Shown here piece by piece: positions 1 through 64,000 of a stretch of 64,000 bases of DNA. Position numbers and translations under genes: made by a program. The DNA lies in NCBI GenBank assembly GCA_027619225.1, contig JAQCFW010000001.1, positions 118,135 to 182,134 of the forward strand, read 5' to 3'. How positions within the stretch are numbered: the first letter of the stretch is position 1; every line of letters begins with the position of its first letter. Below the pieces are notes generated by a model that had not been told where the DNA came from, did not search any database, and was given only the letters and a program-made list of their open reading frames with translations. Source of the stretch: Bacteroidota bacterium (GTDB lineage Bacteria > Bacteroidota > Bacteroidia > Flavobacteriales_D > Sanyastnellaceae).

Positions 1-920
1 TGTTTGATGATGAGTTAAGTGGTTCTCAACTCCGTAATATTGAGAAAGAGATTGAGAATGTGAAAATCATAGATAGGCCTAATTTAATTCTTGATATTTT
101 CGCTCAGAGAGCACGTACAGCTCACGCTAAAACTCAGGTAGAATTAGCCCAATATCAATACCTCCTTCCCCGACTTACAAATATGTGGACCCACCTTCAG
201 AAACAAAAAGGTGGTATCGGTATGAAAGGTCCTGGTGAAAAGGAAATCGAGACCGATAGAAGAATAATTCGCGATAGAATTTCGCTTCTGAAAAAGGATC
301 TCGCCGCGATCGATAAGCAGATGGCAACCCAGAGAAGCAATCGAGGGGAGCTTATTCGAGTGGCTCTTGTGGGCTATACAAACGCAGGCAAAAGTACACT
401 TATGACGGCTTTGTCAAAAAGCGATGTGTTTGCAGAGGATAAACTTTTTGCAACTTTAGACACAACGGTCCGCAAGGTAGTCGTGGGGAATCTGCCGTTT
501 TTATTGAGCGATACGGTTGGTTTCATTCGAAAGCTACCCACACAGCTGATTGAGAGTTTTAAATCAACCCTCGATGAAACCCGTGAAAGCGACTTCCTGA
601 TTCATGTTATCGATGTAAGTCATCCTCAATTTGAAGACCAAATCGCAGTCGTTGAACACACCCTTGCGGAAATTAAAACTTCCGACAAACCTACTTTGCT
701 GTTATTTAATAAAATAGATGCTCTTACAGATCCCGAAGGTGATAGATCTCCTGAAGAACTTGTTGAAGGGTTGAAGGAAAGGTTTGAGAAAGACGGGGAG
801 GATGTTGTGTTTATGAGTGCCATGAGTAAGGATGATGTCACAACACTACGTGGTCTTTTATATGAGAGAGTGAAGGAACTTCATATAAAACGCTATCCCT
901 ACAATAAATTCCTATACTAA
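1..920 (+). CDS. hflX: GTPase HflX (5' end outside window)
   Basis: Ribosome-associated GTPase that in other bacteria splits or rescues stalled ribosomes. The reading frame is already open at base 3 and continues through the GTG at 60, so the true start lies before the window and about 305 C-terminal residues are visible. The HflX signature [12 protein letters not shown] is at about nt 225-265. The G1 loop GYTNAGKS is at about nt 372-395, followed by the [10 protein letters not shown] switch segment and the NKID specificity motif. The stop is 29 bases before rbfA, another ribosome-related gene. The family call is firm; only the N-terminal HflX domain is missing. Confidence 0.96.
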
Positions 921-937
921 TATTTGCTAATCTTAGC

Positions 938-945
938 TAACTTCG
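938..945 (+). promoter_or_regulatory. -7 box (TAACTTCG) of rbfA promoter
   Basis: TAACTTCG fits the Bacteroidota -7 element TAnnTTTG with one change and lies 4 bases before the rbfA ATG at 950. I see no clear -33 TTTG. The same box and spacing recur at many genes in this window, which supports it. Confidence 0.45.
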
Positions 946-949
946 TCAC

Positions 950-1288
950 ATGTCAAGTATCCGTCAAGAAAAAGTGGGCTCCCTTGTAAAACAGGAACTC
1001 AGCATGATATTCCAAAGAGAAACAGCGATGCACTTTGATGGGCTTTTTATAACTGTAACACAAGTCAGAATGTCCCCAGATTTAGGTTTGGCAAAAGTAT
1101 ACTTAAGTTTTATGGCAGTAAAAAAGCCTGAAGCGGCTTTGACGGTGGTAAAGAAACAAGCGAATTGGACAAGACGAGCATTGGGTGGTGTTATCGGAAA
1201 ACAGGTGCGAAGAATTCCGGAACTTCAATTCTATATAGACGATAGTTTAGATTACTATGAAGCAATAGAAAAAGCATTAAAAGAGTAA
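950..1288 (+). CDS. rbfA: 30S ribosome-binding factor A
   Basis: Small KH-fold factor needed for late 30S subunit maturation and 16S 5'-end processing. The 112-residue length is normal for the family. The N-terminus SSIRQEKVGSLVKQELSMIF and the later segment RMSPDLGLAKVYLSF are typical of RbfA. Start ATG at 950 follows a promoter-like box by 4 bases. The next gene begins 5 bases after the stop, so rbfA and the permease are probably co-transcribed. Confidence 0.93.
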   Translation: MSSIRQEKVGSLVKQELSMIFQRETAMHFDGLFITVTQVRMSPDLGLAKVYLSFMAVKKPEAALTVVKKQANWTRRALGGVIGKQVRRIPELQFYIDDSLDYYEAIEKALKE

Positions 1289-1293
1289 ATGAA

Positions 1294-2508
1294 GTGAGAC
1301 TGCCTTTCAGACTTGCGCGCAGATACGTTTTCCAACCACGATCACGTAAGCTAGTTCACGTTATTTCTGGCATTTCAATGTTCGTGATTGCAGCGGTGAC
1401 TATGGCAATGATTGCCATTCTTTCTGCTTTTAACGGGATTGAAGATTTGGTTCAGGATCTTTTTGGCACCTTGGATGCTGACCTCGCTGCGGTGGCAATT
1501 TCAGGAGAGGTCTTGCCTAACGAACTTGGTGAAAAAATTGGGGGTCACCCAGGAGTTGCCCACTACTCCGCTGTAATAGAAAGTGAAGCTGTGATAAGAG
1601 GAGGTGGAACAACACATATTTGTTCTGTATTGGGGGTTGATTCAAATTATGGCGAGGTGACTGGCATAAATGGAGCAATTGTAGAAGGAGTTTGGGGGAA
1701 ATCTTTTGCAAACGAAGCATGTATTTGCCTCGGCTACGGCATTAGATCTGAGATGGGGTTTAGATCTGATTCCATTGATCCTCCGCTTATGTCTCTCGGA
1801 GCTCCCATTAGAGGCAAGAAACTCCGCAGACATAAAGAGAGCGATTTCAGGACACTTCCTGCTTTAGCATGTGGTACATTTTCAATTAATGCCGATCTTG
1901 ACACAAGGTATGTGCTTGCTCCCCTAGAACTTACCCGAGAACTGTTTGACAGACCGAATGAAGTTTCTAGATTTGAGATTCGCGTTGCTGAAGGGTGGAG
2001 TGCTGAGGCGTTAGCTACTGACGAAGAATTCCTCAATATCCTTGGAGACAATGTTTTCCTTCGCACAAGAGCTGAGAAACACAAGTTTATAACCCAAACA
2101 AACCGCGCAGAAAAGTGGGCCACATTCGTGATTCTCAGTTTTATACTGATCGTAGCCGCATTTAACATACTGGCATCACTCACTATGCTACTCATAGACA
2201 AGAGGCAGGATCTCGAGGTCTTCAAAGCATTGGGGATGAAAAGCCGAGATCTTGAACGCACTTTCTCAATTCAAGGCCTCGCAATAAATATTCTGGGCGG
2301 TGTGTTTGGCGCCTTTCTTGGGATTGCTATCGTTTTAGGCCAAAACCAATTCGGTTGGCTTGCCCTTGAAGGTTCCGTCGTTCCCTACTATCCAGTGAGG
2401 TTGTCTGCCGTGGATATATTCGGCACACTTGCTGTTGTTGTGGGAATTGGAGGACTGGGATCTGCCGCAATGGTACGATTCCTAATTCGACGACTTACAA
2501 CTCTCTAA
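1294..2508 (+). CDS. LolC/LolE-type FtsX-family permease
   Basis: Inner-membrane permease subunit of an ABC-type system, most like LolC/LolE, which release lipoproteins from the inner membrane. The 404 residues show an N-terminal membrane helix (about residues 20-45, after the basic RLARRYVFQPRSRK), a long periplasmic domain, and three C-terminal helices (about 270-295, 325-350 and 370-395) of the FtsX fold. The start is GTG at 1294, because the nearby ATG at 1289 runs into a stop after two codons. No ATPase gene lies next to it, so it would pair with a LolD-like protein encoded elsewhere. The 3' end overlaps dusB by 4 bases, convergently. Confidence 0.85.
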   Translation: MRLPFRLARRYVFQPRSRKLVHVISGISMFVIAAVTMAMIAILSAFNGIEDLVQDLFGTLDADLAAVAISGEVLPNELGEKIGGHPGVAHYSAVIESEAVIRGGGTTHICSVLGVDSNYGEVTGINGAIVEGVWGKSFANEACICLGYGIRSEMGFRSDSIDPPLMSLGAPIRGKKLRRHKESDFRTLPALACGTFSINADLDTRYVLAPLELTRELFDRPNEVSRFEIRVAEGWSAEALATDEEFLNILGDNVFLRTRAEKHKFITQTNRAEKWATFVILSFILIVAAFNILASLTMLLIDKRQDLEVFKALGMKSRDLERTFSIQGLAINILGGVFGAFLGIAIVLGQNQFGWLALEGSVVPYYPVRLSAVDIFGTLAVVVGIGGLGSAAMVRFLIRRLTTL

Positions 2509-3491
2509 ATCTCTGCAAGATATAGGTCTGCTATCTCTGCAAGTTTGGCACGAATTTCATCAACGGTATCTATCGTCACGAGATCCAATCTGTGTTTCTT
2601 GAAATCGGGAAGTCCTTTGAAGTAGTTCGCGTAATGACGTCGCATTTCTACGATTCCAAGCCTAACTCCCTTCCACTGTAAAGATCCCTCGAAATGCATA
2701 GATGCAGCAGCAATGCGCTCCTCGATCGTAGGTGGGGCGAGATGTTCACCTGTCTTCATAAAATGCTTGATTTCATTGAATATCCATGGAGCGCCTATAC
2801 TTGCACGGCCTATCATAATTCCATCGATCCCGAATCGATCTCGATATTCAACGGTTTTCTCTGGCGTGTCAACATCTCCATTTCCGAAAACTGGGATATG
2901 CATTCGTGGGTTATTCTTGACTTGGGCTATTAAAGACCAATCCGCATCACCTTTATACATTTGGGCTCTAGTACGCCCATGAATACTAATCGCTGCAATA
3001 CCAACGTCCTGCAAGCGTTCAGCTACTTCAACAATATACTTTGAATCCTCATCCCAACCAAGGCGAGTTTTTACAGTCACAGGAAGAGTACAAGTATTAA
3101 CGATCTCCTTAGTCATAGAGACCATCTTAGGGATGTTTTGCAAAATTCCAGCACCGGCACCTTTCAAGGCCACTTTTTTAACTGGACAACCGTAGTTAAT
3201 ATCAATAAGGTCAGGTCCAGCACGCTCTGCAATCGCTGCTGCCTCTCTCATAGGGCCTATATCTGCACCGAAAATCTGTATCCCAACAGGGCGTTCATAC
3301 TCGAAAATATCGAGCTTCATCATACTCTTTGCAGCATCTCGGATTAAACCTTCAGAACTGATAAATTCAGTGTACATCAGGTCAGCACCATACTTTTTAC
3401 ATACAGCCCTAAAAGGCGGATCACTCACATCCTCCATCGGAGCGAGTAAGAGAGGAAAGTCTCCCAATTCTATGTCTGCTATTTTAACCAA
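2505..3491 (-). CDS. dusB: tRNA-dihydrouridine synthase DusB
   Basis: FMN- and NADPH-dependent enzyme reducing specific uridines in the tRNA D-loop. Visible motifs are LLAPMEDVSDPPFR near the N-terminus, NYGCPVKK with the catalytic cysteine, KTRLGW, HGRTRAQMYKG, and GIMIGRASIGAPW of the TIM barrel. The frame can be extended to a TTG at 3524, but that codon lies inside a perfect TAATTTTG promoter box. I therefore chose the TTG at 3491, which gives the family-typical beginning (M)VKIADIELG and 328 residues. It is divergent from the CPBP gene and convergent with the LolC/E permease. Confidence 0.92.
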   Translation of the reverse strand: MVKIADIELGDFPLLLAPMEDVSDPPFRAVCKKYGADLMYTEFISSEGLIRDAAKSMMKLDIFEYERPVGIQIFGADIGPMREAAAIAERAGPDLIDINYGCPVKKVALKGAGAGILQNIPKMVSMTKEIVNTCTLPVTVKTRLGWDEDSKYIVEVAERLQDVGIAAISIHGRTRAQMYKGDADWSLIAQVKNNPRMHIPVFGNGDVDTPEKTVEYRDRFGIDGIMIGRASIGAPWIFNEIKHFMKTGEHLAPPTIEERIAAASMHFEGSLQWKGVRLGIVEMRRHYANYFKGLPDFKKHRLDLVTIDTVDEIRAKLAEIADLYLAEI

Positions 3492-3521
3492 CTCTTTTAC
3501 TAATTTTTCACGAACTTGCCG

Positions 3522-3555
3522 CAAAATTAAGCCCTACCCATGACGTTCATACAAA
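3522..3555 (-). promoter_or_regulatory. dusB promoter (TTTG-N22-TAATTTTG)
   Basis: On the minus strand TTTG (3555-3552) is followed by 22 bases and TAATTTTG (3529-3522), a full match to the Bacteroidota -33/-7 pattern. The -33 part lies inside the start of the divergent CPBP gene. Transcription would begin about 3515, leaving a leader of about 25 bases before the TTG chosen for dusB. Confidence 0.55.
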
Positions 3556-4490
3556 AGGCCTTCAGGAATCTTCACCCACTTATACAATTTGTCTTTATTA
3601 TTTGTGTGTCTTTGACAGGAATGAGCCTCGCCGTTTTCTTTGGAACCTTCATCTCTGCTTGGGTTTGCGGCACAGGTGCTTCACTAACGGAGTTGATTTC
3701 TGCCATGGGAAATCTTGAAAATAAACCTGGAATTTGTGCCAATCTTATTCTAAATTCTATCAACCAAATCCTTGCTTTCGGAGCTGCCGGACTTGCGTAT
3801 ACACTTCTGCATGGAACAGCGCCCGGAGTAGGATTTTCGTCAATGGGTAAGAATCAACACTTAAATAAATTCTTAATTGGGGCAGTTGTCATCACACTCG
3901 GCTTCTCTCCGTTTTTAGACCTAACCTATCGTTTAAATGAATGGCTTCTTGTAGATGGCTCTACAATTCACACCAAGGCTGCAGCACTTGAAGCCGAAGC
4001 AATGCGCATTACAATGGCTATGCTTAAAATGGAGACCTCTAAACAATTACTTGCGACGTTATTTGCTGTAGCTGTCCTTCCAGCTGTATGTGAAGAGTGG
4101 TTATTTCGAGGTACTATCCAACCTATTTTTGCAAAGTGGAGCGGGAATATACACATCGGAATTTGGGTTAGTGCTTTTCTTTTTAGCGCGATACACTTTC
4201 AATTCTTCGGATTTCTACCACGCTTGCTGTTGGGAGCAGGATTCGGGTATATGGTTGTAGCTAGTGGCAGTTTGTGGACAGCTGTATTGGGACACTTTGT
4301 AAATAATGGAGTCGCTGTACTTGCAGCTTGGTGGTTGGGTCCTGAATGGATTCCAGAAGGAATGAATCCCAGCGAAGGATCATTGGGACTGGCTGAAGCA
4401 ATCACAAGTGCGATAGGCGCAGCTGCAATCATCGGAAGTGTGTGGTGGTTGAAGGAAAAGACTAAGTTTATAGAAGTGCACTCGCAATAA
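3540..4490 (+). CDS. CPBP-family intramembrane metalloprotease
   Basis: Predicted multi-pass membrane protease of the CPBP (CAAX/ABI) family, 316 residues. The catalytic motif EEWLFRG (E185, E186, R190), H219 in the following FSAIHF helix, and H252/N255-N256 in GHFVNNG match the conserved motifs of the family. About eight hydrophobic segments are visible. The substrate is unknown; members process prenylated proteins or bacteriocins, or have other roles. It is divergent from dusB with a 15-base ORF gap, and its 3' end overlaps ispD by 23 bases, tail to tail. Confidence 0.87.
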   Translation: MTFIQKAFRNLHPLIQFVFIICVSLTGMSLAVFFGTFISAWVCGTGASLTELISAMGNLENKPGICANLILNSINQILAFGAAGLAYTLLHGTAPGVGFSSMGKNQHLNKFLIGAVVITLGFSPFLDLTYRLNEWLLVDGSTIHTKAAALEAEAMRITMAMLKMETSKQLLATLFAVAVLPAVCEEWLFRGTIQPIFAKWSGNIHIGIWVSAFLFSAIHFQFFGFLPRLLLGAGFGYMVVASGSLWTAVLGHFVNNGVAVLAAWWLGPEWIPEGMNPSEGSLGLAEAITSAIGAAAIIGSVWWLKEKTKFIEVHSQ

Positions 4491-5127
4491 CGAGGTCTTC
4501 AGGGGTGGTGACCTTGATATTTACAGGACAGCCAGGGAAGTGTTGAACTCTGTGTCCTGCAGCCTCAAAAACACTGGCGTCATCTGTGAATTCCTTAGAG
4601 TAGTTGACAGAGTATGCTGGTTTTATAAGGGAGAGGTCGAAGGACTGTGGGGTTTGGACTAAAAGGTAGTCAGCACGTTTCAACGCCACTGAATTTAAAC
4701 CAGAAATCTTGCGAATACTGTCCTTCAACTCAACAACCGGAATAGCTCCTCCGTGCAGGGCAGCCGTGTCGAAAGACGTCCTAATCATCTCCTTCGAAGG
4801 GAGCGGGCGAACCGCATCGTGGATTGCAACAAGACCTTCATCTGGGAGCGAAACAAGGCCATTTAAAACTGAATGAAAGCGCTCTGCGCCACCTTTAGCT
4901 ACGGCAAACGCACCAGAGGGGCCGTATTTTTCCTCTAACAGGCGAAACTCATCGAATAATGAGTCATGCAATACAAGAGTAATCGGTGCGTCTGGAGTTG
5001 CCTCTTGAAAACGACGAAGGGTCCACCACATTAGCGGTAGACCCTTAATCATTAAAAACTGTTTCGCTGTTTTCGTACGCATACGCGTACCAGTACCACC
5101 AGCTACGATTATGATGTGACGGTTCAT
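4468..5127 (-). CDS. ispD: 2-C-methyl-D-erythritol 4-phosphate cytidylyltransferase
   Basis: Transfers CMP to MEP in the non-mevalonate isoprenoid pathway. At 219 residues it is close to the usual 220-235. It has the nucleotide-binding start IIVAGGTGTRM followed by K and QFL (residues 5-27), HDAVRP, and TPQSFDL near the C-terminus, all typical of IspD. The isoprenoid product would feed the polyprenyl synthase at 30 kb and UppS at 48 kb. The start ATG at 5127 is 2 bases after a TAATTTCG box; sodB lies upstream on the same strand, 31 bases away. Confidence 0.93.
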   Translation of the reverse strand: MNRHIIIVAGGTGTRMRTKTAKQFLMIKGLPLMWWTLRRFQEATPDAPITLVLHDSLFDEFRLLEEKYGPSGAFAVAKGGAERFHSVLNGLVSLPDEGLVAIHDAVRPLPSKEMIRTSFDTAALHGGAIPVVELKDSIRKISGLNSVALKRADYLLVQTPQSFDLSLIKPAYSVNYSKEFTDDASVFEAAGHRVQHFPGCPVNIKVTTPEDLVIASALL

Positions 5128-5129
5128 AG

Positions 5130-5137
5130 CGAAATTA
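5130..5137 (-). promoter_or_regulatory. possible -7 box (TAATTTCG) before ispD
   Basis: On the minus strand TAATTTCG sits 2 bases before the ispD ATG. It resembles the TAnnTT(T/C)G boxes seen at other genes here but has slightly shorter spacing and no clear -33 partner. Confidence 0.25.
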
Positions 5138-5158
5138 TTCCGTTAGACTTGCTTGGTT

Positions 5159-5767
5159 TTACTTAGTTGCCTCAGCAAAACGTGCGGCAATTGCGTTCCA
5201 ATCTGCAACGTTAAAGAATGCAGAGATGTAGTCAGGGCGACGGTTTTGGTAGTTGAGGTAGTATGCGTGCTCCCAAACATCAATCCCCATAATAGGCGCA
5301 CATCCGCAACCTATGCCAGGCATAAGTGGATTGTCTTGATTTGCAGAAGAACAAACACTTAATTTCCCTTCGTCACACACACAAAGCCATGCCCAACCAG
5401 AACCAAATCTAGTTGCAGCAGCATTAGAAAATTCTGTTACAAAAGCATCGAAAGACCCGAAAGAAGAATCGATAGCTGCAGCCAAGTCACCTGTCGGCTT
5501 CCCTCCTCCATTGGGAGACATCGAGTTCCAAAATAAAGTGTGATTGTAAAATCCACCTCCGTTATTTCTAACAGCAGCGTTATCCATATTATGTGCAAGA
5601 AGATCTTCAATGCAAGAACCCTCAAGAGCAGTTCCAGCAACAGCGGCATTCAACTTAGAGGTGTAACCGGCGTGGTGTTTTCCGTGATGGATTTCCATAG
5701 TTCGCGCGTCAATATGAGGTTCGAGTGCGTCGTATGCGTAGGGTAGATTGGGTAATTCAAAAGCCAT
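5159..5767 (-). CDS. sodB: Fe/Mn superoxide dismutase
   Basis: Cytoplasmic superoxide dismutase, 202 residues, normal length. It starts [20 protein letters not shown], has the [13 protein letters not shown] helix with the first metal ligand histidine, FYNHTLFW with the second, and [15 protein letters not shown] with the Asp and His ligands near the C-terminus. The [11 protein letters not shown] and later FGSGWAWL segments fit an iron-type enzyme, but metal choice cannot be read with certainty. The S41 protease gene lies 14 bases upstream on the same strand, so the two may share a transcript. Confidence 0.95.
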
Positions 5768-5781
5768 TTTACTCGGGTTTA

Positions 5782-7440
5782 TTAAAGATTTAAAGATTGA
5801 TTCGTGGAATCGTTATAAAGCAAATATACTCCTCCATCTCGCACCTTGAACCTGTCATTTTGTAACAATTCATAAAGGGCTCTTGACGTGAACTCGTCTC
5901 CATGAATTAGAACCTGATAATATGCGTTATCTCCGTATAAATCCCTTGCTACTTGCGCATAAAATCTATTCATAATTCGCTCGATTTGCAACCTTCCTTC
6001 CTCACTCGATTTTTGTGGCCAAACAGTCCCTTGCTCTTTCGCCACACTCTTGATCGATGCCATTCCTCCCGTCTGTGAATCGAGCCAATTATCTGAAGTT
6101 ATCGAAACCCTCTCTCCCCTGTGAGCATCTACCCATTTAAATGCCGCATCTCTCAAAACTCCAGTCCAAACCAGTTCTGCGAGTGCTCTATACCCGCTCG
6201 TACTGTCGAGTGGGATAAATACATCGGGGGTAATGCCACCCCCGCCAAATACTTCTCTCCCGAATAGAGTTCGATAAACAACACTGTCCGTTTTTATAAT
6301 GCTGTCGTTCAGGAAAAGCTCGCCCGATTGAAGCCTGTCTTCGTAATCATGTTCATAATCAATACCCTCGCCATATGGCTTTTGAATAGCTCGACCACTT
6401 GGAGTATAGAATCTCGCTACGGTAAGCCTCAGCGCTCCTGAACCTTCGTTTGAATTGGGTACTTCGAACTCCTCCTGCACGAGTCCTTTCCCGAAAGACC
6501 GGCGCCCAACAATAAGGCCTCTATCATTGTCCTGCATCGCCCCAGCGAAAATCTCACTGGCCGAAGCCGAACTCTCATCAATCAGGACAGCAATGGGCCA
6601 GCTTCGATACTCTCCATCGTACTTCGATATGTAGTCGCGACGAGGCGAGGCCTTGCCCTCGGTGTAAACAATTCCGAGCCCCTGATCTAAAAACCTGTCG
6701 ATCATATCCGTTGCCGCACTCATATATCCGCCACCGTTAGCTCTAAGATCGACAATCACAGAGTTGGCCCCTTCTTGCTCTAAGTCGTGCATTGCCTCAG
6801 CGAATTCAGAGGCCGTTGTCGCAGAGAATCTAATGACCTTGATGTACCCAACATTCTCCTCGAGAATAAACGAGGCGACTACACTGTGAATCGGGATTCT
6901 ATCTCTTACAATGACAACATCGTATTCTTCATTAGAGCCGCTGTGTAGAAGACTTAAATCAACTTTTGTTCCTCGCGCTCCCTTCAAAAGTTCCATGACC
7001 CTTTTATTCGTAAGGTTCGCCCCTGAAATCTCCTCATCCCCTACTTTTACAATTCTATCTCCCGACCTTATTCCAGCGCTTTCAGAGGGACCCCCAGCAA
7101 TCGCATTGACCACAATTAAAGTGTCATTCTGAATAATAAACTCCACCCCTATGCCTTCGAAATTCCCCTCCATAGGTGCGGCCATTTCCTCCAACTCTGC
7201 TCGAGAGAAATAATATGTATGGGGATCAAGTTCATCTACAATTGCCTCTACAGCAACATCCACAAGGGCTTCACGATTTATGGAGTCCACATAAAGAACT
7301 TCGATTTGGTCTAAAATGTGAGAAATACGAGATCCTACCCGAGAATTACTACTCAATGAGCCATCCTCACACCCTTTGCCCAACATTAAGCCAAGCGCCA
7401 GGGCAATTGCAATAACTAGAGGCTGCTTACTCTGTGACAT
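5782..7440 (-). CDS. S41-family C-terminal processing protease (CtpA-like)
   Basis: Periplasmic tail-specific serine protease, 552 residues. An N-terminal hydrophobic segment (about residues 8-22, ending in a Cys at 24 within GKGCEDG) looks like a lipoprotein or membrane anchor. A PDZ domain covers about 85-175. The S41 catalytic domain follows, with the Ser in DESSASASE (S291) and the Lys in SFGKGLVQ (K318), the classic Ser-Lys dyad. The C-terminal 180 residues are an extra domain common in Bacteroidota homologues. The start overlaps the dCMP deaminase end by 14 bases, suggesting one transcript: deaminase, protease, sodB. Confidence 0.92.
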
Positions 7441-7861
7441 TAAGGAGTTCAGTTTTTATGAATGATTTGTCAAGAAAATCAAGTCCACTCGTGTCTTTGT
7501 AAGCTTTCTTATAAACGACTCTTGAAATGCCAGATTGTAAGATAAGTTTCGCGCAATCGCGGCAAGGAGAAAGTGTGATATATAGGGTGGCTCCTTCAGC
7601 TGAGTTGATACTTCGAGCTAATTTAGTGATGGCATTTGCCTCTGCGTGGAGTACATACCAATGGGTAACTCCTTCTGCATTCTCACATTCATTTGGGAAT
7701 CCACTTGGTGAACCGTTATATCCATCAGATATAATCATCCTGTCTTTTACAATAAGCGCACCCACGTTTTTACGAGTGCAATGTGAAAGCTTAGCCCACT
7801 CCTCAGCCATTCTCATATAGGCATTGTCATAACGCCTTTGCTTTTTAATCGCTTCATTCAT
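7427..7861 (-). CDS. dCMP deaminase (ComEB-type)
   Basis: Zinc-dependent deoxycytidylate deaminase making dUMP for thymidylate synthesis. At 144 residues it has the HAEANAI zinc/proton-shuttle motif and the PCRDC zinc pair. A longer frame reaches 8035 but runs through the divergent adenosyltransferase gene and has no family likeness. The start is therefore placed at the ATG at 7861, which gives the usual MNEAIKKQRRYDNAYM beginning. It is divergent from the cobalamin adenosyltransferase with 33 bases between start codons. Confidence 0.92.
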   Translation of the reverse strand: MNEAIKKQRRYDNAYMRMAEEWAKLSHCTRKNVGALIVKDRMIISDGYNGSPSGFPNECENAEGVTHWYVLHAEANAITKLARSINSAEGATLYITLSPCRDCAKLILQSGISRVVYKKAYKDTSGLDFLDKSFIKTELLNVTE

Positions 7862-7882
7862 TAATGCGCAAGATAATCTACG

Positions 7883-7890
7883 TAGCTTCG
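7883..7890 (+). promoter_or_regulatory. -7 box (TAGCTTCG) of adenosyltransferase gene
   Basis: TAGCTTCG lies 4 bases before the ATG at 7895, the same geometry seen at rbfA, pdxJ and kbl in this window. It predicts a leaderless or nearly leaderless mRNA. No convincing -33 element was seen. Confidence 0.4.
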
Positions 7891-7894
7891 TTTC

Positions 7895-8446
7895 ATGCGG
7901 ATATATACAAGAACAGGTGATGACGGGACAACAGGACTTTTTGGTGGTACCCGCGTACCTAAAGACGATCTGAGGATAGAGGCTTACGGCACTGTAGATG
8001 AGCTTAACTCCTTTATAGGGAAGCTGATTGAGCACGAAGCTATGTCTGAAAACCGTGAATTTTTCAGAGAAATTCAGGCTGAACTATTCACCCTCGGTTC
8101 TCACCTTGCGACAAAAGATCCAAAAATGCGAGAAAAGCTTCCAAAATTATCTGAACATGCAATAAAAAAGTTTGAAGATTGGATGGACGCTGCAGCTGAA
8201 AAAATTCCCGTATTAAAAAACTTTTTACTTCCAGGAGGGCATCCAGCTGTTGCCGATGCACATATAGCAAGAGCCGTTTGTCGTAGGGCGGAACGCAGGT
8301 GTGTGGAATTATCCCGAGAGGAAGATGTAAATCCAGAGCTTATAAAATATCTAAATCGACTGTCAGATTTACTCTTCACAACCGCCAGATTATTATCATA
8401 TTTAACAGAAACTGAAGAAATTGCATGGAAAACTTGCGATTTATAG
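7895..8446 (+). CDS. ATP:cob(I)alamin adenosyltransferase (PduO-type)
   Basis: Makes adenosylcobalamin from cob(I)alamin and ATP. The 183 residues begin with the ATP-binding signature RIYTRTGDDGTTGLFGG and KDD, contain GTVDELNSFIG, and carry the C-terminal ARAVCRRAERR helix and NRLSDLLFTTAR, all diagnostic of the PduO family. No other cobalamin gene is nearby, so this is probably a stand-alone cofactor-salvage enzyme, for example for methylmalonyl-CoA mutase or ribonucleotide reductase encoded elsewhere. Confidence 0.94.
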   Translation: MRIYTRTGDDGTTGLFGGTRVPKDDLRIEAYGTVDELNSFIGKLIEHEAMSENREFFREIQAELFTLGSHLATKDPKMREKLPKLSEHAIKKFEDWMDAAAEKIPVLKNFLLPGGHPAVADAHIARAVCRRAERRCVELSREEDVNPELIKYLNRLSDLLFTTARLLSYLTETEEIAWKTCDL

Positions 8447-8463
8447 AGATTCGGTTACTTTTG
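8434..8463 (+). promoter_or_regulatory. DUF2795 gene promoter (TTG-N19-TACTTTTG)
   Basis: TTG at 8434-8436, 19 bases, then a perfect TACTTTTG at 8456-8463. Unlike most promoters in this window it leaves a leader of roughly 40 bases, which contains a small CTTGT/ACAAG hairpin and a purine-rich GAAAGGA directly before the ATG at 8506. Confidence 0.6.
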
Positions 8464-8505
8464 CGCGCTGTAAACCTTGTGTAAACAAGACACAAATAGA
8501 AAGGA

Positions 8506-8727
8506 ATGTATTGGACTCTCGAATTAGCCTCTTACTTAGAGGATGCACCATGGCCCGCTTCAAAAGACGAGCTAATTGATTTCGCTATGCGTACAGGAGC
8601 GCCACTTGAAGTGGTAGAAAACCTTCAGGGTCTTCAAGATGATGGTGAAAACTATGACACTATTGAGGACATTTGGCCTGACTACCCTTCGAAAGAGGAC
8701 TTCTTCTTCAACGAAGACGAATACTAA
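8506..8727 (+). CDS. DUF2795 small acidic protein
   Basis: A 73-residue acidic protein of the DUF2795 family, very common in Bacteroidota; no function is established. It starts MYWTLELASYLEDAPWP and ends in a run of Asp/Glu/Phe residues. The real gene is supported by a full promoter, a purine-rich ribosome site GAAAGGA just before the ATG, and the family match. Its stop TAA (8725-8727) abuts the stop of the convergent aspartate kinase with no base between them. Confidence 0.85.
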   Translation: MYWTLELASYLEDAPWPASKDELIDFAMRTGAPLEVVENLQGLQDDGENYDTIEDIWPDYPSKEDFFFNEDEY

Positions 8728-9993
8728 CTACGCGAGTAGCCGCCTTACTGTAGATGGACTTTTCTGTTCCATCAAGACTCCCCTTTTTGCTGTCAATTTT
8801 TCGACTAACTCCTCTGAGCCATACCTGACTGTGAGTAATTCTAGCCCTCTCGTAGCTTTAGTCCAAACATCTTTTCCCAGCTTTTCAATCAACTTTAGCT
8901 CCTTGTCTTTGTTCGAATCAAAAATAATATCAAACTTTACAGCTGAATTCTGCATCATACGAACATGAATACCAGCAGCATCTAAAGCACCAAAGACTGA
9001 GGTAAGGTGATCTTCACCTACAAATGATTGATCGGAAGGACCGATAGACAGCCGAGTCACATTGGGTCTGTAGATATACATCGGTAACAATGGAATCTGT
9101 CCAGGAAAGCTAGAGACCCTTGTTTGTTTGGCATTTAAGTCCACAAAACTCCTCAATATTAAAGGAATACCTAAATTTTGAAGAGGCTTAACTGTCCTGG
9201 GGTGAATCACACTTGCTCCATAATAACTAAGCTCAATAGCTTCAGAGTAATCAAGTTCTTCCACAGTCTGAGTCCCTTCAAAAATTCTCGGGTCTGCATT
9301 TAACATTCCTGGAACATCCTTCCAAATCACTACCTCCTCAGCACCAACAGCGCAAGCGAGCAATGCAGCTGAATAGTCTGAACCTTCCCTTCCTAGAGTT
9401 GTAGTTCTTCCTGAGGGGCTCTTCCCTATAAAACCCTGAGTAACTAATATTTTCCGAGAGGACTCAGAAAGCTCAAGTCTAAGGCTACGTCCCATTTCAT
9501 CTAATCTACTCTCATCCACTCTAGCGCTATTGTGCCTCGTATCTGTTTCGATAATCCCCCTCACATCTCTCCACTCAACATCCCAATTCACAGAAGATAA
9601 ATAAGCAAATAAAATCTTTGTGCTTGCATCTTCCCCCGATGCTACTAATTCATCATAAGCGGCATCTAAATCATCTAGCTGGCTGGATTTTTTTAGTGCT
9701 GTAACAAACAAATCACTCAGATCTAAATCTATAGACAGCTCATCTATGACCATTTGATGTTCTAAGGCTATTTCTTTTAATTCTTCCAAGGCTTTATCAA
9801 AACCGACAGAGACCAAAGTAGAAAAAACCTGTTCCAGTTTATTCGTGGTTTTCCCCATAGCAGAAACGACAACTACGGCTGGAGAAAACAAACAATTTTG
9901 CAGAATGGATTCTACATTTCTTACAGCATCAGCGTCTTTTACAGATGCTCCACCAAATTTATGGACTGTTAGATTTTGTACTCGATATTGCAC
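8728..9993 (-). CDS. Aspartate kinase
   Basis: Phosphorylates aspartate, the first step to lysine, threonine and methionine. The 421 residues carry the N-terminal KFGGASVKDAD kinase motif, TLGREGSDYSAALLA in the catalytic core, and a C-terminal ACT-type regulatory region (about residues 300-400). There is no homoserine dehydrogenase fusion, so this is a single-function LysC-like enzyme. The start is GTG at 9993; a TAACTTAG box ends 4 bases before it on the minus strand, which supports this start. It is divergent from cvpA and end-to-end with the DUF2795 gene. Confidence 0.92.
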   Translation of the reverse strand: MQYRVQNLTVHKFGGASVKDADAVRNVESILQNCLFSPAVVVVSAMGKTTNKLEQVFSTLVSVGFDKALEELKEIALEHQMVIDELSIDLDLSDLFVTALKKSSQLDDLDAAYDELVASGEDASTKILFAYLSSVNWDVEWRDVRGIIETDTRHNSARVDESRLDEMGRSLRLELSESSRKILVTQGFIGKSPSGRTTTLGREGSDYSAALLACAVGAEEVVIWKDVPGMLNADPRIFEGTQTVEELDYSEAIELSYYGASVIHPRTVKPLQNLGIPLILRSFVDLNAKQTRVSSFPGQIPLLPMYIYRPNVTRLSIGPSDQSFVGEDHLTSVFGALDAAGIHVRMMQNSAVKFDIIFDSNKDKELKLIEKLGKDVWTKATRGLELLTVRYGSEELVEKLTAKRGVLMEQKSPSTVRRLLA

Positions 9994-9997
9994 GCCA

Positions 9998-10005
9998 CTA
10001 AGTTA
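9998..10005 (-). promoter_or_regulatory. -7-like box (TAACTTAG) of aspartate kinase gene
   Basis: On the minus strand TAACTTAG stands 4 bases before the GTG start at 9993, matching the window's recurring box-to-start spacing with one base differing from TAnnTTTG. It supports the GTG start and a leaderless mRNA. Confidence 0.35.
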
Positions 10006-10017
10006 CTACATTGCAAT

Positions 10018-10602
10018 ATGGATTCATTACCATTACCCATTACAGATATCATCCTAATTGTCATTCTAATTTGGGGTGCAATTGCCGGCTTTAAAAAAGG
10101 GCTGATTCTTACTCTAGCTTCTTTTATCGCAATCATTGCCGGTGCTTTTGCCGCTTATTATGGGGCCGATGTAATTGCATCTGAATTAAGCTTAAAAGTA
10201 GATTGGTCCGAGAAACAAATTGCTGTTGTTTCTTTTGCAATTGTGTTCTTTGCCGTGGTTTTAACGGTACACATTCTTGCCAGGGTGCTTGAAGGAACCC
10301 TAAAACTTGTTACATTGGGGATTGCAAATAAGATTGCCGGAGCTGTTTTCGGCATTGCAAAAAACGCGCTAATACTGACGTTTATCATTTTTGGAATGAA
10401 AGGGTTTGGACAAGGATTGCTTCCGGAAAATGCAACAGATGAATGTGTCATCTACCCCGTTGTGGAATCTATCGCACCACTTGTTTTACCATACTGGGAG
10501 GACTTTTATGAGACTACAGACCTCGAAAGACTCGAAGAGCAGCTTAAGGAAAATATTGACAAGGCAAAGGATAAAATAGAGGATGTAAACATCCTTAAGT
10601 AA
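10018..10602 (+). CDS. CvpA-family membrane protein
   Basis: Four-helix inner-membrane protein of the CvpA family (named after colicin V production; linked to envelope stress and peptidoglycan processing in other bacteria). The 194 residues start DSLPLPITDIILIVILIWGA and carry the GFKKGLILTLAS motif of the family. Hydrophobic segments lie at about 8-30, 35-55, 70-95 and 105-130, followed by a charged C-terminal tail. The ATG at 10018 was chosen over an upstream in-frame ATG at 9976 because it gives the family-typical N-terminus. It is convergent with the RmlD fusion, 5 bases away. Confidence 0.85.
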   Translation: MDSLPLPITDIILIVILIWGAIAGFKKGLILTLASFIAIIAGAFAAYYGADVIASELSLKVDWSEKQIAVVSFAIVFFAVVLTVHILARVLEGTLKLVTLGIANKIAGAVFGIAKNALILTFIIFGMKGFGQGLLPENATDECVIYPVVESIAPLVLPYWEDFYETTDLERLEEQLKENIDKAKDKIEDVNILK

Positions 10603-10607
10603 GAAAA

Positions 10608-13205
10608 CTAAGCTGCTCCAAAGGCTTTAAATAGATCTTTCACCCTGGTTTTTAATTCCGCTTGGGCCTTTGAGTAATCATCTCCGGCCTGTAGATTTCC
10701 TTTCACACTAACGTAAAATTTAATCTTTGGCTCTGTACCTGAAGGTCGCACCGTTACTATAGAACCGTTTTCAGTTACAAACTGTAGAACATTAGATTTA
10801 GGAAGGTTGTATTTCGTCCCGTCTGGACTTGCAAAATCATAAAACTCAACAACTTTATCACCAGCTAAGCTTTCGGGAGGATTCGTTCTAAAAGAAGTGA
10901 TCATATCTGAAATTTCCTTCGCTCCGTTCCTTCCGCTTTTCACAATTGAAATAAGCCCTTCTTGGTAGAGCCCAAACCTTCTGTGAATCTCCTCCAATCT
11001 TTCAAGCATTGTCGTCCCCTGCTCTTTTAGTGAGTGAGCTAGCTCCGAGATAACACAACATGCTGACACAGCATCTTTGTCTCTTGCCGTATTTTTTATT
11101 AGATAACCATAGCTTTCTTCAGCGCCTACGACGAAGTCCCTGCTACCCTTCTCTTGAGCTATTGCAGCTGCTATATGTTTAAATCCAGTAAGGGTTGTCC
11201 TTACTCCCAAACCATAACCCTTTCCAATCTCTCCTAGAAGTGGAGAAGTAACGATCGTTGAAGCAACAAATTCTTTAGAGCCAAATGGGGTGCCGTTGTC
11301 TCTACCACAGCTAAGTACATAATCAAAAAGAAGCGCGCCTGTTTCATTGCCGTTAAGAAGTTGAAATCCACCTTCCCCATTTGGGACAGCAAAACCAACT
11401 CTATCTGCATCTGGGTCAGTACCCATTATAAGCGAAGCGCTAACCTGCTCACCCAAAAGGATTGCTTCTGCTAATGCTTTTCCTTCCTCAGGGTTGGGGC
11501 TGGAAACTGTAGGAAAATTTCCGTCTGGCTCTTTTTGAGACATCACTTCATGGACGTTAGAAAAGCCAAACGCCTTTAATGAAGAAGGAACACTGACTGA
11601 TCCTGTTCCATGTAGACCTGTAAAAACCAAGCACAAGTCAGATCCATTGTCTTCAAGAGATTTAGAACTCCTTAATTCCAGAACAGCATTTATATACCCC
11701 TCGTCCAATTCAGGTCCGAGAATTGTAATAAGATCCTCTGAATCTAGAGGGCCAGAAGAAATATTAACCTCCAACAGAGATTGTACTTTTCGTACTTCTG
11801 AGATAATACCTGAATCGTGGGGAGCCACTATTTGGCCTCCATCATCCCAATAAACTTTATAACCATTGTATTCTGGAGGGTTGTGAGATGCCGTTATAAC
11901 AATCCCAGCAACACACTCTAAAGCGCGAACTGTATAAGAAAGTTGAGGCGTAGATCTAAGCTCGGGGTACAGCAAAGCTTGAATACCATTTCCAGCCAAA
12001 ACCCGAGCTGTTACTTCGGCAAATTCAGTGCTGTGATTTCGGCAATCATATGCAATAGCAACTTTCAGCTGCTCACCACTATCGCCTTTCACGCCCTTGA
12101 TGTAATTCACTAACCCCTGAGTCGCACTGGCAATGATGGCTTCATTGATCCTATTCGTCCCAGGCCCACATATCCCCCGCATCCCCCCAGTTCCGAATTC
12201 TATATCTGTATGAAATGCCTCCATAAGCAGTTCCTCCTCCTCATCTCTCAACCATCCTTTCACAACTTCTCTGGTTTTTAAATCGTATGGCTCTTTGGTC
12301 CAAACCTGCGCCCTTTCTTTGACTCTTACATATTCACTATTTATACACATTTCTAATGCTTTTTTCCAAGATTTTTTAGTCAAGTTCAACAACTCCCTAA
12401 GTGGCGCTCCGTCAAGATGAGAATTGGCAGGACGCATTGCTTTAGTGGGGTATTCCTCTGTGGTAATTTCTTCAACATCAACATCCATTTTAAGCTGTAC
12501 AAATATCTCACGTGCAAAAGAAGCCCAAGAAGTAACACCTTCATCACTAAAATGTAAAATACCATTTGGCACTTTTTCACCGCTAACAAGTAGTGATCTA
12601 ATCGCCTCAGACAAAGAGCCCACATAGGTAGGAGTACCTCTTTGGTCGAAAACAACTCTTAACCTGTTTCTTTCAGAGCCTAACCGAGCCATGGTCGTAA
12701 AAAAGTTAGAACCCGTGTTGTCATAAAGCCAGCTAGTCCTCAAAATATGATATCGACCACTTTCAGACATCGCCTCCTTGACTGCACGCTCACCAGCTTC
12801 TTTAGACTCACCATAAACTCCGACAGGATTCACTTCATCATCCGCCCTATAAGGTTTCTCTTTGGTTCCTCCATTCTCTCCATTAAAAACGTAATCAGTG
12901 CTGATGTGAACAAGCGCTACACTTTTATCGTTACAAGCTTTTGCAATAAACGAGGGGGCTTTCGCGTTTACTTCCCATGCCAATTGCTTTTCCGTTTCCG
13001 CTCTATCTACGTCAGTGTAAGCCGCGGCATTTACTACAGCAAAAGGCTTTTCTTTGTCTAGGATGTCTTCGAATTGGGAACGGTTTTTAATGTCCAGTTG
13101 TTCTCTAGAATACCCCACCCAAGAAAGTTCTTTGTCCGTAGCATATCTACGTAATAGGAAACTCCCCAATTGTCCTCCGGCACCTAATACCAATACTTTT
13201 TTCAC
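10608..13205 (-). CDS. RmlD-phosphoglucomutase fusion protein
   Basis: An 865-residue single ORF joining two enzymes of nucleotide-sugar metabolism. Residues 1 to about 287 are dTDP-4-dehydrorhamnose reductase: GAGGQLG NAD(P)H loop at 8-14, STDYVF at 102-107 and YGESK catalytic Tyr/Lys at 131-135. Residues from about 290 to 865 are an alpha-D-phosphohexomutase of the phosphoglucomutase type: TASHNPP phosphoserine loop at 438-444, GTDPDADR metal loop at 595-602, AEES sugar loop at 695-698 and RPSGTEPKIKFY near the C-terminus. There is no stop or start-like gap at the junction (about nt 12330-12350). The start is GTG at 13205, with a TAGTTTAG box 4 bases before it. The partner enzyme RmlA is encoded at 30.8 kb. 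Confidence 0.9.
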   Translation of the reverse strand: MKKVLVLGAGGQLGSFLLRRYATDKELSWVGYSREQLDIKNRSQFEDILDKEKPFAVVNAAAYTDVDRAETEKQLAWEVNAKAPSFIAKACNDKSVALVHISTDYVFNGENGGTKEKPYRADDEVNPVGVYGESKEAGERAVKEAMSESGRYHILRTSWLYDNTGSNFFTTMARLGSERNRLRVVFDQRGTPTYVGSLSEAIRSLLVSGEKVPNGILHFSDEGVTSWASFAREIFVQLKMDVDVEEITTEEYPTKAMRPANSHLDGAPLRELLNLTKKSWKKALEMCINSEYVRVKERAQVWTKEPYDLKTREVVKGWLRDEEEELLMEAFHTDIEFGTGGMRGICGPGTNRINEAIIASATQGLVNYIKGVKGDSGEQLKVAIAYDCRNHSTEFAEVTARVLAGNGIQALLYPELRSTPQLSYTVRALECVAGIVITASHNPPEYNGYKVYWDDGGQIVAPHDSGIISEVRKVQSLLEVNISSGPLDSEDLITILGPELDEGYINAVLELRSSKSLEDNGSDLCLVFTGLHGTGSVSVPSSLKAFGFSNVHEVMSQKEPDGNFPTVSSPNPEEGKALAEAILLGEQVSASLIMGTDPDADRVGFAVPNGEGGFQLLNGNETGALLFDYVLSCGRDNGTPFGSKEFVASTIVTSPLLGEIGKGYGLGVRTTLTGFKHIAAAIAQEKGSRDFVVGAEESYGYLIKNTARDKDAVSACCVISELAHSLKEQGTTMLERLEEIHRRFGLYQEGLISIVKSGRNGAKEISDMITSFRTNPPESLAGDKVVEFYDFASPDGTKYNLPKSNVLQFVTENGSIVTVRPSGTEPKIKFYVSVKGNLQAGDDYSKAQAELKTRVKDLFKAFGAA

Positions 13206-13209
13206 GTTA

Positions 13210-13217
13210 CTAAACTA
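13210..13217 (-). promoter_or_regulatory. -7-like box (TAGTTTAG) of RmlD fusion gene
   Basis: On the minus strand TAGTTTAG ends 4 bases before the GTG at 13205. It has one mismatch to TAnnTTTG but the recurrent spacing. It overlaps the upstream region of the divergent outer-membrane protein gene. Confidence 0.3.
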
Positions 13218-13227
13218 CAACAAACAC

Positions 13228-13235
13228 TACCTTTG
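13228..13235 (+). promoter_or_regulatory. -7 box (TACCTTTG) of outer-membrane protein gene
   Basis: A perfect TAnnTTTG match 13 bases before the ATG at 13249. The bases 19-21 upstream are T-rich but lack a clear TTTG, so the -33 part is weak. Confidence 0.4.
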
Positions 13236-13248
13236 CTTTAATTCATTT

Positions 13249-13977
13249 ATGAAAAAACTTCTCTTTATCTATTTCTGCTTGCTTGCTTTGACTTGCAAGG
13301 CTGATATTGTAACTGATTCTCTATATAAAAACCCTTCAGTTATTCATCCCTTTTTGAAAGATAAGGAGAACAATGTAGAATTAAAACGCGTTACCAGAGT
13401 CTTCACTTTTGCTACTTTCAGCCACGAAATTGGTTGGGCTTCTTTTATAGATGATCCTAATAAAGGCTTCGAAATCAATTACACGAAGCAGAAGATGAGC
13501 CGGATATTATCTAAAGGTATAAGTGTTGGCTTGCAACCTATTTCAACTTTAGAACAAAACGTGACTTTGCTAGACACCCTAGGGGTTCTAAAGGTTAGAG
13601 ACCAAATCGTTCATGGGCATATTATTCTTCGTTTTTCCCCATTAAAATTTAAAATCGTACAACCATATATAGACTTGATTGTAGGAGCTCAGGGATCATT
13701 ATTAACTTCCAAGTTCACTGATTTACTCCAAGACAACGAAAGGTCAAGAGAAAATGTTTATTTCGCAAGAACCTGGTCGTACGGATATTCTGCTGGAGTA
13801 AGGATAAAAGTTATGTCTCACTTTTTTCTAGACCTCAGATTTGCTAAAGTCTCATATGGTGATTTAGAAAGCATTGCTGATCTTAAAATAGAGGATAACG
13901 GAGTTGTAACATATACAACAAGCGATTGGAAAGCACCACCGGGTTATCTACGCCTCGGGGTTTCATTTTCTTATTAA
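13249..13977 (+). CDS. Hypothetical exported beta-barrel-like protein
   Basis: Unrecognised family. The 242-residue protein starting at the ATG at 13249 has a signal peptide (KKLLFIYFCLLALTCKA, cleavage near residue 18). After that come alternating-pattern segments and a C-terminus ending in an aromatic strand (LRLGVSFSY), as expected for a small outer-membrane beta-barrel. A frame extension back to 13054 runs into the divergent RmlD fusion and removes the signal peptide from the N-terminus, so I rejected it. Its tail faces the MacB-type permease gene, 11 bases away. Confidence 0.7.
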   Translation: MKKLLFIYFCLLALTCKADIVTDSLYKNPSVIHPFLKDKENNVELKRVTRVFTFATFSHEIGWASFIDDPNKGFEINYTKQKMSRILSKGISVGLQPISTLEQNVTLLDTLGVLKVRDQIVHGHIILRFSPLKFKIVQPYIDLIVGAQGSLLTSKFTDLLQDNERSRENVYFARTWSYGYSAGVRIKVMSHFFLDLRFAKVSYGDLESIADLKIEDNGVVTYTTSDWKAPPGYLRLGVSFSY

Positions 13978-13988
13978 ATGCTCTTCGG

Positions 13989-15233
13989 TTAGTTAGACCT
14001 CATGGCTTCTACAGGTGGCATCCTTGCTGCAGATAATGCTGGAGCAATTCCGGCAAATAAACCTGACACTATCGCTATAGTCATTGCCATTGCAACACGT
14101 TCCACTGAAATGGACAGGTTGATTCCTAAATCTGACATGTTAACAACAAATATGAGGAATTCAATTGCCAATAGCGCAAATAGTGCTCCGAAAACGCAAA
14201 GTACAATAGACTCGAAAAGGAATTGAATTAAAATAAAAGAAGACTTCGCTCCAAGAGCTTTTTGAATGCCTATGATTCTTGTCCTTTCTCTCACAGAAAC
14301 AAACATGATGTTTGCAATGCTGAAGCACCCCACTAGAATTGCGAAGATTGCAATAAACCACCCCCCCATCTCAACTTGAGAAAATATTGAAGATATAATT
14401 CCGGTAAGCATTTCAATTTGGTTGATAGAAAAGTCGTCAACAGCCGAAGGTCGCACCCGTCTAACACTTCTAAATTGCTGTATGATTTCGTCTTTTAAAA
14501 TAGCCAAATCAACACCGTCCTTGGCCTTCACCATAATGGTATTGCCAGCGTTGTTACGAGTGTCGAAAATTCTCGGTGCAAATGTGGCGGGAACCACTAC
14601 GAACTCATCGAAACCATTTGAAACGATAGAGGCGCCTTGCTGAGTAAATGTGCCGATGACTTCTAATTTTTGGCCTGCAATCTTAAACTTCTTGCCTAAC
14701 GCATCTTCGGTTCCGAATAGATTCATCGCCACATCATAACCAACAATTGCCATCCCTCTTCCAGAGGCACTTTCCGAATCATTGAAGAACCTGCCTTTCG
14801 CAATATCCATGCTTACAACATTGGGATAAGTATGCGAAACCGCAGCAACTGCGACATTTGGAAATGAGTTGTCTCCAGATTCTAAATCGAACATCGCCTT
14901 CATCTGAAAGGACACATCTGAAGCTTGGGTAAGACGTGAGGCCAATTCGTTGGAATCCTTTAAAGTAGGCTCACGTCTTTGGATGTATTTCCACCAAGGA
15001 TAATCGCCACCCATGCTCCAAGGCCACTTACTAACAAACAGAACATCATCGTCTAACATGCTGTATGATTCCATGAGATCATCTTCCATTGAATCAACGA
15101 CTGCAAATATTGCGCTAATCACGAAAATGCCTACCATCACTCCTAAAAGTGATAAGAAAGTGCGAAGTTTATTCATCACAATTGCACTCCAAGCGAAGTT
15201 TAAGCTTTCCTTAAATAAACGCAACCACATCAT
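13989..15233 (-). CDS. MacB-type ABC transporter permease
   Basis: Permease of the MacB/FtsX class, 414 residues. It has an N-terminal amphipathic region ending NKLRTFLSLLGVMVGIFVISAI (first helix about 25-48), a large periplasmic domain (about 50-285), and three C-terminal helices (about 290-315, 340-365 and 380-400) with the RERTRIIGIQKALGA loop typical of MacB. Such proteins work as mechanotransmission exporters of peptides, antibiotics or lipoproteins with a separate or fused ATPase; none is encoded next door. The start is the first of two ATGs, 5 bases after a TAGCTTTG box. Confidence 0.88.
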   Translation of the reverse strand: MMWLRLFKESLNFAWSAIVMNKLRTFLSLLGVMVGIFVISAIFAVVDSMEDDLMESYSMLDDDVLFVSKWPWSMGGDYPWWKYIQRREPTLKDSNELASRLTQASDVSFQMKAMFDLESGDNSFPNVAVAAVSHTYPNVVSMDIAKGRFFNDSESASGRGMAIVGYDVAMNLFGTEDALGKKFKIAGQKLEVIGTFTQQGASIVSNGFDEFVVVPATFAPRIFDTRNNAGNTIMVKAKDGVDLAILKDEIIQQFRSVRRVRPSAVDDFSINQIEMLTGIISSIFSQVEMGGWFIAIFAILVGCFSIANIMFVSVRERTRIIGIQKALGAKSSFILIQFLFESIVLCVFGALFALLAIEFLIFVVNMSDLGINLSISVERVAMAMTIAIVSGLFAGIAPALSAARMPPVEAMRSN

Positions 15234-15238
15234 GACCT

Positions 15239-15246
15239 CAAAGCTA
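15239..15246 (-). promoter_or_regulatory. -7 box (TAGCTTTG) of MacB-type permease gene
   Basis: A perfect TAnnTTTG match on the minus strand, 5 bases before the ATG at 15233. It belongs to the recurrent close-to-start promoter pattern. No clear -33 TTTG was seen. Confidence 0.45.
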
Positions 15247-15256
15247 CACCTTGAGT

Positions 15257-15264
15257 TAACTTCA
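15257..15264 (+). promoter_or_regulatory. possible -7 box (TAACTTCA) of purH
   Basis: TAACTTCA, one base from the TAACTTCG boxes found before rbfA, sucA and ompH, lies 26 bases before the purH ATG. Weak on its own. Confidence 0.25.
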
Positions 15265-15290
15265 CAGTCTTAAATCAGAGAAAAAATTCC

Positions 15291-16835
15291 ATGACGCAGT
15301 CTAGAAAAATTAGTTCAGCATTAATCTCTGTATTTAACAAAGATGGACTCGCTCCCATTGTTGAAGAGTTAAAGCGCTTAGGTGTTACTATTTACTCTAC
15401 AGGTGGAACCCAAAAGCACATAGAAAATCTTGGAATAGATGTTGTACCCGTTGAAACTCTTACAGACTATCCTTCTATTTTAGGTGGCCGTGTAAAGACA
15501 CTTCATCCCAAAGTTTTTGGTGGAATTCTCTCTCGTAGAGCTCTTGAAGAAGACCAGGCGCAAATGGCTGAATACGACATCCCGTATATCGATCTCGTCA
15601 TTGTAGACCTATACCCTTTCGAAGAAACTGTTGCAAGCGGTGCAGCAGCAGAAGCTATAATAGAGAAGATTGATATCGGAGGAATCGCCCTGATTAGAGG
15701 AGCTGCAAAAAATCACAAAGACGTAGTCATCATACCGAGCATGGACGACTACAGCACTTTGCTTGAAATGCTTCGTGCTAATGATGGTGAAACATCCCTT
15801 GAAGAGCGCCGCTCTTTAGCTGCTCGTGCCTTTCGCACAAGCTCACATTACGACACAATGATTGAGCAGTACATGCTCCGTACAACTGTGAATCCCCAGC
15901 TACTCGACACACTAAACATCAGTGTACCAGAAGTAAAAACTTTGAGGTATGGTGAAAACCCACACCAAGCAGGACGCTTCTTTGGAGGACTCGAAAAAAT
16001 TTTAAAGCAACTTCACGGCAAGGAGCTTTCTTATAACAATCTTCTCGACGTTGATGCCGCTGTAAGCTTAATGGAGGAGTTTAAAAACGACAATCCTACG
16101 TTTGCGATCATGAAGCACAACAATGCCTGTGGACTTGCAACTCGTGACACTCTAGCCGAAGCATACGCACGAGCTTTAGAAGGAGACCCGGTAAGTGCGT
16201 TTGGGGGTGTCCTAATTGCCAATCGCACCATCGATATAGCTACTGCAGAAAAGATCCACACCCTCTTCTGCGAGGTCGTAATCGCACCTGATTTCGACGA
16301 TGATGCTTTAGAAATGCTGAAAGGCAAGAAAAACCGAATTCTGTTAGAACGCCAAGATGTATTGCTTCCCAATTCTACTGTTAGAACTGCCTTAAACGGC
16401 TTCCTCGTTCAGGAACGTGACAACACGATTGAAACTGCAGCAGACCTAACTTGCGTAACGAACGCCACTTCTGACAAAAGTGCGATTACTGACTTGATTT
16501 TTGCTATGAAACTTGCAAAGCATACTAAATCAAATACCATCGTTTTTGCTAGGGATGGGCAGCTTCTCGCTTCAGGAACAGGCCAAACCTCCCGTGTTGA
16601 CGCCCTCAAGCAAGCAGTTGAAAAAGCATCTGGCTTAGGTCTATCCCTCAAAGGTTCTTCAATGGCTTCTGATGCATTCTTCCCGTTCGCAGACTGTGTA
16701 ACTCTTGCTGCTAAGGCGGGAATCAAGCACGTAATTCAGCCCGGCGGATCCATTAATGATCACAAGAGTATTGAGGCTTGTAATGAGCTTGGGCTTGCAA
16801 TGCACACAACTGGTGTTAGGCATTTCCGCCACTAA
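15291..16835 (+). CDS. purH: Bifunctional AICAR formyltransferase/IMP cyclohydrolase
   Basis: Catalyses the last two steps of de novo IMP synthesis. The 514 residues match the family length. The N-terminal MGS-like cyclohydrolase domain (about 1-190) has STGGTQKHIENLG and GRVKTLHPKVFGGIL. The C-terminal formyltransferase domain has LRYGENPHQAGRF, AMKHNNACGLA, and PGGSINDHKSIEACNELGLAM near the end. It stands alone, divergent from the MacB-type permease and upstream of the mre operon. Confidence 0.97.
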   Translation: MTQSRKISSALISVFNKDGLAPIVEELKRLGVTIYSTGGTQKHIENLGIDVVPVETLTDYPSILGGRVKTLHPKVFGGILSRRALEEDQAQMAEYDIPYIDLVIVDLYPFEETVASGAAAEAIIEKIDIGGIALIRGAAKNHKDVVIIPSMDDYSTLLEMLRANDGETSLEERRSLAARAFRTSSHYDTMIEQYMLRTTVNPQLLDTLNISVPEVKTLRYGENPHQAGRFFGGLEKILKQLHGKELSYNNLLDVDAAVSLMEEFKNDNPTFAIMKHNNACGLATRDTLAEAYARALEGDPVSAFGGVLIANRTIDIATAEKIHTLFCEVVIAPDFDDDALEMLKGKKNRILLERQDVLLPNSTVRTALNGFLVQERDNTIETAADLTCVTNATSDKSAITDLIFAMKLAKHTKSNTIVFARDGQLLASGTGQTSRVDALKQAVEKASGLGLSLKGSSMASDAFFPFADCVTLAAKAGIKHVIQPGGSINDHKSIEACNELGLAMHTTGVRHFRH

Positions 16836-16971
16836 AAACACAAGTACTTGAAAACGTAGTGTTTTCAACACCTAATTAACAACAAAACTCAACCTTATTA
16901 ACCTAAAACAAAACTTATTCACTAAGTCGAATTTAGGGGTGCCAATAAGAGGAATTGCAGGAGTGAAATTG
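16836..16971. other. purH-mreB intergenic region
   Basis: A non-coding AT-rich gap. It holds an 8-bp perfect hairpin TTGAAAAC/GTTTTCAA (16848-16868, 5-base loop) shortly after the purH stop but without a U-run, so it is at best a weak terminator. The rest shows A-rich sequence and no ORF or RNA gene that I can recognise. Confidence 0.4.
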
Positions 16972-16979
16972 TAGCTTTG
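16972..16979 (+). promoter_or_regulatory. -7 box (TAGCTTTG) directly before mreB
   Basis: A perfect TAnnTTTG match 3 bases before the mreB ATG at 16983. The geometry matches other genes here, but no TTTG is found at the right distance upstream, so it is uncertain whether it is the main operon promoter. Confidence 0.35.
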
Positions 16980-16982
16980 GGT

Positions 16983-18011
16983 ATGGGCTTGTTTAACTTT
17001 TTCGTACAGGATATCGCCATTGATTTGGGGACTGCTAACACAATTATCTACTACGAAGACAAGGTCGTAGTAGACCAACCTTCTATTGTTGCAAAAGACA
17101 TAAAAACCGGTCGCGTTGTAGCTATCGGTCGTCGTGCTCAACAAATGCACGGTAAAACTCACAAAAACATCGAAACCATTCGTCCATTAAGAGATGGGGT
17201 TATCGCCGATTTTGAATCAGCCGAGCAGATGATCAAAGGGATGATCAAGATGATTAACGAGAATAGTAAATCTTGGTTTACGCCTTCTCATCGAATGGTT
17301 ATCTGCATTCCTTCTGGGATTACTGATGTTGAAAAGCGGGCCGTCAAGGATTCAGCTGAGCACGCGGGAGGAAAAGATGTATATCTCATTCACGAGCCGA
17401 TGGCTGCTGCTATAGGAATTGGTATTGATGTTGAAGAACCTATGGGCAATATGATTGTAGATATCGGTGGTGGCACTTCTGAGATCGCCGTTATAGCTCT
17501 TGGCGGAATTGTCACAGACACAAATATTAGAATTGCGGGTGATGAATTCACGCGTGACATTCAAGATTATATGCGTCGTCAGCATAATATTCTAATCGGA
17601 GAAAGAACTGCTGAGCAGGTTAAAATTAATGTGGGCTCTGCGATATCTCTGTTAGAAGATCCCCCTGATGATTATCCCGTTCTTGGTCGCGATTTGTTGA
17701 GTGGTCATCCCAAAGAGGTCGTTGTAACATATTCTGAGATTGCAGGCGCAATAGATAAGAGTATAAGTAAAATTGAAGAAGCGATTCACACAGCTTTAAA
17801 CCAAACCCCGCCTGAACTCTCAGCCGACATCTTTAAAACTGGAATTTACTTAGCAGGTGGAGGTGCTCTACTAAGAGGTTTAGACAAACGAATTTCCCTG
17901 AGAACTAAACTACCAGTACATATTGCAGATGACCCACTTCACGCTGTTGCAAAAGGAACTGCAATCGCTCTGAAAAACATAGACAGGTTTCCATTCCTTA
18001 TGCGATCGTAA
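16983..18011 (+). CDS. mreB: Rod shape-determining protein MreB
   Basis: Bacterial actin that organises the elongasome under the inner membrane. The 342 residues begin with the membrane-associating GLFNFF and then AIDLGTANTIIYY (phosphate 1 loop); DIGGGTSEIAVIALGG (phosphate 2) and LAGGGALLRGLD (adenosine loop) follow. The ATG at 16983 is preferred to the in-frame TTG at 16977 because it gives the standard MGLFNFF start. First gene of the operon mreB-mreC-mreD-mrdA-rodA, with a 44-base purine-rich gap before mreC. Confidence 0.97.
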   Translation: MGLFNFFVQDIAIDLGTANTIIYYEDKVVVDQPSIVAKDIKTGRVVAIGRRAQQMHGKTHKNIETIRPLRDGVIADFESAEQMIKGMIKMINENSKSWFTPSHRMVICIPSGITDVEKRAVKDSAEHAGGKDVYLIHEPMAAAIGIGIDVEEPMGNMIVDIGGGTSEIAVIALGGIVTDTNIRIAGDEFTRDIQDYMRRQHNILIGERTAEQVKINVGSAISLLEDPPDDYPVLGRDLLSGHPKEVVVTYSEIAGAIDKSISKIEEAIHTALNQTPPELSADIFKTGIYLAGGGALLRGLDKRISLRTKLPVHIADDPLHAVAKGTAIALKNIDRFPFLMRS

Positions 18012-18055
18012 CTCAATAGACAGGAAAGGAAAGTAAAGAAAGGAATGAATCGCAA

Positions 18056-18871
18056 GTGCGCACGTTAATACAGCTTATTATCCGCAATCACCGTTTGGTG
18101 TTATTTGTGCTACTCGAAATTATTGCTTTAAGTTGGCTTGCTTCTACGCATGCTCATCCTCGAGGAAGTTTAGCTAAAATCGGTATGGAAATATCTACGA
18201 GTTGGACTGGTGCCGTGGGTAGATTAATCGATTACAAAAACTTAAAAGAAAACAACTCAAGTTTATTAATTGATAACGCTCGATTAAGGACAGAAAACAT
18301 GAGCTACAGGAATCTTTCTACCTCAGGCAGGCTATTTAATTCTGGGGATTCATGGACAAGCACCCCCGCAGAGATTATCCGATACTCGACCTCTTTTAAA
18401 AACAACGTTTTGGTCGCTAATCAAGGTTCATTAGCTGGATTACAACCCGGGATGGGGATGTTAGAAAATGGTGTTCTAGCAGGCTTTATCACAGAGGTCT
18501 CCGCAAATCATTCTTTGGTTCTTCCTGTTATTCACCTTTCTACAACTTGGAGCGTTAGACTTGGTTACGGTGGCGCGATTGGCATTTTAACTTGGTCTGG
18601 AGAGAGTATCGAGTATGCTACTCTTACGGATATTCCTCTTTCAGAACACATTCTACCTGGCGACTCCGTGATTACCTCTGGATTCCAAGGCACTTTCCCA
18701 AGCGGAATACTGGTAGGTAAAGTTGAGGAATTGATTGTAACCAAAGCCGATGAATTTCAATCTGTGACAATAAAACTCTCGGCCGACTATAAGAGAATTC
18801 ACTATGTAGAATTTTTGAGTAAAGCGGGTACTTTAGAAATAGATTCGTTACTATCCACGTCATCACGATGA
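18056..18871 (+). CDS. mreC: Rod shape-determining protein MreC
   Basis: Bitopic periplasmic scaffold of the elongasome that activates PBP2-RodA. The 271 residues have one N-terminal membrane helix (about 14-32), a short coiled coil (about 60-85) and the beta-domain with NNVLVANQGSLAGLQPGMG and PGDSVITSGFQGTFPSGILVGKV, which are MreC hallmarks. The start is GTG at 18056, since the ATG at 18045 is in another frame. Its stop overlaps the mreD start (ATGA), implying translational coupling. Confidence 0.94.
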   Translation: MRTLIQLIIRNHRLVLFVLLEIIALSWLASTHAHPRGSLAKIGMEISTSWTGAVGRLIDYKNLKENNSSLLIDNARLRTENMSYRNLSTSGRLFNSGDSWTSTPAEIIRYSTSFKNNVLVANQGSLAGLQPGMGMLENGVLAGFITEVSANHSLVLPVIHLSTTWSVRLGYGGAIGILTWSGESIEYATLTDIPLSEHILPGDSVITSGFQGTFPSGILVGKVEELIVTKADEFQSVTIKLSADYKRIHYVEFLSKAGTLEIDSLLSTSSR

Positions 18872-19413
18872 ACTCTCTGATTCGATCTATTGGAATTTTG
18901 ATTCTCACTTGTTTGCTGCAGGTGTTGATTTTTAGATATGCAATTTTCGCTGGCGGATGGGTTGTTATTTGTTTCCATATTTATGGGTTAATTCTGCTTC
19001 CTTTCGAGCTTTCAAAAACAAGCTATATTCTTATAGGAGCTGTTGTAGGCGCCCTCATAGACGTGGTGTTGCTCACTGGAGGACTTCATATGGCTGCAGG
19101 TGTATTCACCTGTTTTATGGCTCCTTGGCTGACAACTTTTATTGCTCCCAGAGAGGGATTTACCAGAGAACACTCGATAAGTGTCCTTCACGATGGCTGG
19201 GGGAGATTCTTGGTACTAAGTTCTCTTATATCCTTCACATATATGTTCAGCTTATTTGCGATCGAAGGGTGGAAATGGTCTTTGCTGCCAAACGCAATAG
19301 GAAAGGGAATTGCTTCAACGATATTGAATGTGATCCTATTCGCTATAGTTCAAGGGTTGTTTGGGCCTAAACCTAAGAGTAACTCAAACAAAACTAGCAC
19401 CTACCACTGGTAA
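18868..19413 (+). CDS. mreD: Rod shape-determining protein MreD
   Basis: Small polytopic membrane component of the elongasome, 181 residues with about five or six hydrophobic helices. Sequence conservation in this family is low. The call rests on size, topology, the LIFRYAIFAGG and ALIDVVLLTGGLHMAAGVF segments, and its position between mreC and mrdA, overlapping mreC by 4 bases and mrdA by 1 base (TAATG). Confidence 0.9.
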   Translation: MNSLIRSIGILILTCLLQVLIFRYAIFAGGWVVICFHIYGLILLPFELSKTSYILIGAVVGALIDVVLLTGGLHMAAGVFTCFMAPWLTTFIAPREGFTREHSISVLHDGWGRFLVLSSLISFTYMFSLFAIEGWKWSLLPNAIGKGIASTILNVILFAIVQGLFGPKPKSNSNKTSTYHW

Positions 19414-21212
19414 TGTCCAATCATCATCTGAAAAATAGAAGTTTTGTTTTCGGGGGACTTATTATTGTCATTTCCACGATTTTTATTTCTCGATTAGCTC
19501 ACATTCAACTTGTTAGTTCTGACTGGTCTAACTATGCTGGTCGACTAACTGAAGAGCGTGAGACTCTTGACCCGATGAGGGGTCAGTTCTTGGATAGGAA
19601 TGGAAAACTCTTAGTAGCAAATATCGCGAGTTACGATTTGCTTTTTACTCCAAGAAGATCTAAGAATCTAGACACATTAAAGCTTGCTAACTTGTTAGGA
19701 TTGAACCTTTCTGAACTCGTAAAAAGGCTTGATAAAGCTGCTGCGTATTCGCGATATGTTCCCTCTGTGATCGAAAAGCAACTCACAGCAATAGAGTTTG
19801 CACGAATCTCGAAGCAGCTTATGGAGTACCCTGAGATTAAGTATAAGACTCAGTCTATTAGGTCGAACATAGCTGGGGTTGCTGGCCATTTGATTGGAGA
19901 GTATAGGGAGGTTGATCGTGATGATTTACAAAACGATAAATTTTATCACCTTGGCGATTATAAGGGTAAATCAGGTTTAGAAGCAAAGTACGAAAAGCCC
20001 TTGAGAGGCGAGCCTGGAGCAAGATATCACATCGTAGATGTCAGAAATAATGTTCGCAAGACATTAGACGAACTAGACACTATGCCTCACCCAGGCAAAG
20101 ACATCACATTAACTATTGATGTTGCATTGCAAGCGTACGCAGAAAAATTATTAAATGGCAAAAGGGGCAGCGTTGTAGCTATAGAGCCAGAGACAGGTGA
20201 GGTTCTTGCTCTTGTGTCTTCTCCATTTTACGATGCGAATAGTTTAACAGGAAAAAGACGCGGACTCGTATATGACAGCCTCAGAAAGCACAACTGGAAA
20301 CCTCTTTACAATAGGGCTTTAAGAGGAACATACCGTCCTGGTTCAATTTTCAAAATGGTGCAAGGTTTAGTCGCTTTAGATGAAGAGGTAATCTCTACAA
20401 AAACAATTATAAATTGTGACCGATCGATCATCGGATGTCACGGACCACACTCAGCTGATGATTTCACTCAGGCAATTACGCACTCTTGCAATCCTTATTT
20501 CTATGAAGTAATGAGAAGGGTGGTGCAAAGAAATCGTGATGAAAACCCGTTAATTGATGCATCGATGGGCTTAGAAAACTGGAACAAGAGGATAAAAGAG
20601 TTTGGGTTTGGGACTACACTTGGAGGGCACATCCCTGGCACAAGAGCTGGGTCAATTCCCAATTCCCCTTATTATGACAATATTTATGGGAAAAATCATT
20701 GGGGGTTTAGGACGATCTTTTCAATAGCTATTGGAGAAGGGGAGTTGCTTACAACGCCTTTACAAATGGCAAATCTCGCAGCTATTATAGCGAATCGCGG
20801 GTATTTTAGAGAACCTCATTCCATTAGAGATGTTGGGGGAAGGGGGAAGCCTTTGGGATTAGATTCTATGCATGAAATGAGTGTTGACGTTAAACATTTT
20901 GAATCCGTTATTGACGCCATGCAAAATGTAATTGAAGATGTGCACGGAACAGCTTCAAGGGCGAAAGTGGAGGGCATTACAATTTGTGGGAAAACGGGGA
21001 CAGTAGAAAATGGTGAGCTTGAGGATCACAGTGTCTTTATTGCTTTTGCGCCGAGGGAAAACCCTCAAATTGCGCTTAGCGTATATGTCGAGCATGCTGG
21101 AGCAGGCGGGTCTTGGGCAGCTCCGATTGCAGGGTTGCTGATTGAAAAATATTTAACCGATTCTGTAAAATATACTGCCAGAGAGAATCGAATAATAGAA
21201 TTTCAGCCATGA
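19413..21212 (+). CDS. mrdA: Penicillin-binding protein 2 (MrdA)
   Basis: Elongasome peptidoglycan transpeptidase paired with RodA. The 599 residues show one N-terminal membrane helix (about 11-28), a PBP dimer/pedestal region (about 50-220) and the transpeptidase domain with S311-IF-K314 (SxxK), S358-C-N360 (SxN) and K527-T-G. All three active-site motifs are intact. It overlaps mreD by 1 base and rodA by 4 bases, consistent with coupled synthesis of the elongasome set. Confidence 0.96.
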   Translation: MSNHHLKNRSFVFGGLIIVISTIFISRLAHIQLVSSDWSNYAGRLTEERETLDPMRGQFLDRNGKLLVANIASYDLLFTPRRSKNLDTLKLANLLGLNLSELVKRLDKAAAYSRYVPSVIEKQLTAIEFARISKQLMEYPEIKYKTQSIRSNIAGVAGHLIGEYREVDRDDLQNDKFYHLGDYKGKSGLEAKYEKPLRGEPGARYHIVDVRNNVRKTLDELDTMPHPGKDITLTIDVALQAYAEKLLNGKRGSVVAIEPETGEVLALVSSPFYDANSLTGKRRGLVYDSLRKHNWKPLYNRALRGTYRPGSIFKMVQGLVALDEEVISTKTIINCDRSIIGCHGPHSADDFTQAITHSCNPYFYEVMRRVVQRNRDENPLIDASMGLENWNKRIKEFGFGTTLGGHIPGTRAGSIPNSPYYDNIYGKNHWGFRTIFSIAIGEGELLTTPLQMANLAAIIANRGYFREPHSIRDVGGRGKPLGLDSMHEMSVDVKHFESVIDAMQNVIEDVHGTASRAKVEGITICGKTGTVENGELEDHSVFIAFAPRENPQIALSVYVEHAGAGGSWAAPIAGLLIEKYLTDSVKYTARENRIIEFQP

Positions 21213-22534
21213 CACGTCGAGAATCATCTATAAGACGCAACATCGATTGGATCACCATTTCTCTTGTGGCTGTGCTTATGTTCTTCGGGTGGATTAATAT
21301 CCTAAGTGCAACTTCGAACATAGAGCTTCTCAATTGGTTAGATTGGAGCGGAAAGGGCGGGAAACAACTTATGTGGATCACGATATGTTTCGTACTGGGG
21401 TTTTTTATAATAAATATTGAGAGTGAGTTCTTTATTCGAACATCTGTCATTCAATATATCCTCACCCTTTTATTACTCATCGCAGTATTAATTATAGGAA
21501 AGAAAATTGGGGGAGCTCGGTCTTGGTTCGACTTTGGAGGGTTCAGTTTGCAACCCAGTGAATTTGCTAAACCTACAACTGCTTTGATACTCGCTTGGTA
21601 TCTTTCTAGAGACGCCACGAAATGGAGAAGTATAAAAGTTCGCCTTATTTCATTGTTACTAATCGCTATACCAACTGGACTTATTCTGCTACAACCTGAT
21701 GCAGGCACCGTGCTTGTTTTTTCTGGATTTATCTTCGTTCTTTATCGAGAAGGCTTGAGTGGAAATGTCCTAATTGTAGGGTTTACTGTTCTGTTACTCT
21801 CTATTGCAACGATTCTTCTAGGTGTCACTTCATTCCACTACCCCTATTTCGGAGTTAAGTCTGGAATAGGTCTGTTTTGGATTTTGTGGTTAGTCGTAGG
21901 GGCGTTAGTCATTTACTTATTAAAGGAACTATCACTGCCTCGAAGAAGGAAGCGGGTTGCTGTTTGGAGTGTCATCAGTTTATTTGCTGGCCTTATGATG
22001 TCTGTCGGCCTTCATACCGGAATGGAAAAGATGCTTAAGCCGCACCAAAAGGAGCGCATACATGTTCTTTTCGGAATAGATGTGAACAACCCCGATGCGG
22101 ATTATAACATACGGCATGCTAAAGCAGCTATAGGCAGTGGAGGGCTGACGGGCAAGGGATGGATGCATGGACCTATGACTGCCTATAGTTTCGTTCCGGA
22201 GCAAGAAACGGACTTTATCTTCTGTACCGTTGGAGAAGAATGGGGGTTTTTAGGAAGTGCCTTTGTGATTTTTTTATTTACTTTTCTATTACTTAGAATC
22301 TTAATCATTGCAGAACGCCAACGGTCCAAGTTTACACGCATATACGCCTATGGAGTAGCGAGTATTTTGTTTATGCACCTTTTAGTAAATGTTGGGATGG
22401 TGCTTGGATTAGCTCCTGTAATAGGAATACCCCTTCCATTTTTCAGCTATGGAGGTTCCTCACTTCTGGGTTTTACATTTCTCATCACTGTTTTAATTAG
22501 ACTGGATAGTGAGAGATTAAGCGTGCTAAGATGA
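21209..22534 (+). CDS. rodA: Rod shape-determining protein RodA (SEDS glycosyltransferase)
   Basis: SEDS-family peptidoglycan polymerase working with PBP2. The 441 residues carry about ten membrane helices. The QPSEFAKPTTALILAWYLSR segment, LLQPDAGTV (with the catalytic Asp), the FVPEQETDFIFCTVGEEWGFLG loop, and GIPLPFFSYGGSSLL near the C-terminus are SEDS signatures. The region of helices 6-7 is longer than in E. coli RodA, as is usual in Bacteroidota. Last gene of the mre operon, followed by the 216-base leader of the cysteine operon. Confidence 0.96.
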   Translation: MTRRESSIRRNIDWITISLVAVLMFFGWINILSATSNIELLNWLDWSGKGGKQLMWITICFVLGFFIINIESEFFIRTSVIQYILTLLLLIAVLIIGKKIGGARSWFDFGGFSLQPSEFAKPTTALILAWYLSRDATKWRSIKVRLISLLLIAIPTGLILLQPDAGTVLVFSGFIFVLYREGLSGNVLIVGFTVLLLSIATILLGVTSFHYPYFGVKSGIGLFWILWLVVGALVIYLLKELSLPRRRKRVAVWSVISLFAGLMMSVGLHTGMEKMLKPHQKERIHVLFGIDVNNPDADYNIRHAKAAIGSGGLTGKGWMHGPMTAYSFVPEQETDFIFCTVGEEWGFLGSAFVIFLFTFLLLRILIIAERQRSKFTRIYAYGVASILFMHLLVNVGMVLGLAPVIGIPLPFFSYGGSSLLGFTFLITVLIRLDSERLSVLR

Positions 22535-22554
22535 TCTCTTAACGAGGTATTGTT

Positions 22555-22683
22555 ATGTTTTATCGATATTTTTTAGCAATTCGTTGGGGTTTTCAGAATT
22601 TTTTCACTATATTTGTTATAATGCTATTCACACTAAATACATGTTGTTGTTGTTGTCCACTTAAAAGAGGCAGCCTAATATGA
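22555..22683 (+). CDS. Polycysteine leader peptide ORF (42 or 20 codons)
   Basis: A tiny ORF in the rodA-cysM gap. Read from the ATG at 22555 it encodes 42 residues. Read from the in-frame ATG at 22621 it encodes 20: MLFTLNTCCCCCPLKRGSLI, stop TGA at 22681-22683. Five consecutive TGT cysteine codons occupy 22642-22656. The inner ATG at 22621 is preferred because a perfect TATATTTG promoter box ends 5 bases before it, predicting a leaderless message; the longer form could be made from transcripts running through from rodA. The peptide is not expected to act itself: ribosome pausing at the Cys codons would gate the terminator downstream. The next genes make cysteine, which fits this role. I found no other reason for five Cys in a row. 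Confidence 0.8.
   Translation: MFYRYFLAIRWGFQNFFTIFVIMLFTLNTCCCCCPLKRGSLI
22584..22615 (+). promoter_or_regulatory. Cysteine operon promoter (TTG-N21-TATATTTG)
   Basis: TTG at 22584-22586, 21 bases, then TATATTTG at 22608-22615, a full match to the Bacteroidota consensus. The start of transcription would fall about 22620-22623, on the ATG at 22621. A TATAAT string at 22617-22622 overlaps but has no matching -35 and is not the usual form in this phylum. Confidence 0.6.
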
Positions 22684-22728
22684 ATACGTGATAGATCTAA
22701 AATAGAATCGTAATCTTTTAAAGCCTCT
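22661..22728 (+). promoter_or_regulatory. Antiterminator pairing of the Cys attenuator
   Basis: AGAGGC at 22666-22671, inside the leader ORF 10 bases after the Cys codons, is the exact complement of GCCTCT at 22723-22728, the core of the terminator's left arm. Next to it TTAAAAGA (22661-22668) is the exact complement of TCTTTTAA (22714-22721). The first pairing excludes the terminator. A ribosome stalled at the Cys codons leaves 22666-22671 free, giving read-through. A ribosome that reaches the stop at 22681 covers it, giving termination. Confidence 0.7.
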
Positions 22729-22750
22729 GATAACATCAGGGGCTTTTTTT
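22720..22750 (+). terminator. Attenuator terminator before cysM
   Basis: An 11-bp stem (22720-22730 with 22736-22746; one G-U pair at 22726/22740) with a 5-base TAACA loop. Its right arm runs into a T-run that spans 22744-22750. It is a textbook intrinsic terminator. The T-run touches the first codon of cysM at 22751, so terminated transcripts would stop just before the gene. It may also end read-through from the mre operon. Confidence 0.88.
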
Positions 22751-23692
22751 ATGCAAAATAATATGACTGTTCCAACAATTAATCCTATGCTACAAGCTCT
22801 TGAAGAATTAAGGTGGCATATCGGCAATTGCCCAATGCATCATTTGGCAAACCTTTCTCCCAAGCCTGGAGTAGAAATTCACGTAAAGCTTGAGTGGCAA
22901 CAGTTCGGTGGATCTGTGAAGGCAAGACCTGCCTTTAATATCATCCATGACGCTGTCGTTTCTGGAGCTTTACGAGGAAGGAGCCTCCTGGACGCAACTT
23001 CTGGAAATACAGGAATAGCATACGCTATTTTTTCTGCCGCAGCAGGCATACCAGTGACTCTTTTTATACCAGAGAATGCATCGAAGGAAAGGAAGCATAT
23101 ACTTAGAGCTCTTGGTGTGGATCTCAGATTGACCAGTCCATTAGAAGGAACGGATGGAGCTCAGGCAGAAGCGCGTGAATTAGCTATGAAAAGCCCTGAA
23201 AAATTTTGCTATGTAGACCAATACGGGAATGAGGCAAATTGGAAAGCACATTACTATGGAACGGGACTAGAAGTTTGGCATGAAACCGCGGGAAGAATAA
23301 CACACTTCATAGCTGGCCTTGGTACCACAGGGACTTTTATGGGAACTGGCCGCAGACTTAAGGAATTAAATCCCGATGTGAGGCTAGTGGCGCTTCAACC
23401 AGAAACAGCACTACACGGATTGGAGGGATGGAAGCACCTTGAAACAGCACGGGTACCCGAAATATATGATGCAGGTGTGCCGGACGAAATGAGATTCGTA
23501 AGCACCGAGGAAAGCTACGCTATGATGCGACGAGCTGCCCGAGAAGAGGGACTTATTTTAAGTCCTTCAGGAGCTGCTAATCTCGCTGGAGCAGTTAAAC
23601 TAGCTGAGGAAATTGAAGAAGGGGTTGTCGTTACAATTCTTGCAGATGACGCAACTAAATACAGCGAAGTGATAAATTCAGTATTAAGATGA
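22751..23692 (+). CDS. cysM: CysM-like cysteine synthase (CysO-thiocarboxylate type)
   Basis: PLP enzyme of the fold-type II beta-replacement family, 313 residues. PLP lysine K57 sits in FGGSVKAR and the phosphate/substrate loop TSGNTG is at 83-88. AGLGTTGTFMGTGR and DQYGNEANWKAHYYGTG closely resemble mycobacterial CysM, which joins an activated serine to the thiocarboxylate of CysO rather than to free sulfide. The mec-cysO-moeZ neighbours support that role. The start could be the ATG at 22751, directly after the terminator U-run, or the ATG at 22763; neither has a Shine-Dalgarno. It overlaps mec by 4 bases. Whether it uses O-acetyl- or O-phosphoserine cannot be told. Confidence 0.88.
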   Translation: MQNNMTVPTINPMLQALEELRWHIGNCPMHHLANLSPKPGVEIHVKLEWQQFGGSVKARPAFNIIHDAVVSGALRGRSLLDATSGNTGIAYAIFSAAAGIPVTLFIPENASKERKHILRALGVDLRLTSPLEGTDGAQAEARELAMKSPEKFCYVDQYGNEANWKAHYYGTGLEVWHETAGRITHFIAGLGTTGTFMGTGRRLKELNPDVRLVALQPETALHGLEGWKHLETARVPEIYDAGVPDEMRFVSTEESYAMMRRAAREEGLILSPSGAANLAGAVKLAEEIEEGVVVTILADDATKYSEVINSVLR

Positions 23693-24117
23693 GTCATCAA
23701 TTTTTACACCTCGATGTGAATGAGGAATCTATGGTTGAGATGAAAGCACATGGAGAAGATGCATTTCCTAACGAGTGCTGCGGATTCTTCTATGGCGAGG
23801 AGAAGGATGATGTGAGATGGGTGACTCTTGCAAAGCGTATTAAAAATGTGAAAGAGGGTGACAGAAGACGCAGGTTCGAAATATCCGGAAAAGACTACCT
23901 CGGTGCCGAGAGATTTGCCACACAGGAAGGACTGACTCTCCTAGGAATCTATCACAGTCATCCATTACATCCCGCCATTCCAAGCAAGCATGATCTTGAA
24001 GTAGCCATGCCTTGGTTTAGTTACATCATCGTGAGCGTGGAACCTTCAGGGGTCAATCACGTGAGGTCTTGGCAATTAAACGAATTAAGAGAATTTGAGG
24101 AAGAAATAATAAAATAG
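23689..24117 (+). CDS. mec: Mec-type JAMM/MPN metalloprotease
   Basis: Zinc isopeptidase-like enzyme that in the CysO pathway releases cysteine from the CysO-Cys adduct. The 142 residues hold a complete JAMM motif: E29 in FPNECCGF, then H89-S-H91-P with S99 and D102. It overlaps cysM by 4 bases (ATGA). Because the carrier encoded next ends in GG-Ser-Lys, this protease may also trim those two residues to expose the diglycine, as related JAMM enzymes do for some sulfur carriers; that second role is inference. Confidence 0.9.
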   Translation: MSHQFLHLDVNEESMVEMKAHGEDAFPNECCGFFYGEEKDDVRWVTLAKRIKNVKEGDRRRRFEISGKDYLGAERFATQEGLTLLGIYHSHPLHPAIPSKHDLEVAMPWFSYIIVSVEPSGVNHVRSWQLNELREFEEEIIK

Positions 24118-24202
24118 GAAAATCAACAAAAGTTTAAAAAAGTGACGATAAAAGTCAAAAAATCACTATAAATCGTATAAAAAACACCAAATAACATAAA
24201 AA

Positions 24203-24481
24203 ATGGCAACTTTAATAATTCCCACACCACTCAGAAAATTCACAAACGGAAATGCAGTATTTGAGGCATCTGCCACAAGCGTAAACGAGCTTTTACTCGC
24301 ACTATCTTCTGCAAACGCCGGAATTAAAAAGCATCTTTTTGATGATGCTGGAGAACTGAGAAGTTTCATTCGCGTTTATGTCGGCGATGAGGACATCAAC
24401 GAGCTAGATGGCGGCAACACTAAGATTGACGATGGCGACGAGGTTATTATAATTCCCGCTATCGCAGGAGGGTCTAAATAA
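24203..24481 (+). CDS. cysO: CysO-like sulfur carrier protein (ThiS/MoaD family)
   Basis: Small ubiquitin-fold sulfur carrier, 92 residues. It starts ATLIIPTPLRKFTNGNAVFE, has DVNEL-type spacing in DEDINELDGG and DDGDEVIIIPAIAGG typical of the MoaD/ThiS/CysO class, and ends AGGSK. Active carriers end in a free GG, which is adenylated and thiocarboxylated; here Ser91-Lys92 follow G89-G90. An 85-base A-rich gap separates it from mec and may favour high expression, sensible for a carrier consumed stoichiometrically. It sits 7 bases before moeZ, its likely activating enzyme. Confidence 0.9.
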   Translation: MATLIIPTPLRKFTNGNAVFEASATSVNELLLALSSANAGIKKHLFDDAGELRSFIRVYVGDEDINELDGGNTKIDDGDEVIIIPAIAGGSK

Positions 24482-24488
24482 ATTAAAC

Positions 24489-25658
24489 ATGTCGCATCAC
24501 AACATTACATTTTCAAAAGAAGAGTTAGAGAGATATAGTCGTCACCTGATTATTCCAGAGTTTAACATTGAAGGCCAAAAAAAGCTGAAAGCTTCCAGCG
24601 TTCTTGTCATAGGTTCAGGTGGGCTTGGTAGTCCATTACTTTTGTACTTAGCGGCGGCAGGTGTTGGACGTATAGGGATTGTAGATTTTGATACCGTCGA
24701 TGTATCTAACTTACAAAGGCAAGTGCTCTTTGGAATTCAAGACGTAGGAGTATCAAAAGCTGTGGCAGCAAGTAAGCGCCTCGCTTCTTTAAATCCACAT
24801 ATTTCAATCGAGGTCCACGATACTATGTTCACCGTTGAGAATGCCCGTAAGCTTGTTAAACAGTACGATGTAGTAGCAGATGGGACGGACAACTTCCCTA
24901 CACGTTACTTGGTTAACGACGCCTGTGTTCTTGAGGATAAGGTAAATGTCTACGCAAGTATATTCAGGTTTGAAGGCCAAGCTTCCGTCTTTAATGAGCT
25001 CCTGCCTGATGGCACACGTGGCCCTAACTACAGGGACCTTTTCCCTTCTCCACCACCACCAGGGCTTGTTCCTAGTTGTGCTGAAGGAGGAGTTATAGGA
25101 GTGCTTCCTGGAATCTTAGGGTCTATTCAAGCTCTCGAAGTTCTCAAGGTGATTTCAGGTATCGGGGATACCCTAAGTGGAAGACTCTTTTTATTCGACG
25201 CAACTGGATTCACTACACGAATCTTAAAAGTCCGGAAGAATAAAAACAACCCACTTAATGGTGAAAACCCAACCCAAACTGAGCTTATCAATTACGAGCA
25301 GTTCTGTGGGTTATCAGTGATCTCTGAGCAGCCTCGAGAGGTAGCAGAGATTAGCGTAAGTGAATTAGATAAGTGGCGAAAAGAAGGAGTGAGTCACCTC
25401 CTTATCGATGTTCGCGAACCCTACGAATACGGTATCGTTGAAATCGGAGGTGAGTTAATTCCACTTGCAACTGTACTTGAAAGCACAGACAGAATTCCTA
25501 AGGATATTCCAGTCGTTGTTCAGTGTAGATCCGGCGCAAGAAGCGCAAGTGCTATACGCGAACTCGAAGACACTCATGGCTACACTAACCTGGTGAATTT
25601 AACTGGGGGAATCTTAGGTTGGCAGGAGGAGATTGATTCCTCTTTGGCAAGATATTAA
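24489..25658 (+). CDS. moeZ: Adenylyltransferase/sulfurtransferase MoeZ-like
   Basis: Activates the carrier C-terminus as an adenylate and then transfers sulfur to it. The 389 residues contain a ThiF/MoeB E1-like domain (ATP loop GSGGLGSP at 42-49, RYSRH at 15-19, SCAEGG with C197) and a C-terminal rhodanese domain (about 285-389) with the active cysteine C346 in QCRSGARS. The CxxC zinc pairs of E. coli MoeB are absent, as in mycobacterial MoeZ, and the linker YEQFCGL is also MoeZ-like. Closes the operon cysM-mec-cysO-moeZ; convergent with odhB, 10 bases away. Confidence 0.92.
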   Translation: MSHHNITFSKEELERYSRHLIIPEFNIEGQKKLKASSVLVIGSGGLGSPLLLYLAAAGVGRIGIVDFDTVDVSNLQRQVLFGIQDVGVSKAVAASKRLASLNPHISIEVHDTMFTVENARKLVKQYDVVADGTDNFPTRYLVNDACVLEDKVNVYASIFRFEGQASVFNELLPDGTRGPNYRDLFPSPPPPGLVPSCAEGGVIGVLPGILGSIQALEVLKVISGIGDTLSGRLFLFDATGFTTRILKVRKNKNNPLNGENPTQTELINYEQFCGLSVISEQPREVAEISVSELDKWRKEGVSHLLIDVREPYEYGIVEIGGELIPLATVLESTDRIPKDIPVVVQCRSGARSASAIRELEDTHGYTNLVNLTGGILGWQEEIDSSLARY

Positions 25659-25668
25659 TAGCTGAAAA

Positions 25669-26967
25669 TTAAAGCCCCAAAAGAACTTCATTAGGCTCTT
25701 TGCCACCGAAGAGCATAAGCTCAGGCTTTTCGAGGAGTTCCTTGACCAAGTAGAGGAAGCTTACGCTTTCCTTGCCGTCGACTATTCTGTGGTCATAGCT
25801 GAGAGCTACATACATGATTGGACGGATTTCAACCTTGCCATCGACAGCGACCGGTCTCTCCACAATATTGTGCATTCCGAGGATTGCGCTTTGGGGTGGG
25901 TTGATAATAGGTGTAGAAAGCATCGAACCGAAAACTCCACCGTTCGTGATGGTGAATGTTCCACCTTGCATCTCATCAACTGTAAGCTGTCCATCTCTGG
26001 CACGGACAGCAAGTCGTTTGATCTCTCCTTCTATTTCCGCTAAAGACATGACTTCTGCATTGCGAACAACCGGAACCATAAGACCTTTGGGAGAGCTCAC
26101 TGCAATACAAATATCTGCGTATTCGTGGAAAATTGCGTCCTTCCCGTCTATCATAGCGTTAACACCTGGAAATTTAGCCAGAGCAATGGTAACGGCCTTT
26201 GTGAAGAAACCCATGAAACCTAACCCCACTCCTTTTTCTTCCTTAAACTTATTCTTGTACTTCTTTCTAAGATCCATTATGGGCTTCATATCTACCTCGT
26301 TGAAAGTCGTAAGCATCGCAGTATCGTTCTTCACGCCTACAAGTCTTTCAGCTACTTTTCTTCGCAACATAGACATGCGCTCTGTACGTGTTTTGCGAGA
26401 ACCTGTCCATCCAGCTTTTGCTAAAGCCGCATTGGGGTCAAACCCAGCTGCGAGTGCTGACAAAACATCCTGTTTAAGCACCCGCCCATCTCTTCCTGAC
26501 CCGGAAATAGATCCAGTTGAAATCCCCTTATCTGCCATCATTTTAAGCGCTGCTGGAGACGTATGACCTTCAGCATAGCTACCTGTAGAAGTTTGGGGCG
26601 AAGATCGAACAAGAGATTCTGGAGTTGGCGCAGACGTGGAAACAGGGGCTTGGGGTGGTATAGGTGTTACAACTGTTGCTATTGCTGGTGCTGCAGCAAC
26701 TGGAGTAGGAGATCCAAGTGGTCTTTCAGCGTCAGTATCTATTAGGCAGCAAACGTCTCCAACAGGAACGACATCTCCTTCTTGTACTTTAATAGAAATA
26801 ATTCCAGCCATTTCAGCTGGCAACTCTAGCGTAGCCTTATCCGAATCTACTTCAGCAATGGCTTGGTCCTTTTCGACGTAATCTCCATCACTTACAAGCC
26901 AAGCAGCAATTTCTACTTCAGATATGCTCTCTCCTGGACTGGGGACTTTCATTTCAAGTATTGGCAT
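25669..26967 (-). CDS. odhB: 2-oxoglutarate dehydrogenase E2 (dihydrolipoyl succinyltransferase)
   Basis: E2 core of the 2-oxoglutarate dehydrogenase complex. The 432 residues are ordered as a lipoyl domain (about 1-80, lipoyl lysine in [10 protein letters not shown]), a Pro/Ala/Thr-rich linker (about 85-125), an E1/E3-binding domain ([13 protein letters not shown] onward, about 135-170) and the catalytic acyltransferase domain ending in [16 protein letters not shown] with the active His and Asp. It lies 11 bases after sucA on the same strand, so E1 and E2 are co-expressed; the E3 gene lpdA is at 34.2 kb. Confidence 0.96.
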
Positions 26968-26978
26968 GATTCAATTTT

Positions 26979-29711
26979 TTAGTGAGCGTATTCAAGAACG
27001 GCGTTTATTATGGCGTCATGTCTACGTGCATCGATAAGAGGTGATCCCGAAGCAGTCGTTCCGCTAGCAGGTCGAGTAATGGCCTTTTCTAATTCTCCTT
27101 TATAATGAATAGATATAAACGGCCAAGCTCCCATATTTCTCGGTTCTTCTTGAAGCCAAACCACTTTTGCTTTCTTTCCATATCGCTTGACAATCTTATC
27201 AATAGCGCTTTCTGGGAATGGGTGGAGTTGTTCTATGCGCACTAAAGCTATGTTTTCCGTAATTTTAGAGTCCAGCAACTCAAATTTCTCGAGTACATCG
27301 TAATAGATTTTACCTGAGCACAGCATAATCGCATCGACTTTCTTAGCTTCGAGCGCTTTTCCCATGCGGGGATCGTCAATTACTTCGTTGAACTTACCCT
27401 TAGCGAGATCGCTCACTGTGGAAACTGCTTTCGGGTAGCGGAGTAATTTCTTAGGGGTAAATGCCACTAGCGGTTTGCGGAAAGGACGAACAACCTGTCG
27501 ACGTAAGAGGTGAAACATTTGGGCAGGAGTCGTGCAATTGGCGACAATAATATTTTCGCCAGATCCAAGTGTGAGGAATCTTTCAAGACGGCCTGAACTG
27601 TGTTCTGACCCCATGCCCTCGTAACCGTGAGGCAAAAGTAGAGTAAGACCATTCATTGTTCGCCACTTATCCTCCGTTGCACTTAAGAACTGATCCCAAA
27701 TAATTTGCGCTCCATTGTTAAAATCTCCAAATTGAGCTTCCCAAATCGTAAGCCCATTTGGTCGAGCAAACGCGTAACCGAAATCAAAACCTGCAACGGC
27801 ATATTCTGAAAGCAACGAGTTGTAGATACTTAATTCAGCCTGACCTTTCTTTAGATTGTTTAGAGGAATAATTTCCTCCTCATTGTCATCCGTCTTAAGA
27901 ACGGCGTGCCGATGTGAGAAGGTCCCTCTCTCTACATCTTGACCGCTAATTCTAACTGGGTGGCCTTCTAACAGTAAGGTTCCGTAAGCTAAAATTTCTG
28001 CCATACCCCAATCCAGTTTGTCTGAATCGAGCATTTGACGTCTATCCTTGAGGAGTTTTGCCACTTTCCTGAAGAATTTTTTACCATCAGGAAGAGTGCT
28101 TATTGAAATCGCTATCTCCACAATCTTCTTTGTAGGATAACTGGTGTCAGGAGAAGTTGTGAGTTCTTCGTGAGTGGCAGGTCGATAATCTTTCCAAATG
28201 TCAGATAAGAAATTCTCAACTGAATTGGTGTCCTTTTGTTTAGCTATACTGAGACCGTCTTCCATTTGGTCTATCTGAGCCTTCCTTAAAGTTGCTCCCT
28301 CTTCCACAGTCAAATTGCCGTCTGATATTAGCTGTGCAAGGTAAATTTCATATGGTGAACGATGGGATGCTATGGCTTTATAGAGCTTCGGCTGAGTAAA
28401 TTTAGGCTCATCACCCTCGTTGTGTCCATACTTTCTATAGCCTAATAAATCAACGAAAACGTCTCTATGGAAAGCCTGTCTATACTTAAGTGCTATTCTC
28501 ATTACTTGCACTACCGCCTCTGGGTCATCCGCATTTACGTGAAAAATTAAACTTTGAGTGACTTTTCCTATATCCGTGCAATAGGTAGAAGTTCGTGCGT
28601 CTAAGTAGTTCGTGGTAAAACCAATTTGGTTGTTTACAACGATATGAATCGTCCCGCCCGTTCTGTAACCTTCGAGTCCAGCCATTTGGACTACTTCATA
28701 AACAACTCCTTGACCAGCAATAGCAGCATCTCCATGAACTAAAATGGGGAGTACTGCATTTTCATCTCCTCCTCTTTCGTCTATTCTCGCACGAGAAATA
28801 CCCAGTACCACGGGGTCTACCGCTTCGAGGTGTGATGGATTTGGAGCAAGAGTTATCGCTACTTCGTTATCTGAATCAGTTTTTCTAGTGCATGAATGAC
28901 CTAAGTGATACTTTACATCACCTTCTATGTCGTCGTCGCCCTCAAAATCTTTGCCCTGAAATTCACTAAAAATATCTCTATACGATTTCCCTAATATGTG
29001 AGCAAGAGTACTTAACCGCCCTCTGTGAGCCATCCCTATTACGACCTCTTTAACGCCGTTCTTGGTTCCGTGCTCGATGAGAGTATCTAGAGCTGGGATA
29101 AGAGATTCACCACCTTCGAGAGAGAAACGCTTTTGGCCTACAAATTTCTTCTGAAGAAATTCCTCAAACAATGTTGCCTGGCTGATCTTTTTTAAGATAT
29201 GTAAGCGTTCGACAGCATCAAATTTCTTGCGTTTATCGAGCTCAATGTTTTTACGTATCCACTGCACCCGCTTCGGCTCGCGGATATACATATACTCCGT
29301 GCTGATACTATGACAGTATGTTTCTTCTAGATGGGCAATGATTTTATTAAGCGAAACTGGTCCCAAACCAATTTCATTTCCAGCCTGGAAAACGATCTCT
29401 AGATCGGAATTGTCTAACCCGTAATTTTCCAAAGAAAGGTCAGGAGAATAGGTGCGACGCGTGCGAACAGGATTGGTTAAAGTAAACAGGTGTCCTCGGG
29501 CTCTATATCCGTGGATTAGGTCGAGAACCTTAAATTCCTTGAGCGTTTGAGGAGAAGCGGCATCATCACTAAAATGAGAATTAGCCAAATCAAAGCCTGC
29601 AAAAAAAAGTCGCCAAGAGCGGTCAACAGAATCTGGTTTGTTGAGATATTGGGCGTATAATACGTCCAATTGCTTAGGGTCAACGTTGTTTAAAAACGAT
29701 AGTGGATCCAC
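26979..29711 (-). CDS. sucA: 2-oxoglutarate dehydrogenase E1
   Basis: Thiamine-diphosphate-dependent E1 of the TCA-cycle oxoglutarate dehydrogenase. The 910 residues match the family. The N-terminus has the E2-binding segment (FLNNVDPKQLDVLYAQYLN), followed by GMAHRGRLSTLAHILGKS, GDAAIAGQGVVYE with the cofactor loop, and VRIEQLHPFPE near the C-terminus. The start is GTG at 29711. A TAACTTCG box lies 28 bases upstream on the minus strand in the otherwise featureless 99-base gap to the polyprenyl synthase. Confidence 0.96.
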   Translation of the reverse strand: MDPLSFLNNVDPKQLDVLYAQYLNKPDSVDRSWRLFFAGFDLANSHFSDDAASPQTLKEFKVLDLIHGYRARGHLFTLTNPVRTRRTYSPDLSLENYGLDNSDLEIVFQAGNEIGLGPVSLNKIIAHLEETYCHSISTEYMYIREPKRVQWIRKNIELDKRKKFDAVERLHILKKISQATLFEEFLQKKFVGQKRFSLEGGESLIPALDTLIEHGTKNGVKEVVIGMAHRGRLSTLAHILGKSYRDIFSEFQGKDFEGDDDIEGDVKYHLGHSCTRKTDSDNEVAITLAPNPSHLEAVDPVVLGISRARIDERGGDENAVLPILVHGDAAIAGQGVVYEVVQMAGLEGYRTGGTIHIVVNNQIGFTTNYLDARTSTYCTDIGKVTQSLIFHVNADDPEAVVQVMRIALKYRQAFHRDVFVDLLGYRKYGHNEGDEPKFTQPKLYKAIASHRSPYEIYLAQLISDGNLTVEEGATLRKAQIDQMEDGLSIAKQKDTNSVENFLSDIWKDYRPATHEELTTSPDTSYPTKKIVEIAISISTLPDGKKFFRKVAKLLKDRRQMLDSDKLDWGMAEILAYGTLLLEGHPVRISGQDVERGTFSHRHAVLKTDDNEEEIIPLNNLKKGQAELSIYNSLLSEYAVAGFDFGYAFARPNGLTIWEAQFGDFNNGAQIIWDQFLSATEDKWRTMNGLTLLLPHGYEGMGSEHSSGRLERFLTLGSGENIIVANCTTPAQMFHLLRRQVVRPFRKPLVAFTPKKLLRYPKAVSTVSDLAKGKFNEVIDDPRMGKALEAKKVDAIMLCSGKIYYDVLEKFELLDSKITENIALVRIEQLHPFPESAIDKIVKRYGKKAKVVWLQEEPRNMGAWPFISIHYKGELEKAITRPASGTTASGSPLIDARRHDAIINAVLEYAH

Positions 29712-29739
29712 GCTAATGAATTAGTTAAAAATGCCAGGG

Positions 29740-29747
29740 CGAAGTTA
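29740..29747 (-). promoter_or_regulatory. possible -7 box (TAACTTCG) of sucA
   Basis: On the minus strand TAACTTCG, identical to the boxes before rbfA, ompH and yfiR, lies 28 bases ahead of the sucA GTG. No good -33 element was found. Confidence 0.35.
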
Positions 29748-29810
29748 CAACTGCTTAAACAATTGAGGGTAGGCTAATCTCACTAAATGTTAATCGATAA
29801 ATATATGGAT

Positions 29811-30761
29811 TCATGACGTGCGTTCTGTAACGGAACTAAGTAGGTTCTCAAACGTTTTAAGGTGGTCTGAACTAAGGTCAAGCTGAGATAGTGCGGTACG
29901 CGCATTTTCAGTATAAAACAACATTTTTTTACGAGCCGCAATGTCAGCCCCTGATTCGATCATGGCCGACTTTAAGAGTGATACTTTCTCTGTGTTTTCT
30001 AAACTATTCGAGAAATTTTCAGGCATCAATCCCTGCGCTTTTGTATAAAGCCAAATAAAAGTCTTCTTTTCCGAAAGTATATCGCCCCCAACCTTTTTTC
30101 CGGTGATTTTTGAATCTCCGAACGTGTCTAGGAGATCGTCTTGGATTTGAAATGCCAGTCCTGTTTGTTCTCCAAACTTATACCAAAGTTCAACCCTGTC
30201 CTTAGAAGCACCCGCAGAAATAGCCCCCATCGCGCATGAACAAGCCAATAAAACTGAGGTCTTTAATCGAATCATCTCAAGATAATGTTCTATCGTTACA
30301 TCGTTCATATTCTCGTATTCCATATCCAATTGCTGTCCTTCACAGACTTCACGAGAGGTTTTATTGTAGATTTTTAATATTTCGAGAAGTGCACTTTCAT
30401 TAACGTCTTCAAGTGAAATACTTGCCAGAGTAAACATCGCATCACCACTCAAAATAGCCGCGTCTTCACCATAAACTTTGTGGACCGTCAATTGCCCTCG
30501 CCTTAGTGGAGCCTTATCCATAATATCGTCATGCATAAGTGTGAAGTTGTGAAACAACTCCACTGCGATTGCTGCTGGCATAGCTTTTTCAATCGAAGAA
30601 CCCTCGGCTTCACAAACAGAAAGTGCTAAAAGTGGTCTAATTCGTTTCCCGTGGATATTTAACAGATACTGAATCGGTGCGTAAAGTCCGTCAGATGGAA
30701 ATTCGGACAGAAACTTGTTAAGTCCCACACTGAATTTTTCATAAAGGGTTAATGTTGACAT
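29811..30761 (-). CDS. Trans-polyprenyl diphosphate synthase
   Basis: All-trans isoprenoid chain synthase (FPP/GGPP or longer), 316 residues. It has the first aspartate-rich motif MHDDIMD (D78, D79, D82) with the RRG following, the second motif QIQDDLLDTFGD (about residues 205-216), and GKRIRPLL near the N-terminus. Two residues before the first DDxxD are Leu/Met rather than bulky aromatics, so a product longer than FPP is possible, but chain length cannot be set from sequence alone. It lies 16 bases after rmlA in a leftward operon with the RND protein. Confidence 0.93.
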   Translation of the reverse strand: MSTLTLYEKFSVGLNKFLSEFPSDGLYAPIQYLLNIHGKRIRPLLALSVCEAEGSSIEKAMPAAIAVELFHNFTLMHDDIMDKAPLRRGQLTVHKVYGEDAAILSGDAMFTLASISLEDVNESALLEILKIYNKTSREVCEGQQLDMEYENMNDVTIEHYLEMIRLKTSVLLACSCAMGAISAGASKDRVELWYKFGEQTGLAFQIQDDLLDTFGDSKITGKKVGGDILSEKKTFIWLYTKAQGLMPENFSNSLENTEKVSLLKSAMIESGADIAARKKMLFYTENARTALSQLDLSSDHLKTFENLLSSVTERTS

Positions 30762-30777
30762 CCTGTTCCTCCTTCTT

Positions 30778-31650
30778 TTATCTGGACTTTTTTGCTATTT
30801 GAGCAAGAAGGTAATCTCCATATCCGCTTTTGAGTAGTGGATGTGCTAGCTCCTTCAATTCCGCATCGCTGATATAGCCCATTCTCCATGCAACTTCTTC
30901 AATGCTACCGATTTTAAGACCTTGTCTTTGTTCTACTACCTGGACGTATTGCGAGGCTGCGTGAAGACTTTCGTGTGTCCCAGTATCTAACCAGGCCATA
31001 TTTCTATTCAGCTTGCTAACCTTGAGTTTACCTCGTTCTAAATACGCTCTGTTTATATCCGTAATCTCATACTCTCCTCGAGCGCTTGGCTTGAGTTTTT
31101 TTGCAATCTCAACAACGTGATTGTCGTAGAAATACAGGCCTGGAATAGCGAAATTAGACTTAGGGTTAGCGGGCTTCTCCTCCAAGCTTATAGCATTACC
31201 TTCCTCATCGAAATCTACCACTCCGTACCTCTCTGGGTCACGAACATAGCAAGCGTATATGAGAGCGCCTTCTGTGGGAATATTGGAGCGCATTTGGCGT
31301 CCAAAATGATTGCCATGGAAGATGTTGTCTCCTAAAACTAGCGCTACATTGCTATCTCCTATAAATTTCTCGCCTATCACAAATGCCTGAGCGAGACCAT
31401 TAGGAACCTCTTGCACAGCATACTCAAAAGTACATCCAAGCTGAGATCCATCACCCAAAAGTCTTTTAAAAGCATCTGAATCTTCTGGGGTCGTAATGAT
31501 TAGAATCTCTCTAATTCCCGCTAACATAAGCGTCGAAATAGGGTAGTAAATCATAGGTTTATCGAAGACAGGCATAAGCTGTTTACTCACTGCTTTCGTA
31601 AGGGGCCAAAGTCGAGTGCCGCTACCTCCAGCTAAAATTATCCCTTTCAT
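30778..31650 (-). CDS. rmlA: Glucose-1-phosphate thymidylyltransferase
   Basis: Makes dTDP-glucose from glucose-1-phosphate and dTTP, the committed step to dTDP-rhamnose and related sugars. The 290 residues include the [12 protein letters not shown] nucleotide loop, [24 protein letters not shown], and [10 protein letters not shown], all standard. Upstream, the RND-family gene overlaps it by 4 bases. Its substrate would come from a phosphoglucomutase and its pathway ends at RmlD; those two activities are fused in the protein encoded at 10.6-13.2 kb. Confidence 0.96.
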
Positions 31651-34157
31651 GAGTCTAATTTACGTCGTTTAACTAAATCTTCGTGCGACTCCTCACCTTT
31701 ACCTGGAGTGATTCCAAATTGTACCTTTAATTTCTCAAGTTCGATATCGTCCTCCTCGTCTATTAACTCCATCATAGGCTCTTTGAAAGATTTGGTGGTA
31801 ATGAATTTCTCGAAACTAAGTAGCAAGGACGGGAGGAGGAGGAGGTTAGCGAACATCGCTACGAAAAGCGTTACACTTACGAGGACTCCTAAAGAGCGAG
31901 TACCATCGAATTCAGACATAGAAAACATCATGAACCCACTAAAGAGAACGATAGAGGTGTACATCATACTAACTCCTGTTTCTTCAACTGCGAGAATGAC
32001 TGCTCTCTTGATATTCCAGTTTAAGCGAGTGAGTTCTTGCCTGTATTTCGCAAGGAAGTGAATGGTATCATCAATGGAAATACCGAAGGCGATAGAGAAC
32101 ACGAGGATGGTAGATGGTTTTATCGGGATGCCCGTCCAGCCCATTACTCCAGCAGTAAAAAGCAGGGGCATGATGTTAGGAATCAAGGCAATAAACACCA
32201 TTCGGACCGAGGTGAATAGGAGGGCCATTAAAAGGGCTATCAAGGTGATTGCAAGGGAAATGCTGATTGCGAGGTTTTTTACGAGATAGTGAGTCCCCTC
32301 TAGCAATACGATACTTGTTCCGGTCAAAGTCACGTCGTACTTATCTTTTGGGAATATGGAGTCTATGCGGGGGCGCAAATCGTCCATTAAGGCGTCCATT
32401 TCCAGTGTGCCGATATCGGCAATTTGGGCAGAAATACGAGTTATCGTTTTCGAAGAATCGAGAAAATTCCTCAAAACACTAGACGCGTTTTCGCTGCCCT
32501 GAGCTTTCGTTTCAGTCCTACGAGTGTACGAGCGAAGTGTCATCTTCTCTCTACTAGAAATCGGAAGACGGTAACCTGATCTCTTGCCGTTATTTAAAGC
32601 CTGCATGGCGAATTTCGTTGCATCTACTGCAGACATACTTCTGCTGAACTCGGAATATTCCGCTAACAAGTTCTGCATACGTTCTATCTTCTTAAGGTTC
32701 TCAAGTGACAATGCATCGCCATCTTCCCCAGAATCAATAAGCATCTCAAATGGCATTACCCCATGGAAATTATCCTCTATCCAAGCCAGATCAGTTTTAA
32801 CCCTATCATTGTCTGGGAGGTCATCGACGATATTACCAGTCGTTTTCATCTGCACCATTCCTAAAGTAGAAAGTCCTAAAACAACAACAGTAACGAGATA
32901 CACAAAGCGTCTTCTCACTTGAATGAGATGTGTAAACACCTGTACAATGTTGAAAACCCACTTGCGATCTAGGTGGGACGTTTGGCGTTCAGCCGGAGGA
33001 GGGAGAAGAGTAAGAAGCGTGGGAATCAGTGTTATGGAAATCAGGAAGACCGCTAAAATATTAAGAGCCGCAATCGTCCCGAAATCTTTCAATACGTCGC
33101 TCTCAGTGAACATGAAAGTCGCAAAACCCAACGCAGTTGTAATGTTTGTTAGTAGTGTCGCATTCCCCACCTTCGTAATCATCCTTTGCAAAGCCATCGC
33201 TTTGTTCCCATGCTTCTTATATTCCGCGTGATACTTGTTCAGCAGATAGATACAATTGGGTACTCCTATAACGATTATTAAAGGAGGGATAAGGGACATC
33301 AGGAGCGTGATGGGGAAGTCGAAAAAAGCGATCGATGCCGTAGACCAAACAACACCTATCGCGACAACACTCAAACAAACCACTGCCGTGATAAAGTTTC
33401 TAAAGAAGAGGAGTAAGAGTAAGAAGGTTACGAAAAGCGCCGCACCGATAAACAAACCTATCTCACCTTTAATTTTATTCGTCATTTGGATTCTAACGAA
33501 AGGAAGTCCACTTATGTAGACTTTCATCCCCGTTTCCTCGCTCCATTTATCGGCAAGGGCTGTAATATCCTCAACCACTGTCCCTCTATTTTCAGAGTTA
33601 AAAAGCACGGGGTCTATGAAGACCATCATCAGGGTCGCGTCAGACCTGTCAGAGAAAAGCAACCCATCATAGAATGGTAAATTCCTCAGTTTAGAGAAGA
33701 TTTCATCTATCCTTTCTTGGCTTAAAGCGGGGCCTCCTCTTGTTAAATCAGATGCCAACGGCACGACTTTAAAAGTCGCATCAGAAGTGTCCTTCTCAAC
33801 GGCAAAAGCGTGATTAATACTGAAAACAGAGTCAATAATTTGAGTCTCCACTCCGTCCACTACAACTCTCACATCACGGATATCTTCAGCAAGATGATAC
33901 CAATCCTGGAAGCCTTCTGCATCATAAATCTTCGTATTCTCAATTCCGAGAACGAGTAAATTCCCATCCGCCCCGAAATGCTCTAGAAACCTAATGTGGT
34001 CGATGTATGTAGAATCATCCTCAGGCAACAACCCACCGAACTCATAAACAAGTCTAAGTTTCGGGATGTAAGTCGCCATAAAAACTGTCATACCACCAAG
34101 TGCGATAAGCACCGCAAAACGGTAGCGCAATAAAATTGAAGCTATTTTTGACCACAT
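31647..34157 (-). CDS. RND/MMPL-family exporter
   Basis: Large inner-membrane transporter of the RND superfamily, MMPL/patched branch, 836 residues from the ATG at 34157. It shows the two-fold repeat: helix 1 (about 8-30), periplasmic loop (about 35-205), helices 2-6 (about 210-370), then helix 7, a second periplasmic loop and a second helix bundle with [20 protein letters not shown] (the proton-relay region). The ORF can be extended 17 codons to a GTG at 34208, but that adds a Cys-rich stretch and no helix, so I prefer the ATG. The substrate is unknown; relatives export lipids or hydrophobic compounds. Confidence 0.87.
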
Positions 34158-34219
34158 CTGCCCGACAAAGAAACGACAGAGCGGGCAAGAGTTGGCTACC
34201 TTTGTCACCTAATTGCATC

Positions 34220-34227
34220 TAATTTTG
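34220..34227 (+). promoter_or_regulatory. -7 box (TAATTTTG) of lpdA
   Basis: A perfect TAnnTTTG 8 bases before the lpdA ATG. A second perfect match, TACCTTTG, is at 34197-34204, and its TTTG may serve as a closely spaced upstream element. The very short leader is in line with the window's pattern. Confidence 0.45.
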
Positions 34228-34235
34228 CAACTGTT

Positions 34236-35639
34236 ATGGAATCGTACGACGCAATCGTTATCGGAAGTGGTCCTGGAGGCTACGTAGCAGCTATCCGATC
34301 TGCACAACTTGGTAATAAAACTGCTATTATTGAGAAGTACTCAACCTTAGGTGGAACCTGCCTCAACGTAGGGTGTATTCCTTCGAAAGCTCTACTCGAC
34401 AGTTCTGAACATTATCACCGTGCTAAAGAGCAATTCTCTGCTCATGGAATCGGAGTGGGTACGTTATCTCTTGATTTCCCTCAAATGGTAAGCCGTAAAA
34501 ATGAAGTGGTCGGTGATACTACTGCCGGCATTAACTTCCTGATGAAAAAGAACAACATCGACGTTCACCACGGCCTCGGAGCTTTCGTAGATTCTCACTC
34601 CGTTTCTGTCACTCCTACTAAAGGCGCTGTGTACCATCTGGGTGCAAAAAACATCATCATTGCTACCGGCTCTAAGCCTGGCTCCCTCCCATTTATCGAA
34701 ATTGATAAAAAACGTATCATCACTTCTACTGAAGCTCTTTCTCTTGCCAAACTCCCCAAATCTCTTATCGTCATAGGAGGCGGTGTTATCGGGCTAGAGT
34801 TAGGATCTGTATATGCTCGTCTCGGAACGGAAGTTACCGTGATCGAATATATGGATGCGTTAATTCCCAATATGGATAGAACGCTCGGAAAAGATCTACT
34901 TCGATCATTGAAAAAACTAGGGATGAAGTTTCATCTTAAAACCGGAGTGAAAGAGGTCAAAGCTGCAGGGCGAAGCGTCACAGTAAAGGCCGACAATAAA
35001 AAAGGCGAAGAATTAACTTTTAAAGCAGAATACTGCCTTGTAAGTGTTGGGCGCAAACCGTTTACTGATGGTCTCAACCTTGAAGCCGTCGGCATCTATA
35101 CTGACGAGCGCGGAATGATTCCAGTAGATGGAAACCTTCGCACATCTCAACCCCATATCTATGCTATAGGCGACGTTATTAAAGGCGCCATGCTCGCTCA
35201 CAAGGCTGAAGAGGAGGGTGTGTTTGTGGCAGAAACAATTAACGGCGAAAATCCACACATAGACTACAACCTCATCCCGGGAGTTGTTTACACTTGGCCT
35301 GAAGTTGCATCTGTAGGCCGCTCCGAGGAGCAGTTAAAAGCTGATAAAGTCAATTATAAGGTGGGGTCTTTCCCTTTTAAAGCCAGCGGACGTGCTCGTG
35401 CGAGTATGGATACTGACGGACAAGTTAAAGTTTTAGCTCATGCAGAAACGGATGAAATTCTTGGGGTTCATATGATAGGCCCTCGAGCAGCCGACATGAT
35501 CGCCGAAGCTGTCGTCGCAATGGAATTCCGTGCTTCCGCAGAAGACATCTCCCGCATGAGTCATGCCCACCCTACATTCACCGAAGCTCTGAAGGAAGCC
35601 GCTCTTGCAGCTACTGGGGATAGGGCACTTCACATTTAA
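34236..35639 (+). CDS. lpdA: Dihydrolipoyl dehydrogenase (E3)
   Basis: FAD- and NAD-dependent E3 subunit of 2-oxo-acid dehydrogenase complexes. The 467 residues have the GSGPGGYVAAIRSAQLG FAD loop, the redox disulfide GGTCLNVGCIPSK (two Cys, five apart), IVIGGGVIGLELGSVYARLG for NAD, and HAHPTFTEALKEA with the catalytic His-Glu pair near the C-terminus. It probably serves the OdhA/OdhB complex encoded 5-8 kb to the left. pabB begins 14 bases after its stop. Confidence 0.97.
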   Translation: MESYDAIVIGSGPGGYVAAIRSAQLGNKTAIIEKYSTLGGTCLNVGCIPSKALLDSSEHYHRAKEQFSAHGIGVGTLSLDFPQMVSRKNEVVGDTTAGINFLMKKNNIDVHHGLGAFVDSHSVSVTPTKGAVYHLGAKNIIIATGSKPGSLPFIEIDKKRIITSTEALSLAKLPKSLIVIGGGVIGLELGSVYARLGTEVTVIEYMDALIPNMDRTLGKDLLRSLKKLGMKFHLKTGVKEVKAAGRSVTVKADNKKGEELTFKAEYCLVSVGRKPFTDGLNLEAVGIYTDERGMIPVDGNLRTSQPHIYAIGDVIKGAMLAHKAEEEGVFVAETINGENPHIDYNLIPGVVYTWPEVASVGRSEEQLKADKVNYKVGSFPFKASGRARASMDTDGQVKVLAHAETDEILGVHMIGPRAADMIAEAVVAMEFRASAEDISRMSHAHPTFTEALKEAALAATGDRALHI

Positions 35640-35653
35640 AACATCATTCCTAA

Positions 35654-36889
35654 GTGCACGTCCCTGATTTAAATTCTCTCTGTGAAAGTGAATCTCACGT
35701 TGTACTTCTTTTTGACCCAACTCCAAACGCCTTTTGCTACTTAGGTATTGGATCCAAACGTGAACTTCTTTTCGAAAAACCCCAACCTGGTATTCTCAAG
35801 GCTCTCGAAGCTTTTAGTAAATCGGGAGGTTCTTGGACTTTCGGATGGCTTGGATATGATCTAAAAAACGAAATCGAGCATCTTGAAACTCGCAACCCAA
35901 GCCCTCTAGGCCATCCCGTCCTCGCTTGGTGGGAGCCTGAAATCGCAATTAGATTTTCTGATTCATCTGTAGAAATTTTAAGTGGTGACAAAGATGACCC
36001 TCGAATGATAGAAGCACTTGAGTCAATTAAAAGGGAGAGTAAAGTTCAGGAAGTGATTCGAGGAGAAATGGTTTGGTCTTGGAAGAAAGCTGACTATTTC
36101 AAGGCATTAGACGAGGTAAAACGACTGATCCAACAGGGCGACGTGTACGAACTCAACCTTTGCATGCCCCTCAAAGGACGGGCCGATTCAAATGCGAGCT
36201 GGCCCCTGTTCCGTCGCCTAAAAAGCCTAACCCAAGCCCCATTCAGTGCATACTTACAGTGCGGGTCTTACCGAATTATGAGCGGAAGCCCAGAGCGGTT
36301 TTTAAAGAAAGAAGCAGGGCGACTCATCTCTCAACCCATAAAAGGAACGGTCCGTAGAGGAGACTCACCCGAAGAAGATAAGGCCCTTGCCCACGCACTT
36401 CAGAGCAGCGAAAAGGAACGAGCAGAAAACGTGATGATTGTAGATCTCGTTCGAAACGACCTGAGTCGTGTCGCTGAAAAGGCCTCTGTAGAAGTAACTG
36501 ATCTTTGCAGCATTTATTCTGTAGAAACTGTACATCAAATGGTTTCCACCATCGAATGTAGCATCTCCCCTGAAAAAGGACTTTCAGAGATCCTTCGCGC
36601 CACCTTTCCCATGGGATCAATGACGGGGGCACCGAAAATATCCGCCATGAAACACATAGATAGACTTGAATTAGAAGGACGTGGCGCTTATTCCGGATCC
36701 ATTGGTTACATATCTCCCACTGGCGATTTCGATTTTAACGTACTCATTCGTTCCCTTTTCCACAACTCTCTGTCGGAGGTTTTGATATCTAATGTCGGAG
36801 GGGCAATTACGTCCTTGAGCGATCCCGAACAAGAATACCAAGAATGCCATCTAAAAGCTGATGCAATTATTAAAACAGTAAATTTTTAA
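35654..36889 (+). CDS. pabB: Aminodeoxychorismate synthase component I
   Basis: Chorismate-utilising enzyme making 4-amino-4-deoxychorismate for folate. The 411 residues end in the chorismate-binding domain with SGSPERFL, PIKGT (about nt 36335-36349), VDLVRNDLSRV and MTGAPKISAM. The lysine in PIKGT, where anthranilate synthase has PIAGT, marks this as PabB rather than TrpE. The start is GTG at 35654 close behind lpdA; no glutamine amidotransferase (PabA) gene is adjacent. Confidence 0.92.
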   Translation: MHVPDLNSLCESESHVVLLFDPTPNAFCYLGIGSKRELLFEKPQPGILKALEAFSKSGGSWTFGWLGYDLKNEIEHLETRNPSPLGHPVLAWWEPEIAIRFSDSSVEILSGDKDDPRMIEALESIKRESKVQEVIRGEMVWSWKKADYFKALDEVKRLIQQGDVYELNLCMPLKGRADSNASWPLFRRLKSLTQAPFSAYLQCGSYRIMSGSPERFLKKEAGRLISQPIKGTVRRGDSPEEDKALAHALQSSEKERAENVMIVDLVRNDLSRVAEKASVEVTDLCSIYSVETVHQMVSTIECSISPEKGLSEILRATFPMGSMTGAPKISAMKHIDRLELEGRGAYSGSIGYISPTGDFDFNVLIRSLFHNSLSEVLISNVGGAITSLSDPEQEYQECHLKADAIIKTVNF

Positions 36890-36904
36890 TTCCGCATCAC
36901 TTTG

Positions 36905-36912
36905 TATATTCG
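36905..36912 (+). promoter_or_regulatory. possible -7 box (TATATTCG) of tilS
   Basis: TATATTCG, one base off TAnnTTTG, 19 bases before the tilS ATG; no -33 partner was seen. Confidence 0.25.
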
Positions 36913-36931
36913 ACAAATTTGAAGATTCAAG

Positions 36932-38371
36932 ATGAACCTACAACATTACTATAAAACACGATTTCAAAATGACCTTACTGGATGCGGGGTTACAGAAGGT
37001 GCACTTGTAATTGCGGCGTGTAGTGGAGGTGTGGATTCGATGTGCCTCGTGAATGCAATGTTAAAAGTTGGGGCAAGGTTTGAAGTAGCACACGTGAATT
37101 TCAAGTTGCGGGGCGAGGACAGTGAGGCAGATTCAGCGAGCGTAGTGGCTTGGTGTGATGAAAATGGTGTGGTGTGTCACGTGAGGCATCTTCCCGCCGG
37201 TGAGGAGGCTGAGCAAAAGGGGAATGGGATTCAAGAGGCTGCAAGGCGGTTGAGGTATGCTTGGTTTGAACAATTGAGAGAGGAACGGGGTGGGAGCTTT
37301 ATTGCAGTTGCGCATCATTTAAAAGACCAAACCGAAACCTTGCTCATCAACCTTCTCAGAGGCGTTTCCCCATCTTCATTGGGGGCAATGGCACCAAGAA
37401 ACGTAAATACTGTAAGACCTTTTCTTAGTTGGAGCCAAGAAGAAATTGAAGAATGGGTAAAGCTTGATAAAGTTCCTTTTAGAGAGGATTTATCTAACAA
37501 CAGCACTAAGTATTTGAGAAACCGCATCCGAAACGAAGTACTGCCGTTGTTAGAATCTATCAGACCTGGTGCGATTTCTCACCTCGCAGAATGGACGAAT
37601 AGATTGAGATCTCAAGCTGTCGCAGTTGAAATTTCAATGAGCGATGCCTCCAGAGATATCGTTAAGTATTGTGACTTTTCATCAAACACTTCAGCAAACG
37701 ACCAAGCCAACGACCAAGCCAACGACCAAGCCAACGACCAAGCCAACGAAATTTGCAGAATAGACCTAAAATTACTAGGTGAATCTGCGTGGGGAGATCG
37801 TGTTTTGGATAAATTGTTAGCGGAAAGAAAATGGCCCTTAGGATCACGTGAACAAGCACACTTGCTCAAACGAGCATCCATCGGAGCAGAAGTAGTGTTT
37901 GAAGACGACTCGTTAGTTCGAGAGCGCGAATACATGATTTTAAGAAAATTTGAAGTAGAAAACGAAATGAATGAATCCGATTCTTCTTGTACGCTCAATA
38001 CCGAAAATGGGTCATTCAAAAATCTTTCATGGACTTGTGAAATCGAGGGTTTAGACCTGTCTCCACCACGATCTCCTGAAATTCTATGGCTTGATTTTCA
38101 CGCTCTTGAACACCCACTTATTTGGCGTACTTGGGAAAACGGAGACAAGCTAGATCCGAGTGGAATGGAAGGGAGTGTAAATATTAGCGACCTACTAACA
38201 CAATGGAAAGTGCCTCATCTTTCAAGATCCTCAGCTCGCGTACTGCAAGATGCCAAAGGGAATATCTTGTGGGTTTTCGTGGCTGGAGAAGAAGGGGTTT
38301 GGTCTAGAATTTCCAGGAAAGTAACCATTGCTAAATCCACAAAAAGATTAGTTTTAGAAGTGAAAATCTGA
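36932..38371 (+). CDS. tilS: tRNA(Ile)-lysidine synthase TilS
   Basis: Modifies the anticodon C34 of tRNA-Ile(CAU) to lysidine so that AUA is decoded as Ile; essential in most bacteria. The 479 residues begin with the PP-loop ACSGGVDSMCL, then HVNFKLRGEDSEAD, VAHHLKDQTETLLINLLRG, and DLSNNSTKYLRNRIR, all typical. The C-terminal substrate-binding domain follows (about 385-479). Between them a 12-bp tandem repeat adds four NDQA units (about residues 256-271), unusual in this enzyme. Confidence 0.93.
   Translation: MNLQHYYKTRFQNDLTGCGVTEGALVIAACSGGVDSMCLVNAMLKVGARFEVAHVNFKLRGEDSEADSASVVAWCDENGVVCHVRHLPAGEEAEQKGNGIQEAARRLRYAWFEQLREERGGSFIAVAHHLKDQTETLLINLLRGVSPSSLGAMAPRNVNTVRPFLSWSQEEIEEWVKLDKVPFREDLSNNSTKYLRNRIRNEVLPLLESIRPGAISHLAEWTNRLRSQAVAVEISMSDASRDIVKYCDFSSNTSANDQANDQANDQANDQANEICRIDLKLLGESAWGDRVLDKLLAERKWPLGSREQAHLLKRASIGAEVVFEDDSLVREREYMILRKFEVENEMNESDSSCTLNTENGSFKNLSWTCEIEGLDLSPPRSPEILWLDFHALEHPLIWRTWENGDKLDPSGMEGSVNISDLLTQWKVPHLSRSSARVLQDAKGNILWVFVAGEEGVWSRISRKVTIAKSTKRLVLEVKI
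37697..37749 (+). repeat. 12-bp tandem repeat inside tilS
   Basis: Four perfect copies of AACGACCAAGCC (37697-37744) plus a 5-base start of a fifth. The unit is a multiple of three and encodes NDQA, so copy-number changes would keep the frame. It lies in the linker after the N-terminal catalytic part of TilS. Confidence 0.95.
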
Positions 38372-38421
38372 ACCGTCTCCGGCCTAAGTTTATAAGCTAT
38401 TTCCCTAAAAATATTAAACGA

Positions 38422-38452
38422 TTTCACAAGCTCGTCGTACGAACTATCTTTG
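38422..38452 (+). promoter_or_regulatory. dsbD promoter (TTTC-N19-TATCTTTG)
   Basis: TTTC at 38422-38425, 19 bases, then a perfect TATCTTTG at 38445-38452, about 20 bases before the ATG at 38473. This is the main feature of the 101-base tilS-dsbD gap. Confidence 0.5.
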
Positions 38453-38472
38453 AACCCAAGAAAATCCCTACT

Positions 38473-40392
38473 ATGACACGTATTCTAACCGCTTTTATTT
38501 CGGTTTTCATCCTCGCAACTACCAGTATTTCTGATGCATCAGCTCAAATGGAGGATCCCATTTCATGGGAAATAAATCTCTATGAAGGTGCGAATGAAGG
38601 CGAAGTTCAAGTTGTATACCACGCTTCACTTGATGCCTGTTGGCACATTTATTCACAATTCTTAGCTACCGATGATGGTCCGATTGCGACAGCTTTTTAT
38701 ACAGATGCGGGTGAAGTTATCGCAGGGGTCGAGGAATGTACTCCTCATATTGAGTACGACCCCAACTTCTTGATGGACCTCAAGTTCTTCGATGAAGAAG
38801 TCTATTGGAAAGCGACTATAAAGCTCGCCAACATCTCGTCACCTGACACATTAAGGGGGTCTCTACTTTACATGGTTTGCAACGCAACGATGTGCCTACC
38901 TCCTACTGACATATATTACAAATTAGCATTGTCAGACATCAAGCCGTCTTCTGAACTTCCTGACCTTTGCCCTCCTTCAAAACAGGTATGTAAAGAAGGT
39001 GACTCAGACTCCAGCTCAGATGAAAAAGAAGGCGAAGGGTTGTTGTTGATTTTTCTAATGGGATTCGGTTTGGGACTCGCAGCTCTTTTCACGCCTTGCG
39101 TATTTCCACTCATCCCTATGACAGTAAGTTTTTTTACTAAAACAAGTAAGACCAAAGCAGCTGGTATCAAAAATGCCATCATCTATGGATTCTTCATCAT
39201 ATTTATCTATACCGCTTTAGGTCTATCTCTGACAGCTGTTTTCGGAGTTGACATCATGAACGTGATTTCTACTGACCCCTACTTCAACGTGGGATTATTC
39301 CTGCTCTTAGTTATATTCGGAGTGAGTTTCCTTGGATTCTTTGAGATTGCATTGCCTCAGAGTTGGGCTAACAAAGCTGATGCAGCATCTGACAAAGGAG
39401 GTTTAATAGGAATTTTCTTTATGGCGGCGACCTTAGCTATCGTTTCTTTTTCTTGTACTGGCCCGCTTATCGGAGGTGCTCTTGCTGGAGCGGCTACCGG
39501 ATCTTACGCAGCTCCTACAGCTGTGATGCTCGGGTTTTCTATCGCTCTCGCACTGCCATTTATGTTCTTCAGTGCTTTCCCTGGTTACCTCAACTCTCTG
39601 CCTACAGCGGGTGGATGGCTTAACACTGTGAAGGTTGTTTTAGGTCTGATCGAGATTGGGTTTGCCTTCAAATTCTTGAGCAATGCAGATCTAGTTCTTC
39701 AGTTGGGACTTCTTCCGAGAGAGATTTTTATCGGAATTTGGATCATCTTATCACTGGTGCTTGCCATTTACCTCTTCGGATTTATTCGATTCCCTCACGA
39801 CAGTAAGGGGGCGAAAATAGGAACCACGCGCAAAGTTCTAGGAATGATATTTCTACTCTTTGGTGGTTACATGGTTCCCGGTTTGTGGGGAGGCCCCGTA
39901 AATCTTATCTCTGGATTTCCACCTCCGGTATTTTATAGTCTCTATGCTCACGACGAAGGTTATGTTGATGCGCACTATACCGATTACGACGAAGCTATGG
40001 CTGCCGCTATCGAATCAGGCAAGCCACTTCTCCTCGATTTTACAGGGTGGGCTTGTGTGAATTGTAGAAAGATGGAAGAGCAGGTTTGGCCTGATGAACG
40101 CGTAGCTAAAATTTTGCACGAAGATGTGATCTTAGTGTCTCTATACGTTGACGACAGAACGGAAATTCCTGAAAGTCAGTGGCGTACCGAGGAGTATGGT
40201 GGGAAGGAATTTCACATCCGCACAATAGGTAAGAAGTGGTCTTATTTACAGGCATCACAGTTCAACCGAAATGCCCAACCTTATTACGTGTTAGTTGATC
40301 ACAAGGGCAACCAAATCGGCGGTTCTGCCGGCTACAATCCTGATGCTGACGTTTTCCTAGAATACCTCAACGACGCGCTCACAAAATTCTGA
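38473..40392 (+). CDS. dsbD: Thiol:disulfide interchange protein DsbD
   Basis: Moves reducing power from cytoplasmic thioredoxin to the periplasm. The 639 residues have a signal peptide (cleaved after SDASA, about residue 24), an N-terminal alpha domain with the redox pair C136/C141, eight membrane helices (about 188-440) with C209 in FTPCVFP and C328 in SFSCTGP, and a C-terminal thioredoxin domain with CVNC at 528-531. All three cysteine pairs of DsbD are present. It would keep periplasmic thiols reduced for cytochrome c maturation or disulfide repair. Confidence 0.94.
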   Translation: MTRILTAFISVFILATTSISDASAQMEDPISWEINLYEGANEGEVQVVYHASLDACWHIYSQFLATDDGPIATAFYTDAGEVIAGVEECTPHIEYDPNFLMDLKFFDEEVYWKATIKLANISSPDTLRGSLLYMVCNATMCLPPTDIYYKLALSDIKPSSELPDLCPPSKQVCKEGDSDSSSDEKEGEGLLLIFLMGFGLGLAALFTPCVFPLIPMTVSFFTKTSKTKAAGIKNAIIYGFFIIFIYTALGLSLTAVFGVDIMNVISTDPYFNVGLFLLLVIFGVSFLGFFEIALPQSWANKADAASDKGGLIGIFFMAATLAIVSFSCTGPLIGGALAGAATGSYAAPTAVMLGFSIALALPFMFFSAFPGYLNSLPTAGGWLNTVKVVLGLIEIGFAFKFLSNADLVLQLGLLPREIFIGIWIILSLVLAIYLFGFIRFPHDSKGAKIGTTRKVLGMIFLLFGGYMVPGLWGGPVNLISGFPPPVFYSLYAHDEGYVDAHYTDYDEAMAAAIESGKPLLLDFTGWACVNCRKMEEQVWPDERVAKILHEDVILVSLYVDDRTEIPESQWRTEEYGGKEFHIRTIGKKWSYLQASQFNRNAQPYYVLVDHKGNQIGGSAGYNPDADVFLEYLNDALTKF

Positions 40393-40474
40393 GGCACGCT
40401 CACAAATTATTGATATGCAATCGATAGATATTGTAGCACATTTGTCGAATGTTAAACGTACCACTTTTACCCCA

Positions 40475-40482
40475 TACCTTAG
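40475..40482 (+). promoter_or_regulatory. -7-like box (TACCTTAG) of gmhA
   Basis: TACCTTAG stands 5 bases before the ATG at 40488 and so supports that start over the longer frame from 40449. One mismatch to TAnnTTTG. Confidence 0.3.
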
Positions 40483-40487
40483 AGGAC

Positions 40488-41066
40488 ATGTCCGCAGCAA
40501 GAACTCATTTCAGAGAAGCGCTTTCACTTTTATCAAATTTGATAGAGGACGAGGCCTTTATTTCTTCAGTAGATTCTGCATCCAAAGCCCTCAGTTCGTG
40601 CCTACAATCAGGTGGAAAAATACTTAGTTGCGGAAATGGCGGCTCTATGAGCGATGCGATGCATTTCGCAGAAGAACTTTCTGGAAAATTTAGAGAAGAT
40701 AGGCCTGCCTATGCCGCTATCGCATTAAGTAGCCCTGCACATATTACATGTGTAGCTAACGATTACGGTTTCGATAAGATATTCTCCCGTGGAATAGAAG
40801 CTCTTGGCCGCCGTGGGGATGTTTTGCTCGCTATCTCTACAAGTGGTAACAGTTCTAACGTTCTCGAAGCTGCTCTTGCAGCTAAATCTAAAGGCATGAA
40901 GGTGCTCTCCCTAACAGGAGGTGACGGAGGTGACCTCGCAGCGTTAAGCGATTATGAAATACGAATCCCTTGGGATGGATATGCTGACCGTATTCAAGAG
41001 ATGCACATCAAATGCATCCACGCCATGATCGACTCCATAGAGAAATCGTTCATCTCGTTCCCTTAA
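40488..41066 (+). CDS. gmhA: Sedoheptulose-7-phosphate isomerase
   Basis: SIS-domain enzyme making D-glycero-D-manno-heptose-7-phosphate, the first step to LPS or S-layer heptose. The 192 residues from the ATG at 40488 equal the length of E. coli GmhA. The sequence follows it closely: GGKILSCGNGGSMSDAMHFAEELSGKFRE, HITCVANDYGFD, LAISTSGNSSNV and GYADRIQEMHIKCIH. An upstream ATG at 40449 would add 13 residues with no counterpart. No other heptose gene is nearby. Confidence 0.94.
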   Translation: MSAARTHFREALSLLSNLIEDEAFISSVDSASKALSSCLQSGGKILSCGNGGSMSDAMHFAEELSGKFREDRPAYAAIALSSPAHITCVANDYGFDKIFSRGIEALGRRGDVLLAISTSGNSSNVLEAALAAKSKGMKVLSLTGGDGGDLAALSDYEIRIPWDGYADRIQEMHIKCIHAMIDSIEKSFISFP

Positions 41067-41076
41067 GTCCCTCGCC

Positions 41077-42615
41077 ATGATAGTATCCACTTTCGGGTTT
41101 GCCGGTTCCCCCGGCTCCCCTTGCTTTGTGCGCGTAGAATTAAGGTTAGAAAGAGGGATTTTATTCCGTATTTCTGGCATAAGTAATCAAGCCGCTAGAG
41201 CTGCAGCTACAAGGATAAGGTCAGCGCTTATGGCCTGCGGCCACCGTTGGCCAGGCAAGGCGATCACCGTAAACCTTGCCCCGGCAGACCTCTCAAGGAC
41301 CTCAACAGCATTTGACTTACCGATCGCATTGGCCGTTCTTGCCTCTTCCGGTATCATACCGTCTTCTTCGCTAAAACATATAGCTGCGGCAGGCGAAATG
41401 GGGCTAGACGGTACGCTTAGGCCTTGGGCAACTTCAATTTTTGGGTTTGTTGAAACGTTTTCATCTGAGCTTTCCGACGTGCAAAATATCAAAACCCTAC
41501 TTGCCCCATCTAAATTTGACAGCTCGGATTCACCACTTCCACTCCAACTCTTCACACACCTAAGTGAAGTAATCGCATATTTAAAGTCTCCCAATAAAAC
41601 AAAGGTAAAACCCCATTTAATCGAAAATTCTTTTAATTCAATTGGCAACACATCTTCATTCTTAGAAGAAGTAACATTCGATATTATTAAAGGCGAAGAA
41701 ACAGCAAAAAGAATGGCTGTCATAGCAGCGGCTGGTAGTCATGATGTGATTATGCAAGGGCCACCAGGAACAGGTAAAACTGTTTTAGCAAAATGTATTC
41801 ATGCGCTACTTCCCGACCTTTCGGAGAAAGAGTTTTCTCAATGTAAATCAATTCATTCTGCTGCTGGACTATTCTTAAAGAGTTACAGAAATAGACCCCC
41901 GTGGTTATCTCCTCATACTTCTACAAACATGAATGGTCTGATTGGGTCTTGGAGCAATCTTAAGGGAAGAGGAGCAATCCCTGGTGCTTGGAGTCTTGCA
42001 CATAACGGAATCCTATTTTTAGATGAATTTGCGGAATTTAGTCGGGGAACTCTCGAAGCATGTCGAGCGCCATTAGAATCAAAAATGATTTCATTAGCAC
42101 GCGCCGCAGGGTCGACGACACTACCTGCATCTGCCTTATTAATAGCAGCAATGAACCCTTGCCCATGTGGAAGGGGGAACGGTGACAACGCTTCTTGCGA
42201 TTGTCAATCTAACGAAATCAGAAGATATCGTCGAAAAATTTCAGGACCTATAGCAGATAGAATAGCAATTCACTTAGAACTTGGGCATGAAATTAACGAT
42301 AGCATAGAAAATGGAACTAAGAATATTTCTTGGACAGAAGCAAAAAGCGCGGTAGCTCGAGTAAAAAAGTGGGTAGATAATAATCCAGGTGAAGAAAAAT
42401 TTGTTAACGGCCCACCTTTGACAGAAGCAGCCGCAGAATTACTCAACTCATGTAGAAGCGTACTTAAACTGTCTCATCGAGGAATTTACCACGTCCACGA
42501 CGTAGCCATGACGGCTGCGCTAATTGATGATAGCCCGTTAATCGAAGTGAAGCATATCGCAGAAGCTGGGGCAAGTAGGTTATTTGACAGACAATCTTGG
42601 ATGAACCCACGGTGA
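41077..42615 (+). CDS. ComM/YifB-family Mg-chelatase-like AAA+ ATPase
   Basis: AAA+ protein of the ComM/YifB group, which promotes branch migration during natural transformation in other bacteria. The 512 residues have an N-terminal Lon-S5-like domain (STFGFAGSPGSPCFVRVE; VNLAPADL; FDLPIALAVLAS), a Walker A GPPGTGKT (about residue 226), Walker B FLDEFAEF, and the AAMNPCPCGRGNGD cysteine motif typical of YifB. It begins 10 bases after gmhA, and its stop overlaps the next promoter. Confidence 0.92.
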   Translation: MIVSTFGFAGSPGSPCFVRVELRLERGILFRISGISNQAARAAATRIRSALMACGHRWPGKAITVNLAPADLSRTSTAFDLPIALAVLASSGIIPSSSLKHIAAAGEMGLDGTLRPWATSIFGFVETFSSELSDVQNIKTLLAPSKFDSSDSPLPLQLFTHLSEVIAYLKSPNKTKVKPHLIENSFNSIGNTSSFLEEVTFDIIKGEETAKRMAVIAAAGSHDVIMQGPPGTGKTVLAKCIHALLPDLSEKEFSQCKSIHSAAGLFLKSYRNRPPWLSPHTSTNMNGLIGSWSNLKGRGAIPGAWSLAHNGILFLDEFAEFSRGTLEACRAPLESKMISLARAAGSTTLPASALLIAAMNPCPCGRGNGDNASCDCQSNEIRRYRRKISGPIADRIAIHLELGHEINDSIENGTKNISWTEAKSAVARVKKWVDNNPGEEKFVNGPPLTEAAAELLNSCRSVLKLSHRGIYHVHDVAMTAALIDDSPLIEVKHIAEAGASRLFDRQSWMNPR

Positions 42616-42625
42616 GTTAAATTTG
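42597..42625 (+). promoter_or_regulatory. gamma-CA gene promoter (TTG-N18-TAAATTTG)
   Basis: TTG at 42597-42599 inside the end of the comM-like gene, 18 bases, then a perfect TAAATTTG at 42618-42625, just after that gene's stop. The ATG at 42630 follows after 4 bases, so the mRNA is predicted to be leaderless. Confidence 0.6.
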
Positions 42626-42629
42626 CATT

Positions 42630-43163
42630 ATGCAAAAACAAAATCCCGTTATTCTTTCCGCAAGAGGAAAATCACCTCAGATCTCAGACTCTGTATGGCT
42701 TGCGCCTAATTGTACTGTTGTAGGTGAAGTTACTCTGGGGGAAGAGAGTACTGTTTGGTTCGGAGCGGTCATCAGAGGAGACGTAGCATCAATTACAATA
42801 GGCAGTAGGGTAAATATCCAAGATGGTGCTGTGATTCATGCAACTTTTGGGAAATCGTTCACCGTTTTAGAAGACAGGGTTAGCATAGGTCACAACGCCA
42901 TAGTCCATGGCGCTCACATCTGTGAAGGAGCTCTAATTGGGATGAGTTCAGTTGTCATGGATAACGTGGTGGTTGGTGCTGGTGCTGTTGTAGCAGCTGG
43001 TGCTGTTGTTTTAGAGGGAACCCAAATTCCACCCGGCATGCTTTACGCTGGAGTCCCCGCAAAACAAAGAGGAGAAGTTCGAGCTGATTTGGCAGATCAC
43101 CTAAGCGCTACCGCCGACAGATACGTTGAATACGCTGACTGGTTTCGTGGAAGTGAGGTGTAA
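42630..43163 (+). CDS. Gamma-carbonic-anhydrase-like hexapeptide protein
   Basis: Left-handed beta-helix protein of the gamma-carbonic-anhydrase/PaaY family, 177 residues. The hexapeptide repeats run from about 15 to 145. The zinc-site-like histidines are in VNIQDGAVIHATFG and SIGHNAIVHGAHICEG. Family members include real carbonic anhydrases and enzymes or scaffolds of unknown activity, so the reaction is not certain. It is convergent with murI (11 bases). Confidence 0.88.
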   Translation: MQKQNPVILSARGKSPQISDSVWLAPNCTVVGEVTLGEESTVWFGAVIRGDVASITIGSRVNIQDGAVIHATFGKSFTVLEDRVSIGHNAIVHGAHICEGALIGMSSVVMDNVVVGAGAVVAAGAVVLEGTQIPPGMLYAGVPAKQRGEVRADLADHLSATADRYVEYADWFRGSEV

Positions 43164-43174
43164 CCCAGTTTATC

Positions 43175-43969
43175 TTAACCGAAACTCACCTCCTCTAAAT
43201 TTATATCGGACCCGAAGAAATGGTGGGCGCTAAATATAAAGTTCTTAGTTAGATCAGATACTTGGAACTTATGCTCTGGAGTATCTGGGTGAGAATTTTC
43301 TGTGAGCACTCGTTTTAACTCTTGGGCTATAATCTTAGGAGAATCTATAACTTTAACTCCTTTCGGTAATAGAGCTTGAATCTTTTCTTTGACTAAAGGA
43401 TAGTGAGTGCAACCTAAGATTATAGAATCGATCTTATTGAAGCTGTCGTCAGCAAAGTATGCCTCTAAAACTGCCCCCGGAATGCTATCGTTAAAGAATC
43501 CCTCTTCAATTGCAGAGGCAAGAAGTGGAGTAGCTCGTGAAACTAGAGTGGAATTCGCATTTAGCTGATTCATAGTTTTGCTATAAAGTCCAGATGAAAT
43601 AGTCGCTCTGGTGCCAATGAGCCCTACAATTTGAGAACCCTTTTCAGCTGATATTGACCTTATAACAGGTGTAACCATATCTATTACAGGTACATTTGGA
43701 CCAGCAGCCTCAACGATAGCTTCAATAGCGTTACTTGAAGCTGAATTGCATGCAACAACAATTGCCTTGCATCCACTCTCAACTAAATGTTGCGTAATAC
43801 GTGAAGAGTAGCGCCTTATTAATTCTGGAGATTTTTCTCCATATGGAAGATGGGCAGTATCTCCAAAGTACAGAAGAGACTCATTGGGAAGTAGGTCATA
43901 AATAGCACGGGCAACTGTTAGGCCACCAATGCCTGAATCGAAAATTCCTATGGGTCGTCGTTCTATCAC
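43175..43969 (-). CDS. murI: Glutamate racemase
   Basis: Supplies D-glutamate for peptidoglycan. The 264 residues have the two catalytic cysteines in VACNSASS and GCTHYPL, with GIFDSGIGGLTVARAI and YFGDTAHLPYG at the N-terminus. It overlaps the second ompH gene by 4 bases and ends the leftward envelope operon. Confidence 0.96.
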   Translation of the reverse strand: MIERRPIGIFDSGIGGLTVARAIYDLLPNESLLYFGDTAHLPYGEKSPELIRRYSSRITQHLVESGCKAIVVACNSASSNAIEAIVEAAGPNVPVIDMVTPVIRSISAEKGSQIVGLIGTRATISSGLYSKTMNQLNANSTLVSRATPLLASAIEEGFFNDSIPGAVLEAYFADDSFNKIDSIILGCTHYPLVKEKIQALLPKGVKVIDSPKIIAQELKRVLTENSHPDTPEHKFQVSDLTKNFIFSAHHFFGSDINLEEVSFG

Positions 43970-44460
43970 ATGCCGAGTTTAGTGCGAACTAAATCTGTTA
44001 CATCCTCTCCTCCATTGTATAGAGTTGCTCCCATACTAGCATCGAAAATGTAGGTAAATCCATGCTCAGACCCCACTGCTTCTATTGCATCCCTTACGCG
44101 TGCTATCATAGGTGAAAGTAGTGATTCTTCTAATCCAGACAGCTCAGCTTGAACAGTAGTGCCAAACTCTTGAAGACCTCGGTCTAGACCTTGTATCTCA
44201 CGTTCCTTTGACTCGCGTATTGCTGCTGGCCATGACTCGGCTTTCGCTTGATATTCTGCATACTTATTTTGTAGGTCCTCTTGCATACGAGTCATCTCCT
44301 GCTCAAATTCCATCGCTGTAGACTCTATAGAAGCTTGCGCCTCAGCACGCTCTGGAAGGTTAAGAAGTAAATTCTGGGCATCAATATGACCAAATTTTTG
44401 GGCCAAAGCTCCAAATGACATGAAGCCTATAAGGCCACAAAGAAGTATAAACTGTTTCAT
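43966..44460 (-). CDS. OmpH/Skp-family periplasmic chaperone (copy 2)
   Basis: Skp-like jellyfish chaperone for outer-membrane proteins. The 164 residues from the ATG at 44460 have a signal peptide (KQFILLCGLIGFMSFGALA, cleavage before QKFGHIDAQ) and a long charged coiled-coil region (about 40-110). The frame extends to 44592 but only by running through the neighbouring gene and burying the signal peptide, so I rejected the longer form. A second OmpH lies just upstream. Such pairs next to bamA are usual in Bacteroidota. Confidence 0.9.
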   Translation of the reverse strand: MKQFILLCGLIGFMSFGALAQKFGHIDAQNLLLNLPERAEAQASIESTAMEFEQEMTRMQEDLQNKYAEYQAKAESWPAAIRESKEREIQGLDRGLQEFGTTVQAELSGLEESLLSPMIARVRDAIEAVGSEHGFTYIFDASMGATLYNGGEDVTDLVRTKLGM

Positions 44461-44464
44461 AAAA

Positions 44465-44496
44465 ATAGATTGATTGCTAAATAGATTGATTGCTAA
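44465..44496. repeat. 16-bp perfect tandem duplication between ompH genes
   Basis: Two abutting identical 16-base units ATAGATTGATTGCTAA fill almost the whole gap between the two ompH genes (44461-44497). They look like a recent slippage duplication and set the distance between the first gene's stop and the second gene's start. Confidence 0.95.
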
Positions 44497-44497
44497 A

Positions 44498-45202
44498 TTA
44501 TTGTTTTTCACCTTTAGACCCACCAGTAGTCCCACCACGGGCATCATTAATAGTTGATCTGCCAGCATCACGAACAGAGTCGCGTGCCCCATTCACCGCA
44601 TCACGTGCCTTGCCAACTGCTCCACCGTCTCCTTCTTCCTTTTCAACTTCTATAGTCTCGCCAGGAACATAACCTAGCTTTTTGATAAGACGGTCTGAGA
44701 TATCGTACTTGGGATTGGTATACAGCATGTTGCTTTGATTGCTCTTGTCGAAGATGACCATGTAACCTGAACCCCCAGCGATATCTTTTAATTCTTCGAA
44801 AATAAGCTGTTGAACCGGCTCGATAAGTTCTTGACGCTTTTCAAAAAGCTCTCCTTCCACACCAAATTTTTGCTTTTGCATTTCTTTTGCCTCAGCTCTT
44901 TTTTTGATGATTTCCTGCTCACGCTTTTGTCGCATTTCCTTCGTGAGAAGAACTCTTTCGGCGCGGTAAGCAACTTCAAGTCTATCGGCAGCCTCTAGCT
45001 TGGTTTCTATTTCCGCTTGCCACTCAATTGCGTAAGAATTAAGCTCCTGCTGTGCAGAAGCGTAATCAGGCATGTGAAGTAAAACATAATCAGAATCTAT
45101 GTAGGCAAACTTCTGAGCTGATGCACTTTGCGGAGCGAAAGAGAACAGTGCAATCGCGAAAGCGGCGAGAGTGATTTTATAATTTGGGGAAATTCGTGAC
45201 AT
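44498..45202 (-). CDS. OmpH/Skp-family periplasmic chaperone (copy 1)
   Basis: 234 residues with a signal peptide (cleaved near SASA, about residue 29) followed by QKFAYIDSDYVLLHMPDY, the OmpH/Skp start, and a long coiled coil (about 50-130). Unlike copy 2 it carries a 45-residue hydrophilic tail rich in Gly, Arg, Asp and Ser (about 190-234), probably disordered. It is first of the ompH pair and is preceded by a TAACTTCG promoter box, so chaperone-murI transcription may start here as well as from the bamA operon. Confidence 0.9.
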   Translation of the reverse strand: MSRISPNYKITLAAFAIALFSFAPQSASAQKFAYIDSDYVLLHMPDYASAQQELNSYAIEWQAEIETKLEAADRLEVAYRAERVLLTKEMRQKREQEIIKKRAEAKEMQKQKFGVEGELFEKRQELIEPVQQLIFEELKDIAGGSGYMVIFDKSNQSNMLYTNPKYDISDRLIKKLGYVPGETIEVEKEEGDGGAVGKARDAVNGARDSVRDAGRSTINDARGGTTGGSKGEKQ

Positions 45203-45219
45203 CTTGAATTTATTCTTTG

Positions 45220-45227
45220 CGAAGTTA
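45220..45227 (-). promoter_or_regulatory. -7 box (TAACTTCG) before ompH copy 1
   Basis: On the minus strand TAACTTCG, preceded by T and followed by CAAAGAAT, lies 17 bases before the ATG at 45202. A similar string occurs upstream of the LD-carboxypeptidase gene (60870-60890). It sits in the 88-base bamA-ompH gap, which shows no other feature. Confidence 0.4.
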
Positions 45228-45290
45228 ATGAACGTAACGCTGACTCGCTTGGCTATTAACGTAGAATTATACCAATCATTGTTATATGTA

Positions 45291-47819
45291 CTAGAGTTCT
45301 CCCATATTCATTCCCATACTAAAGTGGAATTGACCCCGTGACATCCCGGGTATTGCATCTACGTCATCCAATCTCCAACCATAATCAAGTCCGAGCAGTC
45401 CAAACATAGGTAGGAAGATTTTGAGGCCTACACCAGCGGATCGGTATACTTGAAATGGATTGAATGCTGGAGCATCTTCCCAGGTCGAGCCTCCCTCGAG
45501 GAAGGCAAGGGTGTAGATCGTCGCGCTCGGGTTCGTTGATATTGGGTAGCGAAGTTCTGCGGTATACTTAGCAGCAACCGGAGCACCAGTTTGAGGATTT
45601 GGAGATGTGAGCGAAAGTTCGTCATATCCACGGAGGTTGAGTATTTCTCGTCCATCCAGGGTATACCCGCTAAGGTAAACTCCGCCCATATAGAAACGCT
45701 CGAATGGAGACAGTGGTACTCCGCGATCGAACTGGCCTACAATACCTACACCGGCAGCCATCTTTAGAACGAGAGTTCGAGGATTTTCACCACTACTTCT
45801 TGATAAAGGAGTGTACCATTCAGCTTTGAACTTCCATTTGTGGTATTCTACCCACTTGTATTGCTCTTCGATAGAAATATCTTCGTAGTAATCGTCAGGG
45901 CGGAATGCGCTGTATGGCAAAGTAGCTTTGACACTTACCTCCACATTGGAACCCCAAGTCGGATAGATGGGATCGCTAATTGAGCTGCGCCCGAGAATAA
46001 ATTCAGCAGCGAGGTTATTTGAACGCCCGTTAGAGAAACTAAAAAAGGAACCGTAGTTGTTGAGGTTAAAGTTCTGGTACGACAAAGAGGCGCGCATAAC
46101 GAACCAGTCATCTGGTTTCTTCCACCTTTGGCCTAAACCGATTTGAGCACCAATAACATCAAGGGAGTTGCGTAGCACATTAAGCTCATCGTTAATATAC
46201 TTAGGCTGACCATTAGACTGGACCGATTTCCACACTGATACGCTCAATGAATTGGGTTTCTTACCGCCTAACCAAGGCTCGGTGAAGCTCAAGTTGTAGC
46301 TCTGAAAGTAGAGCCCGTTAGACTGTGCGCGGACGCTGAGGCGTTGACCATCTCCCGTTGGTATAGGATGCCAAGCACCCTTCTTGAACATGTTTTTCGC
46401 TGAAAAATTCGTGAAGCTAAGTCCAAGGGACCCTACTACACGACCGCCGCCCCAACCTCCACTAAGCTCGATTTGGTCAGAAGGTTTTTCTTCTACTTGA
46501 TACTCTATATCTACTGTTCCGTCCTCAGGATGTTGGATGGGGTTAATTCCGAAAGCCTCAGGATTGAAATAATTCAGTTGAGAAAGCTCACGTTGAGTCC
46601 TGATGATATCTGTTCTACTGAAAAGATCGCCTGGACGAGTACGGATTTCACGGTAGATAACATGGTCGTTTGTCTTCGCATTTCCTTTTACAAGGATTTT
46701 ACCAATTCGGAACTGCAACCCTTCCATCATGCGGATTTCTATGTCGATCGTATCGTTTTCAACACGTTTCTCTACAGGCATTGCCCGAAAAGTGAGATAT
46801 CCATCATCCTGGTAAAGAGAGCTAAGATCCATCCCCTTAGGATCCATAAACACACGGGTCTCAAGGTGAGCGAGTGAGTAAATATCTCCTTTGTGAATCC
46901 CAAGAATAGAGTCAAGTTGGGTGGTACGATACATCGTGTTACCCGTAAACGTAATGTTCCCGAAACGGAAGGGGGTTCCTTCTTCAAGTTCAATGATTAA
47001 ACCCACACGACCGTCCTCAGTTCTGTATAATGAATCCCTGAGAATACGAGCATTTCTGTATCCCTCACTATTATACATAGCAATAATCGCCTGTTGATCA
47101 GACTTAAACTCCTGGGACAAGTATTTTGAGGGTTTGTAAAACCTCCACCAAGTTTTTTCCTTGGTAGATTTCATTGTACGCTTCACCTTCTTCTCTTCAA
47201 AAGCTGTGATGCCGTTAATTAAAATTAAGTCGACTTTGACTTTCTTGCCTTTGTTTACATTGACTCGGATAATTGTTCCGTTAGCAAATGATGAATCTAC
47301 CTCTTGGACAATATCAACATCAATATCTAAAAAACCCTTATCGCGATAGTGATCGTTAATGCGCTTTGCTGCTGTAGCGATCACGTTTTCATTTACGATT
47401 CGCCCTGTCATGAGGTCTATTTTCCCTCTAATAGTTTCCTGCTCAGATCTATTTACCCCAGCTATACTGTAGCGAGTTAGTCGGGGAAGTTCTTTAACGC
47501 GAATCACAAGATAAACATCTCTTTCTCTAAGTTCAGCCGCTTCTATACTTATATCTTCGAATAAATCCTGATTCCAAAGGTTGGCAATTGCTTCACCAAT
47601 TTTTTCTCCCGGAATGGTTATTGTTGCTCCAACTTGCAAAGCACTAAATAGTTTAATCGCCTGGACATCCGTAAACTCAGCCCCCACAACAGTAATGCCT
47701 CCAATTCGGTATTCTTGAGACATACTAAGATCCAGAACCTCAGTTTGAGAGTTTTGTGCAGAAGTAACAGAAAGAAAAGATGATAGCAAAAAGGATATCA
47801 CAAGCAAAAATGCTCTCAT
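45291..47819 (-). CDS. bamA: Outer-membrane assembly factor BamA
   Basis: Omp85 beta-barrel that inserts outer-membrane proteins. The 842 residues carry a signal peptide (about 1-21), five POTRA repeats (about 32-440), and a 16-strand barrel (about 450-842) ending in an aromatic-rich strand. LRGYDELSL near residue 725 corresponds to the conserved L6 loop (V)RGY/F. It overlaps the uppS end by 4 bases and precedes the two chaperone genes that serve it. Confidence 0.95.
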   Translation of the reverse strand: MRAFLLVISFLLSSFLSVTSAQNSQTEVLDLSMSQEYRIGGITVVGAEFTDVQAIKLFSALQVGATITIPGEKIGEAIANLWNQDLFEDISIEAAELRERDVYLVIRVKELPRLTRYSIAGVNRSEQETIRGKIDLMTGRIVNENVIATAAKRINDHYRDKGFLDIDVDIVQEVDSSFANGTIIRVNVNKGKKVKVDLILINGITAFEEKKVKRTMKSTKEKTWWRFYKPSKYLSQEFKSDQQAIIAMYNSEGYRNARILRDSLYRTEDGRVGLIIELEEGTPFRFGNITFTGNTMYRTTQLDSILGIHKGDIYSLAHLETRVFMDPKGMDLSSLYQDDGYLTFRAMPVEKRVENDTIDIEIRMMEGLQFRIGKILVKGNAKTNDHVIYREIRTRPGDLFSRTDIIRTQRELSQLNYFNPEAFGINPIQHPEDGTVDIEYQVEEKPSDQIELSGGWGGGRVVGSLGLSFTNFSAKNMFKKGAWHPIPTGDGQRLSVRAQSNGLYFQSYNLSFTEPWLGGKKPNSLSVSVWKSVQSNGQPKYINDELNVLRNSLDVIGAQIGLGQRWKKPDDWFVMRASLSYQNFNLNNYGSFFSFSNGRSNNLAAEFILGRSSISDPIYPTWGSNVEVSVKATLPYSAFRPDDYYEDISIEEQYKWVEYHKWKFKAEWYTPLSRSSGENPRTLVLKMAAGVGIVGQFDRGVPLSPFERFYMGGVYLSGYTLDGREILNLRGYDELSLTSPNPQTGAPVAAKYTAELRYPISTNPSATIYTLAFLEGGSTWEDAPAFNPFQVYRSAGVGLKIFLPMFGLLGLDYGWRLDDVDAIPGMSRGQFHFSMGMNMGEL

Positions 47820-48595
47820 TTATCATTCGTTTGAAGAAGTCCACCAAAGCGACGTTCTCGGTTTTGAAAATCTTGAATAGCCGTGAGGAAATGCTCACTG
47901 CGAAAATCAGGCCAAAGTACGGATGTAAAATGGAATTCCGCATACGCTAACTGCCATAACATAAAATTACTTATCCTACGCTCACCGGAGGTTCTGATCA
48001 TAAGTTCTGGATCTGGAATGCCTTTCGTTTGTAAAAAGCTTTCAAAAGTATCAGCATTAATATCTTCAATTTTTAGTTTATTTCTAACAACCCCTTTTAC
48101 AGCCTGAATAATTTCCCATTTGGCACTGTAGTTAAGAGCCAGAATCAGGTCCAAACGCACTTGAGCCACCTCCTTAGAACAAGCGCTTTTTAATTGATTA
48201 TTACATTTTTCCGGAAGAGCGGACAAGTCGCCAATCGTATTCAATCTTACCCCTTTTTTATTCAAATCGTCCATCTCCTGAACAAGTGTCGTCACAAGAA
48301 GGTCCATAAGTGCCTCGACTTCCTCCTTAGGTCGGTTCCAGTTTTCTGTACTAAATGCATATAGGGTTAAATATCTCACGCCTGATTGCACCGCTGTCTC
48401 GACCGCAGAGCGAACAGATTCGACACCGTTTAAATGCCCGAAGATTCTATTCTCACCCCTGTTTTCTGCCCAACGACCGTTACCGTCCATAATTATTGCG
48501 ATATGTTGTGGGATACTTTGGGGATCAAGATTAAAAGAACTCAACAGATCGTTTCTAATCTGCTTCTCCTCGGAATTCATTTTGTAGCTACTCAT
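47816..48595 (-). CDS. uppS: Undecaprenyl diphosphate synthase (cis-prenyltransferase)
   Basis: Makes the C55 lipid carrier for peptidoglycan and O-antigen. It has IAIIMDGNGRWAENRG with the catalytic Asp, LYAFSTENWNRP, and RTSGERRISNFMLWQLAYAEF. The frame is open to 48607, but the ATG at 48595 gives an ATGA overlap with the porG-like gene, as elsewhere in this operon, and leaves 259 residues. It sits between the T9SS-like gene and bamA, the usual order in Bacteroidota. Confidence 0.95.
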   Translation of the reverse strand: MSSYKMNSEEKQIRNDLLSSFNLDPQSIPQHIAIIMDGNGRWAENRGENRIFGHLNGVESVRSAVETAVQSGVRYLTLYAFSTENWNRPKEEVEALMDLLVTTLVQEMDDLNKKGVRLNTIGDLSALPEKCNNQLKSACSKEVAQVRLDLILALNYSAKWEIIQAVKGVVRNKLKIEDINADTFESFLQTKGIPDPELMIRTSGERRISNFMLWQLAYAEFHFTSVLWPDFRSEHFLTAIQDFQNRERRFGGLLQTNDK

Positions 48596-49440
48596 TGATT
48601 CCAGCATGAAGTAGGTTTCTTACTTACTCTAAAAGCAATTGAAGCCAGGAAATAACCGTATTTATCATCAAGACCTGGATCGCCTCTTTGCAAACCCTCT
48701 GAAGAAGAAGCTCCATCTGGCAAAGCGAGTATTCTATCAGCCATTTCAAAGGCCAAATCCCCACGAGCTTGTCTGATTTCAACTGGGTTTACATAAGATG
48801 TACTGACATCGTCTAGATAATCAGTCCAAGTCTTTCTGATCCCCCACTCCACCTGAAAGGCGATCGCGGGACCTAAATTAATTTTAAATCCCATACCAAC
48901 AGGGATAGCCAAACCGCTTAGTTTATAAGGATTCTTGTCAAAAGCCCAGCCCTGCCCCTCAGTTCCTAATGGCTGCAAAGGATGCCAATTTCCATAACTG
49001 TCCTTTGCCTCTGGATCATGTGAGAAATACGCCAATCCCGCAGTCAAATAACCTGTAAGCCTATCCCCAGGATCACCCATAACATGATCTATGTAGTTGA
49101 TTTCTCCAGAAATCGAAAACTCAACAATTTTATTTCTAAAATGCAAGTTTCTATTCTGAGCCCAAGAACTCTGACTGTCCTCATCCCAGGCCTCTACGAC
49201 ACCCTGTAAAAGCTGAAGCCTTATTCCCATTCTTGAATTAAAATGATGCCTATAATACCCCCCCTGTGTGACGTGATGTCTGCCACTAAGTGGACTGTTG
49301 GGATTGAGATCTCCGAGATAATATGAAGTCCCTATTTGGTAGCCAATTTCTGCGCTCGAGCTTTGAAAAGTTTGGGCTGTAGATTCTGAATTAATGGCTG
49401 CAATGAGCCCAAACAATAGTAAATATATTTTGCCTTTCAT
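48592..49440 (-). CDS. PorG-like (DUF6089) outer-membrane protein
   Basis: 282-residue outer-membrane protein. It has a signal peptide (about 1-22, ending STAQ), then a DUF6089-type barrel start with EIGYQIGTSYYLGDLNP and GGYYRHHFNSRMGIRL, and repeated strand patterns. In Porphyromonas the gene at this spot (upstream of uppS-bamA-ompH-ompH) encodes PorG, a type IX secretion component. The position and family likeness support the call, and the T9SS-sorted cargo at the window's right end shows that the system exists here. It overlaps nadK by 4 bases. Confidence 0.8.
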   Translation of the reverse strand: MKGKIYLLLFGLIAAINSESTAQTFQSSSAEIGYQIGTSYYLGDLNPNSPLSGRHHVTQGGYYRHHFNSRMGIRLQLLQGVVEAWDEDSQSSWAQNRNLHFRNKIVEFSISGEINYIDHVMGDPGDRLTGYLTAGLAYFSHDPEAKDSYGNWHPLQPLGTEGQGWAFDKNPYKLSGLAIPVGMGFKINLGPAIAFQVEWGIRKTWTDYLDDVSTSYVNPVEIRQARGDLAFEMADRILALPDGASSSEGLQRGDPGLDDKYGYFLASIAFRVSKKPTSCWNQ

Positions 49441-50315
49441 CGTTCGCGCGGATCAATTCCCCAATGCATCTTTGATCGGATAATATTAAAGAAATTTTGA
49501 TGCTCTAAGTTTAAAAATTTGGCTTTAAACGGAGCTGGGTTTAATGTGACTTTAGACCGTGGAGCTATTCGAAAAGAACGGCTGTCTAATGACAGTAAAA
49601 AACTTGCATCACGCCCATCAGGTGAAAGAATAATCTGACCTTCTATAGGAACAATCAAAGGGCGATTGGTAAGATTATGTGGTGCGATAGGGCTAATTAC
49701 AACGACCTGAGAGCTCGGGGAAATGATAGGTCCCCCTGCACTTAGGCTATATGCTGTAGAGCCAGTTGCAGTTGAAACGATTAGGCCGTCAGCCCAGTAA
49801 GTATTTACAAATCTATCCTCACGATGCACTTCAACAACGACCATGCTTGCTGTATCTCGCTTGTGAATCGCCACTTCGTTTAAGGCGTAAGGAAATTCAC
49901 CAAGATCCACTCCTTCAGCTTCCACTTTTAAAAGAGAGCGTTCGTCTATCCAAGTTTTCGCTGAAACGATTGCATCAATCGCATCATCGATAGAGTCTGT
50001 ACCCACATTAGAAAGAAATCCCAATGTACCGGTATTGATGCCCATAATCGGAATACCCTTTTCCGACGCTAAAGTACATGATTCGAGAAATGTCCCATCT
50101 CCACCAACCGAAAATAAAACATCATAACCTTCTATGTCTTCAGCACAAGAAAATGTTTTAAACATCGAAGGAATTTCCGTTGATTTCTTTAGAAAATCCA
50201 TGAACTCTATGTAAACAAGAGCCTCAGAATCTAAGCTTTGAATACGATCTACAAGATGCTGAACCGCATCATTGTGTTTTTGCATGAATGGTTTTCCAAA
50301 TAAAGCTATGCGCAT
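49437..50315 (-). CDS. nadK: NAD kinase
   Basis: Phosphorylates NAD to NADP. The 292 residues have GGDGTFLESC (the GGDG motif), NTGTLGFLSNV, the NE(V/A) segment ALNEVAIHK, and DGLIVSTATGSTAYSLSAGGPI, all diagnostic. A TAAATTAG box lies 5 bases before the ATG at 50315. First gene of the leftward run nadK-porG-uppS-bamA, which is joined throughout by 4-base overlaps. Confidence 0.95.
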   Translation of the reverse strand: MRIALFGKPFMQKHNDAVQHLVDRIQSLDSEALVYIEFMDFLKKSTEIPSMFKTFSCAEDIEGYDVLFSVGGDGTFLESCTLASEKGIPIMGINTGTLGFLSNVGTDSIDDAIDAIVSAKTWIDERSLLKVEAEGVDLGEFPYALNEVAIHKRDTASMVVVEVHREDRFVNTYWADGLIVSTATGSTAYSLSAGGPIISPSSQVVVISPIAPHNLTNRPLIVPIEGQIILSPDGRDASFLLSLDSRSFRIAPRSKVTLNPAPFKAKFLNLEHQNFFNIIRSKMHWGIDPRER

Positions 50316-50320
50316 AAATT

Positions 50321-50328
50321 CTAATTTA
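50321..50328 (-). promoter_or_regulatory. -7-like box (TAAATTAG) of nadK
   Basis: On the minus strand TAAATTAG ends 5 bases before the nadK ATG, one base off TAnnTTTG but with the recurrent spacing. It would drive the long envelope operon. It lies in the 19-base gap to the CBS gene, so read-through from there is also likely. Confidence 0.3.
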
Positions 50329-50334
50329 CTGGGC

Positions 50335-50985
50335 TTAATCCGTTTCTAGATAACGCATAAAGGCGTCAAACTTACTGCGAAGTTCGTCCTCTACCTCTGG
50401 AGAATTAAAGAAAGTCAATATTTTATAATCGAAACGTTCAAATGATGAGAGTATTGCAGCAATTTTCGTGGTGTTTAATTTTATCGTCACAATAAGAACC
50501 CCGGAGTCTCTGTGCGTCATATTAAAACTCGTTATTTGAGTGCTATTCTCCTCAACCAATCTAGAAATTTCAGCTAAACTATACTTTGCAGATGTGATTT
50601 CTAAAATCACGGTACTTCCATCTAAACCCCAACCAGCTTCTTTAGTCAGGAAGCTCATGACAGCTCCTCTATCAATGCTCCCCATGTATTTCCCCTGAAA
50701 TACGACAGGCAGGATATCTACTTCTGCACGTGACATTTGGGCTACAACATCATAAAGGTGAAGGTTCGGGTCAACGCTAATCTGATGTGTCGCAACCTCC
50801 GCTAAAACAGCTGTGTCTTCATGCTCAAGTAAGTCTTCTTCTTTAATGAGCCCTTGAAACTGGTCTTCCACAACAACAGGCAGGTGAGCTACCTTGTATT
50901 CATCCATCAGGCTAATAGCCCGAGAAACCGTATCAATAGGTAGAAGTAAGGGAAGATCAAACGTTAATAGTTTCTGGGCTCTCAT
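50335..50985 (-). CDS. CBS-domain protein
   Basis: 216 residues with a pair of CBS domains (about 1-120: a first unit with YKVAHLPVVVEDQFQGLIKEEDLL, a second with AEVDILPVVFQGKYMGSIDRG). An ACT-like C-terminal half follows (SAKYSLAEISRLVEENSTQITSFNMTHRD). It probably senses an adenine nucleotide, but the target is unknown. Such a gene next to nadK is a common Bacteroidota arrangement. It is divergent from pdxJ with only 16 bases between the start codons. Confidence 0.85.
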   Translation of the reverse strand: MRAQKLLTFDLPLLLPIDTVSRAISLMDEYKVAHLPVVVEDQFQGLIKEEDLLEHEDTAVLAEVATHQISVDPNLHLYDVVAQMSRAEVDILPVVFQGKYMGSIDRGAVMSFLTKEAGWGLDGSTVILEITSAKYSLAEISRLVEENSTQITSFNMTHRDSGVLIVTIKLNTTKIAAILSSFERFDYKILTFFNSPEVEDELRSKFDAFMRYLETD

Positions 50986-50989
50986 GAGT

Positions 50990-50997
50990 TAATTTTG
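50990..50997 (+). promoter_or_regulatory. -7 box (TAATTTTG) of pdxJ
   Basis: A perfect TAnnTTTG 4 bases before the pdxJ ATG at 51002, again predicting a leaderless mRNA. The -33 element would lie inside the divergent CBS gene; only a TTTC is seen, at too short a distance. Confidence 0.5.
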
Positions 50998-51001
50998 CCT
51001 T

Positions 51002-51748
51002 ATGTCAGACAGTTCGAAGGTACAAAACACAGGACTAAGTGTTAATGTAAATAAAATTGCCACTTTGCGTAACGCGAGAGGTGGATCTATTCCTGATTTA
51101 CTACAAGCAGTAACACGTATTCAATCCTTCGGTGCACAAGGAGTAACGGTACATCCAAGACCAGATGAGAGACACATAACGTATCAAGATGTGCGGGATT
51201 TACGTCCTGTAGTACACCGTGAATTTAATATAGAGGGATACCCCTCTGATGACTTTATAAAATTAGTTTTAGAGGTTAAGCCCGAGCAGGTGACTCTTGT
51301 TCCAGATTCACCAAATGTGATTACGAGCAATGCAGGCTGGAATGTCCCAGAAAATGAGCAAATGTTAAAGGACGTTATTGATCAGTTTTCAAAAGCAGGG
51401 ATTAGAACAAGCTTATTTATGGACACATCGGAAAAGGGGATCTATGCCGCAGCACTGACAGGTACCAATCGAATTGAACTTTACACCGAGGGTTACGCGG
51501 TAAAACATAAAGTCACAGGTGAAGATGCCGTCATACCTTATGCTAGGGCAGCCACTCTTGCTCATGGATTAGGCTTAGGCATCAACGCTGGGCATGATTT
51601 AGATCTTTCTAACCTTAAAGACTTTTCGAACAATGTTCCCTACTTAGATGAGGTAAGCATAGGACACGCACTCATTTCTGACGCTCTTTACATGGGGCTT
51701 TCTAACGCAGTAGCTAAGTATCTCGCATGCTTAAATAAAGCAGTTTAA
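51002..51748 (+). CDS. pdxJ: Pyridoxine 5'-phosphate synthase
   Basis: TIM-barrel enzyme that closes the pyridine ring in the DXP-dependent vitamin B6 route. The 248 residues match the family: LSVNVNKIATLRNARGG, VTVHPRPDERHI, FNIEGYPS, VTLVPDSP, and GINAGHDLDLSNL followed by EVSIGHALISDAL. It is followed after 2 bases by a hydrolase gene. PLP made here is needed by several enzymes in the window (CysM, Kbl). Confidence 0.96.
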   Translation: MSDSSKVQNTGLSVNVNKIATLRNARGGSIPDLLQAVTRIQSFGAQGVTVHPRPDERHITYQDVRDLRPVVHREFNIEGYPSDDFIKLVLEVKPEQVTLVPDSPNVITSNAGWNVPENEQMLKDVIDQFSKAGIRTSLFMDTSEKGIYAAALTGTNRIELYTEGYAVKHKVTGEDAVIPYARAATLAHGLGLGINAGHDLDLSNLKDFSNNVPYLDEVSIGHALISDALYMGLSNAVAKYLACLNKAV

Positions 51749-51750
51749 AA

Positions 51751-52530
51751 ATGGCTGCCGTTACGCTTCATAGCAGAATAATTGGAGGTGAGAAAAAGAA
51801 AGATCTTGTGATTTTACATGGTCTTTTAGGAAGTGCTGACAACTGGCAAACACTTGCTAAGCAGTATGCTTTAGAATTCCGAGTACACCTAGTAGACGCA
51901 AGGAACCATGGACGCAGTCCCCATTCACAAGACCATTCCTATGAATTAATGGCATCCGACCTTCTGAAATATTTAGATGACCACTCAATTGAAAAAGTCT
52001 GCCTTTTAGGACATAGCATGGGAGGTAAAACCGTGATGCTTTTTGCTGAAAACCATCCAGACAGAGTTTCGAAATTAATCATTGCTGATATTTCTCCGAA
52101 GGAATACACTCCACATCATGAACCCATTTTTCAAGCACTACAATCAACTAACCCAGCTATCGCAAATACTCGCGACGAGGTCTTGAATGTTCTCGAATCT
52201 AAACTTGGTCAGGATAAAGTTATGATTCCCTTTTTAATGAAAAACTTAAGGAGAGAGAAATCGGGTGGGTATTCGTGGCGATTTAATTTAGAGGTCTTGT
52301 CTAATACTCTATCAGGGATAACCCAGCGTATTGCCCTTTCAAAAAACACCATACCGACGTTACTTATTTATGGTGCTCTTTCAGGATATGTAAGGTCGGA
52401 AGATATAGCAGAACTTGAAGAACTTTACTTACAATTTGAAAATGTTTGCCTAGAAAACTCCGGCCATTGGTTACATGCACAAGAACCCGAGCTGTTTTTA
52501 GAATCCACAACAGAGTTTTTAAATTCCTAA
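51751..52530 (+). CDS. Alpha/beta-fold hydrolase (YbfF-like esterase)
   Basis: 259-residue alpha/beta hydrolase. It has the oxyanion-loop HGLLGSADNWQTLA, DARNHGRSPHS, the nucleophile elbow GHSMGGK (Ser about residue 88), and a C-terminal GHWLHAQEPELF with the catalytic His. These motifs are close to the YbfF acyl-CoA/short-ester hydrolases; the physiological substrate is unknown. Probably co-transcribed with pdxJ; convergent with the CLC channel gene (4 bases). Confidence 0.88.
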   Translation: MAAVTLHSRIIGGEKKKDLVILHGLLGSADNWQTLAKQYALEFRVHLVDARNHGRSPHSQDHSYELMASDLLKYLDDHSIEKVCLLGHSMGGKTVMLFAENHPDRVSKLIIADISPKEYTPHHEPIFQALQSTNPAIANTRDEVLNVLESKLGQDKVMIPFLMKNLRREKSGGYSWRFNLEVLSNTLSGITQRIALSKNTIPTLLIYGALSGYVRSEDIAELEELYLQFENVCLENSGHWLHAQEPELFLESTTEFLNS

Positions 52531-52534
52531 AGGC

Positions 52535-54289
52535 TTAATCTCCACTTGTTTCTTTCAACCACTTTCTATAGGCGCCAAACAACCGTGAGTTTGATACAAA
52601 ACCCAGGTATTTACCTTGAGAATCGACAACAGGAAGATTCCACGCACCGCTTACTTCAAATTTCAACATCACCGACTCCATCTTTTCATCTGACTTAATT
52701 AGGTAGTCAGGAATGACCAGAAGGTCATTGACTGTCATAGTATTGTACTTGTCTCTATCAAACATGATTTGGCGTATATCTTGGAGATCAAGTAAACCAA
52801 TAAGAATACCCTCTTTGTCCACGACGGGATGTAAGTTTCTTTTGCTTTTAGCTACAACTCTAACGAGGGTGCCTAAGGTGTAATCTGGTCGTACCGGAAG
52901 GAAATCCGTCTCAATCTCATTGGATAGGCTCATAAGAGTGAGGACGCTTTTGTCTTTATCGTGGGTAAGCAACTCCCCTCTTTCAGCAAGCTCCCTAGTA
53001 TAGATGCTGTTTTTTACAAGGTATTTAGACAGTGAATAGCTGAGGGCTGAACTGAGCATTAATGGAACGAAAAGTTCATAGCCACCACTGATTTCTGATG
53101 CGAGAAATATCGCAGTAAGTGGAGCGTGGAGCACGCCCGCCATCATGCCCCCCAACCCAGCTAAAACAGCATTTCCAACAGGAATAGTGTCAGGTCCGAA
53201 AACCATATTAACAGAAAGGGCAAAGATGTACCCAAGCAGGGCACCGCCGAATAGAGCAGGCGCGAAAACTCCGGCGACACCTCCTGCTCCCACAGTTAAC
53301 CCAGTGAGTATAGGTTTTAGAGCCCAAGCAAAAAGGAGGGCTGCAATAATGAGAAGGCCTTCAACATTGTCAAAGGGTATTAACTCACTCGATATAACAT
53401 CAGAAGAACCCCGAAACATAGAGTTGACAACTTCGTAACCCTCTCCATAAAGGGAAGGAAAACTCACTACTGAACAACCCAGAATTAATCCCGCCGTCGT
53501 TATTCTTGTTAAAGAATTTTTAAACCTAGAAATGGCTCGTGTGGATACCAAATAGAATTTCGTGAAAACAACAGATCCAAGCCCTGCAATAAGACCTAAA
53601 GCGATATAAAAAGGCAACCTTTTCACTGCGAAAGGAGCCAGTTCAGTTACCGCGAGAATATCCTCTCCTTCAATTAAGAAATAAGCGGTAAGTAGAGAGG
53701 CGAGAGAGGCAAATATGAGCGGAACAAGGCTTGCAGCTGTAAGATCTATCATGATCACTTCTACAGCAAAAATTAGTGCCGCAATCGGCGCTTTAAACAT
53801 GGCTGCCAAAGATGCAGTTGCTGCGCAAGCTATGAGAAGCCGACGGCGACGAAAACTGCGTTTTGTCCGAGAAGCTATCTCGGAACCGATCGTAGCTCCA
53901 GCTTGTACGGCAGGAGCCTCAAGTCCACCCGATCCACCGAATCCCACAGAAAGTATGCTCGTGACTACTGGGGCGAAAAGCCAGGTGCGTTTGAGGGCGC
54001 CTCGCCTCGTTGATAGAGCGTGAAGTGTGGCGGGGATGCCACCACCGGGATGGTCACCTCCAAGAACTTTTTTTACAAACCAGGCAGTGAGTAACAAGCC
54101 TATGATAGGTCCGAGTCCTATAAGAGGTTTAAAATTCGTAAAGGTTTGGGCTGAAAAAATACCTGAGCGAATCATGCTCACGCCATTTTTTAAAATAACA
54201 GCCACGAGCCCAGCTAAAACACCCACGAGGCTAGCCCAAACTAAAATTGCTTTATCTGACCGAAGAAATTCCCAGACTTTGTGAAGCAT
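52535..54289 (-). CDS. CLC-type chloride channel/antiporter with CBS domains
   Basis: 584 residues with about 10-12 helices of the CLC fold (about 1-430) and two C-terminal CBS domains (about 450-575). The filter region reads GSGGLEAPAVQAG, keeping the gating glutamate of the usual GREGP but with Leu for Arg, a form common in this phylum. GVFAPALFGGALLG is a second filter segment. Its start overlaps the stop of the HAMP-SpoIIE gene (TAATG), so the channel belongs to that signalling operon, which is unusual. Confidence 0.92.
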   Translation of the reverse strand: MLHKVWEFLRSDKAILVWASLVGVLAGLVAVILKNGVSMIRSGIFSAQTFTNFKPLIGLGPIIGLLLTAWFVKKVLGGDHPGGGIPATLHALSTRRGALKRTWLFAPVVTSILSVGFGGSGGLEAPAVQAGATIGSEIASRTKRSFRRRRLLIACAATASLAAMFKAPIAALIFAVEVIMIDLTAASLVPLIFASLASLLTAYFLIEGEDILAVTELAPFAVKRLPFYIALGLIAGLGSVVFTKFYLVSTRAISRFKNSLTRITTAGLILGCSVVSFPSLYGEGYEVVNSMFRGSSDVISSELIPFDNVEGLLIIAALLFAWALKPILTGLTVGAGGVAGVFAPALFGGALLGYIFALSVNMVFGPDTIPVGNAVLAGLGGMMAGVLHAPLTAIFLASEISGGYELFVPLMLSSALSYSLSKYLVKNSIYTRELAERGELLTHDKDKSVLTLMSLSNEIETDFLPVRPDYTLGTLVRVVAKSKRNLHPVVDKEGILIGLLDLQDIRQIMFDRDKYNTMTVNDLLVIPDYLIKSDEKMESVMLKFEVSGAWNLPVVDSQGKYLGFVSNSRLFGAYRKWLKETSGD

Positions 54290-56064
54290 TATATCCGAAT
54301 GCTAATTACAAGGACATCATCCACCTGTTCTTCTTTTGCCTTCCAACCGTCAAACTCTTTTGCCAATTCATCTTTGTGCGTCGGGATAGGCATTACAGCA
54401 AGTCGAATTAACAGTTCTCTGAAGCGACGGCGCATGTATTTTTTTCCGAAAGGTCCTCCAAATTGATCTACGAATCCATCTGTTGAAGCAAAAATGGTGT
54501 CACCCAGCTCGAGAGGGAAAACCTGTTGGGTGTAAGACTTAGAATCTGGCTTGAATGAAGCAATTGCAAATTTATCCGCTTTCATTTCATGGAGTTCTCC
54601 TTCTCTCACGACATATAGGGGGTTGTTTGCCCCTGAGTATTGAAGCTCCATTTTTTCCATATCCACAGCCAACATAACAAGATCCATCCCGTCTTGTAGG
54701 TGGTCTGGTGAAGTTTCCGAACTGAGAACTTCTAAAGCAGCAGAGTTAAGTCTATCTAGAATTTTACTGGGTTCCGTGAAAACCTTCGTCACATGGCTTA
54801 GAGCGTTATATCCCACCAGACTCATAAATGCTCCAGGCACTCCATGCCCCGTACAGTCAACCGCTGCAACAAGTCTAATTCTACCGACCGAGCGGAAAAA
54901 GTAGAAATCTCCGGAAACGATATCTCTGGGTCGATAGAAAACGGCTGAATTGTCGAAAACCTCTGACACTTCTTTTTCTGTTGGTAGAATGGATTCCTGA
55001 ATCCTTAACGCATAGTTAATACTGTCCCGCAGATCACTGTAGAGGTCTTCCGCTCTTTTCTTTTGCTTGGACATCTCTGCAGTCCTGTCAACAACCTTTT
55101 GCGCAAGTTCTATTTCAGTGGCAGCCAAATCGTCACGCATACTCAGAAGAGCATGACCTAAAGAATCATCCTCACTGAGTGGTTCATACGGGGCGTTGAA
55201 ATCTCCAGAACCCACAGCTTCAGAAAATTTCCTTGTTTTTTGAAGTCCCTCTGCCAGTCGATTAACAGCTACGGCCATATCTCCAATCTCATCTGGAGTG
55301 ATGGGAACCTTATTGTCTGGCTGTTGACCCCTTCCCATAAATAACAAAGCTTGTTTAAGATGGCGCACCGGCACAAGTATGGATCTTGTAAGGGCAAGTC
55401 CCACGATAATTCCCAAGACAAGGACTGCAAGGGAAACCGACCCGGCAAAGAAACTCAGTTTATCTCCCAAGCGCTCCATCTGAGAAGTGGCAGCTCGAAG
55501 TGAAGATGTTTGGGCTGAAGAAAGAGAATTAAGTCTCGTACGAATGCTGTTATCGTAAAACGGGAGATCTGAGCCTTCGAGGGCGTAGTACTCCGCATCC
55601 ATCATCGCTATGGGGTTGTCATAACTCGAAAAATCCGGCAACATCATCATAATATCGTTGTAAACTAAAAACAAGCTTTTTATATCGTGATGAAGGCTGT
55701 CTAGCTGAGCTTTTGCCTCGACCCCCCAAGCTGGGCTTATCTCCGTTAATGCGGCAATATTCTCGGGGATAGTTTTGGAGATATCGTTTTGTAAAGAACG
55801 TTTCTCAGCATCGTCAGACCGGCTCTGAACAGTAATCCAATGCTTGATGCTGCCCCGAGCATTCCCAAGCGATCTATCTAAATTCTCAAGTGCTTCAATA
55901 CTTGGAACAAGTTCTTTGTCGATCTTTTCACCAATCACCCTGCTCTCACCTAACAGAGATCTTGTTTGGACAAATAATGCTCCTACGGCGAGGGTGAAAA
56001 TCCCAAACCCAAGTCCCATTCTCCATCCAATCGTAAACCTGAATTTTATGTTCGAGTTTTCCAT
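54289..56064 (-). CDS. HAMP-domain SpoIIE/PP2C-type phosphatase
   Basis: 591-residue membrane sensor-phosphatase. It has two membrane helices (about 15-32 and 208-230) flanking a four-helix-type extracytoplasmic domain, a HAMP domain (about 230-285), a coiled coil (about 315-355), and a C-terminal PP2C/SpoIIE (RsbU-like) domain with RDIVSGDFYFF, AAVDCTGHGVPGAFMS (metal-binding Asp) and FASTDGFVDQFGG. It likely dephosphorylates an anti-sigma antagonist or similar protein in response to an envelope signal. Third gene of the operon yfiR-TPR-phosphatase-CLC. Confidence 0.9.
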   Translation of the reverse strand: MENSNIKFRFTIGWRMGLGFGIFTLAVGALFVQTRSLLGESRVIGEKIDKELVPSIEALENLDRSLGNARGSIKHWITVQSRSDDAEKRSLQNDISKTIPENIAALTEISPAWGVEAKAQLDSLHHDIKSLFLVYNDIMMMLPDFSSYDNPIAMMDAEYYALEGSDLPFYDNSIRTRLNSLSSAQTSSLRAATSQMERLGDKLSFFAGSVSLAVLVLGIIVGLALTRSILVPVRHLKQALLFMGRGQQPDNKVPITPDEIGDMAVAVNRLAEGLQKTRKFSEAVGSGDFNAPYEPLSEDDSLGHALLSMRDDLAATEIELAQKVVDRTAEMSKQKKRAEDLYSDLRDSINYALRIQESILPTEKEVSEVFDNSAVFYRPRDIVSGDFYFFRSVGRIRLVAAVDCTGHGVPGAFMSLVGYNALSHVTKVFTEPSKILDRLNSAALEVLSSETSPDHLQDGMDLVMLAVDMEKMELQYSGANNPLYVVREGELHEMKADKFAIASFKPDSKSYTQQVFPLELGDTIFASTDGFVDQFGGPFGKKYMRRRFRELLIRLAVMPIPTHKDELAKEFDGWKAKEEQVDDVLVISIRI

Positions 56065-56065
56065 A

Positions 56066-57013
56066 TTACTCCCTATCTGCTTTCACCACAGCCTCTAGAG
56101 CACGCTTGTATTTATCACTTTCATCATCATTACTTAGCGCCTTGTAAATTGTCACAAGCCCCTTCAAAGTTTCTTTCCTCTCGGGAGACATTCGATGTGC
56201 TGCAAGCATAGGGTTTAATGCCTTTTCGAAAAGTTCCACACATGCATCTTGGATTTCCATAAGCTCGAACATCGCAGTTGTGTGATCGATCGATTTCAGT
56301 CTCGCGACCCCTCTATTGTATAGGTTAATCGCTAAATTATATCGCGAGGTATAATCGTCTCCATCCAATTCTATAGCTCTGGTATAATGATCGATAACTC
56401 TGGTAAAAAGTTCCTCAGAATCCGTTGATGTATTTTCCAGTAACAACCTGTTGGCCCTGGCTAAATTCTTTTCAATCTCTACCTCCTCACTTCTCCAATC
56501 TTCGTTTTTGTCGATTGTCATGCGAATTTTTACAAATTCATTAAAGTACTCTAAAATCTTCTCATCCATCCCCCTCGTAAACCCTCGCACACCGCTCACC
56601 ACATCATTCATATAGGTCTTTGAAAGATAATCCAGAGCATCAAGCGACAGTGAGGAAATTGTGGGTGAAGTGGTTTTTGTTTTTGAGTCGATTTCGTAGG
56701 CTTTGATTAGTTGGGCAACAGCTTTACCCCTTTCACTTAAGGCCAAACCAGAAGTGGAAGATCCCACATACACTTCCCTTTTAAACTTTTCTTTGTGAGA
56801 ATATCCCGCTACATACCAAGCTCGTGCATTGTCTTTCGCCTCTTTTAAAAGAGCGGGTTCAATCATTTTTATAGCTTCATCGAATAACTCCTGCTCTGCC
56901 AAATCGATTGCAGTATCTACAATGTCGTCAGAATGCAGATTCTGAGAGTACGATTGTGTAGATGCAAAAACACATAGGCTAAGCACCAGTATTGTTCCAA
57001 TATAATTTCTCAT
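56066..57013 (-). CDS. TPR-like exported protein
   Basis: 315 residues, no firm family. It has a signal peptide (RNYIGTILVLSLCVFASTQSYSQ, about 1-24). Helical repeats of TPR type follow, visible for example in ARAWYVAGYSHKEKF, DDYTSRYNLAINLYNRGVARL and ERKETLKGLVTIYKAL. The ATG at 57013 overlaps the yfiR stop by 4 bases (ATGA) and starts the signal peptide; an ATG 15 bases earlier is possible. It is likely a periplasmic adaptor between YfiR and the phosphatase, by position only. Confidence 0.75.
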   Translation of the reverse strand: MRNYIGTILVLSLCVFASTQSYSQNLHSDDIVDTAIDLAEQELFDEAIKMIEPALLKEAKDNARAWYVAGYSHKEKFKREVYVGSSTSGLALSERGKAVAQLIKAYEIDSKTKTTSPTISSLSLDALDYLSKTYMNDVVSGVRGFTRGMDEKILEYFNEFVKIRMTIDKNEDWRSEEVEIEKNLARANRLLLENTSTDSEELFTRVIDHYTRAIELDGDDYTSRYNLAINLYNRGVARLKSIDHTTAMFELMEIQDACVELFEKALNPMLAAHRMSPERKETLKGLVTIYKALSNDDESDKYKRALEAVVKADRE

Positions 57014-57573
57014 CTTGTGATTGCCCATGATAAAATTCTATTGCCCACAATCAGCCCACGTTTTAATGCGTTTTCCATATCGAGCTCATAACGAATTCTG
57101 CTGGTTTGAACCACAAAATTCACAACAGCTCCTTCAGGCATGGCCGTGTCTGCATCTACTGAAGTAACTACCATAATCGGCTTTTCCGCCGTGAACTTTA
57201 TCAATTGTTGGAGTTCCTCCCCCTCAGATTCTGTATACAAAACATGGATGAATTCACTCATTAATACCGAGTCATCAATCTCGACAACTTCGAGCATTTG
57301 GCTTCCTATGGATTGTCCTGCATACTTCTCTACCAATAAATTATACAGAGCTGTATTGCCCTGAATACCTATTCTGAAATTCCCTTGTTTTTTATCGTTT
57401 GGCCAATCATTGCTCCTTGCAAATTGAAATAAAAAGCTTGCTTTCGTAATGGCAATTGTGTTTGCCTCGTCAAGCTTAGGACCTCCCTGATCAGATTGTA
57501 ACCAAGAGAACGAAAGCGAAATCACTGTCGTAAAAAGTAGAAGATAAATATTTCTAATTCCTAGCCTGAGCAT
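57010..57573 (-). CDS. YfiR-family (DUF4154) periplasmic protein
   Basis: 187 residues with an N-terminal signal or anchor (about 8-25). The YfiR fold signatures follow: KASFLFQFARSNDWPND, FRIGIQGNTALYNLL, and GAVVNFVVQTSRIRYELDMENALKRGLIVGNRILSWA at the end. In Pseudomonas, YfiR is a redox-sensitive periplasmic repressor of the membrane cyclase YfiN; here the membrane partner in the operon is a HAMP-phosphatase instead. First gene of its operon, with a TAACTTCG box 4 bases before the ATG. Confidence 0.88.
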   Translation of the reverse strand: MLRLGIRNIYLLLFTTVISLSFSWLQSDQGGPKLDEANTIAITKASFLFQFARSNDWPNDKKQGNFRIGIQGNTALYNLLVEKYAGQSIGSQMLEVVEIDDSVLMSEFIHVLYTESEGEELQQLIKFTAEKPIMVVTSVDADTAMPEGAVVNFVVQTSRIRYELDMENALKRGLIVGNRILSWAITR

Positions 57574-57577
57574 CTTA

Positions 57578-57585
57578 CGAAGTTA
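57578..57585 (-). promoter_or_regulatory. -7 box (TAACTTCG) of the yfiR operon
   Basis: On the minus strand TAACTTCG ends 4 bases before the yfiR ATG at 57573. It matches in sequence and spacing the box before rbfA and fits a leaderless mRNA. The remainder of the 97-base gap to the FAD oxidoreductase shows nothing else. Confidence 0.45.
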
Positions 57586-57670
57586 ACTAGTCCTTTTGCT
57601 CTTAGCTCATTGTACGAGAAGGGTTCCTAACTTATAAATGTGTGGGATTATAAGAGTTAGTTAGGTGTGT

Positions 57671-58765
57671 TTAAGAAGAATATCTGGCCGTATTTATTTC
57701 CTTAGGCAGCTCTTTATCTTCAAAAATATACCTCACTAAATGTGCTGCCGTGGCCGGACCAATCAATACTCCTCTTGTGCCAAATCCATTTAGAATGTAT
57801 GTGTTTTCTTTGATTTTCCCTGCGTAAGGCCTTCTATCTTTTGAAGCGGGCCTTAATCCTGTCTCATGATTCGTTATCTCAAAATGATCGAAAACCTCAG
57901 ATGATATTATAGGCTTAATGCCCGTTAGGAGTTCTTCTCGGCCCTCCTCAGAAGGAATACTATTTGCAACATTCCACTTGTATGTAGCGCCCAATTTGTA
58001 AGTGTGATCTCCTCTAGGAAGGAGCCATTTGACTCGATTCACACACATGTTTTTCGTTTTAATGTTGGACTTTATGGTGAGTACCTCACCGTGATCAGAT
58101 TGAATTTTAAGATTGTAATTTGCGAGGTCTTCCGTTGCTCCTACTCCCCTGCAGTCTATCAAGATTGAAGAGTGAAGATTTTCATCAAATGTAGAGTTGT
58201 AGATTTTTTCTATAAATTTCCCTTTGGATTCAAGAAAAGAACGAAAAGAATCTAGCAAAAGTGGCAAATCGACCCAACCCGCTTCAGGTACGACTCCGAA
58301 ACCATGTGGAGCAACAATATCGTCTGGAGCCTCATCACTAACAGGGTTTAGAAAGTGTGATACAGCATGTTCATCATTTAATCTCTTTTCCCAAAGCATT
58401 CTATACTGAGAATTAGGGAAGACGCGCATAATAGGAGACGTATGAAGAATTTTCCCAGGTATCTTTAAGAAAGATTCTATCTTTAGATATGTGTCACGCA
58501 TCACGTCCAGATGCTCCCTTGCATTCCAAACTTCGACTATTCTTTTAAACGACACCGGATTGAACATTCCGCCTGCAACAATCGAGGCTTTGTTAGAGGT
58601 GTTAGGGGGTGACGGATGGTTAGGTGTTCTTGAAGATTTAAGTGGATTCTTAGGTGAATCCCAAACCTCATAATTCACTCCCCGCTTCTCAAGCTCCCAG
58701 GCCATAAGCGTTCCGGCAAGGCCGGCACCTACGATAATGAATTTGTCCGAGCTTGAAGCGGGCAT
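57671..58765 (-). CDS. FAD-dependent oxidoreductase (DAO family)
   Basis: 364 residues of the D-amino-acid-oxidase/glycine-oxidase class. It has the N-terminal FAD loop FIIVGAGLAGTLMAWELEKRG, the SIVAGGMFNPVS segment, and the C-terminal GLRPASKDRRPYAG and LNGFGTRGVLIGPATA motifs. Members oxidise amines, including thiazole or tRNA-modification intermediates; the substrate here is unknown. It follows kbl by one base on the same strand, so the two are co-transcribed. Confidence 0.85.
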   Translation of the reverse strand: MPASSSDKFIIVGAGLAGTLMAWELEKRGVNYEVWDSPKNPLKSSRTPNHPSPPNTSNKASIVAGGMFNPVSFKRIVEVWNAREHLDVMRDTYLKIESFLKIPGKILHTSPIMRVFPNSQYRMLWEKRLNDEHAVSHFLNPVSDEAPDDIVAPHGFGVVPEAGWVDLPLLLDSFRSFLESKGKFIEKIYNSTFDENLHSSILIDCRGVGATEDLANYNLKIQSDHGEVLTIKSNIKTKNMCVNRVKWLLPRGDHTYKLGATYKWNVANSIPSEEGREELLTGIKPIISSEVFDHFEITNHETGLRPASKDRRPYAGKIKENTYILNGFGTRGVLIGPATAAHLVRYIFEDKELPKEINTARYSS

Positions 58766-58766
58766 A

Positions 58767-59963
58767 CTAATCGATAACCCCGAGTTCGCGAGCTACCTTT
58801 TCGAAAGCGGCAAGAGCCCGGTCGAGATGTTCTTTCGTGTGGGCAGCAGAGAGTTGAACTCTAATTCGGGCTGCACCTTTAGGCACCACTGGGAAGAAAA
58901 ATCCGATTACGTATATGCCTTCTTCGAGCAGGCGGTTCGCCATGTTTTGAGACAGGCGAGCATCGCCAAGCATCACGGGGACGATCGCTGACTCGCCGTC
59001 ATTGAAAGGGAGCCCTGCATTGCGCAGTCCGTCTTTGAAATACGTGGTGTTTTCCTCGAGGCGGTCGCGGAGCTCAGTACTTTCGTCGAGCATCTTAAAG
59101 ACTTCGAGGGATGCCCCAACTATTGTCGGAGCAAGAGAATTTGAAAAGAGGTAGGGGCGAGAACGTTGGCGCAGAAGTTCGATGATTTCTTTGCGGCCTG
59201 TTGTAAATCCGCCCATCGCGCCGCCGAGAGCTTTTCCGAGAGTGCCCGTTATGATATCCACTCTGCCAAGGGCCTCGCGCAGCTCGATTGATCCTCTACC
59301 TGTTTTGCCGATAAAACCAGTTGCGTGGCACTCGTCCACCATGACTAAAGCATCGTACTTGTCTGCGAGGTCACATATTTTCCCAATCTCGGCAACATAT
59401 CCGTCCATTGAAAACACGCCGTCAGTTACGATGATTTTAAATCGAGAACCTGCTTCGATGGCTGCCTGAAGTTGTGTCTCAAGATCAATCATATCGTTGT
59501 TTGCGAAGCGGAATCTCTTTGCTTTGCAAAGACGCACTCCATCAATAATCGAAGCGTGGTTGAGGGAGTCTGAAATGATTGCGTCTTCCGCTGTTAGAAG
59601 TGGCTCGAAAACTCCGCCGTTAGCATCAAAAGCGGCGGCGTAAAGTATGGTGTCATCGGTTTGGTGAAAATCCGCAATCGTCCTCTCAAGTTCCTTATGA
59701 ATATCTTGTGTCCCACAAATAAATCTCACAGAACTCATCCCAAACCCGTGTGTATCTAACGTCTTTTTCGCCGCTTTTACTACCCTTGGATGGTTACTCA
59801 GACCGAGATAATTATTCGCGCAAAAATTAAGAACTTCAGTGCCGTCAATCAGTTTAATCACTGCATCCTGAGACGTGGCAATAATCCGTTCACTTTTAAA
59901 AAGACCAGCCTCCTCAATGTTTACGAGCTCCTGCTGAAGGTGTGATTTCATTTTTCCATACAT
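58767..59963 (-). CDS. kbl: Glycine C-acetyltransferase
   Basis: PLP enzyme that interconverts glycine plus acetyl-CoA and 2-amino-3-ketobutyrate in threonine breakdown. The 398 residues fit Kbl: [35 protein letters not shown], and [14 protein letters not shown] with the PLP lysine. No threonine dehydrogenase gene is next to it. The close relatives KAS/BioF are less likely given the full-length Kbl-type match. A perfect TAAATTTG box lies 4 bases before the ATG at 59963. Confidence 0.93.
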
Positions 59964-59967
59964 GCCG

Positions 59968-59975
59968 CAAATTTA
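59968..59975 (-). promoter_or_regulatory. -7 box (TAAATTTG) of kbl
   Basis: On the minus strand a perfect TAnnTTTG 4 bases before the kbl ATG, with TTAG 20 bases upstream as a weak -33. It predicts a leaderless mRNA. Confidence 0.5.
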
Positions 59976-59990
59976 ACTCTGGAATGTTTC

Positions 59991-60827
59991 TTACCCTAAC
60001 ACTAGGGGATAGTTCCTCTCTCCATGTCCCATGGGGTTGTCATACTTGACAGCGTAGTCTGAACGGACGTGAGCTGAGATGATTTCTCGCAAATCAAGAC
60101 CGAAGGGATTGTCCAGGGTTTGTCCATCAGAGATCGTATTGTCTCTTAGATCTGAGAAAGTTCCAACAATGAGTCCTTCTGCCTTTTCAAACACACCGGC
60201 GAGTTTAAAAGCGAGAAACATTCTATCTATGTGGTAGAGGTATTCATCGATGTCCTCAAGAAATAGAAATGATCCAAGAACGTTTGGAAAATAGGGGGTG
60301 CCGAGAAGTGAATAGAGGACACTGAGATTTCCTCCCGTGACTTTCACATTGGGGTTGAAATCACATTCACCTCTCAGGTTCGACCATATTGCCTCGACAT
60401 CCGCCGGGGAAGTTGAAGTTAAAGTGGAGGCTACTGGCGCGTGGAGGGAGGAGATTCCGAGGTTCGTCGACCAGGCGTGGAGTGCGGTAATGTCGGAGAA
60501 GCCGACAATCCAAGTGGGGTCTGCTTTGTAGGCTGAGGAATCTAGAAGCGGGAGGAGACGGCCTGAGCCGTATCCACCACGGAGGGCGAAGACCGCGCGT
60601 ATAGATTGATCTCGGAAAGCGGAATTGAGAAGGGAAGCACGATGGGAGTCGGAGCCCGCAAATTGGTGGTGTCGCGCGTCCAGTTCTGGCGGAATTACAG
60701 GGGTGAATCCAGCAGCGAGCACAGCAGAGGCAGCAGCTTGGATGGTGGCTGGCAAGACGAAGCGGGCTGGAGCGACTAGCATGATTTTATCACCTGGTTT
60801 GAGATATTTAGGTCTGATTGAGCTCAT
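59991..60827 (-). CDS. LD-carboxypeptidase (S66 family)
   Basis: Cytoplasmic muropeptide LD-carboxypeptidase of the LdcA/MccF family, 278 residues. It has ALRGGYGSGRLLPLLD, GFSDITALHAWSTNLG, and FLFLEDIDEYLYHIDRM, typical of S66 enzymes. It removes the terminal D-alanine of recycled tetrapeptides, or in MccF-like members cleaves microcin-type products; the standard recycling role is more likely. It is divergent from metG with 95 bases between starts. Confidence 0.9.
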   Translation of the reverse strand: MSSIRPKYLKPGDKIMLVAPARFVLPATIQAAASAVLAAGFTPVIPPELDARHHQFAGSDSHRASLLNSAFRDQSIRAVFALRGGYGSGRLLPLLDSSAYKADPTWIVGFSDITALHAWSTNLGISSLHAPVASTLTSTSPADVEAIWSNLRGECDFNPNVKVTGGNLSVLYSLLGTPYFPNVLGSFLFLEDIDEYLYHIDRMFLAFKLAGVFEKAEGLIVGTFSDLRDNTISDGQTLDNPFGLDLREIISAHVRSDYAVKYDNPMGHGERNYPLVLG

Positions 60828-60909
60828 GAAATCGACTTATAAAAGCATCTATGAAAAACTTTGTGTGACATTCTTTGCGGTGAAGTTAATGAGTCTGGGA
60901 GGAGTGAGG

Positions 60910-60917
60910 TATTTTTG
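60910..60917 (+). promoter_or_regulatory. -7 box (TATTTTTG) of metG
   Basis: A perfect TAnnTTTG 5 bases before the metG ATG at 60923. No good -33 TTTG is at the right distance. A minus-strand TTAACTTCACCGCAAAGAAT in the same gap resembles the ompH promoter and may serve the LD-carboxypeptidase gene. Confidence 0.45.
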
Positions 60918-60922
60918 GGCTA

Positions 60923-63034
60923 ATGAATAAAACGCAATCAACGACCCAATTAATTAGGACTCCGAAAAGACGGCTAATTACTTCGGCTCTACCGTATGCA
61001 AACGGGCCTATTCACGTGGGTCATATGGCGGGTGCGTATTTGCCGGCGGATATTTATGTTAGGTATTTGCGTAGTGCGGGCGAAGATGTTCTTTGGGTGT
61101 GTGGAAGTGATGAGCACGGAGCTGCGATTACGCTGAGGGCAAAAAAAGACGGAACGACACCACGTGAAATCGTAGATAAATATCACGTTGAAATGCAAGG
61201 TGCGTTTAAAGGGCTAGATATCAGTTTCGATCACTATAGCCGAACTTCCAGTGAAAAACATCACAAGGTGGCGCAAGATTTTTTCTTGCAGCTTCTCAAG
61301 AATGATAGTTTTGAAGTGAAGACTCAGGAGCAGTATTACGACGAGGAAGCTGATCAGTTTTTAGCCGATAGATATATTACTGGTACGTGTCCTACATGTA
61401 ATGCCGACGGGGCTTATGGAGATCAGTGCGAGAAATGTGGGTCGACGCTTTCTCCTACAGAACTTATAAATCCCAAATCTACTCTTAGTGGTGCCAAACC
61501 GGTTTTAAAGCCTACTACGCTTTGGTATTTACCTATGGGAAGACATGAGGAGTGGTTAAAGGATTACATAGAGAATGGGATGCTTAACGGCAAGGCGCAT
61601 CATGATGCTAAGGCTTGGAAAAGTCATGTTGTAGGCCAATGTAAAAGTTGGATAGACGGCGGATTGCAAAGTAGAGCGATGACCCGCGATTTGAAGTGGG
61701 GAGTGCCGGTTCCTATAGAAGGAGCTGATGGAAAGGTCCTCTACGTTTGGCTTGATGCTCCAGTTGGATATATTACAGCAACGATGGAGTGGGCTGAGAA
61801 GAATGGACAGGATTGGCGCGACTGGTGGCAGAATGAGGACACTGAATTACTACACTTTATCGGAAAGGACAACATTGTATTTCACTGTATCATCTTTCCT
61901 ATTTTACTTAAACAACACGGAGACTTTATTTTGCCTCACCATGTACCTGCGAATGAGTTTATGAATCTTGAGGGCGATAAAATTTCAACTTCTAGAAATT
62001 GGGCTGTGTGGGTGAGTGAATTTTTGGAAAACAATCCATCGGGAAGCGATCCAATGCGTTACGTTCTGACCTCTATCATGCCAGAGCAGCGGGACAGTGA
62101 ATTTACCTGGAACGATTACAGAGACAGGATAAATAACGAACTGGCAGATGTGCTTGGGAATTTCGTAAATCGTGTCCTCGTACTTACTCGAAAATATTAC
62201 GAAGGTGTTGTTCCAGTCGCTCCGAAGGAATCTGTTTTAACGGATGTCGACAAGTCGCTTATTGAAGTACTTACAGGAGCTGGAGAGAGGATCGGTGATT
62301 TAATATTACGACATCGCTACCGGGAAGCCCAGCTCGAAGCGATGAATGTAGCCCGACGTGGGAACAAATACCTCACAGAGGAGGAGCCGTGGAAGTTTCA
62401 AAAAACTGATCCCGATAGAGTAAGAACCATCATGCACCTTGCCTGCCAAGTGGTCGGAAACTTAGGAATCGTACTCGAACCTTTCCTTCCTAGAACAGCT
62501 GAGAAAATATCTATCTCATTTGGAGTAAATGGATCTACTTGGAAGGACGTCTCCTCTTCACTTGTAAATAATGGCACCTTGTTGGGAGATCTACCTATCT
62601 TATTTACAAAAATCGACAAAGAAACGGTCGAGGCTGAGAAAGCTAAACTTGGAAACAAGGGAGGCGGCTCAACTGACTCAGAAAAATATAATATTATGAT
62701 TCAAAAAGACTCAACTACGTTCGATAATTTTTCAGAGATGGACCTTAGAGTGGCTACCGTAACTGAGTGTGTGGCTGTAAAAAAGACGAAGAAGCTTTTA
62801 GAACTTACTGTAGATACAGGACTTGATGTTAGAACGGTAGTTTCTGGAATCGCTGAGCATTTCTCCCCAGAGGATGTTATAGGGCGTAGGGTAGTGCTTT
62901 TAGCGAATCTTGAGCCACGCACAATAAAAGGGGTGGAGAGCTGTGGGATGGTTCTTATGGCTTCTACAAATGATGGTGGACTGAGGTTTATTACACCAGA
63001 AGAAGGTGTGACACCTGGAGATGTGATTCGTTAA
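60923..63034 (+). CDS. metG: Methionyl-tRNA synthetase
   Basis: Charges tRNA-Met. The 703 residues show the class I HIGH-like motif (HVGH) in PYANGPIHVGHMAG, a zinc knuckle with two CxxC pairs (CPTC and CEKC, about 155-175), the KMSKS-like DKISTSRNWAVW, and a C-terminal tRNA-binding EMAP-like domain (about 590-703: FSEMDLRVATV, VVSGIAEHFSPED, PRTIKGVESCGM). The start follows a promoter box by 5 bases. The nitroreductase follows after 23 bases. Confidence 0.97.
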   Translation: MNKTQSTTQLIRTPKRRLITSALPYANGPIHVGHMAGAYLPADIYVRYLRSAGEDVLWVCGSDEHGAAITLRAKKDGTTPREIVDKYHVEMQGAFKGLDISFDHYSRTSSEKHHKVAQDFFLQLLKNDSFEVKTQEQYYDEEADQFLADRYITGTCPTCNADGAYGDQCEKCGSTLSPTELINPKSTLSGAKPVLKPTTLWYLPMGRHEEWLKDYIENGMLNGKAHHDAKAWKSHVVGQCKSWIDGGLQSRAMTRDLKWGVPVPIEGADGKVLYVWLDAPVGYITATMEWAEKNGQDWRDWWQNEDTELLHFIGKDNIVFHCIIFPILLKQHGDFILPHHVPANEFMNLEGDKISTSRNWAVWVSEFLENNPSGSDPMRYVLTSIMPEQRDSEFTWNDYRDRINNELADVLGNFVNRVLVLTRKYYEGVVPVAPKESVLTDVDKSLIEVLTGAGERIGDLILRHRYREAQLEAMNVARRGNKYLTEEEPWKFQKTDPDRVRTIMHLACQVVGNLGIVLEPFLPRTAEKISISFGVNGSTWKDVSSSLVNNGTLLGDLPILFTKIDKETVEAEKAKLGNKGGGSTDSEKYNIMIQKDSTTFDNFSEMDLRVATVTECVAVKKTKKLLELTVDTGLDVRTVVSGIAEHFSPEDVIGRRVVLLANLEPRTIKGVESCGMVLMASTNDGGLRFITPEEGVTPGDVIR

Positions 63035-63057
63035 ATAAATTAAGAAATCACTAGGAA

Positions 63058-63570
63058 ATGTCAGTATTATCAACAATAAAAAAGAGATTTAGCCCTTATT
63101 CTTTCGATAAAACAAATGTTAGCTTTGAGGATATTGAGTCAGCTTTTGAAGCTGCTCGTTGGGCTCCCTCTGGTTATAATAACCAGCCGTGGAGATTTGT
63201 GTACACTTCACGCAACCACAATAATTTTGAGAAAATGCTTTCTTTCCCCGTAGAAGCAAATAGGAAGTGGATGAAAGACTGCGGAGGAATCGCAGTTATA
63301 CTCGCTAAAACACAAAGTGATTACAATGGCCAGTTAGACCCCTCTGCCCAGTACTGCTGCGGCCTTGCTGTAGGACAAATGCTCGTAGAAATCTCTGCAC
63401 TAGGACTGCATTCACACCAAATAGGAGGTTTTAACAGCAAAGAGTTGGCTGCTTTTTTAGGGCTTCCTGATTCTGTAATACCTATGGCTATGATGGCTGT
63501 CGGTAGAACATCTGAGGAACCTTCAAAAGACAGAAAACGAGAACCGTTGAAGGTTCTCGTTTTAAGATAA
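63058..63570 (+). CDS. Nitroreductase-family protein
   Basis: FMN-dependent NAD(P)H oxidoreductase of the nitroreductase fold, 170 residues, a short form. It has KRFSPYSFDK, AARWAPSGYNNQPWRFVY with the FMN-binding Ser/Asn, GLAVGQMLVEISALGLHSHQIGGF, and VIPMAMMAVGR at the C-terminus. Substrate unknown. An intrinsic terminator is built into its last codons (63534-63563), so the final residues RKREPLKVLVLR are partly dictated by the stem. Confidence 0.9.
   Translation: MSVLSTIKKRFSPYSFDKTNVSFEDIESAFEAARWAPSGYNNQPWRFVYTSRNHNNFEKMLSFPVEANRKWMKDCGGIAVILAKTQSDYNGQLDPSAQYCCGLAVGQMLVEISALGLHSHQIGGFNSKELAAFLGLPDSVIPMAMMAVGRTSEEPSKDRKREPLKVLVLR
63534..63563. terminator. Bidirectional terminator inside nitroreductase 3' end
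   Basis: A perfect 12-bp inverted repeat AAAACGAGAACC (63534-63545) and GGTTCTCGTTTT (63552-63563) with a 6-base GTTGAA loop. T's follow it on the plus strand and, by symmetry, on the minus strand too. It lies wholly inside the coding sequence, before the stop at 63568-63570. It probably ends both the metG-nitroreductase transcript and the leftward T9SS-cargo transcript arriving from the right. Confidence 0.75.
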
Positions 63571-63602
63571 AAATACTATATCGTTAATCCGCTAGCCGTT
63601 TT

Positions 63603-64000
63603 TTACTTAGCTACAACAAAAGACTGACGGATAAGTCCTCGTTCTGTATCAACTGTAATAAGGTAAGTGCCGTTTGACAAGCCTGAAACATCTATCTCAG
63701 ATTGAGAAAGAGTAAACGCCATCATCTTCTGACCTGATATAGAATAGATCTCACAAAGGTTATTACTTAAAGCAAAAGCCCCATCTAAATAAACTGTAAT
63801 GGTCGATGAAGTTGGGCTTGGGAAAACATCTAGGTTTTGAGAAAAGACAAGGTCTTCAACTCCCACAACTACATCAACACTTATCGTAGAAATTTCTCCT
63901 ACACAACCTGAAGCAGAAGACGCAGTAACAGATAAAACGCCATCCGTAATATTTCCATCCCACTCCACAGTTACATATGATGTCCCTTGACCTGATAGGA
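63603..64000 (-). CDS. T9SS-exported protein with C-terminal sorting domain (partial)
   Basis: C-terminal end of a secreted protein; the gene continues beyond the right edge, as the frame stays open past the GTG at 63968 to base 64000. The last 80 residues are a type A T9SS sorting domain: FPSPTSSTITVYLDG (the N/S-P-x-x motif), YSISGQKM, and VSGLSNGTYLITVDTERGLIRQSFVVAK. Before it lies a PKD-like or other beta-rich repeat with a Cys. The domain directs export through T9SS, where it is cleaved or the protein is surface-anchored. The passenger function is outside the window. Confidence 0.88.
   Translation of the reverse strand, partial: LSGQGTSYVTVEWDGNITDGVLSVTASSASGCVGEISTISVDVVVGVEDLVFSQNLDVFPSPTSSTITVYLDGAFALSNNLCEIYSISGQKMMAFTLSQSEIDVSGLSNGTYLITVDTERGLIRQSFVVAK

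Follow-up and report, generated by a model that had tools for sequence, protein, structure and literature searches.

How cysteine is sensed in Bacteroidota is, to our knowledge, a largely open question, and it is raised directly by one locus in the stretch of 64,000 nucleotides analysed here (the window), where a short reading frame with a run of cysteine codons and a terminator-like hairpin lie between rodA, which is immediately upstream here and in many relatives, and a set of cysteine genes. It is suggested here, and from the sequence comparisons set out below we regard it as very probable, that the leader, the hairpin and a complementary segment constitute a ribosome-mediated transcription attenuator, which would read charged tRNA-Cys before the cysM-mec-cysO-moeZ operon. 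The predicted attenuator offers a concrete and conserved answer to the question of cysteine sensing in Bacteroidota. Its parts in the window are the following.

22584..22586, + strand: TTG, candidate -33 element, with a 21-nt spacer to the -7 box
22608..22615, + strand: TATATTTG, a -7 box that fits the Bacteroidota consensus TAnnTTTG exactly, 5 nt before the leader ATG
22621..22683, + strand: leader ORF, MLFTLNTCCCCCPLKRGSLI and stop, 20 aa, start ATG conserved in near relatives
22642..22656, + strand: TGT x5, five Cys codons, presumed stall site; would act as segment 1 if a 1:2 helix forms
22661..22671, + strand: segment 2, putative antiterminator 5' strand, core AGAGGC at 22666-22671
22720..22731, + strand: segment 3, left arm of the putative terminator, core GCCTCT at 22723-22728, complementary to segment 2
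22735..22746, + strand: segment 4, right arm of the putative terminator, hairpin of -15.5 kcal/mol
22744..22750, + strand: T-run (7 T) of the terminator-like hairpin

The positions that an earlier note on this DNA had given for the five TGT codons, AGAGGC, the stop codon (TGA, 22681-22683) and the hairpin all match the sequence. The same note counted an 11-bp terminator; the hairpin itself stands, with arms that form 12 pairs, one of them G.U. It also left the leader start at either ATG 22555 or ATG 22621. When the window is aligned with 7 relatives, ATG 22621 is kept in 8/8 sequences, whereas ATG 22555, from which a 42-aa peptide would be read, is found only in the window and L005, and for this reason the leader is read here from 22621.

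The run of cysteine codons by itself would not be striking, given that in the window's genome the pattern TGY x4 has 25 matches at 22 places and the reversed pattern, as a control, has 15 matches. All but two of these places (20/22) are within ORFs of >=100 aa, the exceptions being the leader site and L065, where no M, V or L lies ahead of the Cys run in its stop-to-stop stretch. A chance origin is excluded because leader and hairpin are conserved as a whole set, and not because of the Cys run alone. Three stretches of this genome, around cysD, a second cysteine synthase and cysS, yielded no further poly-Cys leader with a hairpin; the remainder of the genome was screened for TGY x4 only. Folding the leader of the window in its entirety gives nothing unusual (z -0.93) and is uninformative as evidence.

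The earlier note placed cysteine genes directly behind the leader, and the Pfam domains of the four genes (PALP, Prok-JAB, ThiS and ThiF+Rhodanese) agree with this.

22763..23692, + strand: cysM-like cysteine synthase, first gene after the leader, conserved start, also readable from 22751
23689..24117, + strand: mec-like JAB-domain peptidase, gene order retained behind most leaders checked
24203..24481, + strand: cysO-like sulfur carrier of the ThiS/MoaD fold, from Pfam and gene order
24489..25658, + strand: moeZ-like protein with ThiF and rhodanese domains, from Pfam and gene order

In NCBIfam the first gene is nearest to the cysM model and the last to the MoeB/MoeZ models; because the scores for all four names are under the specific curated cut-offs, cysM, mec, cysO and moeZ are used here in the sense of nearest family and gene order. 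Position 22751, which had been taken as the start of cysM, was rejected: ATG 22763, 12 nt later, is the start common to 8/8 aligned sequences. The end of the hairpin is 4 nt ahead of ATG 22751 and 16 nt ahead of ATG 22763. In one genome (G012, loci L016/L099) the leader is kept before cysM but without mec, cysO and moeZ, and a sucB-like ORF on the opposite strand comes next.

At the level of sequence, two marks of an attenuator are present, a run of codons for the end product and a terminator-like hairpin before the first gene. In the mechanism that we propose, RNA polymerase would start a few nucleotides ahead of ATG 22621 and a ribosome would load at this nearly leaderless ATG. If Cys-tRNA is plentiful, this ribosome would reach the stop at 22681 and there mask AGAGGC of segment 2; segments 3 and 4 could then pair and transcription would end at the T-run. 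With scarce Cys-tRNA it would stall within 22642-22656 and leave segment 2 free, which could then form the 2:3 antiterminator before segment 4 exists, and transcription would continue into the operon. That the leader is translated, that ribosomes stall on its Cys codons, that transcription ends at 22750 and that read-through occurs when cysteine is limiting are steps that we infer.

The start of the leader bears on how such a ribosome might be loaded. The Bacteroidota promoter consensus is given as TAnnTTTG / TTTG, TAnnTTTG being the -7 box, in the available part of PMC7366714, and an exact TAnnTTTG is present upstream of the Cys run in 11/25 first or single leaders, compared with 5.1% in mononucleotide shuffles. 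In 8 of these 11 cases an in-frame leader ATG follows 5-8 nt past the box. The other 14 of the 25, including three relatives from the same genus, have no exact box; the same-genus relatives carry CATATTTG or CATCTTTG at its position. Because the box takes the -7 position, transcription is expected to begin within a few nucleotides of the ATG, and the window leader is probably leaderless, as in mycobacteria. Such starts would belong to a small class if Bacteroides thetaiotaomicron is a guide, where only about 3.7% of 5' UTRs are shorter than 10 nt (PMC7366714, in the part available). None of the 8 second copies in tandem arrangements has the exact box; these would be translated without such a start, and ribosome loading there would differ.

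The pairing between segments 2 and 3 is central to the proposal, and it was examined over a set of related elements. An automated scan gave 43 candidates, of which 30 were kept and 13 dropped by eye, these being for the most part located within other genes or distant from cysteine genes, together with two Lachnospiraceae cases and L022. Four elements that the scan had missed were added by hand (L009, which was seen in the sequence, the second unit of L013, L018 and L034), making 34, and with eight near-duplicates left out (L005, L017 and both units each of L135, L144 and L147) 26 elements remained. The complementarity of AGAGGC to GCCTCT, pointed out in the earlier note, is the core of the 2:3 helix, and its equivalent is built with other letters in other genera: GTCAGGAAGGGT:GCCCTTCCTGAC in L019, CGTGGAGC:GCTCCACG in L174 and GGTGAG:CTCACC in L034. 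When the terminator left arms were dealt among the 26 elements, the permuted 2:3 helices averaged -9.79 kcal/mol against -13.55 kcal/mol for the cognate ones, and 0/20,000 permutations were as good. A second set of 28 elements, one per genus and copy, comprising 8 from other families and 20 of the 26 (both L189 leaders stood outside the duplex test), gave -14.06 cognate and -9.80 kcal/mol permuted, again with 0/20,000. Within subsets the permutation result is weaker, with 150/20,000 for first copies (8), 475/20,000 for second copies (8) and 28/20,000 for single units (6). The cognate mean of the 26 is also to be compared with -6.12 for an upstream stretch of equal length and -9.13 for dinucleotide shuffles. 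In 22/26 the best partner of the left arm falls between the last Cys codon and 14 nt past the stop, a zone which averages one third of the scanned length.

Taken singly, 13/26 elements do better than their dinucleotide shuffles at p < 0.05. Weak ones are L009, the second unit of L013, L018 and g16b (p 0.38-0.97), and five others lie at 0.15-0.20. Of the 8 elements from other families, 4 were better than every one of 300 shuffles and the other 4 are at p 0.057-0.26; L186 is likewise counted as weak. In the second unit of L013 the predicted segment 2 ends 25 nt ahead of the stop, and in L009 33 nt ahead, distances too great for it to be masked by a ribosome that has reached the stop. An antiterminator exclusive with the terminator holds for the element set as a whole.

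Both of the states postulated for the switch were obtained by folding, with a ribosome footprint of about 12 nt past the A site used in masking. If the RNA is masked as far as the Cys codons and segment 4 is absent, 4.0-17.7 expected 2:3 pairs form across the 26 elements, and with a ribosome at the stop the 3:4 helix forms. At equilibrium 3:4 beats 2:3 in 24/26, and the switch must for this reason be kinetic; in trp attenuation the choice between helices is kinetic also. The 1:2 or protector helix, between the Cys codons and segment 2, is only partly predicted, at 0.35 in the window and with a paired fraction of 0.00-0.77 over the elements. The earlier note had proposed a search of the rodA-cysM region of relatives for conserved Cys codons with covarying stems, and the codons proved to be conserved while covariation is slight: RNAalifold on the 8 sequences gave one helix, in which 1/6 pairs has a double change. 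The outer two of these sequences align poorly in segment 2, which is why the element-wise permutation was used.

In the family to which the window belongs, 37 genomes were examined; a CysM orthologue of >=50% identity is present in 18, and 17 of these have visible upstream DNA; G007 (L011), with no upstream DNA, is left out of the count. Relatives with the terminator and no Cys-rich ORF were looked for and the opposite was found, since poly-Cys leader and terminator-like hairpin occur together in 17/17. They lie before cysM in 14 genomes and before a peroxiredoxin gene adjoining cysM in 3 (G018, G027 and G033), the gene of G027 having AhpC-TSA and 1-cysPrx_C domains. By locus, the peroxiredoxin gene sits between a tandem leader and cysM in L008, L013, L090 and L147. 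With a peroxiredoxin gene behind the leader, peroxide defence would fall under cysteine control in those genera.

The device is also present in L019, a single locus from another family of the window's order, and in L034, from a Chitinophagales MAG, which among 11 distinct loci of more distant relatives, Roseivirga included, is the only one with a leader within 1.5 kb. In a class-wide search of 395 genomes (CysM at E 1e-75) 16 passed, 13 of them outside the window's family. Of these 13 orthologues 9 have the device, 2 are cut by contig ends and 2 gave no leader. In seven of the nine it is directly before cysM, and in two it heads a longer operon ending in siroheme genes and cysM, with one leader in G103 (L187:6080-6270, + strand), where the first gene has nitrite/sulfite reductase domains, and with two leaders in series in G114 (L189:5700-6000, + strand), where the first gene, judging from its similar N-terminus, would be a nitrite/sulfite reductase as well. 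A sense intergenic leader was found at 1/30 cysD loci, before cysC-cysD in G166 (L256, - strand, Cys run near 2675 in + coordinates), and since this leader, MYSNMCCCMCIPL, with its hairpin precedes cysC-cysD, sulfate activation is likely also a target. Among cysS loci, taken as a control, 0/30 have an intergenic sense poly-Cys leader with a hairpin. One antisense intergenic match (L243, in the cysD set) indicates that chance matches do occur.

Across 33 leaders compared, the median length is 23 aa with 3-7 Cys each, and the remaining peptide differs widely. Their Cys codons are TGT in 124 cases and TGC in 34; third-position variation was dropped as an argument, being circular in leaders chosen for CCC. 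Two candidates from the scan deserve mention in their own right. L022 has, on its - strand at flipped position 619, a small ORF containing a CxxCC cluster together with a strong hairpin (-21.4 kcal/mol), and a distant CysM-like gene lies about 0.9 kb further downstream. In Lachnospiraceae (L056:2641-2694 and L057:2592-2645, + strand) a conserved leader ending in FRRNCCCCCE is followed by a T-run hairpin and directly precedes the gene for a PLP enzyme of Cys/Met metabolism (PF01053 for L056) and a gene similar to cysteine synthase. Because CTTGTTTCGT after the stop can pair with the hairpin left arm, as judged by eye, it is likely that these leaders represent a separate cysteine attenuator in another phylum.

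Within the family's 17 genomes there is one unit in 10 and two in series in 7 (G014, G018, G019, G025, G027, G028 and G033), where each leader has its own hairpin, the second one of G033 with a poor T-run. A pattern search of 61 family genomes, followed by selection of 40 stretches from the matches, added four tandem genomes (G060, G061, G067 and G068), which is a lower bound because the stretches were selected by hand. Letters similar to GGTTAATAC are often seen between the first hairpin and the second ATG (L010, L012, L014, L015 and L008), where they perhaps have a role in ribosome loading. With two units in series both terminators would have to be passed, and the result could be tighter repression or a steeper response.

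The distance from hairpin to gene is 4 to 72 nt for the last unit and 182-279 nt for the first units of tandem pairs, a 1-nt distance to a TTG in L009 having been set aside as a gene-finder artefact. These distances bear on a different reading of the locus, in which the hairpin acts on translation by hiding the start region of cysM, and a stalled ribosome frees that region, as proposed for mycobacterial poly-Cys leaders. In the window the hairpin is indeed close to cysM, and for mycobacteria the accessible text of PMC13236596 describes translation attenuation. Against this, the span up to 72 nt for last units is easier to reconcile with termination than with a hidden start site, the first tandem units are further away still, and a T-run stands behind the hairpin in nearly all elements. 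The T-run is poor in the second unit of L013, and it is offset in the second unit of L176, where it starts 4 nt past the stem. Control at the level of translation is on this evidence improbable.

A plain terminator for rodA, with the Cys-rich ORF encoding a small metal-binding or membrane peptide, would account for the position of rodA just upstream in the window and many relatives, and the 42-aa reading from ATG 22555 does contain a hydrophobic stretch. But leader and hairpin occur behind other upstream genes too, they come in tandem pairs and are placed before cysteine or sulfur genes, and neither the 42-aa reading nor the peptide outside the Cys run is conserved, so that we consider this explanation very unlikely. 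Least credible of all is a cysteine-sensing riboswitch or T-box with an incidental ORF, which a structured leader before a biosynthesis operon might bring to mind, since it is the Cys codon run that is common to the elements while the stem letters change, and neither the window nor 6 related loci show a match to any Rfam family at gathering score.

Attenuation of transcription by a ribosome on the Cys codons thus being the preferred reading, a broader proposal can be made with some, though clearly less, confidence. It seems rather likely that several families of this class share cysteine attenuation, in which leaderless poly-Cys peptides would guard operons for sulfate activation, nitrite/sulfite reductase and siroheme, peroxiredoxin and cysM-mec-cysO-moeZ, and that many lineages stack two attenuators for the same amino acid in series to make a two-gate switch, for which our literature searches found no published precedent. 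Four things go beyond the earlier note: the box of the promoter, a start that is probably leaderless, the occurrence of tandem copies and the wider set of genes.

With attenuators of the trp and his type the proposed device shares end-product codons in a short leader, a stop near segment 2, exclusive 2:3 and 3:4 helices and a T-run; it differs in that it would sense cysteine, is probably leaderless, often has two units for the same amino acid and has an uncertain 1:2 helix. Poly-Cys sORFs in mycobacteria were reportedly found to be leaderless by Canestrari in 2020, and the likeness to them lies in a poly-Cys ORF before cysteine genes and a likely leaderless start. If the leader peptide here is leaderless it would parallel the mycobacterial one, and the different output would suggest an independent origin. 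The mycobacterial leaders were predicted in 2005 with no conserved terminator hairpin, according to the part of PMC1262725 available, whereas here there is a terminator-like hairpin with an element-specific antiterminator. Translational control of them is reported in PMC13236596, where, in the same accessible portion, ilvB1 is described as a case of ribosome-mediated transcription attenuation.

Within the phylum, clues to leader-peptide attenuation before amino-acid operons are given for Flavobacterium psychrophilum in PMC9723704, whose available text specifies neither an amino acid nor a gene and mentions no case for cysteine. Our literature search found no cysteine attenuator described in Bacteroidota, a limited negative in that subscription literature was mostly outside its scope. 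A predicted Cys-codon attenuator that likewise ends in an intrinsic terminator is uORFC-8-2 of Rhodobacterales; as presented in the accessible part of PMC8632094, it has two Cys codons and precedes cysS, a tRNA synthetase gene, in Alphaproteobacteria, whereas the leader described here stands before the biosynthesis gene cysM. Tandem units for the same amino acid are the most unusual feature of the device, and they raise the question of what is gained from two terminators in series. The nearest printed case that we found is the Salmonella mgtCBR leader, which, in the excerpt of PMC3641672 available, has tandem attenuators with two short ORFs in one leader; that leader serves a Mg2+ transport operon, whereas here both units are for the same amino acid and each has its own hairpin.
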